The position numbers were made by a program, and so were the translations under genes. A DNA stretch of 64,000 nucleotides from Actinomucor elegans (Eukaryota; Mucoromycota; Mucoromycetes; Mucorales; Mucoraceae): positions 2,046,001-2,110,000 of the forward strand of contig JAMSLZ010000005.1 in the NCBI GenBank assembly GCA_026027325.1, written 5' to 3'. Positions 1 to 64,000 of this stretch are shown piece after piece. A model generated the notes under the pieces. That model saw nothing but the letters and a program-made list of their open reading frames with translations. It was not told the origin of the DNA and made no database searches. Position 1 is the first letter of the stretch. The number at the start of each line of letters is the position of its first letter.

Positions 1-304
1 CCTTGCTTCTAAAGTATCTCAAATGTTGTCAAAAATATACCAGCTACCGCCATATTAAATTCTTTCATTTTTATTGGGTGTTGAAGACGTAAACTGACTT
101 CTTCTATTATGGTAGCTCCTTCTCCTTCTCCAGCTGAACGTTCAAAAATCAGGAATGCGTTTTGATACTCTGTTTAATAATACTTAACTTTCACTTCTAG
201 CTCGAGGATTTCATTTAAATATTTAATTAAGCGAGTAGATCGTTATTTGTATATTATTTTTTTTGGGAAATTTAAAATTAGACTTGTCATTTGGGTACCA
301 TAAA

Positions 305-581
305 ATGACTACAAGTCAAGAAAGAGCAGATATTATTAGCGCAGTATCTATTCAACTATATGCAGAATTGCTATTAATTTGTAAATTACGCGTATTTTCA
401 TATCCAACTTTCTTTCATCAATAAGTCTTACTGATAACCAAGTGTTGGGTCTGATTAATTTTCTAATACTCAGAATATTCCTACATATTGACTGTCATTT
501 ATTATTTCCAATCTTCATCAGCTAATTTTTTTTGTAGGTTTAACTGGGGCAGTTACCTGGACAGTTTTAATAGAAGTTTAG
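305..581 (+). CDS. possible tiny two-exon membrane peptide (39 aa), unrecognised
   Basis: A short ATG frame (305-380) joins in phase, through an intron with GTAAAT donor and a T-rich TTTGTAG acceptor (381-537), to a second exon (538-581), giving 39 codons and a stop. The C-terminal half is hydrophobic, with Leu/Ile/Val/Trp runs compatible with one membrane segment. I do not recognise a family. It may be a real micropeptide, the decayed N-terminus of a larger gene, or chance. The only support is the splice-phase fit and the hydrophobicity. Confidence 0.2.
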
Positions 582-1120
582 CGTTTTTCAATGACAGGAA
601 GCACGTTCCTGGTACCACATAAAGAAGGTTGACTGTGTCCAAAGACATACGATTTCGGATATCGAATAAGTTATATTATGTAGTACCCGGAGGAAAATCC
701 CTTCCAAGGTTTTATTTATAGTGCCTATTGTAGCCTATTGAGGTACCACGGAGCAAACAAGTATTGAAACGTCTTATCTATTGAAATCAACTACATAATT
801 TGTTCCATGTTGGTTTTTAGTGGTACGAGTAAGTTATATAGCATGGCCTAGAACTGATATTTTCCCCTGTTCCGCGGTTTAAAGGCTGACCCTGAATTCT
901 ACGCTAAAACGTATAAGGGTATCCCCCGATGACTCACTCATGAAAAAAAAAAACCTCATATAGGTAATAGATAATGCATAACGTTAATGCAAAACATTAT
1001 ATATCAGACCAAAATAGATGTAAGACCAAGAGATTAAGTGATAGTTTATAATGATAAAAGTAAGTTATAAGGAAATGATAGGATGATTTATATTACAAAA
1101 GGTGAGGATGATTTGCTTTT
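582..1120. other. intergenic, no gene seen
   Basis: AT-rich DNA downstream of the CofD-like gene. I see no extended frame with splice support and no RNA gene. It contains a poly-A run near 944-953. Confidence 0.5.
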
Positions 1121-2814
1121 TTAGGAATTATATACAATAGCTTCAATAGCTTCGGTAAAAGAGGCTTCGTTGTAAATGGGCTCACCAGACTCGGAGATAG
1201 CGCCTTTCATACAGACACATTTGATACCAAGTCTTTCAATAGCAGATACATCGACTTTGATTGCGCTATTATCAAGGTAGACCATATGAGTGATAAATGA
1301 GGAGACGGAGCTTGGGTAAAATGCGTTGTTTGGAAATGGAGGGTAACGGTGAGTGGGTGAAGAAGGCATACTTCCAATTGCCATACTTGATACATGTGAA
1401 TTGATTGAGTAAGATGAGGGTGGGGTATTAATAGTCGTACTTGTGACACTGCTGGTTCTACTACTACTAGCTATATAGTCAGGTACGTCTGGATCTTCAT
1501 CATCATCATCACATGATTCGTAGAATGCACGACGTGCGTCAATTTTTTGGCTTTCATTAAGTGCAGATGCAATAGCATTGATAAAGTCAAGAGCTGTATA
1601 GTCGTTGGTTTCACGATCATTTGTTCCGTTGAGTAACAGAATTTTGTGTTTTAAACTTTGTGATTGAACTACAGCGTTTCCAACACCGCGAAGAACGAGG
1701 CAAGGAATGAGAGAAGTATAGAGTGAGCCAATAGAGTAAACCAATGTCTTTTTGGACGACAGTTGACTTACAACCTTTGGGTTAGGAACAGGGTAGATCT
1801 CTTGACCATATTCATTGATGTAATATATACGATCAATAGGAGAAGCAAGCTTTTCATCCACTTGTTTAGAAAAGAATAGATTGGCATTCATGTTATCGTC
1901 GATTACTTTGGTTTCCGGTGTAATGTTGATAGGATCTTCAAAGAAACTGAACGCATCAATGGGGTTAGTGCGCTTTTTTCTGGGAGTGCATGCACCTTTG
2001 TTTCTCATTTGCTGTTGTTGGAAAGGTGAGGGATGAGATATCTCGCATTGGCCGACTAGTGTTTCTCCACTGACTAATGAAGCAGCTATTGTGGCTGTCT
2101 GGTTTGTATTTATAACTGGAACGACTGATGTAGGAGCAGACGTAATGCCGGTAATAGAAGCGAAAAGAAAGATGGCAGCTTCCAGTGAACCTGTAAACAA
2201 TCGAGCACCTGTCAAGAAGAAGTTGCCTATACTGCCGTTGCAAAAATTGAATCGTTTATGTGCTCTTTTCAGGATTTCAAAGTCGAATAGAGTCAGAAAT
2301 CCACGAATAGCTTCTCTCTTTTCAATCGAGATGTCATTCCAAAGGCTATGATTGGTGAGTTAGTCATCTTATATATATGCGCTATTTGATATCATATATA
2401 CCTATGACGTCCTTCCACAATTAAGGCCCATTCATCTCGAACTAACTGGAGGTTTTTATCGGCAGGTAAACGATAGCTCAACAAGTTTTTAATTGCTTTC
2501 ATTTCGACAGTTGTGTTTTCACCCAAGGTATCCATCAAGCGAATCAATCTGGAGCGAAGGTCACCAACACTGGGGCCACCCAAGACACGCAAGAGTTCGC
2601 TCTATTAGATTTTTTTTTTTTTTTTTTTTTTATTGAATAATTTGATTTTGAATCAAAAAATAAAGTTTGTTCTTACAGTGGATCCTCCATTATCAGAAAT
2701 ACCAAGAATGTAACTCACATCATTGGCACCAGTTTTGTGAAAGCCATCTAGAATATGATTGCAGGCTGAGCCACCTGAAAACACGACATAGGATGAAGGT
2801 TTTGATATGTTCAT
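1121..2814 (-). CDS. CofD/YvcK-like (UPF0052) phospholactate-transferase-fold protein
   Basis: Three exons, complement(1121-2345, 2402-2601, 2677-2814), encode about 520 aa. Residues 10-20 carry a Rossmann-type FSGGSACNHIL turn, followed by GISDNGGSTSELLR and GGPSVGDLR. This is the nucleotide-binding start of the CofD/YvcK family. A later NGSIGN motif in exon 3 is also diagnostic. Bacterial YvcK binds UDP-sugars and acts in cell-wall and carbon control; CofD transfers phospholactate. The fungal members (yeast YNL011C type) have no settled function, so no reaction is assigned. A Ser/Thr-rich insertion with an Asp/Glu run lies in the C-terminal third. The start at 2814 was chosen because the motif follows at once; an upstream in-frame ATG at 2847 would add a hydrophobic run that lies in probable UTR. 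Intron 2 holds a long T tract (about 2611-2630). Confidence 0.85.
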
Positions 2815-3297
2815 GGTTGTAAGAAAAAAAAGAAAGAATATAATCAAAAAAAGAAAACAGGCAGATCGGTATTATTTAAATAGTAAATCAAAAAAGCGGG
2901 GGGGTTTTAGAACTAAAACATATAGGCCAACTCCGGGGAAAAATTGAAAGATAGCGAATTTATTATCTTTCTTTGATAAGCCTCCGGTAGCCAATAGTAT
3001 TACTTACATTGGACTGATTCAGCCAGCGATCCATTCAAAAGAATTTCAGTTGATAAGATGAACGTATTATATAATGCTATCGCGTACAATTAGATCAGCT
3101 TGGTCATGTACAATTCCCATAAGCTTTTATCTTGCAATCAAATCCTTACTGGTTTTGGACCCATCTTATCAGAAGTGTCAGTTACACAATGAAAGGAAAA
3201 ACCGACCAATGGTTGTTACCATTCAAGGGTTGTTTGAAATATACCTTCTAATATCTTATGACTCCATGTGATAGTGATATTATAATAGTTTTTATTG
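2815..3297. other. intergenic, no gene seen
   Basis: Upstream DNA of the CofD-like gene and 3' flank of the membrane-protein gene. An open frame at 3074-3271 (+) has no splice, composition or family support. Confidence 0.5.
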
Positions 3298-4531
3298 TTA
3301 AAAATCAATATCTGCATTATAAACGCCAACCATGATACTTAGACCTGCTAATGTACAGCCTGATAATATGACCAAAACTTCTTTGGCAAAATCTTGTTTA
3401 TACCAGTTGATGCGGCTTGCGTTCGGTTCAGCGATGCAATAAAATGCGTACATTGGAAACGAAATAGCATAGATAAACTGGAAAATTACCCATCTAAAAA
3501 AATTATAGTTAGCCTCATAAAAACATCCAACTAGACTATACTTTACAGATAGAAATGATTAGCAAATGTAACTAGCGCATTTCCACCAGCATGAAGACCT
3601 GCAGCAATGTATAATATTGCGATATTAGAATGTACAGGTTCCTTGACATGATACTGAGGCTTTTTGGGATCATCATTTACTTCAAACCGTCCTTGCTGCA
3701 TTTGTTGAACTAATTTATCACATTCCTGAGCATATTCATCATTTGATTCGTCATCTCCGTCATTTGGTATCAAAGTACCAACACTAGCCTTGCCATGGAT
3801 AGCTTTATTATGATAGTAGAGTCTGCCTAGGTCAATACATAGCGCAAAATCAGTTGCAAGACCTTGAAACTTGAAAAAAAGTGCATCAAGCGGCCAAGGC
3901 ATGATAATAACTAGAAACATGGTAACTAGCAAGTAGATAAAACAAGTAGCGACGAAATTCCGATCCCTACAAATCAAAAATTTAGTTACATACCACCGTA
4001 CAACATGCTATTTACACTTTACAACAACGACTTCTGTCTAAACACAATATTGGAGAACAAGGCAATTTCAAACAAGTTGTGGAATACACCAAAAGAGGCC
4101 CAAATCCTACCAACGCTCATGACTGAAAAAGTGAAGGTGGCAAAAAAAGTAGAAATCAAATAAGCAAGCACAAGACCATTGAAAGCTCCAATGGAACGGC
4201 GACCGCGAGGCACTGATGGCAAATAAATGATAGTAATATGGAATATGGCAAACACTGTAGCTACTGCAATGGTAACAACTGAAAATATTGTTGTAGCGTT
4301 AAACGCGTCATCATTATAATCTAAAGACTACATTAAACGCGCGTCCTGTTGTCTATCTCTCTCTCTTTTTTTTTATATATATATATATCTACCTTCAATA
4401 TCTGCTATCCATGTTGGGATTGAAAATAATTTACTCAAATATCTGTTTGGCGCATTTGGGATCTCTGATAGCCATTTGGCCTCAACTAACCCGAGAACAC
4501 CCAGTAAGATTAATGCGATTGCTTTATACAT
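3298..4531 (-). CDS. seven-TM-like integral membrane protein with signal peptide, unknown
   Basis: Four exons, complement(3298-3493, 3547-3966, 4023-4320, 4393-4531), give about 350 aa in a continuous frame. The N-terminus is a short hydrophobic leader ending in VEA, followed by a 40-residue, probably luminal stretch with an N-A-T-T glycosylation sequon. About seven hydrophobic segments follow, in a GPCR-like spacing. Between segments lies an acidic loop (GDDESNDEYAQECDK region) and a PKKPQYH stretch. The C-tail is very short and ends in D-I-D-F. I do not recognise the family; a fungal seven-TM receptor or transporter-like protein are both possible. It is tail-to-head with the CofD-like gene on the same strand. 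Confidence 0.7.
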
Positions 4532-5126
4532 ACAGATAGTTCGTTTTGAAGAAAAAAATAGTTTCTACTTCCATTATCCTTGCCCCAGTATTTATACTAG
4601 CCCTTCTGTATATTTCCCCTTTTCTATTCAAATGTTATGGTACTGAAGAACGGTTAAAGATTCGGTTATCATTTAAGCAGTTGTTTTATTGGGGACCAGG
4701 GTCAAAAGTTGGTTATCAATACCCAGAAGTTTTTTGGGGCAAATTTCTCGATCAAAAGATAAAAGATAAAAGATAAAATAAAAAATAATACGTATGTTGA
4801 CTAGGTAGGCTGCCTCGGTTAAAAAATACTCTAGACCGAGTACAGTTACTATATAACGCGTTATTGGTAATAGTAATACTACAGGTGATCTCAAGTAGAA
4901 AACAATAAACATATCCAAGCGTTCGATTATGCAAGTTGAGTCATCGTGTGAAGGGACTGTAAGCCACTTTGTCCACGTTTTTTTCATTTTTAAGCGCCTA
5001 GACGCGCTCGAGAGCGTTACACCAAGATGGGTTGAATAGATGGGAGGCCCCAGAAGCTTGCGTTTTAACACTGTTTGGGTTTAATTCCATCTATTCCCTC
5101 TCGCAAACTTGAAAATAAAAAATTTC
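4532..5126. other. intergenic between membrane-protein gene and THI5
   Basis: Divergent promoter region. An open frame at 4546-4776 (+) starts with a basic then hydrophobic stretch but has no continuation or homology I recognise. Frames at 4673-5071 (-) look like chance. Confidence 0.45.
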
Positions 5127-5133
5127 TATAAAA
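5127..5133 (+). promoter_or_regulatory. TATA box of THI5
   Basis: TATAAAA lies about 60 bp upstream of the THI5 ATG, the same spacing seen at several other strongly promoted genes here (chitinase, questin-oxidase-like, PEBP gene), implying short 5' leaders. Confidence 0.6.
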
Positions 5134-5191
5134 GACCCATTGAACACGCCATCTAGTTTATTTCTTATCTTTTTTATCATTACTCTTAACA

Positions 5192-6291
5192 ATGACTACC
5201 ACTGACAAAATCACTGTTCTCTTAAACTGGAAGGCTACTCCTTATCATTTGCCTCTCTTCTTGGCATCCAAGCTTGGTTATTTTACTGAGGAAGGCATTA
5301 AAGTCGCCATCCTTGAGCCCAATGACCCTTCTGATGTTACCGAAATCATCGGCTCTGGAAAGGTTGACCTTGGTCTCAAAGCCATGATCCATACTATTGC
5401 CGGAAAAGCCCGAGGTTATCCCATCAAGTCCATCGGTACCCTTTTGGATGAACCTTTCACAGGTGTGATCCATTTGAGTCACAAGAGTGGAATTACCAAG
5501 GACTTCAAGTCTCTTCGCGGTAAACGTATTGGTTACGTTGGCGAATTCGGCAAGATCCAATTGGATGAATTGACAAGTCATTTTGGTATGACTCCTAATG
5601 ACTACGATGCTATTCGTGTTGGTATGAATGTAACTGACTCTATCATTCGTGGTGATATTGATGCCGGTATTGGCATCGAAAACGTTCAACAAGTCGAGCT
5701 CGAAGAATGGTCTGTCCAACAAGGAAGATCTCGCGATGATGTCCAAATGCTTCGTATCGATGAATTGGCAGAATTGGGCTGTTGTTGTTTCTGTTCGGTA
5801 AAGTAGATCTGTTGGCTCGCTGTATATAAAAGAAGCTAACCTTCTCCTATTTCTTCTAGATTCTTTACATTGGTAATGAGGAGTTTATCAAGAACAACCC
5901 TGAAAAGGTTGAAAAATACCTTCGTGCCATCAAGCGTGCTACTGATTATATGGTTGCTGATCCTGTTGATGCTTACAAAAAATACACTGAGATGAAGCCT
6001 CACTTGGACTCTGATATCAACCGCAAAATCTTCCAAAGATCTTTCCGCTACTTCTCTCGTGATCTTAAGAATGTTGAACGTGATTGGAACAAGGTCACCA
6101 ACTACTGCAAGCGTCTTAACATTGTTGACGCCTCTTTCAACCAAAACCAAACCAACGAATTCTTGACTTGGCCCTTGCTCCCCGAATCTCAACCTGGTGT
6201 TGAGCCTCCTACTGTTGAAACTGGTGTTGTAGATGGTGGTTGTTCCCGCTGCCACCATAGCAGCATTGCCCAGCCTGAAATCTTTGTTTGA
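5192..6291 (+). CDS. THI5: 4-amino-5-hydroxymethyl-2-methylpyrimidine phosphate synthase (THI5/NMT1)
   Basis: Two exons (5192-5797, 5860-6291) encode 345 aa. The family makes the pyrimidine half of thiamine from a histidine of its own chain and pyridoxal phosphate, and is therefore a single-turnover enzyme. The sequence shows the conserved GLKAMIH block with Lys63 and His67, matching the PLP-binding Lys and donor His of the yeast protein. The iron-binding CCCFC motif lies just before the intron. [18 protein letters not shown] and [10 protein letters not shown] blocks are also conserved, so the enzyme should be active. The C-terminus carries a Pro/Gly tail and a CSRCHH stretch. The stop codon abuts a strong GTAAGT splice donor, and a TPP aptamer lies 190 bp further on, so expression is very likely thiamine-controlled. 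Confidence 0.96.
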
Positions 6292-6483
6292 GTAAGTTTT
6301 TTTCTTTCAAATAGTAATATTTATATTTCAAACTTGTATACTAACCATCTCTGACTGCTAACGTTTTTTTTCTTTTTTTTGTATTTATTTCAATTTTCTT
6401 TTCATACAATCTATACTAACTCTTATATACTATACCCCTCACTTACTTTCATATTCTTTTCTGACCTTATTGAATAATAACAG
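6292..6483 (+). other. predicted 3'-UTR intron of THI5
   Basis: GTAAGT begins at 6292, the base after the TGA stop. A CTGAC branch-site match sits at 6461-6465, and the AACAG acceptor ends at 6483. At 192 bp it is longer than most introns in this window. The acceptor G (6483) and the next two bases can pair with 6592-6594 in an extension of the aptamer P1 stem, coupling splice-site access to ligand binding. This is inference from sequence; no transcript was seen. Confidence 0.7.
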
Positions 6484-6594
6484 GTCAACGCTAGGGGTGC
6501 CTTGAATTTGTTCTAAACATGTTCGTGTAAGGCTGAGATCTTAAACCCTTAATTACCTGATCAGGCTAGTACCTGCGAAGGGAAGCGTTGGACC
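6484..6594 (+). promoter_or_regulatory. TPP (thiamine pyrophosphate) riboswitch aptamer in THI5 3' UTR
   Basis: All hallmark blocks of the THI element occur in order. P1 is CAACGCT (6486-6492) with AGCGTTG (6584-6590). P2 is AGGGGT (6493-6498) with ACCCTT (6545-6550). P3 is GCCTT (6499-6503) with AAGGC (6529-6533). The pyrimidine-sensing loop CTGAGA is at 6533-6538. The pyrophosphate-sensing arm begins ACCTGATC, has P5 CAGG/CCTG (6562-6565 with 6572-6575), and ends GCGAAGGGAAGCG. Fungal TPP riboswitches are best known from 5' introns of NMT1 and THI4; a position after the stop codon resembles plant THIC instead. A likely poly(A) region (TATAATAAAAAA, about 6620) follows. Confidence 0.94.
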
Positions 6595-6796
6595 TCTTAA
6601 TTCTTCAATATCCTTTTATATTTATAATAAAAAAGTCTTGAAGTAATTGTTGCAATATAACATACGTTTTTCTTTTCTACTTCGTTAAATGTGTCCATAA
6701 GTTGTGTATTCTTCAAAGCCTAACAATTTGAGCCTAAGAGAATTTTCTCAGGTTCCCCTCCCCTCCTGAATTCTGTTTTTTTTCAACGTTTTTACA

Positions 6797-6850
6797 TGAC
6801 GGATTCTAGTTTAATATTACATCTGATGACTAACATATGACTAAATTATT
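6797..6850 (+). repeat. GCATCTGA-core dispersed repeat, copy 1 (partial)
   Basis: GACGGATTCTAGTTTAAT followed by ATTACATCTGATGA matches the first half of the unit at 12792. Confidence 0.55.
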
Positions 6851-7048
6851 AAGAGTATACAGCATTTCATCATTCGAATATACATTACATATATTTCATG
6901 TAACATAGTTCTAATAATCAATATCATCCAGAGATCAGGGCTTAGTATCTCATCTGTGTATTGTTCCATACTGAAGATTTTATTTAATTGAATACAACTA
7001 GTATACTTTCACTTATCTGTAAATTCCACACATTTCATGTTATCTATT

Positions 7049-7150
7049 GATCTCTCCACTAAACTCGATAAAATGTCACATCTGAATAGTCTTTCATGTT
7101 CCAAATGAGAGGCTACATCCACTAGATCCTTTGCTTAACTGAAATGCAAT
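7049..7150 (+). repeat. GCATCTGA-core dispersed repeat, copy 2
   Basis: Starts GATCTCTCCACTAA, then AAAATGTCACATCTGAATAG, then a CATGTTCCAAATGAG block. It lies about 164 bp upstream of copy 3 in the same orientation. Confidence 0.65.
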
Positions 7151-7212
7151 TAACATGCTTTATTTATCAATGAATTAGCTACATGTCATATGGCAATAAG
7201 TATTTATCTTTA

Positions 7213-7300
7213 GATCTCCCTGCCGATCTTGATCCAATGCCGCATCTGATTAGTACAGAATTGGCTACTGTATCCATTGATATCCTTAGTTAATCAAAGT
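7213..7300 (+). repeat. GCATCTGA-core dispersed repeat, copy 3
   Basis: Contains GATCTCCCTGCCGATCTTGA, CCAATGCCGCATCTGATTAG and TGTATCCATTGATA in the order seen in the other copies. Confidence 0.7.
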
Positions 7301-7497
7301 GTCTGTATATAACGAACACAGCCTATAGTATAACACGTTATTAGGTAATAAATTGAATCAATTCAAATCATTGTGTAGAAAATAATGAATAGTAGCCAAA
7401 GTAAAAAAAAATTTTATACAAAAAGATATACATAAGATACGAAACCGTATATATGGATGAATGAGAGTAATTAATTATAGGAATAATATCTATTGAT

Positions 7498-9791
7498 CTA
7501 TGGGGCATCTTTGGGACAAATAATTTCCTTGTAATCTTTGATAGTGCCAGAAAACTTGTTGAGAACACCGCCTTCACAAATCCAAATCTCATTACAAACA
7601 GTATTAATAAATCTTTCATCGTGAGAGACAATAATAACACCACCGTTGAATCGGGCAAGGGCTTCTTGCAATGCATCCATGGACTCCATATCCAAATGGT
7701 TAGTAGGTTCATCAAGCACCAAGATGTGAGGGTTTTGCATACTAAGACAAGCAAAAGCGACACGCGACTTTTGACCACCAGACAATGTCTTCATGACTTG
7801 AAGACCCACCATACCAGTAATACCAAAAGAACCCAGATGGCGACGATATTCCTCTTCAGTTTTACCAGGGAAACGATCAGCCATGAATCCGACTGCATTC
7901 TTTGTCAAATCCAGTTGATCAATATGATGTTGTGTAAAGTAGGCGATACGAAGACGGCCGTTTCTATGCACTGTACCAGAAGAAGGCTTGTTCTCTTCTG
8001 TTAGTAATTTCAACATGGTAGATTTACCAGCACCGTTAGGACCCACAACAGCAATACGGGAATCCATTCTCAAATCAATATTGACGTGACGAATAATAGT
8101 TTTTTCAGGGCTGTAGCCAAAAGTGACTTCAGACATTTGAAGAATAGGTGGTGATAATTGATCTGCTTCAGGGAATTGAAAGGTAATCAGCTTTTCATCC
8201 TCAGGAGGTTCCAAGATAGGCAACTTCTCCAAGATCTTAATCTTGGATTGTGCTTGAGGAGCACGCTTAGCATTATATCTCCAGCGATCAATAAAGTCTT
8301 GAAGATGTTTACGATATTGCTCTTGAGATTCATATTCTCTGAGTTGGGCTTTACGACGTTCTTGCTTGGTGGCATGGAAGTTTGTAAAGTTACCCTTGTA
8401 GTAATCCAATTTCTCGGAGTGCATGTATAAAATATCAGTAGCTACTTCGTCCAAGAATTCTCTGTCGTGAGAAACGACAAGCAGTGTATTTGTCCAGGAT
8501 TGGAGATACTTTTCCAACCAAACAATGGCAGGGATCTAACATAGAAAGTGAATAACTTGGTCATTGCATATCAAATCAACCTACATCCAACATGTTATCA
8601 GGTTCATCAAGCATCAAAACATCAGGTTTACAGAACAAGGCACGAGCAAGAGAGATTCTCATTCTCCAACCACCAGAGAACTCTCGTGTAGGTCTCTTTT
8701 GTTGGGCAGCATCGAAACCGAGACCTGCCAAAATAGCAGAAGCTTTACTCTCAGCCTTGTCACTCTCAATTTCAGAAAGTTTACTAAAGACTTCTTTCAG
8801 CTCAGTGTTCAATTGATCTTTGTCGGCTTCCAAGGATTTCTTTTCTTCTTCACTTAGTTCATCATCCTCTTCCTGTTCAGCTTCAATGGCATTAATTCTA
8901 GCTGACAACTCACGTTCTTTTTCAAGTAAATGTTCACGCCAAACATCAGCACGAAGCACCATTTCAATTGCAGGTGTATCATCGCCTACAACCTATGATA
9001 AAAAAAAAAAATAGGTAAGAAAACGCATATTGCTGTATACAACAATGACTTGCCTCTTGCTCAACATAAAGAATAGAGATATGCTGAGGTACAGCAATTT
9101 CACGACGCGACATGGCTCTCAACAAAGTAGATTTACCAATACCGTTTTTACCAACAACACCATAACGTCTACCAAAGGCAATAGTCAAATTGGCGTCTGT
9201 CAAAATACGACGACCAGCAAACGAAATATCGAAATTTTCGACCTTGATATCCTTGTTCTTTCCTTTGGTGGTAGTGTAATCCAAGATAGGATTGTATAGT
9301 TTGTATTCTTCCTGCAAAGCTTTCTGTTCGTTCAACAAACGCGAGGCTTCGTATTCAACCTTGGTGTTATTTCTTTCATTACGCTTAGCCATCTTGGCCG
9401 CAATCTTGGCTTCAGCCTTACGTAATTTCTCTTGGTTGACCTGCGACTGAATACGACGACCTGAAGCATGTTCCAAATCAACTGTACCTCGACCGAGACT
9501 GGACGTGGCCGAGATACCATTTTGACTGCCCATAGTGAAAGAATGCTCGAGCTTGGATAGTTTGGCAGGTGCAGCAGCTTTTTGGTTGGCCTGTAAAAGT
9601 TTCGATAAATGGTCGCATAGCTCATCAATTTTATCCTCGTCACCACCCGCGTCAATCAAAATGGGCTTGATGAAATCAGCAATAGCATCTTCATCGTCTT
9701 CAAAGTCGTTTTCTCGGAGATAACCATCAATGTATTCAATGATGGCTTCATCAGCCCCGGGAACTGCCTTTCTAATGAGTTGAATGGACAT
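7498..9791 (-). CDS. GCN20: GCN20 / ABCF3 ATP-binding protein, translational control
   Basis: Three exons, complement(7498-8535, 8585-8992, 9054-9791), encode 727 aa, normal for Gcn20/ABCF3. This soluble ABC-F protein works with Gcn1 on ribosomes to activate the eIF2 kinase Gcn2 when uncharged tRNA accumulates. The N-terminal 200 residues form the Gcn1-binding, charged region. NBD1 has Walker A GKNGIGKST, the signature SGGWRMR and a Walker B reading LDEPDNMLD, the Asn-Met variant typical of ABCF3/Gcn20. NBD2 has GPNGAGKST, LSGGQKSR and LDEPTNHLD. The charged linker between NBDs carries the R-Y-N-A-K-R-A-P-Q-A-Q-S segment. The first intron (8993-9053) must use a GC donor (GAG|GCAAGT) to keep the frame. 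It shares a 212-bp divergent promoter with eIF3l, another translation gene. Confidence 0.96.
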
Positions 9792-10003
9792 TTATGTACA
9801 GTAAAGAACTTTTTTTTTTTCAACAGCTTGACCCTTTCGCTTAAAATAAGTATTTGGTTAACCGCAGTATTGTTTGTGGCTCAGCAAGGTTATGTGACTT
9901 GCGTTCCTTGTTTCCGAAGCTCCAATTTTTTTAGGACGGCCAATGTACTTTTGAGTCAATAGTGTACCCATCAATAGCTTTTTTTTTTTTCACTAATTAA
10001 ACA

Positions 10004-11774
10004 ATGTATCAAGATACTTTTGAAGAAGACGATTTGATCGCCGAGGTTGAGCTTGTTGCTCAAGCACGTTATTCTCAAAATAATGATGTTGATGATGGTT
10101 TCGATACTGAAGGTAAAAAATCTCGATTTAAATTGAAGAATCTCAGCCAAAAACTTACTGTGTCGCATTTTATTTGAACAGTTGTTTCCTCTCAAACCAC
10201 CACCGCTCAAATCCCAGATGGCGTTAGAAACTTTATTCTTCATTTCTATCGTAATGTCATTGATAACAATGTTTACGAACTTCACAATATCTATGACAGT
10301 TCCTTCAACAAGTTGACTGAGAAATATTATCAAAAGCAAGCTTGGCCCGAAGCCGAAGTGATCGCCCCTCTTGTCAATGATGGTTCGTGGATACAGTGCA
10401 AAATTCATACAGCTACTAACAACACTGTATTGTAGATCAAGTCTTTTTGACTTTGTATCGCGAACTTTACTACCGTCACATCTATGCTCATTTGACTCCT
10501 ACCTTGGAGCAGCGTTTCCATTCTTATGAAAATTATTGTGACCTTTTCAACTATATCTTGAGTAAATACAATGCTTTTTATTCAATTCAGTGTCAAGTTC
10601 TAATATCTTCTCAATAGACTCTGAGGGCCCTGTCTCCTTAGAATTGCCTAACCAATGGCTTTGGGATATCATCGACGAATTTATTTACCAATTCCAATCT
10701 TTCTGCAACTTCCGTGATCGCACCAAGAACAAGACTGATGCCGAGGCTGTTTTGATGCAGGAAAACTCTCAAATTTGGAGCTGCTACAGTGTCTTGAATG
10801 TCTTGTATTCTTTCATTCAAAAGTCGCGTATCAACGAGCAACTATTAGTCAGTAAGAATGGCGGTGATATGATGGAAGCTGCTGGTGAATATGGATCTCG
10901 TCCTCTTTACAAGATGTTGGGCTACTTTTCCATTGTTGGTCTTGTTCGTGTCCATTGTTTGTTGGGTGACTATATCCTTGCTTTAAAGATGATGGATAAC
11001 ATTGTCTTGAACAAAAAGGCTATGTTTGCTCGTGTTACTGCTTGCCATGTCACTACTTACTACTATGTCGGTTTCGCTTACATGATGCTCCGTAGATATG
11101 CTGATGCTATCAAGGCCTTCTCCACCGTCTTGTCCTTCATCCAAAGAACCAAACAATATCATTCTCGTTCATATCAGTTTGATCAAATCGCCAAGAAGGG
11201 TGATCAGATGTACGCTCTTTTGGCCATCTGTATCGCTCTTTGCCCTACTCGATTAGACGAAAACATCCATTCTCAACTTCGTGAAAAGTACGGTGAGCAG
11301 CTCTTCAAGATGCAAAAGGGTGAAGAATCTCTTCCTGTCTATGTTGATTTGTTCCAATTCGCTTGTCCTAAATTCCTCTCTCCCAGTGGCAAGGGTGCTG
11401 ATCCTCACCAAAACCAACTCAAGGTTTTCATGTCTGATATCAAGAACCAAATTAATCTTCCTACTCTTCGTTCTTTCATGAAGCTCTATACCTCTATGGG
11501 TATTGAAAAGTTGGCCAAGTTCTTGGAAATCGATTCCGAAGAACTCAAGACTCAATTGTTGATCTTTAAGCAAAAATCTCGTCAATACAAGTGGGTTAAC
11601 GGTAACCTTTTGGAAGGCGAATACTTGCCTACTTCAGACCTTGATTTCTGTTTGAAGCAAGATGTAGTTCATATTGCTGAATCCAAGGTCGGTCGTCGCT
11701 ATGGCGATTGGTTCTTGCGCAACATTAACCGCTGTGAAGATATTTTGGCAAACTTGGAGCTTAGCAAGGCTTAA
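10004..11774 (+). CDS. translation initiation factor eIF3 subunit L
   Basis: Four exons (10004-10112, 10182-10382, 10436-10561, 10618-11774) encode 530 aa. eIF3l is a PCI-domain subunit of the eIF3 complex, which recruits the 43S preinitiation complex to mRNA. It is present in animals and most filamentous fungi and absent from budding yeast. The acidic start (YQDTFEEDD) is followed by helical repeats. The strongly conserved [20 protein letters not shown] block sits at the exon 3/4 junction. TPR-like helices and a PCI region follow ([28 protein letters not shown]), ending with the winged-helix part ([17 protein letters not shown]). The poly-T/poly-A tracts between this gene and GCN20 look like a shared nucleosome-depleted promoter. 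Confidence 0.96.
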
Positions 11775-12791
11775 ATATGCTCTAATAGACATATATATTG
11801 TATGTATATATAAAAGAAGGTGTCCGCTGTCAATGTCTTTTGTTTCTATCCTCCAACCTTTCCTTAATACATCCATTATCTTCCTTTTTTTTTATTATTA
11901 TCCATCATACTTTTTTTTTGCTCAGTTACCTAAAACAAACACTATAAATACAGAGATTAAAGAGTATTTTATGTATAAAGAAGTCGTGTCTATAGGAAGG
12001 GTATTCTTATCAGCAAAGTCTTTTTTTTTTTTTTTTGGAATATGAAGCCTATAGTCGTATCTGGTGTAATTGGGCATTACATCCTTAATCGTGTTGCTAT
12101 TGGCACTTTAAAATCTTGATTGCCGACGACGTTTAATAGCTGAAACGCCGTTAAATATTATAATGCTAGAGTATCAAAATGATAAATTAAGCACAATATG
12201 TTGCATTGCTATGTTCAGCTTGAATCTGGTTGTTATTTCTCGCATATAAAATACAGTAACTGGATCCTACTTGGCTTATACAATTAAGCACCAACTTGTA
12301 CTTTGGCCTGTTAGAAAATAAAGTTGCATTAAAAGCAGAACCCCTAAAACACCTTTGGCGCCGTTAAAGGTAACCCACTTCGACCACTGCTATCATAACT
12401 AGGCGGTTCCATTGATTGTTATTAACTATTGATGATCTAACACTAATAATGTCGTTGCACCCTTTCTTTTCGACCTATACTTCAGTACGCATTTTAATCA
12501 TTCAGTATTTCCATTAATTCCAAAGAGCTATTCCTATTAAAATTTAAGTATTTCACATACAATAGTATAATAAAATTTAAAAAAAAATTGGACCTAAGGT
12601 AACATATCCCTATAATTATTTTCAAAATCTTCAACGAATTTACATCCTTCGCTTAATGACACATCGAATGGTTATTAATTATTCATAATGGGGGCATTAC
12701 GTCTAATATAACCACATTTTTACCAAAGCACAATTTAGGTATGCAGTGTGAAATACATGCAGTTTAGGTGATCAAGGTCTACAGGTTTAGA

Positions 12792-12890
12792 AGTCTCTCA
12801 ACCGATTCTGGATTAATGCTGCATCTGAAAACTAGTATATGTTTATAATAAATTATTGCACCTACTGGAAGTATCATTTAAGCAAAATGT
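12792..12890 (+). repeat. GCATCTGA-core dispersed repeat, copy 4
   Basis: GTCTCTCAACCGATTCTGGA, TTAATGCTGCATCTGA, then TTGCACCTACTGGAAG and CATTTAAGC. It lies about 173 bp before copy 5. Confidence 0.7.
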
Positions 12891-12964
12891 AATGAGTATA
12901 CTATAAATTAATAACTGCTCATATGTGACATATATTTATGCAATCTTGATCCATAATGATTAGT

Positions 12965-13065
12965 AGATCTCTCTACTGATCCCGGCCAAATGTTGCATCT
13001 AAAATGTACCCTCTATTCAGAATCATCTGCTGTATCTATTAGAACGCGCATTTAGCCGGAATATA
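12965..13065 (+). repeat. GCATCTGA-core dispersed repeat, copy 5
   Basis: GATCTCTCTACTGATCCCGG, CCAAATGTTGCATCT, TTCAGAATCATCTG, TGTATCTATTAGAAC and CATTTAGCCGGAAT. This is one of the best-preserved units. Confidence 0.75.
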
Positions 13066-13300
13066 ATGAATATATAGTACTGTAAAGGCTGGTGATGAAG
13101 CTTCATTTCAATCTCCACAAAGTCTATGTAGGTCAGCTTTTAACGCTAGCTTACGATAATATAAATTATGAAAATTAGATCATCAGGAAGAGAGTGTTTT
13201 TTTTCTATATCCCCCCTCCCCATAATTCAATGGTTTTCTCGTTCTATTTGATCGATGTAGGGTTTCCTGTGTTTTAGAAGGCTACAAATCAATGGCATTA

Positions 13301-13321
13301 AAGCAGTCACAGTGACTGCTT
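13301..13321. promoter_or_regulatory. 21-bp perfect palindrome before SURF6 start
   Basis: AAGCAGTCAC, a central A, then GTGACTGCTT: ten perfectly paired bases per arm with a single-base centre. It lies about 90 bp upstream of the preferred SURF6 ATG. The form suits a dimeric (bZIP-like) factor site or a short RNA hairpin if transcribed. The function is inference. Confidence 0.5.
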
Positions 13322-13411
13322 ATGCAAATGACAGCCACATTATATGTCAAGGACGAGGAAAAAAAAAGTTTTAAGGTATTCTTCCCTTTGCAGCCAAATT
13401 CAATTCATAGA

Positions 13412-14757
13412 ATGGTTCAAAATCACATGATTGAATCTCTGTCTGAGCGTCTGATGCAAGACGTTCAGATATTTGACGATTTATTAAAGCTTATACCCGC
13501 CAAGTTTTACATTATGGATAAAAGCGAGGAAGCCAATGGCAAATTTCAGCACAATAAACGCAAGAAGGCACCTAAACAAGCTATTAAAGATGCCACTAAA
13601 AAAGCAAAGAAAGCAAAGCTTGATCCCAATAATGCCAAATCGATAACAGAAGTGCAAGAAGAGAAGGCCAAGCAATTGGCTGAAGAGGAACAAAACAAAT
13701 CAGAATCCGAAGAGGAAGAATCCGACGATGAATCCGATAATCAAGAAGCACAAGGAGCAGAGAAAATGGATGTTGATTCAGGTGCCTTCAATGGACTCGA
13801 TGATAACGAATCAGTTGCCACGCAATCAACAGCTACTCAGGAGCCAGGTTAGAAGAAAAAATTTTTTTTCTTGAAGTACTGATCAACTAATTCCAAGTTG
13901 TAATAGTTAATGTTCAACCTATGGAAAAGAGTGATATTGATCAACTTCGTAACCGTCTTCATGAACGCATTCATCAATTGCGCAAGAAGCGTAACGCTCC
14001 TGGCGCCAACCCTGCCAACCCCAGAAGTCGCGAAGATATACTGACTGCGAGAAATAAGAAGAAGGAGGATAGAAAGAAGGCGATAAAAGCACAAAAGGAA
14101 AAGGGTGGTAAAGCTGCCTCTGAAGAACTTGTTAAATTCGATGATAAAAAGGTATATGACTATCAACTGCTGACATATCCTCGCCTGTACTAATGTATCT
14201 CTATTTAGCCTGCTTTTGATAAGACACGTCCCTCAGCTGATTCCATCAAGATGGACGGCGATATTTTCTTTGGTAAACTTGCTGTTGGAGCAGATCAAAA
14301 GAAGAAGAAGGGTCCTTCTGACGCTAAGACACAATTGAAGATGCTCGAAGCCAAGCAAGAAAAGATTGAAAAGCTCAAGGATGAAAATAAAACCAAGGCT
14401 GAAGAGTTATTAGAAAAAGAAGAATGGAAGAAGGTGATTGCTTTGGCTACAGGTGAAAAGCCCAAGGATGACCCTAAATTATTAAAGAAGACTATCAAGA
14501 GACAAGAGAAGCTTAAAAACAAGAGTAGCCAGGAGTGGAACAAGCGTATCGAAAAGGTGAAATACGATGAAAAGAAACACATCAAGAAGAGAGAAGAGAA
14601 TATCAAGGCCAAGATCGAAGAGAAGAAGAATAAAAAGAGAGGTATCAAGGTCAAGCCTGTTGCAAAGAAAGCTCGTCCTGGATTCGAAGGCGGTAAGCAC
14701 AGCAAAGGCGGCAAGGTGACGAAACCCAAGGCGCCCAATAACAAGGCTAAAAAATAA
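13412..14757 (+). CDS. SURF6/Rrp14 nucleolar ribosome-biogenesis protein
   Basis: Three exons (13412-13847, 13907-14151, 14209-14757) encode about 409 aa. Rrp14/SURF6 is a nucleolar nucleic-acid-binding protein needed for early 60S (and 18S) assembly. The N-terminus has the family block SLSERL through FDDLLKLIPAKFY. A Lys-rich and then Asp/Glu-rich central part follows. Exon 2 holds LRNRLHERIHQLRKKRNAPG, the classic start of the SURF6 domain. Exon 3 carries the basic helical C-terminus (QEWNKRIEKVKYDEKK) and a GFEGGKHSKGGK tail. An in-frame ATG at 13322 would add 30 residues that are not family-like, so the ATG just before the conserved block is preferred. Confidence 0.92.
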
Positions 14758-15122
14758 GCCTTTTTTATAAGTGTAGTGTAGTTTTATTCCTCTTTGCATT
14801 CTCTATTTAACCATAATACTCTCTCGAACAATTTCTATACAAATTCCACACGCTTTCTGTATTTCCTTTCCTTCTTTCTGTTTATATAATATAATATACG
14901 ATGCATTTCAAGCCTTTAATTCTCGAGGATTCTCGAAATATCAGTTGGAATATGTTTAGTTGCAAAAAGATGAGTGGAAGATATCTTTAGTTCCTAAGGA
15001 TAAGTGAAGGGTAGCTTCAGTTCTTGATGTAGTTGAACATTAAAAAAAAAAAAAAATTCGAACCTCGAAAACCCCGTCACTTTGACAAGGATGTAATTCT
15101 CTTTTACCACCTGTCAAGTTTC
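14758..15122. other. intergenic, no gene seen
   Basis: 3' flank of SURF6 and promoter of the mitochondrial carrier. It holds an A tract at about 15041-15055 and no gene. Confidence 0.5.
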
Positions 15123-16371
15123 ATGGCCACTTTGAGCCAGCAAAAAGAAGTGATCCCAAAGGTCGCCCAAGATCTGATTGCAGGTACTGTTGGAGGTTGG
15201 GCCCAAGTAGTTGTAGGCCAACCATTAGACACAATCAAGGTGCGATTGCAAACTCAACCTTCACCGCCGATCTATAGAAACGCAACCGACTGCTTTCGAC
15301 AGTTGGTACAAATAGAAGGTGTAAGTAAAATACACGCCTTTACAGAGTAATGAAAAAAAAAAGCTAAACTCAATATTATAGCCTAAAGGCCTTTATCGTG
15401 GTGTAATACCTCCATTAGCAGGTATTGGTTTTTGGTAAAACGCTAATAGACTGTTTCTTGTTAATGGTATGACTTTAATATCTTGTCTCAAATAGTAACG
15501 CTGTAATGTTTATGTCAAATGGATATTTTAGACGTATTATACAGAATGGAAATGATACTACACCTTTGTCCATAAGTAAAGTTACAAAGAATAAGGCAGA
15601 TGTGATGATTTACCTTTGTTTGCCTATAGTTCAAATCGGTATGGCGGGTTCTTTGGCAGGTTCTGTCATGGCTTTTCTTAATTGTCCAATTGAATTACTC
15701 AAAGTAAAGCTGCAAACTCAAGACCCAAAAGGTGTTATTGGTCTCAATGGAAAATTAGAACCACCAGTAAGAACTACACTACTATACTCTTTTTAACTTA
15801 TCCTAATACAAAACAAATAGTTTAGAGGTGTCATTGATTGCGGCATTCGAAGTGTCCGCTCTCAAGGATTTATGGGTATCTATCGAGGCATGGGCATGAC
15901 AATGATGAGAGATGTACCTGGCTATTTCGCCTACTTTGGTGAGTGAATCATGTCAAAGAGCTTTCGACAGAGTCTAATAAATATATCTATCCAGTATGCT
16001 ATGAAGGAACAAAACGATTATTTCAATCAATGAAGAAAGATGGACAATTATCAACCGTAGACTTATTAATGGCTGGCGGTTTATCTGGATTAGCTGCTTG
16101 GGTACCTTCTTATCCTCAGGACGTACTTAAAAGTTGCTATCAAAATGATCAAAGGTAAAGACATTGATTCACAAGTAGATTTCGTGTTTTACTAAATTCG
16201 TTTCCATTGTACAGATATAAATCATACGGCCAAGTGTTTAGATACATTTTAAGAACAAAGGGACCAAAGGCCTTTTTTAATGGTATTGCACCCGCAATGG
16301 CAAGAGCTTTTCCTGCCAATGCTGCTACTTTTTTTGCTTATGAAATGGCAATGAAAGCCATGAATTCCTAA
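15123..16371 (+). CDS. mitochondrial carrier (SLC25), YMC1-like organic/amino-acid carrier
   Basis: Six exons (15123-15320, 15382-15434, 15496-15766, 15821-15938, 15995-16154, 16215-16371) give 318 aa, the usual carrier length. Three repeats carry the signature Px[DE]xx[KR]. They read QPLDTIKVRLQT in repeat 1, NCPIELLKVKLQTQ in repeat 2 and SYPQDVLKS in repeat 3. The odd-numbered helices start with AGTVGG, AGSLAGS and AGGLSGL motifs. The start QDLIAGTVGGWAQVVVGQP and the end FPANAATFFAYEMAM resemble the Ymc1/Ymc2 and carnitine-acylcarnitine branch, so glycine, glutamate or acylcarnitine are possible substrates. The exact substrate cannot be fixed by eye. It acts in the inner mitochondrial membrane. 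Exon 2 is only 53 bp. Confidence 0.9.
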
Positions 16372-17089
16372 TAGAGCTACAAACAGAGGAGGTAGAATTA
16401 AATGTATATGCAGTTTTGATTAATTTTTGAGAAAAAAAAGTGGCAATCTAAGGCTGGATAAAATCGCATATTACTTTAATGTCGCCTCTAAATAATAAAA
16501 AATTTAGACAAGTATATGTTATATTAACAGGATTAATTATGCATCGAATGGGGAGCATTAAAGAACCTATTCAAAACTTTGAAGAAGCTTAATATTTTAA
16601 ACCTCTAATTGGATAAATATTTATCAAACACTCAGGCTTTGATACAACTCTCTTTAATAAAAGTTGGTAATAGACATGTAGTCTTTTAATAAAGTTTACA
16701 AAGATTTTTTCTTTACATAGAATGATATAAGAAACAAAGGTAAATTTTGAGCTAAAAGACACGAGCTATGTCCGATTGAATGAAATCTTTTCATTCATAG
16801 CTTCGTAATAATAATCTCATTCTTTGATAGTACATATATACACATACGTATACAAAGAACATTCATGCGTTATAAACTAGACACGCCAAGTCTAGTATCT
16901 ACAGCTAAGAGACGCGTCCTAGATTTGAGTTAATGAGGGCCAAGGAGTTTGCCCTGCCAAGAATTCAATCTCATACCAGCACCAAAAAATCAGACCTTTT
17001 TCGCGCCAAAACTACAAACGCATAAGTTAAAATAAGGAAAAAGTTTCACCTTTTCTCCTTGATACAACAAAAGGAAAACGTATAAACCA
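16372..17089. other. intergenic; hairpin near 16764-16802
   Basis: Promoter region of VPS41. AATGAAA (16779-16785) pairs with TTTCATT (16789-16795) over a three-base loop. An outer AGCTATG/CATAGCT pair (16764-16770 with 16796-16802) extends the stem past an eight-base bulge. No gene seen. Confidence 0.45.
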
Positions 17090-20000
17090 ATGTCAGTCCA
17101 CTCTAAAAAAGAAGAAGAGGAAGAGGAGATTGCTCAATTATCAGAAGATGATCAAACTTATGATTCTAATGAAGAATATGACGAAGACGAAGAATACGAG
17201 ACAGAGGAAGATGACGATGACGATGAAGATGAGCCTAAACTCAGATACCGTCGAGTAGGTGGTAGTCTTAAAGAATTACTCGACAAAGATACTGCCTCTA
17301 CATTACGTGTTTCTGATCGATTCGTGGTATGTTGAAGTAAATGAACCAACAAACGTCTTAGTAAATCTCAAGAAAAAAATAGGCTCTAGGTACTCACTGG
17401 GGTGCAGTTCATATTCTTGATTTTGAAGGAAACGTTATAAAGAGTTTCAAAAACCACTCGACCACAGTAAACGATATTTCCATTGATAAATACGATGAAT
17501 ATGTAGCCAGTGCATCAGATGATGGTAATATCAATAAAAGGGTGTGAATCTACCAAAGAGTAACTGATTTGCGTAGGCAAAGTTTGCGTTTATGCATTGT
17601 ATGCGTCTGAAATCCAATCCTTCAACTACAAAAGACCGGTAAAATCAGTGGCTCTGGATCCAGAATATGCACGTAAATCTACTCGCCAGTTTATTTCAGG
17701 TGGTATGGCTGAACAGCTTATTATGAGCGAGAAAGGTTGGTTTGGTCATAAAGATGTAGTTCTTCATGCCAATGAAGGGCCCATCTATGCCATTCAATGG
17801 CGCAATAATTTCATTGCTTGGGCCAATGATACAGGCGTCAAGATCTATGATACAACCACCAATGTTCGTATTACGTACATCGATCGCCCTGAAGGAAGTC
17901 CACGAGCAGATCTGTACAAATGCAGAATGTGCTGGAAGAACGACACGACATTACTGATTGGTTGGGCAGATACAGTTAAAGTGGCTGTCATTCGACCCAA
18001 GGCTAATCCTATCCAAGGTCAGCCAGCTCATTTTGTCGAAATAGTCACCATGTTTCAAACAGAATACATCATCAGTGGCATTGCTCCATTCAACGATACC
18101 TTGATGTTGTTATCTTACCTACTAGCTGAGGAAGAAGAGGAAAACGAAAACAATGAAATGCAACACCGACGTAGAAGATTAGCATCCAAGCCCGAGTTGC
18201 ACATCATCAACGCAGAGAACGAAGATATCTCGGCAGATGTACTTGCTTTACATGGTTTTGAGCACTATCAAGCAAACGACTATGTTCTCGAGTTTTTGAT
18301 GGAGGAAGACATGTTTTATGTGATGGGTCCCAAAGATCTGATTGCGGCTCGTTCAAGAGATCAAGACGATCATATTGAATGGCTCTTGGAACACGAACGA
18401 CTTGGTGAAGCATTAGAAGCTGTGCGTGCAACTACCAACAGTAAAAAATTCAATGAAGATGAAATTGGACAAACTTATCTCAACTGGCTTATGAAAGAAA
18501 AGCTCTTTGAAGATGCTGCAAAAGAATGTGGTGGTATTCTCAAGAATGACAAGACACTTTGGGAAGACTGGGTATTCAAGTTTACAGAACTGGGCGAACT
18601 CAAAGCAATCGCACCTTATATACCCATCAAGGACCCTCAATTGAGCAGTACTGTATATGAAATTGCTTTGGCTTGGTTCTTGAAGAGTGATCATATTGCC
18701 TTGAGAAATACCATTCGCAAATGGCCTAGAACGCTGTATAACATGTCTAATGTGATTGTAGCCGTAGAAGACGTTTTGAAGAAGAATAGAAACGATGAAG
18801 TCTTACTGGAATGCCTTGCTGACCTGTAAAGTATCCAATAATCAAAACAGAAACATATGACTGACTTGAATCGAATAGGTATACCTACAATAGTCAACCA
18901 GACAAAGCAATTGAATACTATCTTCGCTTAAGAAGATCCAATGCATTTGAATTGATCCAGGAATACAATATGTTTGACGCTGTCAAAGATAAGGCGGTCC
19001 TATTAATGGAATTTGATCAGCACTTGATTGAAAAGGAAGAATCTAAAACAAAGCCAACAAAGATGCCTGCAGTACAACTTTTAGTTAAGAATACAGATGC
19101 CATTCCAGTAAGTCCGTTAATATTCAAAAAGATCATTCCATGTAACTTTGTCTATAGCCCGAGAAAGTCGTGAAACAGCTGAGACGCTACCGCGAATTCT
19201 TGCACACATATTTAGACGCGCTCTTTGATCGTGATCATCAGTTAGGCTACGAGTTCCATGACCTTCAAGTAGAATTATATGCCGAGTATGACTATCCCAA
19301 GTTGATAGAATTTTTACGTGCAAGTCATTATATCTCTTTAGAAAAGGTAACTATACAATACGTCATATGCAATTAATTCTAAATAATACGTTAGGCTTTT
19401 AAAGTATGTGAAAAGCAGGACTTGGTTCCTGAAATGGTCTTTATTCTGGGCCGAATGGGTAACAACAAGAAGGCACTCATGTTGATTATCGAAAGACTTG
19501 GTGATGTTCAAAGGGTTAGTTATAAAACAAGATTTTCAAACCAATAACTCAATCGTACATGTAGGCCATTGATTTTGCTAAAGAACAAAAAGATGATGAT
19601 CTTTGGGAAGATTTGCTTACGTACTCTATGGATAAACCAAGTATGTGGAAGCTCAACTGAACTGACAGATTCTGACATTTATTATTAGACTTTATCCGGG
19701 GTCTCTTGGAAAACGTCGGCACTGATATAGAACCATTGAGATTAATCAAGCGTATTCCTGATAACCTACAAATTCCCGGCTTGAAGGATGCGCTTTTGAA
19801 GATATTGCAAGATTACAACCTTCAAATGTCACTACACCAAGGCTGTGAAAAGATATTGGTTAGTGATAGTGTGTTTTTGGCAAATAAGATGTATAAAGCA
19901 CATAAACGCGGTGTCAATTGCAACCGTAAGTAGTTGGTAATTAATCGACCTTTTTACTAATCACTTTTTTTATAGAAGAAATGGTTTGTAATATTTGCGA

Positions 20001-20334
20001 TGAGCCAGTCTTTGATGAAACAAACGTGGAAGATATACCCAACTCGATCATTTTCTTTTGTCGACATGCATATCATCAAACCTGCTTGACTAATCAGTCC
20101 GGCAAAAGTCAAGTAGAACAGCAACAAGACACGAATCCTGGAAGCTTGACAAGTAAAGTTAACCAATCTGCCCTGTTAAAATCCACCCATAATATGGGAT
20201 GTCCTTTATGTAGAGAACAGGCAGCAGGCGGTAATGCTTTTGTGAACCGAATGAAAACTACAAGAAGAGGTGCTAGGTCAGCACCTCAATCACCAAGAGC
20301 AGAGAGCATTCGAAGCTTTGGCACAGTTCATTAA
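17090..20334 (+). CDS. VPS41: VPS41, HOPS complex subunit
   Basis: Nine exons (17090-17326, 17383-17524, 17577-18825, 18879-19107, 19158-19346, 19395-19514, 19565-19640, 19689-19925, 19976-20334) encode 945 aa, normal for Vps41. The protein is a HOPS tether subunit that binds the vacuolar Rab and AP-3 vesicles for fusion at the vacuole/late endosome. Order: an Asp/Glu-rich tail (about residues 1-50), a WD40/beta-propeller part (ALGTHWGAVHILDFEGN; YIDRPEGSPRADLYKC), a clathrin-heavy-chain repeat region (LEHERLGEALE; YLRLRRSNAFELI), and a C-terminal RING-H2-like zinc domain (CNICDEPVF ... CRHAYHQTC ... CPLCREQ). A basic Ser-rich tail ends it. The acidic start could serve as a membrane or adaptor contact. 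Confidence 0.96.
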
Positions 20335-20455
20335 ATAAATTGAGTTTTTACTACACGTTTTATTATGTTATTTTATCAAACTATATAATTCTGAAAGAAA
20401 ACAATATAAAGATATTTGATAAAAACACTTGTATCGTTGACCTTGCTCGAGTAGT

Positions 20456-21149
<694 letters not shown>

Positions 21150-23460
21150 GGTAAGCGATTCTATTGTTCAAAGTATAATATGAGTAAAATGACAGTGCGA
21201 GGAGAAATCATCGTATCCATCCAATGGTTGATGAGATAATAGATGACATGCATGCATCCATCTCGACAAAAAGATTGTAATGCTTTAAGGGCCTTGGATG
21301 GATGCTTTGGATTTGTAGTGATTCTCACCTTTTTAGACAAAAATGAACAGAGAAGGAGCTTCCACTTCTAAAACTCGAGTTTTGTATATGAACGCCCATT
21401 GCCTCCCAGCCAAAATGCCCACCGCCAATTCAATCTTTTGGCTCAAATCCATAGAATCTCCGGGTCGGATATTGGAAACGACTCGGACCATCAGTCAGCT
21501 CCAAATTTTCTACGCGTGTAATCTTTAACAAGTGATATTTTATTCTGTATAGTCAATGTACTCCAGTTAAATTATGCTTTAAGACAGCATTTTAAACATG
21601 GAGCATTAATCAAACATGGTATTTAACCAAAATTGGTCAGGAAATCTATAAATTTATATCTACCCTTTATGAACTATATATGTTTTATTACCAATCGATA
21701 AAATGTAACATATTTATTGTATTTATTCAAATAATAATTCTAGTATATGTAGTGCTGCATTTTGATAAGGTTCTAACTATTAAATGCTACATTAAGCGGA
21801 AACTGGTTGAGGGAGGAATGATGTTGGAAATCGCCCAATTTCAAAAGGGAATCCCCTCTAGCCCAAACTTATCGCGCTTTCTTTTCTTTTTTTTTCTTTT
21901 TTTTTTTTTTATAGAAGCACGAAGTCAGCAGTTTCGACATATAATGTGCAAGGAACATGACTAGGACATATCCAGCAATAAACAAGTACATTTTTATCAA
22001 ATACTCACATCATAACAACCTTTATAAAAAAAAAATCTAAAAATCCATCTAATATCACTATTCACATAGTGAATCAAACAAAATATTGACATATCGTTAT
22101 GCTATTCAATGTACAACTAATTGTACACAAGCTTCAATAAGAATATTTCTCTTTGTCAGGCACTGGGAGAGTAGCAGTGAGTGATATGTTATCCCTAGCA
22201 GCCAGTTAAAAGCAAATGTATTTTAGAGTTGTTAACGATATAAGCTTTGTGTTCTTTGTCTGCAGAGCCATCGTTTCATACTTTTATTGTCAATAGATCA
22301 AGATAAGCGTTTGAATTTCGATTAATATATAGAGTCAAGCCTTTTTTTTAAGAATAGGCTTTCGTTTAATTAATACAGCCATTTTTAAAGACTGGTGATA
22401 GAGGATTTTTAAGTTACAAACGGTCTTTGAAATCTGGATGAAATTAGAGAAACGCATCTAACAAATGAAGGGCCATATTTACAACATTAATGCCAGGGTA
22501 ACGCATAGATCTAAGCAGATTCTTTTCGATGAACTAACTTTACACAGCAATATGTAAATCCATTCAAATATAATGATTTATTTGTCTGATGTGATGTTTA
22601 GAGGCATGGTTTATGTGTGTCAGGCTCCTGACCTCCCGCAGTGTAGCTTTTTTTTTTCAAATCCGTTTATATAGTGTATAGGAAAATTCAACTTACAATC
22701 ATAATATAACTTCAGATCAAGAGTAAACGTATTTTTAGTACCAAACACAGTATAATCTTTGCACTGTTCAATACGCAAACATTTTTATTGAACAGAAATC
22801 AAATTAAAGAATAAATATGAGTATTGTACCAGATCACATCATAACGGAAATTGTTTTTCGATATAATAGCTTAGAACTTCATTTTTGTTCCATATAAAAA
22901 TTATGGTTGATCACCGTCGTCAAGCAAAGCAGAATATATAGACCATCATATAAAAAATATCTTGATGAATTTAAAGGCAGTTGGACAGACACTTGCACAA
23001 ATTCATTCTCTATAAACTCCATTAGTTTACTTTCACATATTGACAACTTTTTTATTATTAAATGGATGAGCTCATATTACAAATAAGTGTTTCCCTAAAA
23101 AGCAGATATTTCGCCCCAGGACTTAGATATGCTTTATGTTAAAGTAGAAAAGAGTTTCAAGTTGTAATATCCCTTATTATCATAATGATAGAGACACGAG
23201 TTTCCCGGACCTATGATAAGATTAGTCAACTTTCATATGTCAAGTAATAATAATAATTTACTATATACTCTAATTGGTTCGATTGTAAGATAAAACTGTA
23301 CGTAATCACACATATGACGGCCTTGTAGATCACTTACACTTAATATAACAAGTTATTATGTAAAGCAATAAGCGTCTCATTATAACAGAATATACTATAA
23401 TCCATTAGGCATAATGAATGTATGTCAAGTTAATGACTTTTAACAATATGTACCGAAATG
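21150..23460. other. long AT-rich intergenic region, no gene supported
   Basis: About 2.3 kb between divergent ubiquitin-L40 and chitinase. Open frames at 21343-21528 and 21680-21964 (+) lack splice, composition or family support. Long T tracts at about 21888-21911 and 22648-22656. No tRNA or rRNA signature seen. Confidence 0.5.
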
Positions 23461-23470
23461 TATATATAAA
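23461..23470 (+). promoter_or_regulatory. TATA box of chitinase gene
   Basis: TATATATAAA about 60 bp upstream of the ATG. Confidence 0.6.
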
Positions 23471-23529
23471 GACTGCACTCAAAGAACAAGCGATTCTTTA
23501 CTCTGTCACTATTACATTAGCAAGTACAA

Positions 23530-24961
23530 ATGGTTCATAATAACTACCTTTTGAGATTGATTTTCTTTGCTCTGTTCATCTCATTGACTTTAGCTGAAAA
23601 GGTTGTCGTTGGTTACTTTCCAAACTGTAAGTATTTTTCGTTTGATTTTCGTATGAACCCTCATCTCTCTATCAGGGCTTTTCGACAGGTTTCCAGTATC
23701 CAAGATCCCTATGGACAAGTACACTCATATTCAATATGCTTTTGCTATCATGACTACTGGTTCTATCCCCCAATGGGCTGATCCTGGAAATACAGAAACT
23801 CAACTGCCTGCTCTTGTGGAAGCTGCGCATAAATCAAATACAAAGGTACTCATCTCTGTTGGCGGCTGGTCCGGAAGCATTTCATTTAGGTAGTAATGAT
23901 GCAACTTGATATATTTGCATACTCATCCATTTATCCATTTCGTAGTGATATGGCTGCTGATGCTTCATCCAGAAAAGAGTTTATTGACTGGAATATTGAT
24001 CAAATCTCTAAATATGGTACTGATGGTGTTGATATTGGTAATATTAATATAGAAGCAGTTGCCTTTTTCTAAACCAATTATGGTACAGATTGGGAATACC
24101 CGGGACGTCAAGGGGCTGGCTGTAACAAAGTAGATGTTTCCAATGATGTAAAGAACTTTTTAACTCTGCTTCAAGAACTTCGTGCTGCTTTAGATGATAA
24201 ATTTTCCAATAATACCAAGGAAATATCCATTGCTGGTTACGTTCAAGCCTTCAAGACTGAAGCTGGTTCATCTGACAAAGAACTTACTGCAGCTATTGGA
24301 AAAGTGCTTGATCGCATTAACATCATGACTTACGATATTGGCGGTGCCTGGAATCCTCAAACTGGGGCCAACTCTCCTTTGAATCCTGGACCTAATGGCG
24401 GGGATAGCTTCAATACTGCTATTGAATTTTGGACTTCAGCTGGTGTACCTGCTAATAAGCTCACAGGTGGTTTACCCTTCTATGGCAGATCTACAAGTAA
24501 GCTTCTAGTAGTGACATATAAGGAAAAAGAGACTAACTATGTATACATAAGCAGCTACAAAAGAAGATATGCTTAAAAATTCCACCTTAATGAATCAAGA
24601 GCAAGTCACTGGCAAGCCACCAAAGGGTGATTCTTTTGATGCTGTCTGGCAAGACCCTCTTTGCGCTCAAGACCAAGGTGGATTATCTGGCGTTTGGAGA
24701 TTTGGTAACATGCTATCTGAAGGTGTCTTGGAATCACCTTTAAAAGCCAAAGCGCCTTGGGTTCGTACTTGGGACAATGCTACTTCTACTCCTTGGGTTT
24801 ATAATCCAGATACCAAAGTATTCATTTCTTATGATGATCCAGAATCCATTGCAGCCAAAGTTGACTCCGCCAATAGTAAGGGTTTGGCTGGAGTCATGAT
24901 TTGGTCTGTAGACCAAGACTCTGAAGAAAACGACTTGCTTAACGCGGCCATTAAGGGCTAA
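23530..24961 (+). CDS. secreted GH18 chitinase
   Basis: Five exons (23530-23626, 23676-23889, 23946-24037, 24089-24496, 24555-24961) encode 405 aa. A signal peptide (hydrophobic run ending SLTLAE) precedes a glycoside-hydrolase-18 barrel that starts VVVGYFPNW. The substrate-binding strand KVLISVGGWSGS and the catalytic DGVDIDWEYPG motif are both intact, the latter split by an intron after the second Asp codon's first base. The final Glu of D-x-D-x-E is the proton donor. Later blocks are INIMTYDIGG, GLPFYGR and GVMIWSVDQD. It has no chitin-binding module or GPI tail, so it is a soluble secreted enzyme for wall remodelling or chitin feeding. The TATA box is strong. Confidence 0.95.
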
Positions 24962-25077
24962 GAAAGGTTCCACCAAAATATAAATCGTGTGTGTTTCATT
25001 TCCATATTAAATAAAATAGGGTATGATCTTTCATATTCCTTTTTTCACTTTGTCCTTTACAGTATCGATATAAGAAC

Positions 25078-26004
25078 ATGTTTGCAGCTTCCAGTTGTGA
25101 ACCAACTATACCAAAACCAAGTTATCCAAAAAGAAGTCTTTCTTCTATTGCGAACCCAATAGATACTACAACTTTGATAAACAATACAAGTGCCTCTACA
25201 ATTGCCTCAGTTGTATTAGAAGCATCTTCCACGCGTGTATCCAGCACAATGGCAGGTAAAGCTAAAAATGAATGACGCAACACATATTTCCTATATAAAA
25301 GCCAACTAATTTGCTCTCTTGGTCCCCCATTTATTCTCCTTTCTTTTCTTTATTTTAACCAACAAACTGTCTTCATTTCAAGGTTCTTTAACAATAAATA
25401 ACTCAACAGATCAGTCTAGCAGCAGCAATAATAATGCCATGATAAAGCCACATGAAAGCATCTCTATCAAGAACCGAGCACCTGTGAAATCGATAAGAAT
25501 TGAACGAGACTATTCCTTGGGCGATGGCATTACTCGATTCAGTACCGAATATCCTATTGAATTGAGTGGAAAAGTAAGAATCTCGGTGTTTTCTATTGTA
25601 CACATACCAACTTTCTCTTGTAGATTACCAATGAACAGTTTCAGCATACCATTACCGAGATTAACAAAATTATGGATTATGCCGATAGACTTTCCTGGCG
25701 TATTGTATTGGAAAATATCGTAGAAACACTCACGATCTACATCTGGCCCATTTTTTTCTCGACACATTATCAAAGAGTAAGGTATTTTTTGTTACATGGT
25801 TTTTATTGAATTGACCATATTATCAGGTAGTGAAGCAATTACTAGCATTCATTGAGACGGAGAACTCGACTATATACTACCCACAAACATTATCCATTTC
25901 TGATCCAGTCAAAGCAGCATTTCTCTTTGTAAGATGAACATGTATAATCCCAATTACGCACACTAATACATTTTTTATAGATTGAAATCAACATTTATGA
26001 ATAG
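25078..26004 (+). CDS. ERF4/GOLGA7-family palmitoyltransferase partner
   Basis: Five exons (25078-25255, 25383-25573, 25624-25776, 25827-25928, 25981-26004) encode 215 aa. A Ser/Thr-rich N-terminal half precedes the Golgin-A7/ERF4 domain. That domain reads RIERDYSLGDGITRFSTEYP, ITEINKIMDYADRLSW, ETLTIYIWPIFFSTHYQRVV and ISDPVKAAFLFIEI. In yeast Erf4 holds Erf2 (DHHC enzyme) at the ER for Ras palmitoylation; in animals GOLGA7 partners zDHHC9. The last exon is only 24 bp. Length and block order fit the family, but I cannot say which DHHC enzyme it serves here. Confidence 0.88.
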
Positions 26005-26303
26005 TCTTTTACTTTATATACCCCCATCACCGTTTTCTTCAATTACATTCCTTTATTAATTTTACAGCTATTATAATGATTAATCCTTCTTTAGTAAAAC
26101 TTTTCTAGTTACACTTACATCAAGAAAACCGGTTTCTTCACCGGGAAAATGAACATAAACTATAGTTTTCTTATGCATTACGTTAATTATGACTAGTAGT
26201 TTATTAAGATAATAGACTTGTAAATCAGTACAATTGCACTTTGAAAAAGCCTATTGTGAGGATATTTTAATTTAAAAAGCTATCTAAACCTTCAATTGAT
26301 CTA

Positions 26304-29300
26304 TTAAGCATTTTGAGAAACTTCAGGTACCGAAACAAATGATACAGAAGCAGAAGGAGCTTGTTCTTGAACTTGAGCTCTATGATGACCATGATGGCCA
26401 CCATTACCATCATCGATTCCTAAGTCCAAGTCGAGATCTATTCCGAGGTTGTCTAATAAATTTTCAAGTAAACCATCACTATCGGCTCGATTTATTCCAG
26501 CAGGCTGAGAAGCCATAGGCTTTGATAATGAAGCAGAAGCGGAAGCGGAAGCAAAAGCGGAAGCAGAAGGAGCTTGTTCTTGAGCTCTATGATGACCATG
26601 ATGGCCACCGTTACCGTCATCGATTCCTAAGTCCAAGTCGAGATCTATTCCAAGATCATCTATCAAATCTTCAAGTAAACCATCATCACCATCTCTCTTT
26701 GCTTTAGCAGGATGAGAAGCCATAGGATTAGACAATGAAGCGGAAGCAGAAGGAGCTTGTTCTTGAACTTGAGCTCTATGGTGACCATGGTGATCGTGGT
26801 GACCGCCGTTACCATCATCGATTCCTAAGTCCAAGTCGAGATCTATTCCGAGGTTGTCTAATAAATTTTCAAGTAAACCATCACTACCGGCTCGGTTTAT
26901 TCCAGCAGGCTGAGAAGCCATAGGCTTTGATAATGAAGCAGAAGCAGAAGCAGAAGCGGAAGCAGAAGGAGCTTGTTCTTGAGCTCTATGATGACCATGG
27001 TGGCCACCGTTACCGTCATCGATTCCTAAGTCCAAGTCGAGATCTATTCCAAGGTCATCTATCAAATCTTCAAGTAAACCATCATCACCATCTCTCTTTG
27101 CTTTAGCAGGATGAGAAGCCATAGGATTAGATAATGGAGCGGAAGCAGAAGGAGCTTGTTCTTGAACTTGAGCTCTATGGTGACCATGGTGATCGTGGTG
27201 ACCGCCGTTACCATCATCGATTCCTAAGTCCAAGTCGAGATCTATTCCGAGGTTGTCTAATAAATTTTCAAGTAAACCATCACTATCGGCTCGGTTTATT
27301 CCAGCAGGCTGAGAAGCCATAGGCTTTGATAATGAAGCAGAAGCAGAAGCAGAAGCGGAAGCAGAAGGAGCTTGTTCTTGAGCTCTATGATGACCATGAT
27401 GGCCACCGTTACCGTCATCGATTCCTAAGTCCAAGTCGAGATCTATTCCAAGGTCATCTATCAAATCTTCAAGTAAACCATCATCACCATCTCTCTTTGC
27501 TTTAGCAGGATGAGAAGCCATAGGATTAGACAATGAAGCGGAAGCAGAAGGAGCTTGTTCTTGAACTTGAGCTCTATGGTGACCATGGTGATCGTGGTGA
27601 CCGCCGTTACCATCATCGATTCCTAAGTCCAAGTCAAGATCTATTCCGAGATTGTCTAATAAATTTTCAAGTAAACCATCACTATCGGCTCGGTTTATTC
27701 CAGCAGGCTGAGAAGCCATAGGCTTTGATAATGAAGCAGAAGCAGAAGCAGAAGCGGAAGCAGAAGGAGCTTGTTCTTGAGCTCTATGATGACCATGATG
27801 GCCACCGTTACCGTCATCGATTCCTAAGTCCAAGTCGAGATCTATTCCAAGATCATTTAGCAAATCTTCAAGTAAACCATCATCACCATCTCTCTTTGCT
27901 CTAGCAGGATGAGAAGCCATAGGATTAGATAATGAAGCAGAAGCGGAAGCAGAAGCGGAGGCAGAAGCGGAAGCAGAAGGAGCTTGTTCTTGAGCTCTAT
28001 GATGACCATGATGGCCACCGTTACCGTCATCGATTCCTAAGTCCAAGTCGAGATCTATTCCAAGATCATTTAGCAAATCTTCAAGTAAACCATCATCACC
28101 ATCTCTCTTTGCTTTAGCAGGATGAGAAGCCATAGGATTAGATAATGAAGCGGAAGCAGAAGGAGCTTGTTCTTGAACTTGAGCTCTATGGTGACCATGG
28201 TGATCGTGGTGACCGCCGTTACCATCATCGATTCCTAAGTCCAAGTCGAGGTCTATTCCGAGATTGTCTAATAAATTTTCAAGTAAACCATCACTATCGG
28301 CTCGGTTTATTCCAGCAGGCTGAGAAGCCATAGGCTTTGATAATGAAGCAGAAGCGGAAGCGGAAGCGGAAGCAGAAGGAGCTTGTTCTTGAGCTCTGTG
28401 ATGACCATGATGGCCACCGTTACCGTCATCGATTCCTAAGTCCAAGTCGAGATCTATTCCAAGATCATTTAGCAAATCTTCAAGTAAACCATCATCACCA
28501 TCTCTCTTTGCTCTAGCAGGATGAGAAGCCATAGGATTAGATAATGAAGCGGAAGCAGAAGGAGCTTGTTCTTGAACTTGAGCTCTATGATGACCATGAT
28601 GGCCATCGTTACCATCATCGATTCCTAAGTCCAAGTCGAGATCTATTCCGAGGTTGTCTAATAAATTTTCAAGTAAACCATCACTATCGGCTCGGTTTAT
28701 TCCAGCAGGCTGAGAAGCCATAGGCTTTGATAATGAAGCAGAAGCAGAAGCAGAAGCGGAAGCAGAAGGAGCTTGTTCTTGAGCTCTATGATGACCATGA
28801 TGGCCATCGTTACCGTCATCGATTCCTAAGTCCAAGTCGAGATCTATTCCAAGGTCATCTATCAAATCTTCAAGTAAACCATCATCACCATCTCTCTTTG
28901 CTTTAGCAGGATGAGAAGCCATAGGATTAGATAATGAAGCGGAAGCAGAAGGAGCTTGTTCTTGAACTTGAGCTCTATGGTGACCATGATGGCCATCGTT
29001 ACCATCATCGATTCCTAAGTCCAAGTCGAGATCTACTCCAAGGTCATTTAGCAAATCTTCAAGTAAACCATCACTATCGGCTCGGTTTATTCCAGCAGGC
29101 TGAGAAGCCATAGGCTTTGATAATGAAGCAGACACGGAGGCTTCCAGGACACGAGCTAAAGGATAGCCCTCTTTAATCGCTGCCTCTTCGACGCTATTGT
29201 CGCTTAATCCAAGGTCAAGATTGACCCCCATGGTAGTACCTAACTTGACTAGGACATTATTTACACTAACCAAGAGTTCATCGAGTGCGTCTTCTTGTTG

Positions 29301-30954
29301 TAATCCACTAGGATGAGCTGTTCGTTTCAATTCAATAGGCTGAGAAGACATTGATACTGATAGTAGTGAAGCGGAGGCAGAGGCAGCAGAGGCAGAAGCA
29401 GAACCTTCCAAGACACGAGCTAAAGGATATCCACCTTCATTAGCTAAAACATCAATATCACCAAATTTGCTTTCAAAGGAACATCCAAGGTTAAGACCAA
29501 GGCTTAAGGATTTATCTATAAAGCACAAGATATTGCCTATGCCATTCGAAAGCTCTTCGAGAAATTCAACTTGGCTCAACTCAGCGCGGTGAGAAGCCAT
29601 GTGTGCTGATAACGTAGCATGGGCAGTAGCAGAACGTCGCAAGGCTAGAGCTAAATCACCTTTTTGATTAGCTGCTACTGCATCAGTGTCAACATTGTCT
29701 TCGCCAGCTTTATTATCATAAGCATTGCTCTGGGTAATATCAACGTCCAAAACACCGTCTACATCGCCCAGGATATCAAGCAGACCGAGAATAATCTCAT
29801 TTAGATTCGCTAAGAGATCATCAAGAAAGTCTGCTTGCTTCAACTCAGCACGATGTGTTGTAAGTTTCAAACCGACTGGACGAGCTGCTTCTTCTAATTT
29901 ATTGCTCTGCGAATCCATGGACGACATAGGTACCACAGTATCATCCGTTGAGCCAATATTAATGAGACCAATATCCACGCCGACTTGAAAGAGATCACCC
30001 AAACCGAGTAAATCAAGTAAGCCACCGAGCAAACCATCAAAAAGACCGGATTCTTTGATAACAGAACCTCTATTTGCATAGGCTGAAGCAATGATCGAAG
30101 CACCAGATAAAACGACTTCAGCAGGGTCGACTTCCTCTTGTCTCTTCTCTAAAGCAATAGTCAGGGTATCATCTTGTTGAACATCAAGAGCTGCACGATT
30201 GATATGAGGAGCGGAAGGATACGTCTGAGAGAATCCTTTCTGATACTCTGTAAGGTAATAAGCGGCACCAACGGGTTTAAGATGGTTTTCTTGAGCAAAC
30301 TTGTGGAGATCAAAGAAGGCACGGTTATGCGTGGAGGTAGTGTCAGCTTTGGGGGTAAAGACGTGATTCTTTTCTTGCTGCTCGTAGAGAATAAAAGCAA
30401 TGCGGTTTTTCTGGGCACCTGCGGGAGGAGTAGGGCCTTTGTAAGTCGTGTATTGGATCTGTGGAGATTTGCTCATGAACGCAAGGCCTTTGGCGTTTTC
30501 ACTGCCCTTGACATTGGTGGCTATCCAATGACGAATAAGCGGGCCATCAGTGTCTAAATTGACCTATAGCATATGTAAATATATAGTTCAATTTATTTTG
30601 ATAGATGTATGCTTACCATAGCCAACGTATACTCAGCATCTTTGTTAGGAGGATCAAACCAAACATGAGGAGCAACTTGGGCTTGTTCAGGCTTGACTTT
30701 TTGACCGTTTTTCAAATCAGTACTCTGATCATAAGTGATTTTTAAGAGAGTGAGAGGCTCAAATTCTTCAATAGCTATATGAACAGAAAGGTTAATGTTA
30801 AATATGATGATATGTACAAAGACAGCTTACCATCGGGAATAATTTTGGCATCTATAAGTTCTTTTTTAATGAGTTCAGCCGTGTTTTTATCCAAGGCTTG
30901 AACACCTAATAGCATGGCGGTAGCCACCACCATAAAAGTGGAAAGATTAACCAT
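26304..30954 (-). CDS. secreted PEBP-domain protein with giant Kex2-site tandem-repeat tail
   Basis: Three exons, complement(26304-30563, 30617-30774, 30831-30954), encode about 1,513 aa. A signal peptide (MVNLSTFMVV ... GVQA) leads into a phosphatidylethanolamine-binding-protein domain (about 25-210). It shows PHVWFDPP, LAMVNLDTDGPLIRHWIATN, GPTPPAGAQKNRIAFILYEQ and FFDLHKFAQENHLKPVGAAYY. An LEKR|Q site at about 234-235 follows. Next come several degenerate Leu/Asp-rich units, then about 14 near-identical modules. Each module has Ala-Ser runs, PMAS, GLLE(N/D)LL, GIDLDLDLGIDDGN and His-rich HHGHH. Two module types mostly alternate; seven of one type carry AKR|DGDD. The design suggests release of repeated acidic/His-rich peptides by a kexin, or a wall-bound metal-binding adhesive protein. 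No such family is known to me. Confidence 0.85.
26320..29130. repeat. coding tandem repeat array, about 399-bp double module
   Basis: About seven double modules with a 399-bp period (equivalent positions at 26735, 27134, 27533, 27932), each made of two related half-modules. Copies are almost identical at the DNA level apart from a few third-base changes and variable Ala-Ser codon runs. This implies recent expansion or gene conversion; copy number could be mis-assembled. Confidence 0.9.
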
Positions 30955-31002
30955 ATTGTTGGGTGTAGAATGATAGACTAATCTTTTCAAGAAGAATTTC
31001 TA

Positions 31003-31011
31003 CTTTATATA
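31003..31011 (-). promoter_or_regulatory. TATA box of PEBP-repeat gene
   Basis: TATATAAAG on the minus strand, about 50 bp upstream of the ATG at 30954. Confidence 0.55.
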
Positions 31012-31683
31012 CTATCTGAATGTTATTGTTTATTGTAGAAAATGTTGTTTTCTGATAGATATGTGTTTCTAGAAAGAAAAAAAAAATTCTTGTATCCACA
31101 TACTCTATTACGTGACATATTCGGAATTATAGCAATTGCTCAATCAGAGACATGATTTATACCAAGTTAGATACATTTCTGATCCATATTCTAGTCAATT
31201 CATGAACTTTTCTGATATCTAAACATCTCTTTTTCATTTCATCAAATGTCTTATACAGTTGTCTAAGATGGAGATTCCAATATTAATTATTTAGCGCTTG
31301 AAAAGCATTCCTAATGTCTGTTGTTCAGTAACAAGTTGATAAAATAAAAACCCAAGGGGTATCCCAAATAAATTTTCCAACAATATAAATGTGGTAATTT
31401 TTTTTATAGCAAGAGTGGAATGGTCTTTACACGGCTCGATACATATTAGGATCATATGTAATTCTACTCAATGACCTCGCATTTATGTCATGGTTTTCTT
31501 ATTGTACAGATAGTATGTTAGAAGTCAATTCCAAGGCTTTCAGATGGTTTCAGTAACTACCGTGTAATGAAAATGATCCGAATTTGAGCTCCCCTCAAAA
31601 CGTAAAGGCACAAGTGAAGCAGACAAGATGATATGACTTTTTGACATGTATTATGGAATGTTTATTGATTAAAACTAGAAACT
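31012..31683. other. intergenic, no gene seen
   Basis: Upstream of the PEBP gene and downstream of the SUMO-like-domain gene. AT-rich; no supported frame. Confidence 0.5.
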
Positions 31684-33113
31684 CTATAACACATTGACTT
31701 CTACAAGGTCTTCATCCTCCAAGTCTATGTCTTCTACAGTTTGGTTTAAATCAAGTTTTTCACCTTCAAAGGACAGCGCAATGTTTCCAGTGCTGCCTGA
31801 CCTTTCCTTGTATGCATCTGCAACAGATTGCAATTTTGTCGTCTATCATACATTTAGTAAACGCTGCGATGAATAAACATAATAGTATACCTTTTTGACA
31901 CGTAGCAGGATATCTTTATTATCGCTTCCACGCAGTTTCAAGAACAGATGTTCGTCTGTGCTGGTATTACTTGATTCTGGTATGTCTGATGTCGTGTCAT
32001 TGTCGGTTAATGCTGGCATTTCATCCTGTTCAGCCCTCGTTTCAGCTTCAGCCCACTTCTTTAATCTTTCTTGTTTCTTCTCTTCTTTTTCTTTCATTAG
32101 AGCTTCATAACATCGTTTCGTGTAGACCTCTACAGACATGATGTGAATATCTTACACTATAAAGCAAACCTATTACGTACGCATGTTATTTGTGCCCACT
32201 GGACTCATGTTCATACCAGCAGGTGTAGAGCTTAGGAATACTACATCATCATTAAATGTTAGCACTACATCTGCTTTTCTTAATTTCTTGTGTTTGCAAA
32301 AGGTATCTAGCACTAGATGAAACTGATTGTTCTGTATATAACAATGGATTAGTAGATAGTCACTATCTACAAAGTAACTTACATCCATAACAAATATACG
32401 GATTGGTTTCATTAACGCATCTAATACCAGCTTTGTTTTGTCACTGATACTCGCTAGGTTATGAACGTATTGTATCTTTAACTGTATTTTTTGTGCCTGC
32501 CGTTCTTGAGTTAATGATGATGGACTGGATAGTAGAGCTGCTAAATCAGGATCCAAATCTTCAATGGCTGTATCAACTGGAGGTATTGGATCGTCTTCTT
32601 CATCAGACAAGTTACTGGTAAACAATTTAGCTTCTCGGTACGATTACAGTAGTTTATGCTTACGTGACAGGTGTACTGGATATCTGAACCAATGAAACAG
32701 GTTTTGGTATTGTTGACATCGATTCCAACTCCAACTGTGTAGTTCCTGCAAGATACGGATTCACATCCGAGCTCAACATTTGATCTTGACTAGTGACAGA
32801 GCTGTCGTTATTACTGTTATTGCTTTCGTTGGCTGCTGATGCAGCATTGTTTGGTATATTGATCTTTTCTGTGTTCGTTGTAGTTGTTGAACCAGTACTA
32901 GTTTCTGGTTTTATGCTTGTCTTTTTGCTTGGGGGTATTTTCTTTTCATCTTCAGAATCGGAATCGGAATCAACTAATCCAAACGCTTTTCCTGTTTGTT
33001 CATTAAAATGTTTAGAAACCGCTATTATATTTCTTTAAATGTACTTGCGCTTTTTCATTGAAGCCACAAACGAACTTCTGCTTCGTATATTAGTAATATC
33101 GAATCCGCTCATT
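31684..33113 (-). CDS. Rad60/Esc2/NIP45-like protein with two SUMO-like domains
   Basis: Six exons, complement(31684-31842, 31891-32129, 32181-32331, 32383-32614, 32664-33021, 33077-33113), give about 391 aa. The N-terminal third is disordered with a DSDSDSED casein-kinase-like acidic patch. A first SUMO-like domain spans IQLKIQYVHN to FNDDVVF, and a Lys/Glu-rich helix (YEALMKEKEEKKQERLKKW) follows. The second is LFLKLRGSDNKDILLRVKKT through LSFEGEKLDL to the C-terminus DLVEVNVL. Rad60 proteins act with the SUMO E2 and the Smc5/6 complex in DNA repair and chromosome stability. The first splice is uncertain: acceptors ATAATAG (33022) and ACAG (30 bp further in) both keep the frame. Confidence 0.85.
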
Positions 33114-34186
33114 TTTATTATGTTTTAAATTAGTGTTATAAAAGTAAAGAAAAAAAAAAAAAAAAAAAAAAGCAAAATTTTTAGTTTTCCCAGTGAATTA
33201 AGAGTCAGGGTCTGGATTTTCGCTTGATCCCCTCTCCCTTCCAGTCAAGATATGTTAAACTTTGGTTGTATTTTTGGCTCTGTATATTGCCTTTTGAAAA
33301 TGCGGTTTATTAAACCAAAATATTCATTATACGCTCAAGTATATCCGCAAGCTCTCTTAAGCCTTTATAAATATATATATATTGCAGTCAAAAAAAAAGT
33401 AAAGTAAAAAAAGCAGACTTCAATCTATCACTGGGCATAATATCTACATCATGTAATAAGCAATTAAGATAAAGAAAAATATTTTCACTGTTCTTGTATT
33501 TATTTCTTGTAATAAAGTTGTTTTAAAGTAAGAAAAGGGATTCAAACAAGTCATGGTATGAAACATCATCTACTCCCTGTTGTCCAATGAAACCGAGGAG
33601 ACAAATTTGTTGTTGACGCTTTGCTTACCAATCAAACGTTTTATGTAAACTCATATCAGTCCCCCTACAGTGAGAGGTATAGCATCACTATTACTATAGC
33701 CGCTTCTTCCATTTTCCAAATAACATCTAACATGTACAGCCGCCTCTTGATTTTCTTGAATTTATACACAATGTACTAATAGATAAAAGAAAATCAGTAC
33801 GCCTTGGTTTAGATTTTTGAAATTTCTGATGAGCTGTAGAAACTTTATTTTCGAGCGCAGAATTTCCAAGATCTAGTTCAGAAAACCAATTTTGTAGTAC
33901 TTAATCTCAGTCAACCAATAAGATGCGAATTTTAAAGACGCGTCTGAAGTATGAACACAGAATTCATTTTCATTTCAGTAAACTAACTTCAATAGCAGTT
34001 TAGAAAACATAATAAAACATGCTTTATACATATTGGTACTATCAGCCAACCTAAGCTGTATAGTATTGCAATATATTAATCAGGCCGAGAGAGAAACTCA
34101 GTCACGGTATTATTGGATGTCATTCTTGAGTACAAAAGCCCGTTTTCTTACTTCCATATCTAGTATCAAACCTTTCCTCTTTACAA
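33114..34186. other. divergent intergenic region, no gene supported
   Basis: Between the SUMO-like-domain gene (-) and SCYL2 (+). A 20-plus A tract at about 33150-33172. A frame opening at 34033 overlaps SCYL2 in another frame and is not supported. Confidence 0.5.
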
Positions 34187-37140
34187 ATGAGCTCAGCATT
34201 CTATTCATTTATAAGCTCAATAACCAACTCGATAACCTCGAGATACGATATCAAAAGCCAAGTATCATCCTCTGGTTTATGGAAAATATACCAAGGAGAA
34301 CGAAAAACTACAGGCAAAAAGGTCGCATTATTCGTAAGTCTATATGCAAAACCAGCAAAGAAAGAAAACTAACTGAAATGTGCCAGATTTTTGAAAAAAA
34401 GACTCTGGAATCCAATTTTAAAAGAGACCGCGGTTCTTCGAGACAAGATACAGAGCAAGTATACGAATTACTCAAGAAAGAGGTAATGAATCTCGATGCT
34501 CGCGTCGAATTTACTAACTGTTTGTTAGGCGAGCAACTTGGCCCGATTAAGACATCCTTCTATATTGGAAGTAGTTGAACCTGTGAGTGAATCTCGCAGT
34601 TCCATAGTATTCGTTACCGAGCCTCTATTGGGTTCTTTGACTCATTTAGTGAAAAGTAATGACACTTATTCCTCGGACTCGCAAGCACCGAGCCTTGATC
34701 TCGATGAACTGGAAGCACGTATCAATATTTTGCCAAGCATTATGATCTTATTGCTTATACATTTCCTCGAAATAGATTCAAAAAGGGTTATTACAGGTTG
34801 GAAAGGGTTTACAATTCTTGAACGATGCCAAAGTAGTGCATCACAATCTTACAACGGATGCAGTGTTTGTGAATGCCAAAGTAGAGTAATGCAAGTAGTT
34901 TATTCGCTGAATTACTAACTACTACTATCATATAGGGTGATTGGAAGATTGGAGGGTAATAGTATTCATCTAATTGCTGGATAGGAAATTAACTTTGAAG
35001 TACAGCTTAGGATTTAGTGTATTTCTGAATGCTGGAAATACCAGTGAGAATATAGGTTTAGAGATGAGCGATTACTTACCAGAAGCTTGCCAAATCAATC
35101 TGGATTATGCAGGTAACAAATAGTTAAAAGGTTGATTCTTAAAATCTAACTTTTAATACAGCACCCGAGTTCGTCATTGATCACAATATCTGTCAAGCAA
35201 ATGATATGTTTTCATTGGGCTGCCTTGCTTATGCTGTACACAACAAGGGCGTGTCTATATTAAAGACGTTTAACAGCTTCCATACCTATGAAAAACAAGT
35301 AAAATCATTAATCACTACACAATCATTATCCTCTATTCCACATCATTTACAAGACGTTATTCGCTCTTTATTGACACGTCACCCAAATCAAAGAATGGAT
35401 CCAACAAGCTTTCAGAACTCCAAATATTTCGACAACTTGCTAGTTTCAACGATGAAGTTTCTAGAAAGTTTTCCTGAAAAGACACGAGAAGAAAAGGCAC
35501 AGTTTATGAAAGGATTATCTCGCGTATTAGGCCAGTTTCCAGAACGTGTATTAAAGAGAAAAATCCTACCTTCACTATTGGAAGAATTGAAAGACAATCA
35601 GCTATTACCTTACACTATTCCCAACATTTTCATTATTACACAAAAACTATCACAGCAAGAATTCTGCGATATAGTTCTACCATCGCTAAAACCAGTATTC
35701 AATGTACGGGATCCTCCTCAGAATATGATTGTTTTGTTGGAAAAACTGGATGTTTTACAGCAAAAGACACCACGCGAAGTATTCCGTGACGGTAAGATGT
35801 GATTAGAATATGCATTGCCGATATTCATCGTTTTATTAGATGTGATGCCTCTGGTTTACGCTGCGTTAGAAAATCCAGCAGCTGTAGTGCAAGAAAAGGC
35901 ATTGCGCATTATCCCTTCTTTAGCCGAATCATTAGATTATACAGCAGTCAAAAGCTCATTGTTTCCTCGAGTACAAACTGTATTCGTTCAAACCACTATC
36001 TTGTCAGTCAAAGTCAGTACGTTGATCTGTTTTCACTCCATGATCAAAGTATTGGACAAGTTTACCGTGCAAGAAAAGTTGGTTCCATTGTTGAAAAACA
36101 TTAAGACAAAAGAGCCTGCAGTCATGGTAAGAAAATACATATTATTCCATAAAGGCTGTTCTAACAGAATCTAGTTGGCTACTTTGGCAGTGTATGATGA
36201 AGTGGGGAAATTAGCAGACAAAGAAATCATTGCTACCGAGATATTACCTCAACTATGGAGAATGAGTTTTGGGCCTCTTCTGAATTTGGAACAGGTAAGG
36301 ATCAAGTAAATAGAGAGAAATTGCTAACAACTATCATAGTTTCAGAAATTCATGAAAACAATTCGCGATCTAACAGATAGAGTGGAAGAAGCACATACTA
36401 GACATCTTCGAGAAGTGAAATCATTAGAAGAACAGACGCGTAGTGTCAGTGCTAATCCAGTGGCATCGCCTCAGTTATTGAATCAGTCAACTGTTGGTGG
36501 AGATACAAATGTCTCTTTTGAAAGCCTTGTTCAAGGTGGAAAAACGAATGTAGATGCTCTTAACAATAATGACATGTTTGGTGCATTAGTAAACGGCATC
36601 TCCTCCAGTGTCATGACACCACAAAAGTCTACTGCATCTGCTAATAGTTCTTCTTGGTCTTCACCAACCCTTGCACCTGCTCCTATAAAACCACAGCAGC
36701 AAACTACTTCCTTAAACACCAATGGATGGTCTTCTCAGCAACCAAAGACAAACACTTGGACATCTACACCGATTAATCCTATCGCATCACCACAGCAGCA
36801 AACTAATAAAACTAGCAACTGGAGTTCATCACAAACTTCATCTTCTACTTTATCTAGCTGGACACAATCAATCAAACCCACTACCAGTGCCCAGCAATAC
36901 CCTAATATGACTTCACCGCCTTCCTTTGGCATGAATCAAATGCCACTCAACAACAATAGTAATAATGCAAATTACAATGCACTGAGAACAATGTCAGCAA
37001 GTACAACATCTCAGCAACCGGCCATGTCTTCTAGCATGGGCTTATTGAAACCCATATCTCCTTCCACCCAATCTTCAACAAAATCCGGTTCACAGCAAAC
37101 TGCTAAAGTGAATCTTCATGCATTCGATCCATTAGGCTAA
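34187..37140 (+). CDS. SCYL2/CVAK104-type pseudokinase
   Basis: Ten exons (34187-34333, 34387-34482, 34529-34714, 34776-34880, 34936-34955, 35006-35112, 35162-35791, 35840-36126, 36175-36294, 36340-37140) encode 832 aa. The N-terminal kinase fold lacks catalytic residues. The HRD motif reads VVHHNL and DFG reads LGF after WKIGG, while APEF is kept. HEAT-like repeats follow (FMKGLSRVLGQFPERVLKRK; LVPLLKNIKTKEPAVM), then a helix and a disordered Ser/Thr/Gln/Trp-rich tail ending AFDPLG. In animals this protein binds clathrin and AP adaptors and works in endosome-TGN traffic. Exon 5 is a 20-bp microexon. The intron 34715-34775 needs a GC donor (GAA|GCACGT) to join ELDELE-type sequence to the IQKGLLQV block. 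Confidence 0.92.
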
Positions 37141-37205
37141 CACAATAATAAAAATAGATACGTATTTTGTCCAGTGTCACATTTTTTTTTTATTGCATAA
37201 TTCTC

Positions 37206-38052
37206 TTAGTTAAGCCTTTTGCCTTCTCTGAACTTCTTGATATGAGACTTGGAAACACTATATCTGTTCATAAACTCGGTAATAGTAGCAATGAATACTC
37301 CAATACCCTTGTAAGTATTCAAATTCAATATAAGGCTCTCTCCAGTAGGATCAACTTTTTCAACAATCTTGTCGATCTCTTTTGATAATCCATAGTTCCA
37401 GGCTAATCGAGAATATTTAGCAGAAAAATAGTAGCCATTGCAATTTTCATCGGAACCGTATTGAACTTCAATAGGACCTTCTGTAAATGAAAAACACGCG
37501 TTATTGAGTGGTTGATTGACAGAATATTCACTGTGTGATTCCTTGGGCTGATCTTTTCGTGTTGTTTCATCACCACCGCTACCGCTATTATTGTCAGAAG
37601 TGCTGTATGGGTTATCAACAGCCTGCTTATTTTTGACAAATCATTTGTAGTAATCATTCAGAATAAACTTGGAAAAGTCTTGAAGATAGTATTTATCAAT
37701 GAGTTCTGCATTTTTATCCCGTTTACGATGCTCCTCCAGCTCTTTCCTTGGGCATTCGTAATACTTGATTAAGCCAATGTAAATGCCGAATAGATAGCTT
37801 TTCTCTTGCTCATTAGAACAATTGATGAAACCAAAGTCTACAAGAGTTGAGGTCTGAGTAGGATATACAGTCTTGATGAACGACAAGAAATAAGTGATCG
37901 GTAGCCGAAAGTCCCTTTGATGTACATGTAAAATAATGACCTGTACTTTTACAGTCCAGACAATCATATACCCTAGTTTCACATGTTGATTACTTGTCTG
38001 ATTTTTCTTTATACTTTTCGTATTCAAGGTATTGCGATCCTTCTAATTTCAT
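37206..38052 (-). pseudogene. unknown gene broken by an in-frame TGA
   Basis: Reading complement(37206-37914, 37994-38052) gives 256 codons in one frame, interrupted only by TGA at 37641-37643. Upstream of it lie LPITYFLSFIKTVYPT, FGFINCSNEQEKSYLFGIYI and a Lys/Glu helix. Downstream the same frame stays open for about 145 codons (AVDNPYSTSDNN; GYYFSAKYSRLAWNYGLS; ending EGKRLN). No GT or GC donor in a suitable phase removes the TGA. The 5' intron needs an AAAG acceptor; the better CAG acceptor shifts the frame. Either a recent pseudogene, a readthrough stop, or a base error. I do not recognise the family. It is convergent with SCYL2, 65 bp apart. Confidence 0.5.
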
Positions 38053-38469
38053 CCTTTATATGTGTATTTACTGAACAAATGAAAAATGAAACGAATCTCC
38101 TTTTTTTTTTTGAAACAGGAATTGTAATAATCAGTCTCTAGTGTTACATTATTTTATTTGGATCAAGGCTTTAAATGACGGCCATAAACTTTGATGTTAC
38201 TAAGTATCCAAAGTGTGAACTTAGAAAACTGTTAGGGGGATTGGACTTCATTAACCAAAAAGCGGGTTTGTGTTGAAGCTTTGCAAACACTGATATCTGA
38301 GTTTTCTAACACGGCATTGATGAGAAAAATTATTTTATGAGCATTTTTTATACCTTGAATCTGGCATGCAAAGGTATGCCAAATTTACTGTAATCATATT
38401 GAAGCCAAAAACATATATCTGTATTTTTGTCTTGAATTTCAAAAGAACTGTTTAAATCCAATATTACTA

Positions 38470-38568
38470 GATCTCACAACCAATCCCGACTAATGTCGCA
38501 TTTAATTACTAGGACATGCCAAAAATGGGCCATTGTATCTATTAAAACCATTATTTAGCAGAAACGTT
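38470..38568 (+). repeat. GCATCTGA-core dispersed repeat, copy 6
   Basis: GATCTCACAACCAATCCCGA, CTAATGTCGCATTTAATTA, ACATGCCAAAAATGGGCC, ATTGTATCTATTAAAACC and ATTATTTAGCAGAAACG. Same order as copy 7, 171 bp away. Confidence 0.8.
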
Positions 38569-38640
38569 GAACATATGATAAAACAACGACGACCAATAAA
38601 TTACTATTGATTTTAAGAAAGCTTGATTTATTAATCAATA

Positions 38641-38740
38641 GATCTCGTCAAATCTCGGTCTAATGTTGCATCTGACTGGCATTCCATGCTCAGAATGAGT
38701 CATTGAATCTATTAATACCTTTATATCTAGCTGGAAAGGT
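38641..38740 (+). repeat. GCATCTGA-core dispersed repeat, copy 7
   Basis: GATCTCGTCAAATCTCGGTC, TAATGTTGCATCTGA, CATGCTCAGAATGAGTCATT, ATCTATTAATACC and TCTAGCTGGAAAGG. Confidence 0.8.
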
Positions 38741-39542
38741 TAGCTTTGTCACGTATGAAATCTTTCGATCGCGTCTGTAGATATTTAAGCCATTCGTTTA
38801 CAAAGTATAACAAAGTATGATGCCTTTTATAGTGTGGTTCTATGCGTTATGAATTTTTTATCATTAGTATACAAAAAGTTTTTAAGCTTATAGAGCACAT
38901 GAATATTGGCGTCTGTTCAAAAGAGAAAGATATAAGCGACCATTAGGTTAACCAAGATTATAAATTAACAAATGAGATGGTTTTTCAAACAATATAATTG
39001 AAGTGATATTTATGTTTCAATGGATGACTTCCTTTATTTTGAACATGGGATACTAAATCGATGCGACATTTAAACAAGATTGGTAGAAATCTTTTATGCA
39101 ATTTTCTAGACAGTAATCTTGGAGATAGACCCCAAAAACAGATATCAAAGCGTGAAAATGTTGCACCCAAGACTGCAATTTGAGTACTTGATAAAACTTG
39201 CAAAGTGTTAAATTATCTATGTAATCATATGTGTTTTGTATGGAAACACATTTTCTCATATTATTAAAGACATCATGATCCATCATACTCCGATAACAGA
39301 GTCCAATGAAAACATCATATGTTGCTGAAGCCTATAGTGGGTATTGTTTATTAATGATGTGATAATACCTATTGTTACACTATGGTCATGTATGAATACA
39401 GCATAACAATGGTATCTTTTTGTAGACAATAATAATAACAATTGTTTCTTTTGCTTAGTTCGTATCTTTTCTTTAAATCTTTTTTCTGTTCCATGTATCT
39501 TTCCAAAGTATAATAGAAGCAAGGCTTTAATATGTCAAGAAA

Positions 39543-40309
39543 ATGAAGTAAATACCAAGATATCTCTATACGAGCAGAACAAACACTAACCCCTTTTTTA
39601 CTGCAGAAACGGTCATCAGAAAGAGAATACCGCGCAGCAATATTATGGAAATGTCATTCTCATCCACTCTACACCGGCTACCGTAATCACCACCACCACC
39701 ACCACTTCCGAATCTTCATCCTTGGATACAACGTCGCTTCGCGTAACAAACAAGGGCCCAGAACACCAAAAGCCATCATCGAAATCCTCCTCTATAGCCA
39801 GTTATTTAGGCCGACTATTAACGATCGTGAAACCGAAACAAGCATTTCTCGACAATAAGAAAAGCTTACCAGTAAACTATGTTCCGGAACGAGATACAGC
39901 CAACAGGAGGTGGTGGCAGGGCTTTCGCAAGAAAAAAGTAGGTAACCAGCAGTTTCTATGGTGTTTTCGTCCCGTAGTATCCAATGCAGAATCTCAAAAG
40001 CAACCTTTGTTCTGGACCACGTTTGAGAAAAAGAATCAGATAAAGTTGACGAAACAGTTTGACCGATTTAGCCATGGCGCCGTACATGATAGTTGCAAGT
40101 TGCAGGATACGAAGATCTTTGGAGGAAAAATGGTGGTAACCGTCATGTTAAAGGAAGGGATGGCTTTTGTATTGGACCCAGAATGGTCAGAGCCGATTAC
40201 TTACGAGATAACGTGGTTACCAAAACTAAATTGGTATCAACGAATGCGAGCTATGCATGATTATAAACGCATTATCAAGCGGCAGCAAAAACAACAACAA
40301 CAGCAATAG
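39543..40309 (+). CDS. orphan basic protein (235 aa), unrecognised
   Basis: The large exon 39607-40309 is open from a CTGCAG acceptor. A five-base first exon (ATGAA, 39543-39547) joins it in phase over a 59-bp intron and gives 235 aa; a start at Met39 (39722) is the alternative. The N-terminus has a Thr run and Ser-rich stretch. The core is basic with Trp-rich segments (RRWWQGFRKKK, FLWCFRPVV, FWTTFEKK, ITYEITWLPKLNWYQRM). The C-terminus ends in a Gln run. No signal peptide, membrane segment or known domain. The composition looks like a nucleic-acid- or membrane-surface-binding protein, which is only a guess. Codon use fits a real gene. Confidence 0.6.
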
Positions 40310-40892
40310 CAATTGTGTCAGTAATTAAAATAACCCGGTCGTACATTTGCTTATAAAAAAGTGGTATGATATGGGTAAACTGAGATCCCTCTTATCAATT
40401 ATATTTTATGGATGAGGAGATTGAATTGCCATTTACTAGACTAATGCGGACGCGGTAGCAGCAAATTTGACAGTTTAAATTTGCAGACCAAGCTTTTAAC
40501 ATGGTTTACCGAGGTGTTATGTACATGTAGCTTATTCAAATCTAAATTTGCTTGTAAAAGTATCTTTATAGTAGTAAATAATCCTAATTGTATTCTATGG
40601 ATGCATTATTTTCTACAATTATCCAAGTAATTGGCTGTGTATAGTATCTAAATAATTCTATTGTTCTATCTTATGTAATGAACTGCCTAATACCAGTGTT
40701 ACTCGGACCGAAACAAACCATTTCTCGGAACAGCTATTCAAAAAGCGACTTCTTACACTTATATAAAGCATGAATTGAGCTTGAGCGTTTTCTCGTTTCA
40801 TTTTCACCCATTCCAATCTTTAAAGACACTCTACTATATCCAGCTCCCTGTGATATAGTATCTTATTGCATTGAACTATTGTATTTATAACA
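40310..40892. other. intergenic / ERG5 promoter
   Basis: No gene. A TATATAAAG box at about 40760-40768 lies about 125 bp upstream of the ERG5 ATG. CGGACCG and TCTCGGAAC blocks near 40705-40730 could be activator sites, but I cannot name them. Confidence 0.45.
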
Positions 40893-42610
40893 ATGAACAG
40901 GTAAAGACATGATCAATATTCTGGTTTACTATTGATTCTAACTTGCATTATTTAAAGTACTTTAACTGAAGTCGCTTCCGCTCAATTGAATAAAGGTGGA
41001 TTTATTAATGGTATTATGGAAAAGACAGGCCTCACTCCTCTTTCATTGGCCATTACCGCTGCTGTAGGCTTCTTAGTATGGGAGCAAATCAGCTATTTAC
41101 GAAAAAAGAAGCATCTACCAGGCCCCTTTTTCAAGATTCCAATCATTGGCTCTATGATGGATTCCATGAAGCCTACTTTTGATAAGTATAATACCAAATG
41201 GAAGAGCGGTGATTTGTCCTGTGTTGGTGTATTCAACAGGTACAGTTGGTCAAAACACGAGATCTTGAAAGATATCATACCACTTTTTTTTTAATACACC
41301 GCGAAATGCATCAAGTTAAAACTAACACACATTTAATTTGCCATTATAGATTTATTGTGATTGCTTCCAACTGCGAGTTTAGCCGTAAGATCCTTAATTC
41401 ACCCGCGTTTGTTGAACCTGCTGTGGTTGACTCTATGCGCTACATTCTCGCTGATGATAACTGGGTGTTTATGGACGGCAAAGAACATAACGATTATCGT
41501 CGAGGCCTTAACATTCTGTTTCAAAGAAGAGCACTGGGTGTCTATCTTCCTATCATGGATAGAATCTATCAAAGGTTCTTTGATGAATGGCTTACTCATG
41601 AAGGCAAAACACGAAAATATCAATGGGATTTCAGAGAACTAAACATGCAATCTTCACTGCGTGTCTTTATGGGTGACTTTATGCCTGAGTCTGTGGCAAA
41701 AAGGTGTTCTGAAGAATATTTCAATATCACCGCTGCTCTTGAATTGGTTAACTTTCCTATCCCTCTTCCTGGAACAAAAGTCTACAAGGCTATCAAGTCT
41801 CGTGAATATATTTATGATGCCTTTATCGAATCTATCAAAGATGCTCGTGTTCGTATTGCTAACGGCGGTGAAGTTACATGTCTATTGGATAATTGGTTAG
41901 TCGCAATGAAGGAAAATGAAGAGGAGTGCAAAGCTAAAAACAAGCCTGCACCTCATGTTTTTACTGACCGCGAAATTGCTTTAACCATCCTGACCTTCTT
42001 GTTTGCTTCTCAAGATGCTACTTCTTCTGGCCTTACATGGACTTTCCAATTATTAGCTGACCATCCAGATGTATTGAAGAAAGTATACGACGAACAAGAC
42101 CGTCTCCGCGCAGATGATCCAGATCAACCTATCTCACTTGAGCTGATGGAGAAGTCTACTTATTTGCGTCAAGTAATCAAGGAGTCTCTCCGGCTTAAAC
42201 CACCTGTATTGATGGTGCCTTATCAAACGCATAAAGATTTTCCTATCTCTGATAACTATACAGTCCCAGCTAACTCGATGGTAATTCCCACTACGTACCC
42301 TGCTCTGCATGATCCTACAGCCTATCCTAATCCGGAAGCATTCGATCCTGATCGCTGGGGTCCTAATGGCTGCGCTGAAAGTTATCCTAAGAACTACATG
42401 GTATTTGGCAATGGACCCCATCATTGCCTTGGTAAAGAATATGCTATTCTTCATCTGATGTCTACTATTGCTCAAGCTACTCAAAGACTTGAATTTAAGC
42501 ATTATCGTACTTCTGAATCTGACACCATCTGGTTGTTTGCTACTACTTATCCAAAAGATGAGTGTCACATGAGCTTCCACCCTAGAACAAAGAAGCCTTA
42601 TACTATTTAA
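40893..42610 (+). CDS. ERG5: sterol C-22 desaturase, cytochrome P450 CYP61
   Basis: Three exons (40893-40900, 40958-41239, 41350-42610) encode 516 aa, close to yeast Erg5 (538). The enzyme introduces the C22(23) double bond late in ergosterol synthesis at the ER. An N-terminal membrane anchor (LSLAITAAVGFLVWEQ) and Pro-rich hinge (LPGPFFKIPIIG) precede the P450 fold. The I-helix is FASQDATSSGLTW. The ExxR motif is ESLR, followed by the DRWGPNG region. The heme loop is FGNGPHHCLGKEY, whose double His-Cys form is typical of CYP61. The first exon is just 8 bp (ATGAACAG). The first intron therefore lies between codon 3 and the rest. Confidence 0.95.
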
Positions 42611-43573
42611 TTTATATCATTTTACGTAATTTCTCCTCTACCAGCCCGACGTTTCCTTCTTTATATATCATACATACACTATATACTTACCTCTTATTAT
42701 TGTTAATAAATGAAAACTTAATAAAATCGAGAAAATCCCCCATCTCTGTTATACTATAGGTTAAGTAAACAATATGGTCCACAAAAATTACAAACAACAG
42801 AAAAGCCCAACGGCTACTAGAGAACTATAGAGTATTATCAATCATTTCTATACGATTTTTGATAGTATTAAAAGTACGATAGAGCCATATTTTTTATAGT
42901 TCAAGCTATGTACCGATCTATTGCTGTCAGTGTATGATCCATTCAAAGCTCAATATGTAGTTGATCATACACGAATAATTCAAAATTTTGTTGAAAAAAC
43001 AGCATGAGCTTTGTATAATCTGATACACATTGCAATTTGTATAGAATTTAATGGTGTAATTCGGTTTACTGTAGACCCTCTATCATGGTTAAATTGCAAT
43101 ATATGCAAAGTAAACACCTTTTTTTGATTTACGGTCAAATTTCAGGCAAGGAATATTGAGGACTATTTTTTGAAAGTGCGCGTCTTGGTGACATATTTTA
43201 ATTCTCAATTTTTTTTTTTAAACATTGTTTTTAGCACCAAAGTGTTCACCAAACAGCCAAATATATAAATGTTAAGAATAGCAAAGGCCCTATGTACGAA
43301 AGCCAAAGCTCTTCATATCTTAATACCCAAAACAAAACAATATTTGTATTATCCAAAACAGTACTAAAATCCATATAAAATGTGTTCATAAGCCTTTTAT
43401 TATTCTCGTCGCATTTATCATAGTAGAAGGATTTAAAGATTTCAACGCGAATTCAGGAACCAATCCACCTTCTTTTAGACCTTTTTCTTCTGTCAGATGT
43501 TAAATATCCGCTATCCAATTAAAAAAGTTTAAATATCGCACGTCTAAAAGACAAAGTCAAGTATTTTGCCGGA
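42611..43573. other. intergenic, no gene seen
   Basis: AT-rich 3' flank of ERG5 and promoter of the RING-WD40 gene. No supported frame or repeat copy recognised. Confidence 0.5.
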
Positions 43574-45506
43574 ATGAACGTGCCGCGTAGTATTCCCGCA
43601 TCGTTGGATTTGATTTCTTACACTTTTGTGCCAAACATGGAAGGGTCTCCATCACAAAATGAGGACTTGGAAATAGAACAAATAGAGGAACAGGATTTCC
43701 AAGAGCCAATATTAATATCAGTTGATAGTAATAGTTCAAGGAAAAGAACATTATCGCAATCGAGCACAGACGAAGAAGAAGATCTTGACGATCCGGCAAC
43801 CCTATGTCCTATTTGTAATACTGAATGGACAAACAATGGCATTCATCGCATAGTCAGCATAAGGTGCGGTCATATATTTGGCAAAAGGTAAGCTCTGGTA
43901 GTCTGCGATCTTGCTCGATCTAAATAAAATGCTGGGTAGCTGTATTGAATCTCATATAAAGGATATGTTTGGAAGATTTGGCTCTGCTAGCTGTCCACTA
44001 TGTCTGTAAGTGAATAACATATATTTGAATTAACAGTAAAACTTACGAACTTTTCTCAACAGTATATCTATTACACGGCATGACCCTAGAAGAATATGGC
44101 CTACGAAACTGCTACCTGATTATGAAAAGGATCTTCGTACGATGAGAGACCAATTGGATGAGGCCAGTAAAGCCTTAGTGAAGCTAGTTCAACAAAATGC
44201 ATCAGTCAAAAAGGAGATTGATTACTATAAATCAGAACTAGAACGTTTGGATGTATCAAATTCCAGCCTTACCGAATCACAATGCTCAGAGGATACAATT
44301 CAAGAGACACCATGCTCAAAAAACCAGTTTGCATATTGGAATAAAGTGACATTACCCAACGAGGTACAGGAAAATGAATCCAACGAATGGTTCTTTAGCT
44401 TACTTTATTGCGACAGGTTTATCATATGATCGACTTGAATCCGGATCTAGATATGGCAGTCATTGCAACCTACAAAACGCTCAGTCGTACTTTTGGTTTT
44501 CGCAAGGTCAACTTGGTCGATCCATCAGTAACAGACTTTATATCAACAGACCATAAAGGTACTATTAGAGATGTTAAGCATGCGCCATCTGGAATGCTCT
44601 TGTCTACAGGCGATGACAAAGCATTAAAGCTGACCTCTACACACAATAATCTCGTAGTCCAATCGTACGTTGAGCCATAGTTTATATATATCTGATCGGA
44701 ATTTGACAGTTTACATACATAGGTATCAATTAAATTCATCTGCAATGGCTTGCTCTTTTGATGCAAATGATTCAAATGTTCTCTATTGTGGGTTAGCAAC
44801 TGGCACTTTAATGATTTACGACATTCGAAACACAAACACTCATACACACATGCTTGAATCTCCAAATAATTTGGACCCCATTCTATCGATTGCCTCAAGC
44901 TCAAAGTCGGTCATTTGTACAGATGAATGGGGTAGCTTTTCTTGGTCAAAAGGTTCAGATGGTGATTACCATCACAAGACCCTTGAATTCTTTGATAAAG
45001 GTGAAGAACTTGATATTTTTGGCAAGTAAATTTGATATTAAAAGTATATTGAACTTATTCTAACTGTTGTATAGGCTCACAAATCTTTTCTGTAGATTAT
45101 AACGATGATTCGTTTTTTTACTCTATGTTAACGGATCAACATACAAAGTACTTTGTCGGCCATCTAACCAGCAACTGTGAGTCACAGATGGTGATACAGC
45201 AAGATTGGTGCTTCGAAAGTCTAGTGAATGCCAACATGTCTTTAAAACAAAGGAATACTCACTTTAAATGCAAAGACGATGTATATATTTGTTACGCTGA
45301 GCAAGACAAGGTAAATTGAAGCGTGTTCTTTCATTTCCCATGCATTAACATACCCATAGGTGTATTTGAGAGCTAAAGAAAAACAGGCCCAAGAAATTGA
45401 ATTCACCAAGTCCGTGTTGGACATGAAGCATACAAGAATTGGCCAAGAGGAGCTTTTAGCGATTCTTACACGACAAGAACTTCAACTATTTAGATATTAT
45501 ACATAA
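43574..45506 (+). CDS. RFWD3-like RING-WD40 E3 ubiquitin ligase
   Basis: Seven exons (43574-43887, 43940-44005, 44063-44363, 44417-44664, 44723-45021, 45075-45310, 45360-45506) encode 536 aa. An acidic, Ser-rich N-terminus leads to a C3HC4 RING: CPICNTEW, then RCGHIFGKSCIESHI, then SCPLC. A coiled coil follows (MRDQLDEASKALVKLVQQ), then WD-type repeats (HKGTIRDVKHAPSG; YDIRNTNTH). This order matches RFWD3, which ubiquitinates RPA at stalled forks and helps crosslink repair; human RFWD3 is longer (774 aa). The fifth intron (45022-45074) needs a GC donor (TTTG|GCAAGT), because the nearby GT option breaks the frame. The start could also be the second ATG at 43640. Confidence 0.88.
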
Positions 45507-45726
45507 CATGTACATATTATATACCCTTAAATAGCAAGCAGCATATATCCTCCAATGAGCTTTGTTAAAAGCCTGTATAGATTTTATTATATTTAGAGTT
45601 AATGATCTATCATACTACTAGATAAAGAATACTAAAGTATTTTATTTTTGTCATACCAAAACTACTCTTATAACATAGATCGTAGGTTGCGTTTCTTTTT
45701 CATCATATTTCTTTTACTCTTTCATC

Positions 45727-47623
45727 ATGGATCAGTATTACTCTGCATTTTTGAAACGATTTGATAAGCTCGAGGGATCCAAAAAGATCGTTACTATTTG
45801 CGGTGCTCTAGTAGCTACTGGCTTGGCGACTTATTGTCTCAAACGTGTATTTATCGGTGGCAATGGTTTTTCGACTAAAGAGAAAGGCGGTGAAGAAGCT
45901 ATTCCGACGCCAGAAGGAGCTGTCTATTATCTAGGTAGGTACAAGTATGTTGCAAACCTTGTTCTGATATTTATTGATCTTTCTATTTTTTTTTAGGTCA
46001 TATCCCACAAATGGGTGCGATACCAGCGCACAAGATCACAGAGTGGCATAGAAAGCTGGGCCCTATCTTGCGTATCAAAATGGGTATTCAAGACTGGGTG
46101 TTTATCAGTGATCCTAATATCGCTCATGACATCTTTGTTTCCCAAGGCGCTATTACTTCTGGAAGACCTTTTATCACGTTTGGTAATGGAATCGTTGGTG
46201 AAGGCAATAGGTAACACGGCATATACTTTTTCCCATAAATCATCAATTAAACAACTATTCTATAGAGGGATTGTGTTTGCAGACTATGGCAAAAAATGGA
46301 AGAATGCTCGTACAGCCTTACTTGGCATTTTATCGCCCAAATCAGTGGAGGGTTTTGATCAAACACTGCAACATGAAGCAGAACGTTGTGTCAATCAACT
46401 GATCAAGGAAACGCAGCGCCATGGAGAGGTCAACCCGCTCGAGTTTGCGCGTTGCTCATCTATCAGTGTCATCCTGTCTATAGCTTTTGGCATCCCTGGT
46501 ATCAAATCTCCTGATGACCCGTTTTTTAAAGAGCTTGTCCATATTATAGAAATGCAGCTTTATTATGCAAGCGTACTAGGGGACATCAGTGCTTATTTAC
46601 CAATACTCTCTTTCTTGGATGTGATCTTTCGAAAAGAAGCCAAGATGCGCAAGTTTGCTAACAATGAAGTGTTTCCATTATTCCGTAAATTGATCCAATC
46701 TGCTAGAGAAAGCAACCAAGACAGCTTAGTCAAGAAGTTGGATTTAATCAAAGATGAACTCGAGATTGACGAGAGGAACGTTATGGTTATCATGGGTAAG
46801 TGCAGTGCATAATATATGAGTAGCATGCTCTATTAACATACTGCAAAGCTGAAGTGCTTGCAGCAGGCGGTGATACTGTCTCCATTGCCACTTCCTGGAC
46901 TTACGCTATTCTATGTCATTATCCGGATGTCCAAAAAAAGCTTGCTGAAGAAGTGGACTCGTTCATAACTAAACATCGCCGTATTCCTACCTTTGAAGAT
47001 CGTCTCGAATTACCCTATTACATTGCTGTACAAAAAGAGTGTATACGATTCCGTCCCCCTGTTTACTTTATTGTTCCTCGTAAAGCTAGCAAAGATAGTA
47101 AGATATGCAAGCAATAGATATGAATAGCTGACCAATGGATGTGTTGAAATTAGTACTCTACAAAAATTATGTAATTCCTAAAGGCACCACGCTAGTCAGC
47201 AATATCCATACGTTGCATTCAAGTAGTGATACGTTTCCAGAACCGGACAAGTTTATTCCTGAACGATTTCTAAATGATTCTAGATCGATGTATGCTTGTG
47301 GAAATGGAAACGTACACAATAGAGATCAATTTGTGTTTGGCTGGGGAAGACGCATTTGTCCTGGAATCTATTTGGTAAGATGAGCATACAAATAATCAAA
47401 AGAATTGATAATTTGACTCGTTGGTTTGTGAACACAGGCTGAGAACGAACTATTCAATAACATTACTCGAGTGATGGCGCGCTGTACCATTGAGCCTGCT
47501 TTAAACACGGAAGGCATCCAGATTTATCCGGATCTGGATGATGTTAGAGATGGTGGAGCTACTCTTCTTCCGGCTCCTTTCAAGGTTCGCTTTGTCGAAC
47601 GTGAGAATAGATTGATTGTTTAA
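45727..47623 (+). CDS. cytochrome P450, family not assigned
   Basis: Six exons (45727-45934, 45997-46210, 46266-46795, 46849-47097, 47154-47374, 47438-47623) encode 535 aa. An N-terminal membrane anchor (IVTICGALVATGLATYCL) is followed by a Pro hinge. The I-helix is AAGGDTVSIATSW, the ExxR is ECIR, the PERF-type motif is IPERF, and the heme loop is FGWGRRICPGIYL. All catalytic features are intact. It resembles fungal microsomal P450s rather than CYP51 or CYP61, and the substrate is unknown. The next gene, 257 bp downstream and on the same strand, encodes a questin-oxidase-like protein, so the two may act on one metabolite. No other pathway genes are evident around them. Confidence 0.92.
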
Positions 47624-47817
47624 ATAAAGCCCTGCTAAACGCGAAAGATCAAGAGGATGAGTAAGCATTGACCATTGGATCAACCAATCAGATGGTTGTA
47701 ACTTTATACAGTGCAATGTTTCACATTGTAAAAGCAACACAGGGTTTTAAGCATTTGTGAGCTAAGGATATGACGAAAGTATTAATGTGTATGTCGGATA
47801 AATAAACTCCGACTGCT

Positions 47818-47826
47818 TATAAAAAA
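47818..47826 (+). promoter_or_regulatory. TATA-like box before questin-oxidase-like gene
   Basis: TTATAAAAAA about 55-60 bp upstream of the ATG at 47881, preceded by a symmetric-looking GTCGGA...TCCGAC inverted repeat (47793-47811). Confidence 0.5.
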
Positions 47827-47880
47827 TGTGATTCTTGTTTAGCTTTCTTTTTCTTTTCATCACTCAAACTTACACTAATA

Positions 47881-49404
47881 ATGACTTCTTTCAAGCCAGT
47901 TATTCCCTCAAAGCCTGATTCTTTTACTCTTATCGTTCCAGGTATCACTCCAGAAGCAGCTCTTTTATCAGAGCAATTGCTAGTAAGAAACAACAAGGAG
48001 TTCCATTGTTTCTTTAATGAAAGAAAGTTTCACAAGTAAGTAGAGAGGGTATACTCGAGCTTATATAGTTTAGCTAATTCCTGGTTTAGTCATCTGATTC
48101 ACCATCTTTTGGCCGCTTATTCTCTTGGAGCTAGTAAAGAGAAACTCCAAGAAATTTTTGACGATCATGCAAAGGATCAACGTCCTCTTCCACCATCCAT
48201 TGGTACAATTACGCGTGAAAACTTTAAATCATACCTGGGTAAAATTGATGCTTACACTAGTTTCCTCACCCTTTTCCAATCTGAAATCGACAAGCATGGT
48301 GCTGTTGATACTGTACGTCGTTGGATATGGAGCGGTGATTTCTTGGCTCGTACAGTAGGTGGCGCCTATCATCCAGTCATTCACATTGGTTATGGACTCG
48401 AATTTGGTATTCCTGGTATTGTGGCTGAAGGTTTAGCTATGTGCGCCTGTACCGAATCGCATTACGCAAAGATAGTACCAGATCACCCAGAACTTAGCTT
48501 ATCTACTTTGATCCCAATTCAAGCACGAACTTATGCAGATAATACTTCTTCCACAGTCCAGGGCTACGTCTCGCATTTCGTTGATCAGCTATCTCATCAA
48601 ATTTCTCGTTTTGGTGTTTCCGATAAAACTACCTCATCAGATACAGCTGACCGCTCTGTAACAGATGATCTAATCAAAGATCTGCCCGATTTCCTAAAGG
48701 AAAATCCATTGTTCACCATCTTTGCTCAAATTCGCAAGGATCCCGCATTTGATAACCTGTTTACAATCGATGACAACCAGAAATTCAAGACTTTACTCGA
48801 AAATAATACTGCGGTTGAAAAAATTAAGCACTATGCTAATCAATGGGGAGTGCACGAGAACTCAAACAGCGTTCATATCAAATTGCAAGAGCTCTGGACT
48901 TTGGCCACTGTAGCCTTATGCTCGACTGGTATGCGCAAGGATCATCCTGGTGTATTGAAACTTGATTTCTTCTTGATGCACGCTCTCACCTCAACCGAGT
49001 TTTTGCATCAATATGTCGCCAGAGTCTCACCTTCTGAAGCAGCCTCTTTATTGCATGCTCATCTCTCAGCTACCATTCTTCATTATATTACGGCTGGTCG
49101 TCCTGATTTTTATGTTGAAGGCTTCTTGGCCTATAAATCGCCCTCCCATGACGAAAAGAGCAATAACAACTGGCTCAAGGTATTCGACAAGGCACTCAGC
49201 TGCAAGGAGGCTCATGTTATCAAAACAGTTCGATCCTGTGCTGTAGCTCAGGTTATGTATGGCCCTCATCAAGATACAAAAGCGAGCAGTATTTGGCTTC
49301 AGGCTGCTCAAATGGCTGTTGACAAGGATGGCCACTGGGATTTCTCGGGTGTTGGATTTGATCATTCTTGGGAAAAGGATGATACTTCTAATGCCGAGCA
49401 CTAA
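47881..49404 (+). CDS. questin oxidase-like protein (DUF4243)
   Basis: Two exons (47881-48035, 48090-49404) encode 489 aa. The protein begins with a Pro-rich stretch, then shows the family's FHNHLIHHLLAAYSLGAS block. Next come LARTVGGAYHPVIHIGYGLEFG, which holds the conserved His residues, and VAEGLAMCACTE. A late LLHAHLSATILHYI block and the end DFSGVGFDHSWE also match. Named members of this family (such as GedK) open an anthraquinone ring by Baeyer-Villiger-type chemistry. Most members in other fungi have no known substrate, so only the family is assigned. No signal peptide. It follows a P450 gene on the same strand. Confidence 0.9.
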
Positions 49405-50797
49405 GTGAACATGTTTCTAAACTTGACCTAGCAATACCCATCTTTCAAATTCTAATAAACAGCTTTGTAAACATGACGCACAACTAGTTTGCATGAATTA
49501 CCTTTTATGTTTAATGTTTCTGGCTGTGATTCATGCCGTCACCGGCAAACATCTTCTGTTTGAGCAATGATTTCGCTCAGGTATGCGCAGAAGGATTATA
49601 AAGGTAGAAAAAAAAATGATTTGGTAGATCAAAGTCCACGTCATGATATATAAAAGGACACATAAAATACTGCTATGGTCCTTTAGGCATCTGGAAGCTG
49701 TGTCTTTGCTCATAGCCCAGATACTCTGCCTTTTTATATGCACTAAATCTAGCATCTTTGTGTTTGTAAATTCGAAATATATCAGTACACAATTTCGAGT
49801 TATAACGAACAAAGTTGTGTTAAAAAATACACTTTCAAAATTTATTGTAATACCAAAATAATGTAAAAGTTATGTGCATCACTATTTCTTTCAAAGTTGT
49901 CTCGGTTTTTATTGGCTACTGCTGATAGAGCAATACTGCACCACATTCGCGTTATCTTGAGGTTATGCTCGGGAATTCCTGTATGTCATTGGTAATCACA
50001 TTGATGCTTCATATTTGATGACATCCTGTTTAATAGCAAGACTTCTCTTCAACTTGAACTTAGAACTACAGCTTAAATTAGACCATGACGATCAATAAAC
50101 TAACTTTTACTATCCATGTTGGTATATTTCTCTTTAATTTTTCCCTGCTTATTATATATCTATCATTTCAAACACTCACTCATTAACGTTAAAAAGAAAT
50201 AAAATAAACTTGGAGCCATAGACATCTCTATAAAAAAAAGGTACCCACTTTGATTCAATTTTTATGATTGCAAGTTTGTTGTTACACGGATGGTTCTTTC
50301 AGTCTGTGTATATGCAAAATATTATTCAAAAATTCGTTCATAAATATTGTGTTTTTACTAAGGAGAAAAAAATATAAAATAAATACAAGTGTATACTTTC
50401 AAAGGTCTTATATCTGTATACATTAATTAGAAACCAAGTCATGGAAAACGCCATTTACATTCAACATAGGATATTGTGGGGGTTTAAGTTTTGATTCTTA
50501 AGACAGCCTTGTTTTTATTTTATTTTTCTGAATTCTGAATCTTTTTTTTTTTTTTTTTTGGTATTTAATACTCGATCCAACCATATGGTAGTGATACAGA
50601 GGTTTTTAGGTTATTACATCACCTACTTACTAAAACTCAATTGTTCTATATAAATTAAGTTTAAAAATTTAGTCCATAATAACATTCATCCTCATAGATA
50701 CATCATGCGCCTTGTAGATAGTTTGGATTATCTTCTTCATAATGACTTTTATTATACATCATATACACACTTTTTACATTATACTGAATATTTTAAT
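49405..50797. other. convergent intergenic region, no gene seen
   Basis: AT-rich, with a T tract at about 50542-50560. Open frames at 49531-49861 on both strands overlap and look like chance. Confidence 0.55.
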
Positions 50798-52458
50798 TTA
50801 AGACTGAATCATATGACTTTCACTCCATCCATTTCCACTGAATGATTCTGAAGTTAAACCGGTATCGAGAAGCTGTTCGGGAGATAGTAGCTTGAGAGTG
50901 GACGATGTTGTCGCATTAGGATTTGACTGTAATCTTAATTCCTTTTCTTTTCTAGCATGAGCAGCCTTTTCCTTTGAAGTTAGCTTTCGTTTTCTCTGCG
51001 TACCGGTTACTGAACTTCCGGATTTGATTGTGTTGAGAAATACAGGATGTGATTGACGTTCAATACCCAAATTCTCTGTGTTTGTGCCTAGTCTGGGGAT
51101 ACGAACATAAGCGTCCGTACCATGGCCATCCATTGTAATCACTTGTAATTCACCTCCCCAGTACTCTGCATAAATTCTACTCATTGTGAGTCCAATACCA
51201 AGGTGTCGATGTCCCATTTTCGATGCTTGACTTGCTCGTCCATCAATACTAGTAGGAACCTTTTGCACCTGTTTGAAGTCATTAAAGTCACCAGTTTGTG
51301 CGCGCGACTGATAAGACCAAAGACAATCGTATCGTTCTTTACTCATGCCTCCACCTTGATCAGACACTCTAAAATACACATCTGCTTCGTTGGCGCTCAC
51401 TGTCACTTGAATTGGGGGATAGTTGCCATCTGGATGCCTTTGCATTGTAAACCGTACTGCATTGTCTAACAGTTCGTATAATATATGCTCCAATTGTTCA
51501 GGTACCTAGTTATTAAAAGATATGAGCACAACTTGATTGCTTCTTTTACTCCCACAATTTTACTTACATAAGCAAATAGGATCTCGTCTTTTCGATTATT
51601 CGCAGAAAACCCATTGTGTTGGATGTTAATATCGATAGCAGGTGGAATAAGTAATTTGTCATTTGCATTTCCATGGTGATATCGGTGGATATGCTGATAC
51701 ACTAAGTCTTTTGATCTCTCCAGAATCTCGGTAGCAGAACAATGCACAAAGATGATGCCGACATAACCATCGCCAAAGCCTGTGTGTTGATCCCATTGGT
51801 GTTCGCAAGCTTCAGTTAAAGCCAGATGCTGCTCCGCTAACACTCTTCGAGATATTCTTGACCGCAACATACGATTCAAGAATAAATCCAGGTCTTTTTG
51901 GTCAGGTGGATAGTAAGCAGCACTTTCACTTAACCCTTGAGCCAAACGCGGTAGTACCAAAAGACCGTCTTCTAATAGATTCTTTAATAGGTCGCAAAAT
52001 TGACTGTTGTCTTCGGTTTTTTCGATAGGTGGACACGCGCGTAATGATTCAAAGGCACCCCAATAAAGCTTGTAAACATACTCAATATGAGGATTCGTAC
52101 CAACAAAGAAGGGTAGTTGTTGAAAGTCGCGAATACGATGAGCTAAGCGAACAAGAAGCTCATTGCGAACCCAGTTTGCGGATTTCAGTAAACGTTCCGT
52201 ATTCATTTGTCGACCAAAGAAAATGAACTGACGAAGTGTGCTAGCGTTGACTGGTTGACAGGTATACTGCTCTAATACTTTGCTTTGGTAAAAGTGATAA
52301 GGCGAATTTGATTGAACTGAGTCTAGTCGTGCAGCTCGAGGTACTTCAATTTTTGGCGCGGTAGTTGTAGATTTATGTATAGTCTTTCTCGGTAGACTGC
52401 AAGTAAATGAACGCTTACTTGACGCATATAACTGACGAGATAATCTTCTAAGAGACAT
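50798..52458 (-). CDS. mitochondrial PDHK/BCKDK-family protein kinase with long C-tail
   Basis: Two exons, complement(50798-51505, 51568-52458), encode about 532 aa. A basic, Ser-rich mitochondrial presequence (MSLRRLSRQLYASSKRSF) leads to the four-helix regulatory domain (LRQFIFFGRQ; LLVRLAHRI). The GHKL ATPase core has an N-box ELLDNAVRF, a G1 box VSDQGGGM and a G2 box RHLGIGLTMSRIYAEYWGG. The G2 form is closer to branched-chain dehydrogenase kinase and yeast Pkp2 than to PDK. These enzymes phosphorylate and switch off mitochondrial 2-oxoacid dehydrogenases. A tail of about 100 residues past the core is rich in Lys/Arg and Ser (QRKRKLTSKEKAAHARKEKE) and is unusual for the family. It is divergent from the 71-aa gene at 52826. 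Confidence 0.92.
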
Positions 52459-52825
52459 ATGTTCGAAAGGGAAAAAAAAGAGCGAGAAAATGGTACGATA
52501 GCTGAGGCAGTAGTTTTATTTCACCGATTTCTGAATTTGAGTCAGAATCAAATAAACGATTTTCATTTGACAGAACTAATCCAGTATAGATCTAGCTTAA
52601 ACCATCCTTCAGTTTCATCTATTGTGAATTTACTATTTATTGGTTGATAATGCAACAAATATATAATACAGCACAGACTTATATTAAGCACTTTTTTTTT
52701 TCTTAGGATGTGATATTTAAACATTTTTCAACTATCCTTTAGAAAAAAAAGAAAAACATCAACCAGTAAAGTGCCAGTAAAAGTAATACCATCATTGACT
52801 TTGAAATATCCAGAACCCTACGACT
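52459..52825. other. shared divergent promoter; carries a short repeat
   Basis: Between the kinase (-) and the 71-aa gene (+). Holds AAACGATTTTCATTTGACAG with a TCTAGCTT flank (about 52553-52600), shared with 59527-59570. Confidence 0.5.
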
Positions 52826-53114
52826 ATGGCAGATGCCCTAAAGGCCAAGTCGATAGCACGCCTGTATAAACCCATAAGTATCCCTGCCGTCATTTCCTTT
52901 TGTTTTCCTCGTACAAATTGGTATCTGATTGCCTATTGGGTTTTTTATAGTCGATGCTAGAGTCCACCCTTCCTCCCCTTATCTCCTCCTTGCGAAACCA
53001 GTAAAACCGATGAATGAGTTACTTTCCTACCATGGGCTAGTAACAGGCATGTTCTTAAGTCTGGACTTTTTGCGACTAAGAAGTAGCTCTGTCTTCTCTA
53101 GGACTGTCCCCTAA
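52826..53114 (+). CDS. small conserved-looking protein (71 aa), unrecognised
   Basis: Two exons (52826-52877, 52951-53114) join in phase across a 73-bp intron with GTATCC donor and TTTTTTATAG acceptor. The product starts MADALKAKSIARLYKPIID and continues with ARVHPSSPYLLLAKPV. It ends in a hydrophobic/basic segment (GLVTGMFLSLDFLRLRSSSV) that could be one membrane helix. It has no signal peptide. Size, basic N-terminus and single helix would suit a small mitochondrial inner-membrane subunit, and its neighbours encode mitochondrial proteins, but this is a guess. I do not recognise the family. Confidence 0.5.
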
Positions 53115-53456
53115 TGGCGATAATAAATCAATTGCATAATCTGGTAACGATATATACTATAGTAGAGGAGGGTAGTACCATTAAAGTACATATTCATGAA
53201 AGTAACTATTCAACAAAAACGATTGGTTATCCTTGTTAATCAACTATTACGTATTGGCACTTGCAGATTCTCTGTGTGTATAACTGGTAGATCAGCCTTT
53301 GGAATGGTATTCTTTAATCGTGTAATTAAAAATGAAAACGTTGATTCGCCACAGCTCAAGTCTTAAAATATATTGCTGGCTTTGAGATAGACGAAAAAAG
53401 GCATTGTTCTCAGGAAACAGAGAATTAGACGTTTGCTGTGAAATACAAAGGGGTTA

Positions 53457-53487
<31 letters not shown>

Positions 53488-54639
53488 CCAACTCCTTTGT
53501 TTCGAGATATTGATTCAAACACAAAGCATAATGAAAAGTGAAAGGAAAAGCATGATTTATCAGAGGTTGCCTTCTAATCGGCGCTTATCAAAACCCGGAT
53601 GAGGTATCCGAACGTGTGACGTAGCACTTGTTGCATGATAACATAGATCTTCAGTCGTTAAGGGGACGATACGCAACCAGCATAAAAGTAGCAATACAGA
53701 AATGCCAAAAGACTAGTATTTATAACCTTTGGTATTGATTAAACACAAGAACACAAGCAAATAAACAAAATGAAGCTGTGGTATTATTTGGTATGTATTG
53801 AAATTCAAGATGAAAATACATAAAGACAAGGTATTAGAATTCAAACTATTTCAGTTGGTGCAGGCTATAAACCATTACGGGATACATTTTTTTTAAAAGA
53901 TATGAATGTAACCGTATTTCATCCGGTTACTGCGTCTCCACTTTGATTAGATGACTTGGGCCCAGCAGATATTTATGCAATGAACTAAACAACATTACAA
54001 ACTTTAAACTCTTACAAATAAAGTTACTTTTTTAATCGTCAAAAACAGATACAAAAGCATGCCACTATGAGGATTCTCTCCATTTTTATTGGATGACGAA
54101 TTTTTAACAGCCTTTGTTTCCATAGCTTTTTTTCTTTCTTTCTCAAGATTTAGTATGAATTTTAATCTAATGTTTAATAGCAAAAGATTATAGATATATA
54201 AAAAGTGATCTGACATATTCGTGTATAATTAATAGTAGTACATATATAATTTTAACGATCTCAATTAGTTGTTGCTTCGGATTAGTAGTCCAAATTCAGA
54301 GTGAGCGACCACATCTTCCACAACTCCATTTAGCTGCTGCTGCACAATAAGTGCATTGTAATTGTAGTGCAAGATGCATATATTTCCATATCACACTGTC
54401 TGGATCTCACGATCCCATTCCTTATAATACGTAGTTTGAATTTAAGCTATCGGGATCTGGAATATCTAATAACCCAGCAGTTGTATCCATTGTGAAAGCT
54501 TAAATGATTTGGCAAGGCTGCTACCCCTCCCGTGACTGTTGATCGAGGCAGGCACAGTAATTGAAAAACAATAATAAAAAGCTTGCTAAATATAATCTAT
54601 TTGCTCTTTTACTACCAATTTTCTTTGATAATCAACAAT
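53115..54639. other. intergenic, mostly empty
   Basis: Long A tract at about 53459-53482. A short candidate gene at 53770 is listed separately. A frame at 54004-54216 (-) has no support. A weak, degraded copy of the dispersed repeat may lie near 54400-54500. Confidence 0.5.
53770..53896 (+). pseudogene. possible remnant of a small gene (20 codons)
   Basis: A TATTTATAA box (53717-53725), an A-rich leader and an ATG in good context start MKLWYYLLVQAINHYGIHFF across an intron with GTATGT donor and TTTCAG acceptor. The frame then stops in a T/A-rich stretch. The promoter and first exon look real but the coding part is only about 20 residues, so it may be a truncated gene or a micropeptide. Confidence 0.25.
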
Positions 54640-55356
54640 ATGCCTCGCCAAGTAAATAATCGATTTGAATGATATGATTTGATCATCTTTACTAATTAAA
54701 TCGATTACAGACCAGACGTTCTGCCCCTGCTCAACAAACCCGTCAGGCTCACACCATGCCTGTCCGTCAAGCCCCTCCCCCATCTGCTCCTAGACCTACT
54801 GCCCCTCCCGCTCAACAACAGCACGCTCCTGCTCCTCAACAACACGCCATGACCCCTGCTCCTGCTGCTGCCCCTCCAGCTCTTGCTCAAGCCGCTCCTC
54901 AACAACCTGGCATGTTTGCTCAAAGTAAGTGAAATCACCAAAAAATGAAGGTATGATGATATTCACCCAATTATTGTATAGTGGCCACCACTGCTGCTGG
55001 TGTTGCTGTTGGTTCTGCTGTTGGCCACACTTTGGTAAGTCATTGAATCAAGTTTTTTTTTTCTTAAAAAAAAAATAATTTTAAGACTTTTTAATCTTTA
55101 TTAGGCTAATGGTGTTTCTTCTCTCTTCAGCGGTGGATCTTCCTCTGAACCTGAACAACCTCAACAATATCAAGCTGCTCCTCAATACCAACAACCTCAA
55201 CAATTCCAAGCTGCTCCTCAACCCTCAGGCAATGCTTGTGAAGCTGATGCTAAGGCTTTCACAAACTGTCTTGAAGCCAACAACAACGACTTTGGTTCTT
55301 GTCAATGGTATCTCGAAGCCCTCAAGTCTTGCCAACAAATGGCTTCCAATTACTAA
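54640..55356 (+). CDS. CHCHD2/CHCHD10/Mix17-family mitochondrial CHCH protein
   Basis: Four exons (54640-54651, 54711-54924, 54982-55034, 55105-55356) encode 176 aa. It starts MPRQTRRSAP, then has a Pro/Ala/Gln-rich low-complexity stretch. A hydrophobic Gly-rich segment follows (MATTAAGVAVGSAVGHTLANG), the most conserved part of the family. A Gln-rich linker leads to a CHCH domain with perfect twin CX9C (CEADAKAFTNC and CQWYLEALKSC). Such proteins are oxidised by Mia40 in the intermembrane space and influence respiratory chain function and stress signalling. First exon is 12 bp. Confidence 0.95.
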
Positions 55357-55771
55357 ATTATCGCTATATATATATACTGTATTTTTTTCAACTAAAAGAA
55401 ACTAACTAGAAATATCCATTAGAAGATTGGCCAGTAAAACACGTACAATAAATTAAAACACTTTCTGCCAAGTCAGTAATGCAATCATTTATAAGTGTAT
55501 GCAAGGATGATCTCCATGTAATTGTAGTGAGGTTTCTCTTTAATCCACAAGCGAGTAGAATAAAAAAAAAGCCATTAAATAAAATGGCTTTCTCATCAAG
55601 AAACACTTGTCTGTACACGGCTTTCAAGTAGCCATTTTAGATTATAATATACATAGACTCGGTGTTTTTATTAATTTGTTACGAATGTTGAACTTGCTAT
55701 ATAGATAGACTTTTTTGCTATTATTCATAGTGTAAAAAAAACCCCCTAAAAGTTTTTTCTTTAAAAAAAAT
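55357..55771. other. convergent intergenic region, no gene seen
   Basis: Short 3' flanks of the CHCH and ankyrin-DIL genes, with T/A tracts near 55740-55770. A frame at 55406-55627 (-) is not supported. Confidence 0.5.
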
Positions 55772-58284
55772 TTATAATACTACAGGTGAAATACTAGAAG
55801 ATTGCTTATCCAATTTGTCCATCCAACTTTCTGGTATAATTGGAACTGTTTGACGCGAATGATTACTCTCTGGACTTGACTTGTCCCAATGACTTGAAGA
55901 GGTAGATGTCATATGTGCCGTTGTAGGTATCGAGAAAGGTAACATAAACCTAGAATCTTTTGTTTCCTTGGTATCTTTCTCATCTTCGTCATGATGATCG
56001 GCGTCGTCGTCTGTTTGACTCGTTGGTTCATCATATAAGGTAGGTAGTTGTTCTGAGATAGGAGTTGTGGGTACACTTCGATTTAATCCAAGGTACTGTG
56101 ACATACTCTGTCGTCTTGACATCTTTTGGCTCTGAGTACGTGATAATGGCAGTGAACGTGTCTTATCCATGGATTGTTTTCTTTGCTGTTTGTATCGGAC
56201 AATATCTTCCGCGCACTGCATTGCATATTTTTCGATTTCTTCTGGTATACGCTCTTCGTTGACTTCATAGCGGTATGAGATCACGCATCTTTTCACTTGA
56301 GGTGCATTTAATGCATCAAACTTTTTGATAGTATTAATAAACTCCATCAAGTCCCTAAGCTGTGTAAGACACTGCAGGAGTTGAAGCAGTTGGATGCTTG
56401 GGTTAAGATAACTAAGCAAGTGGTTTGGAAGGCGATTGACGGATATCCAGTCCTCTAGATGCGAAAAGTTCATACGCACCTGCAGGGCTTTGGAACGACA
56501 GAGCATCTTTTTGTTAGTCAACATACGATTGAACAGCTCGCAAGATATAAAGTGAAAAAACTGTGCTAGCGCTTGAACAATGATGATGGGGTGTACATCG
56601 TATGATTGTAAGACAAATAGTGTCGATGATAAAAGACTTGTGATCGATTGAGGTGTAGATTGCTGTACTGCCACACCGCCATCAGGTGCTACAATGACCG
56701 AGTGTCTAGCTGTTTTACGAAAGAAGCGGCCCCAGTCATCAGTGAAATCGACTTGATCCATACCAGGGATTTCTTCATGATCCAGCATGGCTGGGCCGAG
56801 TATTTTAAAGAGTCTCTTTTCAGTGTCTTGAATAATAATCGAGTAGGTCTCTGAAATGAGCTCTGATAAGCGTAATTGTTCCATTGCAGTTGCTACTACT
56901 AATCCAGTGTCTTTTTTGAGATAGAACAATAACTGAGTTAAATTGGTAATCCAGAATGCTAAAACGTGAACATTGCGAGCATTTAACTAATAAACCACTC
57001 ATAAATATAATGTTATACAAATGTAATGGATCTGTATTACCTTTACTGCTTTTCCGATTCTGCTTAATGCACCTTCCAATACCTGTTGCAAGAGTTCTGC
57101 GCTGGAGAAGTAATGAGCAAATCGTGCACTAAGAAAGATAACATTGGAAGGAACGCAGATATCTTGTTGATTTGCAAGTGGAAGTTGGATATGGGTGATG
57201 ATAGTATCAAGGATGTAGTTTAAATCGTCTGAACTGAAGACAAACATCTGATGAGGTGAACATTTGTCCCAATGAAACTCGTTTTCGTCAAAGTCTTCTA
57301 GTTCATCCTCTTCATCTTGATCTGTATGATTGCCATAGCCATCCTCCTCTTCTTCGTCTTGTTCTTGATCTATGAAAGCCATAGTAGATTCAAACAGTTT
57401 CTTGCGGATTTCAGCTTCTTCAGTCATAAAATGATCAAAGCCTTCAACAGTAGACTGATAATAGAAATCATTATCGCCAGTACTAGAAGAAGAAGAAACG
57501 CTACTTGTAGTTCTATAAAATAAACTGGAAGTAGAAGATACACTGTCGCGAGGATTGGTTGCCAAGATATCAATAATCTTTTGATTGTCTGTATTGATGA
57601 AATCAAAGACAGTGCGTCCTTTACTTGATTTTGTTTGACTGGAAGCACCTTGATCTAATAAAATCTTGACCAGAGCTTCATGGTTGTTATTTGTAGCCCA
57701 CATCAATGCTGACCAACCAACTAGCAATATATATAAAAAAAAAAAAAAGGAACCAATTAATATTTGTGAAACTCAAAAGAACTATGTACTTTACAGCTAT
57801 CTTGAGCATCAATTTGAGCACCGGCTTCGATCAAGGCTTTTGCAATCTCGGTTTTTCCAAAGCAAGCAGCATAAATTAACGGAGGAGTACCGTCACTATC
57901 TCTTGCGTTAATATCAATAAAAGGTCGTATATTTTCATCGGCAAGCATCTCCTTTAATTTGATCAAATCACCGTTGGAAGCTGTTCGCACAAACAAGGCA
58001 GTCCACTTTTTGTGAGGATCATTTTCTTCATCTTCTTCTGGTTGTTGCTCTTCTTCTTTGTCTGATGTCGAAAGAGATGAGGCCATAGAAGTAGTTGAGC
58101 TTAGCATTTCCGAGATTTGTCTATTACTTTCGGCTAAATGCCGAGACATTTCGTCAAAGGACATATTTTCATATTTTTTCGTAAGCATATCGGAGCCCTC
58201 TTCATATTCCTCTTTTATCTGACCGAGAGCAGTTTCTGGTGCAGCTGCAGTTTGGATAAAAGGTGCTTCAGAAAGAGTAGACAT
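55772..58284 (-). CDS. ankyrin-repeat plus DIL (dilute) domain protein
   Basis: Three exons, complement(55772-56986, 57041-57720, 57795-58284), encode 794 aa. An acidic, helical N-terminus is followed by ankyrin repeats (NARDSDGTPPLIYAACFGKTE; GWSALMWATNNNHEALVKI), then an acidic linker with a long Asp/Glu run. The DIL domain reads NVHVLAFWITNL, LLFYLKKDTGLVVAT, FFHFISCELFNRML and RMNFSHLEDWI. A disordered Ser/Arg/Asp-rich tail follows. DIL is the cargo-binding domain of class V myosins; fungi also have motorless ankyrin-DIL proteins such as fission-yeast Dil1. It may compete for or recruit myosin V cargo, which is inference. An ATG two codons upstream (58290) is possible. Confidence 0.88.
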
Positions 58285-59269
58285 TATCATAAGGTTCTTA
58301 GTTTGTATCGTTAAAGTGTGTTGCTTAGTTGTATATAAGGTTGCTTGAGAGTATAGGTTGGAACAAGCTTTTTTATATATAATAAAAAGAAGTTAAAGAA
58401 AAAGAAAGAAGGACGCTTTAAAGACAAGCTATTTATTCATTAGGGAAGGTAGCACATTGTCCCCAAATGTACGATGGTACATAGCATGTTTATTTCATTT
58501 TTCTCTCTCCGCGTTAAAAGATCAAATCTTTGGAGTACAAGTAAGGGCAGATCGAACGTGATGTACAGGGACATTGTTCTCTTCGTTCAAGGTAACCTTC
58601 AATGTGTCTTTGAGCCTAGAACTTTTTTTTTTTTCAAGACCCCAGTATATGAAATGACGCATTTTCCACTTGTCAAAACACTAAATGACTCCAAGCTAAA
58701 ACTGATTATGAAATCTATACCAAATGGAGCTTTGTTTCCGTATAGCGTCAATAACCGTGACCCAGGACGGAATGAACCAATAGCCAATAGTCGTCATTTT
58801 CACAGGATAATCGAAATAGTAAATAGACAAACAAAACAAACCTACTATATAAGGATAATAGTCAATAGAACCATTGTTGATAGCTATGCGATTTGATTCA
58901 TATGCGTTCTCTTTTGATTGGTTCAATTCAAATCATGACCTTTCAATAGAGACTGTATTTTTATTGCTAGCCATGGTCATATATTCTCTTATAGCAAGTA
59001 TTCAGTAACAGTTTAACTAGTAGAGATGATTATTTATATGAAATATATATAATTTATAATTAATAACCGATAGATATATTTTTTTTATTGTACTCTGGTA
59101 CAATAAAAATCTCTAATAAAGACAACAATCCCTCTTAAATACAAACTACTAACCGAAACCGAGGTTGGACCAGGATCAGCCGTGAGGTAGCATAAAATGT
59201 GCTACTAACTATAAGCTAGCATGACATAAGTATTTTGTTGTAACTGAACAAAATGCTATGAACCTTAGA

Positions 59270-59332
59270 GCATGGTGAATCACTAATTAGATGTAAAATC
59301 AAACCAGCATCGATTGAGAGATCTATCCATTA
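59270..59332 (-). repeat. GCATCTGA-core dispersed repeat, copy 8 (inverted, partial)
   Basis: On the minus strand: GATCTCTCAATCGATGCTGG, TTTGATTTTACATCTAATTA. Confidence 0.6.
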
Positions 59333-59522
59333 CTAAATTAAGCGAATAGAAAATGTATGTAATTTACAGCCAATCATAATGGTATAGTATAGACAATATA
59401 ATTCAGCTAAATAATGGCTTCAACAGTTTCAATATTTTATCCTGAATCATGTAAACGTGAGAATAGGCAAAGATCTAGAATAGACAATATGATCGCTGAC
59501 CCCTATTCTATTTCTCATGAAT

Positions 59523-59572
59523 TACACAAACGATTTTCATTTGACAGAATTTATAGAAAAATCTAGCTTTTT
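59523..59572 (+). repeat. second copy of ATTTTCATTTGACAG short repeat
   Basis: Shares the block AAACGATTTTCATTTGACAG and a downstream TCTAGCTT with 52553-52600, same orientation. Confidence 0.6.
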
Positions 59573-60471
59573 TTTATATATATTACATATTAGGCAATAT
59601 CAAGGTCAGTAGTACCATTTTGCCAAAGAGCTTCTCTCGGAATATTGTCAGGGAGCGTGATGCCAAGATCTCTTTGTCGTAAAAGAAAGAAGAAAGGAAT
59701 GCAACCATTTTGCAGTTATGAAAATAAAGGGTACTTGAAGATAGACGGACTTGAAAGAACTCTTTAATTGGACAAGTGGATAAAGGTTTGTTGTCCCTGC
59801 GTAGTGTCTACTTCAAATAGCAGTTTGATTATCCCTGTGTATTACCTACTTGGCTGTGGCACAATAATGTATCCGCTCTTTAAAGCCGTATAACAATGAA
59901 GAAATATAAACGTAGACTTTTTTATATAACAATCTGCTCATATTCGACAGTTTTTGCGCTATAAATTGCATCAAGGGTAGACTGCATTTTGATTGTTCTA
60001 TCACACATCAAGGTATAAATGCTGTATATACATATTATATATGATCTCGGTTCCTGCAATATGACATTTAATCATATAGTATATTGGACCTTATTGCGTT
60101 CTTGGCTTTTTTTTTCGGTTTATACAATATAACCCACGTTTTGTGCGATTCTACTCCTATTGCCCCTTTATTATTTCTTCAGGCATTTAAAGCTCTCAAT
60201 ATTCAATACGTATTAGCGACACATTCCTTGAATTTGTTTTAAGCAAATATCATTTCGACAGTCGTCTTTTTTTTATAGCAGATTAACTTGTTGATTCCAA
60301 GCAACTACAAATCTATAACTCTTCAAAGCACTTTGTAATAATTCGTGGCTAAATAAATATCAACAACTAGATTTATGCCGCGATGTTGTGCCTGAAATTA
60401 TGATGATTTATGCGACAGATTTTGTGATATACCGCACACAAGCTATTAAATCATAGTATACTGGTTGTCCC

Positions 60472-60570
60472 CTAGCCAAATAATGGCTCCAGTAGGTACA
60501 ACAGGGCTATTCTGAACATTGAATACTAATCAAATGCAGTTTTTACCTGGGATCAGACAGGGGATCTAGA
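60472..60570 (-). repeat. GCATCTGA-core dispersed repeat, copy 9 (inverted)
   Basis: On the minus strand: TGATCCCAGG, TGCATTTGATTAGTAT, TGTTCAGAATAG, TGTACCTACTGGAGCCATTA and TTTGGCTAGGG. It lies about 169 bp from copy 10. Confidence 0.75.
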
Positions 60571-60674
60571 GAGGATTGGGCTTTGATTGAATGAAATTCC
60601 ATAATTTACTAGGAATCATTAATAGCGAAATTCATTCTCTCTTGCTCAAATAATAGTGTTAATGAATTCAATTG

Positions 60675-60738
60675 CTCCTTTTGAATCTACATTGCTGATC
60701 AGATGTCATTTTTGGCCGAGATCGACCGAGAGCTCTAG
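60675..60738 (-). repeat. GCATCTGA-core dispersed repeat, copy 10 (inverted)
   Basis: On the minus strand: GAGCTCTCGGTCGATCTCGG, CCAAAAATGACATCTGATCA. Confidence 0.7.
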
Positions 60739-61256
60739 ATGAAAATCTCTCCTGAGGCTCAAGTTTCAAAAATAGCTAGTTTGTAGAGCATGAAGTCAGT
60801 GTTTTTGAATCATAGCTTTTAAATAAGACCTCTTTGTTGCACCCAAGCCCACACATCTGTATTTTTGCCGTATTTTTACCATTGAAAAGGCACGACTTTT
60901 CACAAAACAAAACTTTATGGATTCAAGCATTCTTTTAAATTTGTTGGATTTTGAACAGCGACCAAAACTGTTTAAACCATAGCTGGCCAATCAAAATGAG
61001 TGAATGCTTTTCTATTATCGTCCTGAGCCATATGAACTTACGTTGAATAAAAACTCTCCTATACGCATAGACTGTTAACACATAGGTTCTGCAATTCCTG
61101 TGGCTCAAGAAAATGAAAGAAGAGGCCCTTGAAAAAAAAAAAAAAAACTCGACCAAAAAAGGGTAAATAGATTTGTGACATACCGACCCATTATTTTAAA
61201 GCACGAGTTTTCTCTTTTTCTACACTTCAACCCCTTCTTTTTCTTTACGATTTGAT

Positions 61257-63484
61257 ATGGCAGTGAATATTCTCGAATTTTGCACGCCTCCTATTCCCGG
61301 TCAACCTCACAAATACTATGGTAACGCTCATAATAACTTTATAAAGTTGCCAGTAGCTATACCTCATACAACTATACAAAAGACGGTCTCGACCAACAAT
61401 TCGCTGCACTCGATCGCCACCTCTGGCAATTTGACTTTATTAAAGAATATTCTGCCCTTTTTGCCTACACCACAAAAAGCAGTTAATGAGCCCCATCCCG
61501 CAACAGGTCTAACGCCTTTACACTTTGCTGCCTCTAGAGGTCACTTTACTATTGTGAAATATCTTGTGGATGAGTATTTTGCAGTTGTAGACGCCAAAGA
61601 TAGAGAAGGCGAGGCAAGTTTCTTTATATATGTTCAATGTACTGGGAACTTACCAAGCAATATAGACTGCCTTGTTGAAAGCAGCTTATAATGGGCATTA
61701 TCATATTGTCCAGTATCTCGTGTCTAAGAACGCTAATGTCCATTTAAAAGATAAGGATGGCTGGACAGCCCTTCATAATGCATGTGCTAGAGGCTATCTG
61801 CCTATTACGCGATTATTGGTTGAAAAGGGTGCCCGTGTAGACGTCAAGAGTAAAATGGGTCACACACCGCTGAGTGAGTTGATGTTTTTACTATTCAACA
61901 GCCTTGTATTAATCCTTTTCATAAGTTAATGCTGCATCCAAGGGTTACATCTCTATTGTAGAGTACTTGTTGGCAGAAGCGCATGCAAACCCTTTGATCA
62001 AGAACAATTTCGGTGAAGCTGCTTATGATGTGAGTGCTGCTGCTGGCGAATCTTATATTTGTGAAATGCTTCATAAAGCAGGCAAGTCTTGGTGGCAAAT
62101 GCAGCATAATGCAATTGAAGGTAGATGCATGTTCTCTTTGTATATATTTGTATACTAAGCTCGAGTATTTAGGCACCGCGTCAGTGTCATCGCCTTCACA
62201 TTATAACCTTCTAGACTTTCATGTTACAGTTATGGTAGTTATACATGAAAATGAACGATCATCGTCCCTTTTGGGACTCTCTAAGCCTCAGTTTAGCGCT
62301 GCATCCCTGACTAAACATGACATCCGCGGCTCTTGGTCCCTTTCTCCTTCTGGCAGACCAAGCACCAAAGAGCAAGTTCAATTACCCATCAATACCAGTA
62401 CCAATACCTCTGATTGGTTCTGGCTTACAGACTGGCAAATCGATTACAGTGATCCTAGAATCGATCCAACTTCAGGATGGCAATACGCGCGTTCATTTGA
62501 TGATGCGGATGATCTATGGACTCCAGTTACTCCTACCAGCGGCTATGGTTGGGTAAGACGTCGTATTTGGGTTCGTGTCATGAAACGTAGAATGGACTTA
62601 GCGAAAGGAAGCCATATCGGCTCTCAATCTATCAGTGAAGAAGAAGATTACCTATGCGAGGCAGAAGATATTGTCCAGAATTCCAAATTGGACCCTGCAG
62701 TGGCTGCTGTTGAAGAACCTTCAATTCAGCAATTAACTTTGGAATTACGCGCTCTAGAAGAAGCTGCTCAATTACTTCGTGCAGGTGTCAAGAGTAAGTC
62801 ATTTTAATGTGTTGAACACAAGTAACTAACTTGCATGTAGACGATGGAAATCAATTCAGAATACATCAAGCCAATATGTTAATTACCTCTTATACTTCTC
62901 AGATTGACACACTCAATCTACAAATTACCCAACTTGCACATACAGTATCAACTCCCATTGCGCCTTTACCTTCACATCATATTCCAGAGCTAGCTCGAGA
63001 ACTTGGATTTAATGATAGACAGCAGCAGCCTGTTGCTGATCTCGATTCAAATCCATGGTCTCGTGATACGACTATTATTTCATCTGCCCAGGACTGGCAA
63101 AGTACAGCGATAACTAATGTCCTAGATACCAGTTTCAACAATGTTGATCTGATTGGCCATGGTATGGACCAAGTGGAACCAGCCACTATGGGGGAACAAG
63201 AGGAGCAATCGAGAGCGCCCAAACAATATGTTTGGGAATCTGATATGGACGTCAAGGAGTGTAGAGGATGTGGAACAAGATTTGGTTTCTTAGTGAGAAG
63301 ACACCATTGTCGCTGCTGTGGTCTAATCCACTGTAATCGATGTTCCATGTCTCGCGCTTCTCTTAATCCCACTCAGATATTACAAGATCCAAATGGACCT
63401 TTTGAATCTCTTGAGGTTTTAGCATCACATCATCAAAGAGTTTGTGACACTTGCTATGCTAAATTAGGTGGTATTCCCCCTTGA
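61257..63484 (+). CDS. ankyrin-DysF-FYVE protein
   Basis: Five exons (61257-61613, 61666-61873, 61926-62120, 62173-62793, 62841-63484) encode 674 aa. About five ankyrin repeats come first (GLTPLHFAASRGHFTIVKYL; GWTALHNACARGYLPITRLL). A peroxin/dysferlin-type (DysF) module follows (DWFWLTDWQIDY; GWQYARSFDD; GWVRRRIWVRVMKR). A helix precedes the C-terminal FYVE finger, with ECRGCGTRFG, the RRHHCRCCG phosphoinositide-binding core and CNRCS ... VCDTC. FYVE binds PI3P on endosomes; DysF also occurs in peroxins and Spo73. A role at endosome or prospore/peroxisome membranes is inference. The first intron must use a GC donor (GAG|GCAAGT). Confidence 0.92.
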
Positions 63485-63639
63485 AACTCTCCTTAAGCCT
63501 TTCTCTAATAAATTATGTATACCAGTTTGAACTCATTGTTCATTATCAAATAGCTTATTCGTGACTGTTACATCCAGTAACCATATTGTTGTATACATAT
63601 TTTTCATTTTTTTACTCCATTTCTTTATTCCAAACGAAA

Positions 63640-64000
63640 ATGTCTGATAAATCAATAGAAGATGCCATCTACAACCTGATGGTCGACGACGAGACCGGTG
63701 ATTTACAGCCCAAAGTAGACAAGGTACATTCTTTATATTGTAGTTCAAGCATATAAACTTATATGTTTTTATAGATTCTCAAAGATATCTTCGAGAACTT
63801 TGACAAAGTATATCATATAAACTTAACACTAGCTTGCTCAAGCAAGAAATCACTTACAATATTGTTTGTAGGATAAGGACGGTAAATGGAATTTGAAAGA
63901 AATTCAAGATTTTGCTACAGCTACAAACGGTCGCCCTGTAATGTATTCATTCCTGTTTACAGCCAACAAGAGTCACTCATATATATACGGCATAACTATA
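63640..64000 (+). CDS. EF-hand protein, 5' part only
   Basis: Exons 63640-63723, 63775-63807 and 63872 onward; the gene runs off the window. The start is MSDKSIEDAIYNLMVDDE. The sequence across the second intron, FDKDKDGKWNLKEIQDF, is an EF-hand calcium loop with Asp at 1, 3 and 5, Gly at 6 and Glu at 12. The frame reaches TATNGRP, where GTAATG could be the next donor. The identity of the full protein cannot be told from this part. Confidence 0.75.

Follow-up and report, generated by a model that had tools for sequence, protein, structure and literature searches.

Does the THI5 gene of Actinomucor elegans carry a TPP riboswitch behind its stop codon and, if so, which step of gene expression could such an element control? 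TPP has been called the sole riboswitch ligand convincingly demonstrated in eukaryotes, as excerpted from PMC12335538. Fungal TPP switches have so far been described mainly as 5'-UTR or intronic elements. We investigated the question in a window of 64,000 nt (contig JAMSLZ010000005.1, positions 2,046,001 to 2,110,000 of the forward strand; positions below are those of the window unless a locus is named) and in the 36.5-Mb genome to which it belongs.

THI5 (NMT1/THI5-like, HMP-P synthase) spans 5192-6291 on the plus strand as two exons. Exon 1 (5192-5797; PF09084, 5.7e-54, and gene model) and exon 2 (5860-6291; PF09084, 3e-8) are separated by a 62-nt coding intron (5798-5859) placed by the genome-trained gene model, and the joined protein aligned with 14 relatives without a gap at this junction. 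The frame closes at TGA 6289-6291, which we took as the true end of THI5 because, in the alignment, five of the six nearest relatives (P0001-P0006) stop no more than one residue away from it, P0005 being shorter. The closest protein among the matches listed was that of Mucor hiemalis (92% identical, from a database clustered at 90%). Only one NMT1/THI5 copy was found in the genome, namely the present one, and the reading as a paralogue or repeated copy was rejected.

Covariance search (cmscan) revealed a TPP riboswitch aptamer (RF00059) at 6483-6600 on the plus strand, in the 3' UTR of THI5 and in sense orientation behind the stop codon, with 62.4 bits against a gathering cut-off of 54.3, an E-value of 7.3e-10 and a full-length match (model positions 1-105 of 105); the Rfam search of the window up to E 1 returned nothing besides this aptamer. 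Alignment and fold indicated that helices P1-P5 are present and that the CUGAGA (pyrimidine) and GCG (pyrophosphate) motifs, named here after excerpts of PMC9544697, are intact. The complete aptamer that the original prediction had placed past the THI5 stop is thus confirmed, as are its positions for TGA (6289-6291), GTAAGT (6292-6297), CTGAC (6461-6465) and AACAG (6479-6483), and the match is not a product of chance. We regard the place, class and gene of the aptamer (3' UTR, TPP, THI5) as nearly certain. It is a real 3'-UTR TPP aptamer and probably a riboswitch; it is likely to work as a TPP switch, an estimate that we did not set higher because of the diatom precedent discussed below.

The original prediction had itself named the possibility that this element is the 5' leader of another gene. 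The next gene, encoding an ABC-F ATPase (7498-9791, minus strand; PF12848 and PF00005, with top NCBIfam matches that are ABC-F-like and under their cut-offs), is convergent, and the plus strand between 6292 and 7497 contains no ATG ORF longer than 36 aa. We therefore rejected the leader assignment, and hardly any gene other than THI5 can own the aptamer.

We extended the RF00059 search to the whole genome (E up to 10; scoring covered 49 of 1029 first-look candidates, a scope in which more distant aptamers may be missed) and obtained three matches, all three of them after a stop codon on the sense strand, with P1 starting 195 nt (THI5), 133 nt (THI4) and 198 nt (a sugar porter) past the stop. 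The THI4 match follows the PF01946 gene of locus L005 (stop at 4095, P1 from 4229). The sugar-porter match lies on the minus strand of locus L004 behind a gene with PF00083 and TIGR00879 domains, and the next same-strand gene, a PF01384 phosphate transporter, starts 877 nt beyond the aptamer. At 49.2 bits (THI4) and 52.9 bits (sugar porter), both score just under the cut-off of 54.3, and we accepted them nonetheless on account of their gene neighbours. These two matches strengthen the 3'-end placement originally claimed for THI5; every one of the three sensors found comes after its gene, an arrangement suggestive of control at the mRNA's tail end. On the reverse complement of L004 (4707-4722), a tandem GATGATG stands at the 3' side of the sugar-porter aptamer, and pairing of its copies with GCATCA or with an upstream ATCATC would be another possible strand exchange. 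In each of six bacterial Thi5 loci (L029-L034; 47-56% identical), from Chlamydiales, Gammaproteobacteria, Myxococcota and Pseudomonadota MAGs, a TPP match precedes the gene in the same orientation (6/6), that of L031 slightly under the cut-off and that of L033 about 2.4 kb upstream. The CCCFC motif is present in five of these six relatives, and the sixth is cut at CCCF.

The P1 helix of the THI5 aptamer can be extended well past its core. The core strands, 6487-6492 and 6584-6589, form six of six standard pairs; beyond the bulged G6590, the extension strands (6472-6486, containing the acceptor AG, and 6591-6603) add five of five pairs at 6482-6486/6591-6595 and, in the RNAfold structure of 6470-6605, outer runs of three (6478-6480/6597-6599) and four pairs (6472-6475/6600-6603), for a potential total of 18 bp. 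P1 had been said to overlap a possible 3' splice site; it does so with two pairs more than claimed, and both acceptor AG bases are therefore paired. Compared with flank shuffles, this extension ranked above 98.5% (P 0.015 for flanks of 16 nt, 0.014 for 12 nt and 0.027 for 8 nt). Similarly, P1 could be extended in all three aptamers, with 16-nt P values of 0.041 for THI4 and 0.031 for the sugar porter beside that of THI5, and combined Fisher values of 0.0014 (16 nt), 0.0076 (12 nt) and 0.13 (8 nt), the flank lengths being our own choice.

The helix thereby meets a candidate 3'-UTR intron (6292-6483), whose GTAAGT donor (6292-6297) starts at the first base past the stop and whose AACAG acceptor (6479-6483) lies, at 6483, exactly at the foot of the aptamer. 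We scored it with a gene finder trained on 282 kb of the same genome (74 genes; 214 introns, median length 58.5), which recovered the THI5 and THI4 introns under all three penalties; we worked with -12, as both alternatives brought in many introns of weaker consensus. On this scale, approximate since the reference introns are predicted and not sequenced, the donor ranked at the 24th percentile, the acceptor (score 2.71) at the 16th and the intron as a unit at the 25th among the 214 model introns, in which CAG acceptors are a minority (C at -3 in 21/214). The pair 6292-6483 scored highest among those with a donor no more than 60 nt past the stop. Of 62 control 3' flanks, taken from the 74 predicted genes (score at least 40, CDS at least 450 nt, 400 nt downstream, the three TPP genes excluded), 11 matched or beat the intron and 4 had a donor at least as good as 6292 within 60 nt of the stop. 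Because of these controls, the splice sites, plausible as they look in sequence, are not significant by themselves and do not exceed chance.

Other features of this region were considered. The T-rich, AG-free stretch before the acceptor (6315-6481; 167 nt, with 16 runs of at least 165 among 33,322) was dropped as strong intron evidence, since local base composition alone gives a P of 0.11. A distal acceptor at 6751, strong by eye, was dropped as well (trained matrix 2.12, under that of 6483); a speculative one, the AG at 6634-6635 just beyond the poly(A) signal, scored 2.91, close to 6483. Within aptamer stem P3, a donor-like GTAAGG (6527-6532) scores slightly over the 6292 donor.

Between stop codon and aptamer, neither THI4 nor the sugar porter had a donor above the 1st percentile; splicing of the THI5 type is therefore not common to all three genes. 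The THI4 3' UTR has an acceptor 63 nt past the stop, at the 94th percentile, and 2 of the 62 controls were as good. This acceptor, TATTCTTTATTACAG, ends at 4158 (L005 4144-4166), and joining it to the last coding intron's donor, a weak one, would truncate Thi4 at ...PRMV. On its exon side, GTTTGAAG is complementary to CTTCGAAC of the aptamer (region 4144-4166, 4273-4280), and CACTTTTGGTGCC in the last THI4 exon (3993-4005) is complementary to GGCACTAGGGGTG of P1/P2 (best duplex P 0.02). Splicing may possibly occur in both THI5 and THI4, though not in one pattern.

We examined whether P1 would hide the acceptor, as had been proposed for the ligand-stabilised helix, by folding pieces of different length. 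The local piece 6470-6605 had a z of -2.41, equalled by 2 of 200 shuffles, whereas the 361-nt piece 6280-6640 (z 0.06) was not more stable than its shuffles and contained the aptamer in the centroid and not in the minimum-energy structure. In two short pieces, 6440-6610 and 6440-6660, P1 was complete without forcing, and forcing altered nothing. The predicted folding state thus depends on the piece chosen. A second partner for the acceptor lies at the candidate branch site CTGAC (6461-6465), where AGGTCA (6482-6487) has a possible complement in TGACCT (6462-6467); within 6250-6750 there are two copies of GACCT, one to either side of AGGTC. Because of this second partner, the acceptor G was paired in both model states, with or without the aptamer forced, and was never free. 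Hiding the acceptor would therefore be no switch in itself, and that part of the original prediction finds no support in the folding model.

The model predicted an exchange of partners: in three of four longer pieces, forcing the aptamer made the acceptor leave the branch hairpin and join the P1 extension (in piece 6292-6610, the extension already held the acceptor at 0.75 before forcing), and the unpaired probability of the branch A increased in all four pieces extending upstream of 6440, from 0.09-0.51 to 0.38-0.66. Forcing P1 and P2 cost 4.5-4.8 kcal/mol in two longer pieces, an amount that ligand binding could plausibly cover. The 6-bp branch/acceptor hairpin was rejected as special in itself (shuffle P 0.05; an equally long stem in 27 of the 214 model introns), and long-range pairing of CTAACG plus poly-U (6357-6373) with the 3' strand of P1 was not significant, the best duplex, which is another one, having a P of 0.315.

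Our preferred reading, for which we see the case as evenly balanced, is that 6483-6600 is a THI5 3'-UTR TPP riboswitch whose long P1 alters 3'-end processing, most likely via the intron. Plentiful TPP would bind the aptamer and lock P1, which could then extend into the 18-bp helix; this helix would take in the acceptor at 6483 and release the branch region, and 3'-end processing would be altered. Most likely, the 3'-UTR intron would then either stay in the mRNA or be spliced out at a more distal AG, with a concomitant shift in how the poly(A) signal, 36 nt past P1, is used, and the THI5 mRNA would become less stable or 3'-extended, yielding less enzyme. In this scheme we infer TPP binding, the splicing of 6292-6483, the sign of the effect and the controlled step. 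That acceptor-linked splicing is the main controlled step is a tentative assignment. We would be equally cautious in viewing the lengthened P1 as a two-partner switch through which TPP might govern both splicing in the 3' UTR and the choice of poly(A) site; this would add one more mode of eukaryotic riboswitch control to the fungal 5'/intronic and plant 3' modes already known, with an origin independent of plants.

Poly(A)-site control without splicing would give the aptamer another target: the TPP-bound aptamer and its long P1 would alter cleavage, polyadenylation or decay, and the apparent intron would be a chance occurrence. AATAAA was the hexamer most enriched in 3' over 5' flanks (45/62 against 20/59, the three TPP genes excluded). 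The first one past the THI5 stop (6626-6631) lies 36 nt behind P1, and in THI4 the distance is 24 nt; for any one site, the probability of an AATAAA within 40 nt by chance is about 0.09. This layout of an aptamer followed at 24-36 nt by AATAAA is common to THI5 and THI4, whereas the donor is not, and the sugar-porter aptamer sits between two AATAAA, at +106 and +458. However, the THI5 signal is located outside P1 and its exposure is not clearly better in either state (unpaired 0.24 free, 0.33-0.34 with the aptamer forced), and 3'RACE in Phaeodactylum, whose P1 overlaps a predicted poly(A) site, gave no substantive thiamine effect (PMC9544697, in excerpt). Control of 3'-end formation without splicing thus appears somewhat unlikely, though we rate it nearly as high as splicing control because of the AATAAA layout common to THI5 and THI4.

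A switch of the plant THIC type, the mechanism of which is described in excerpts of PMC10226581, would have the aptamer cover the 5' splice site at low TPP; when TPP is high, 6494 or an AG beyond it would serve as the acceptor, and this splicing would remove the poly(A) site and lengthen the 3' UTR. The THI5 layout recalls this mechanism, with a candidate donor right after the stop, the aptamer behind it, an AG at the start of P2 (6493-6494), which is the acceptor used by plants and green algae according to excerpts of PMC9544697, and an AG at 6635 just past AATAAA, the use of which would remove the signal. However, the best duplex between the aptamer and upstream sequence was not significant (P 0.315), none of the six best duplexes covers the donor 6292-6297, and the P2 AG has a weak acceptor score of 1.08. 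Furthermore, AATAAA is absent between donor and aptamer, where only an AATAAT occurs (+181), and first appears at +334; this is a weak test, as a poly(A) site can also do without AATAAA. We consider this mechanism improbable here, and the description of the element as plant-like is not upheld. Just as improbable is a relict or non-responsive aptamer like the diatom ones tested in PMC9544697 (in excerpt): the THI4 and sugar-porter aptamers do score under the Rfam cut-off, but that of THI5 scores over it with CUGAGA and GCG intact, aptamers stand on both classic fungal targets, and P1 is extendable three times.

A literature search of titles and abstract openings, among the matches listed, did not find any account of fungal thiamine genes under TPP control from the 3' UTR. 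New here is the presence of TPP aptamers in the 3' UTRs of thiamine genes of a fungus, and all three aptamers found in the genome are 3'. Their shared location implies that TPP control can move to another place, and perhaps to another mechanism, with the same ligand and target genes. The three genes offer natural constructs for the study of 3'-end riboswitch control in fungi.

Among known systems, plant THIC was rightly cited in the original prediction as a case of 3'-UTR control, but it is not the only one: excerpted accounts place 3'-UTR TPP aptamers also in diatoms (PMC9544697), in Micromonas and Aureococcus, including on SSUA/THI5-like genes (PMC4260697), and in Postia placenta (PMC5882874). 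THI5 of A. elegans resembles plant THIC in having a 3'-UTR aptamer on an HMP-P synthase gene, a candidate donor upstream and an AG at the start of P2; it differs in the gene itself, in lacking a significant aptamer complement to the donor, and in an AATAAA that is found first behind the aptamer and not between donor and aptamer. The algal aptamers share the 3'-UTR location, whereas the algal THI5-like genes are single-exon (PMC4260697, in excerpt). The tested diatom THIC aptamer looks good and, in the excerpted results of PMC9544697, gave no thiamine response; its P1 overlaps a predicted poly(A) site, whereas here P1 is followed by AATAAA after 36 nt in THI5 and 24 nt in THI4. The Postia placenta aptamer likewise occupies a fungal 3' UTR, but on eIF5B, a non-thiamine gene, as one case on two gene copies (PMC5882874, in excerpt).

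With the fungal Type I-IV TPP riboswitches, as excerpts of PMC5882874 present them, our aptamers share the ligand class and the genes THI5/NMT1 and THI4. Those types occupy the 5' UTR or an intron of the coding region, whereas the three aptamers found here lie behind the stop codon, and the 5'-UTR or coding-intron placement with alternative donors of Types I-III does not describe the THI5 aptamer. A parallel in P1 behaviour is Neurospora NCU01977 (Type II), in which a P1 strand is likewise exchanged between two partners; there, a donor-side element pairs with the 3' strand of P1 (PMC5882874, in excerpt), whereas in THI5 the 5' extension could pair with either the branch site or the 3' flank of P1.

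Earlier surveys have touched on related fungi. The excerpted 2018 survey (PMC5882874) mentions one NMT1 riboswitch in a Mucor. The 2024 survey (PMC11683625), in the parts excerpted, associates aptamers of Mucor irregularis and M. lusitanicus with ABC-type ATP-binding proteins that have no membrane segments, and places sugar-porter aptamers (TPPsw-SUGAR) in 5' UTRs. These are probably the same loci as ours, matched by gene context and not by sequence; the survey names the ABC gene as the target, whereas here the aptamer near the ABC-F gene and that of the sugar porter lie 3' of their likely target genes. From this gene context, the survey probably credited a THI5 3' aptamer to its ABC neighbour, which suggests that surveys can misplace the target gene of an aptamer, a matter of some consequence since the antifungal targets under discussion include TPP switches (PMC11683625, in excerpt).
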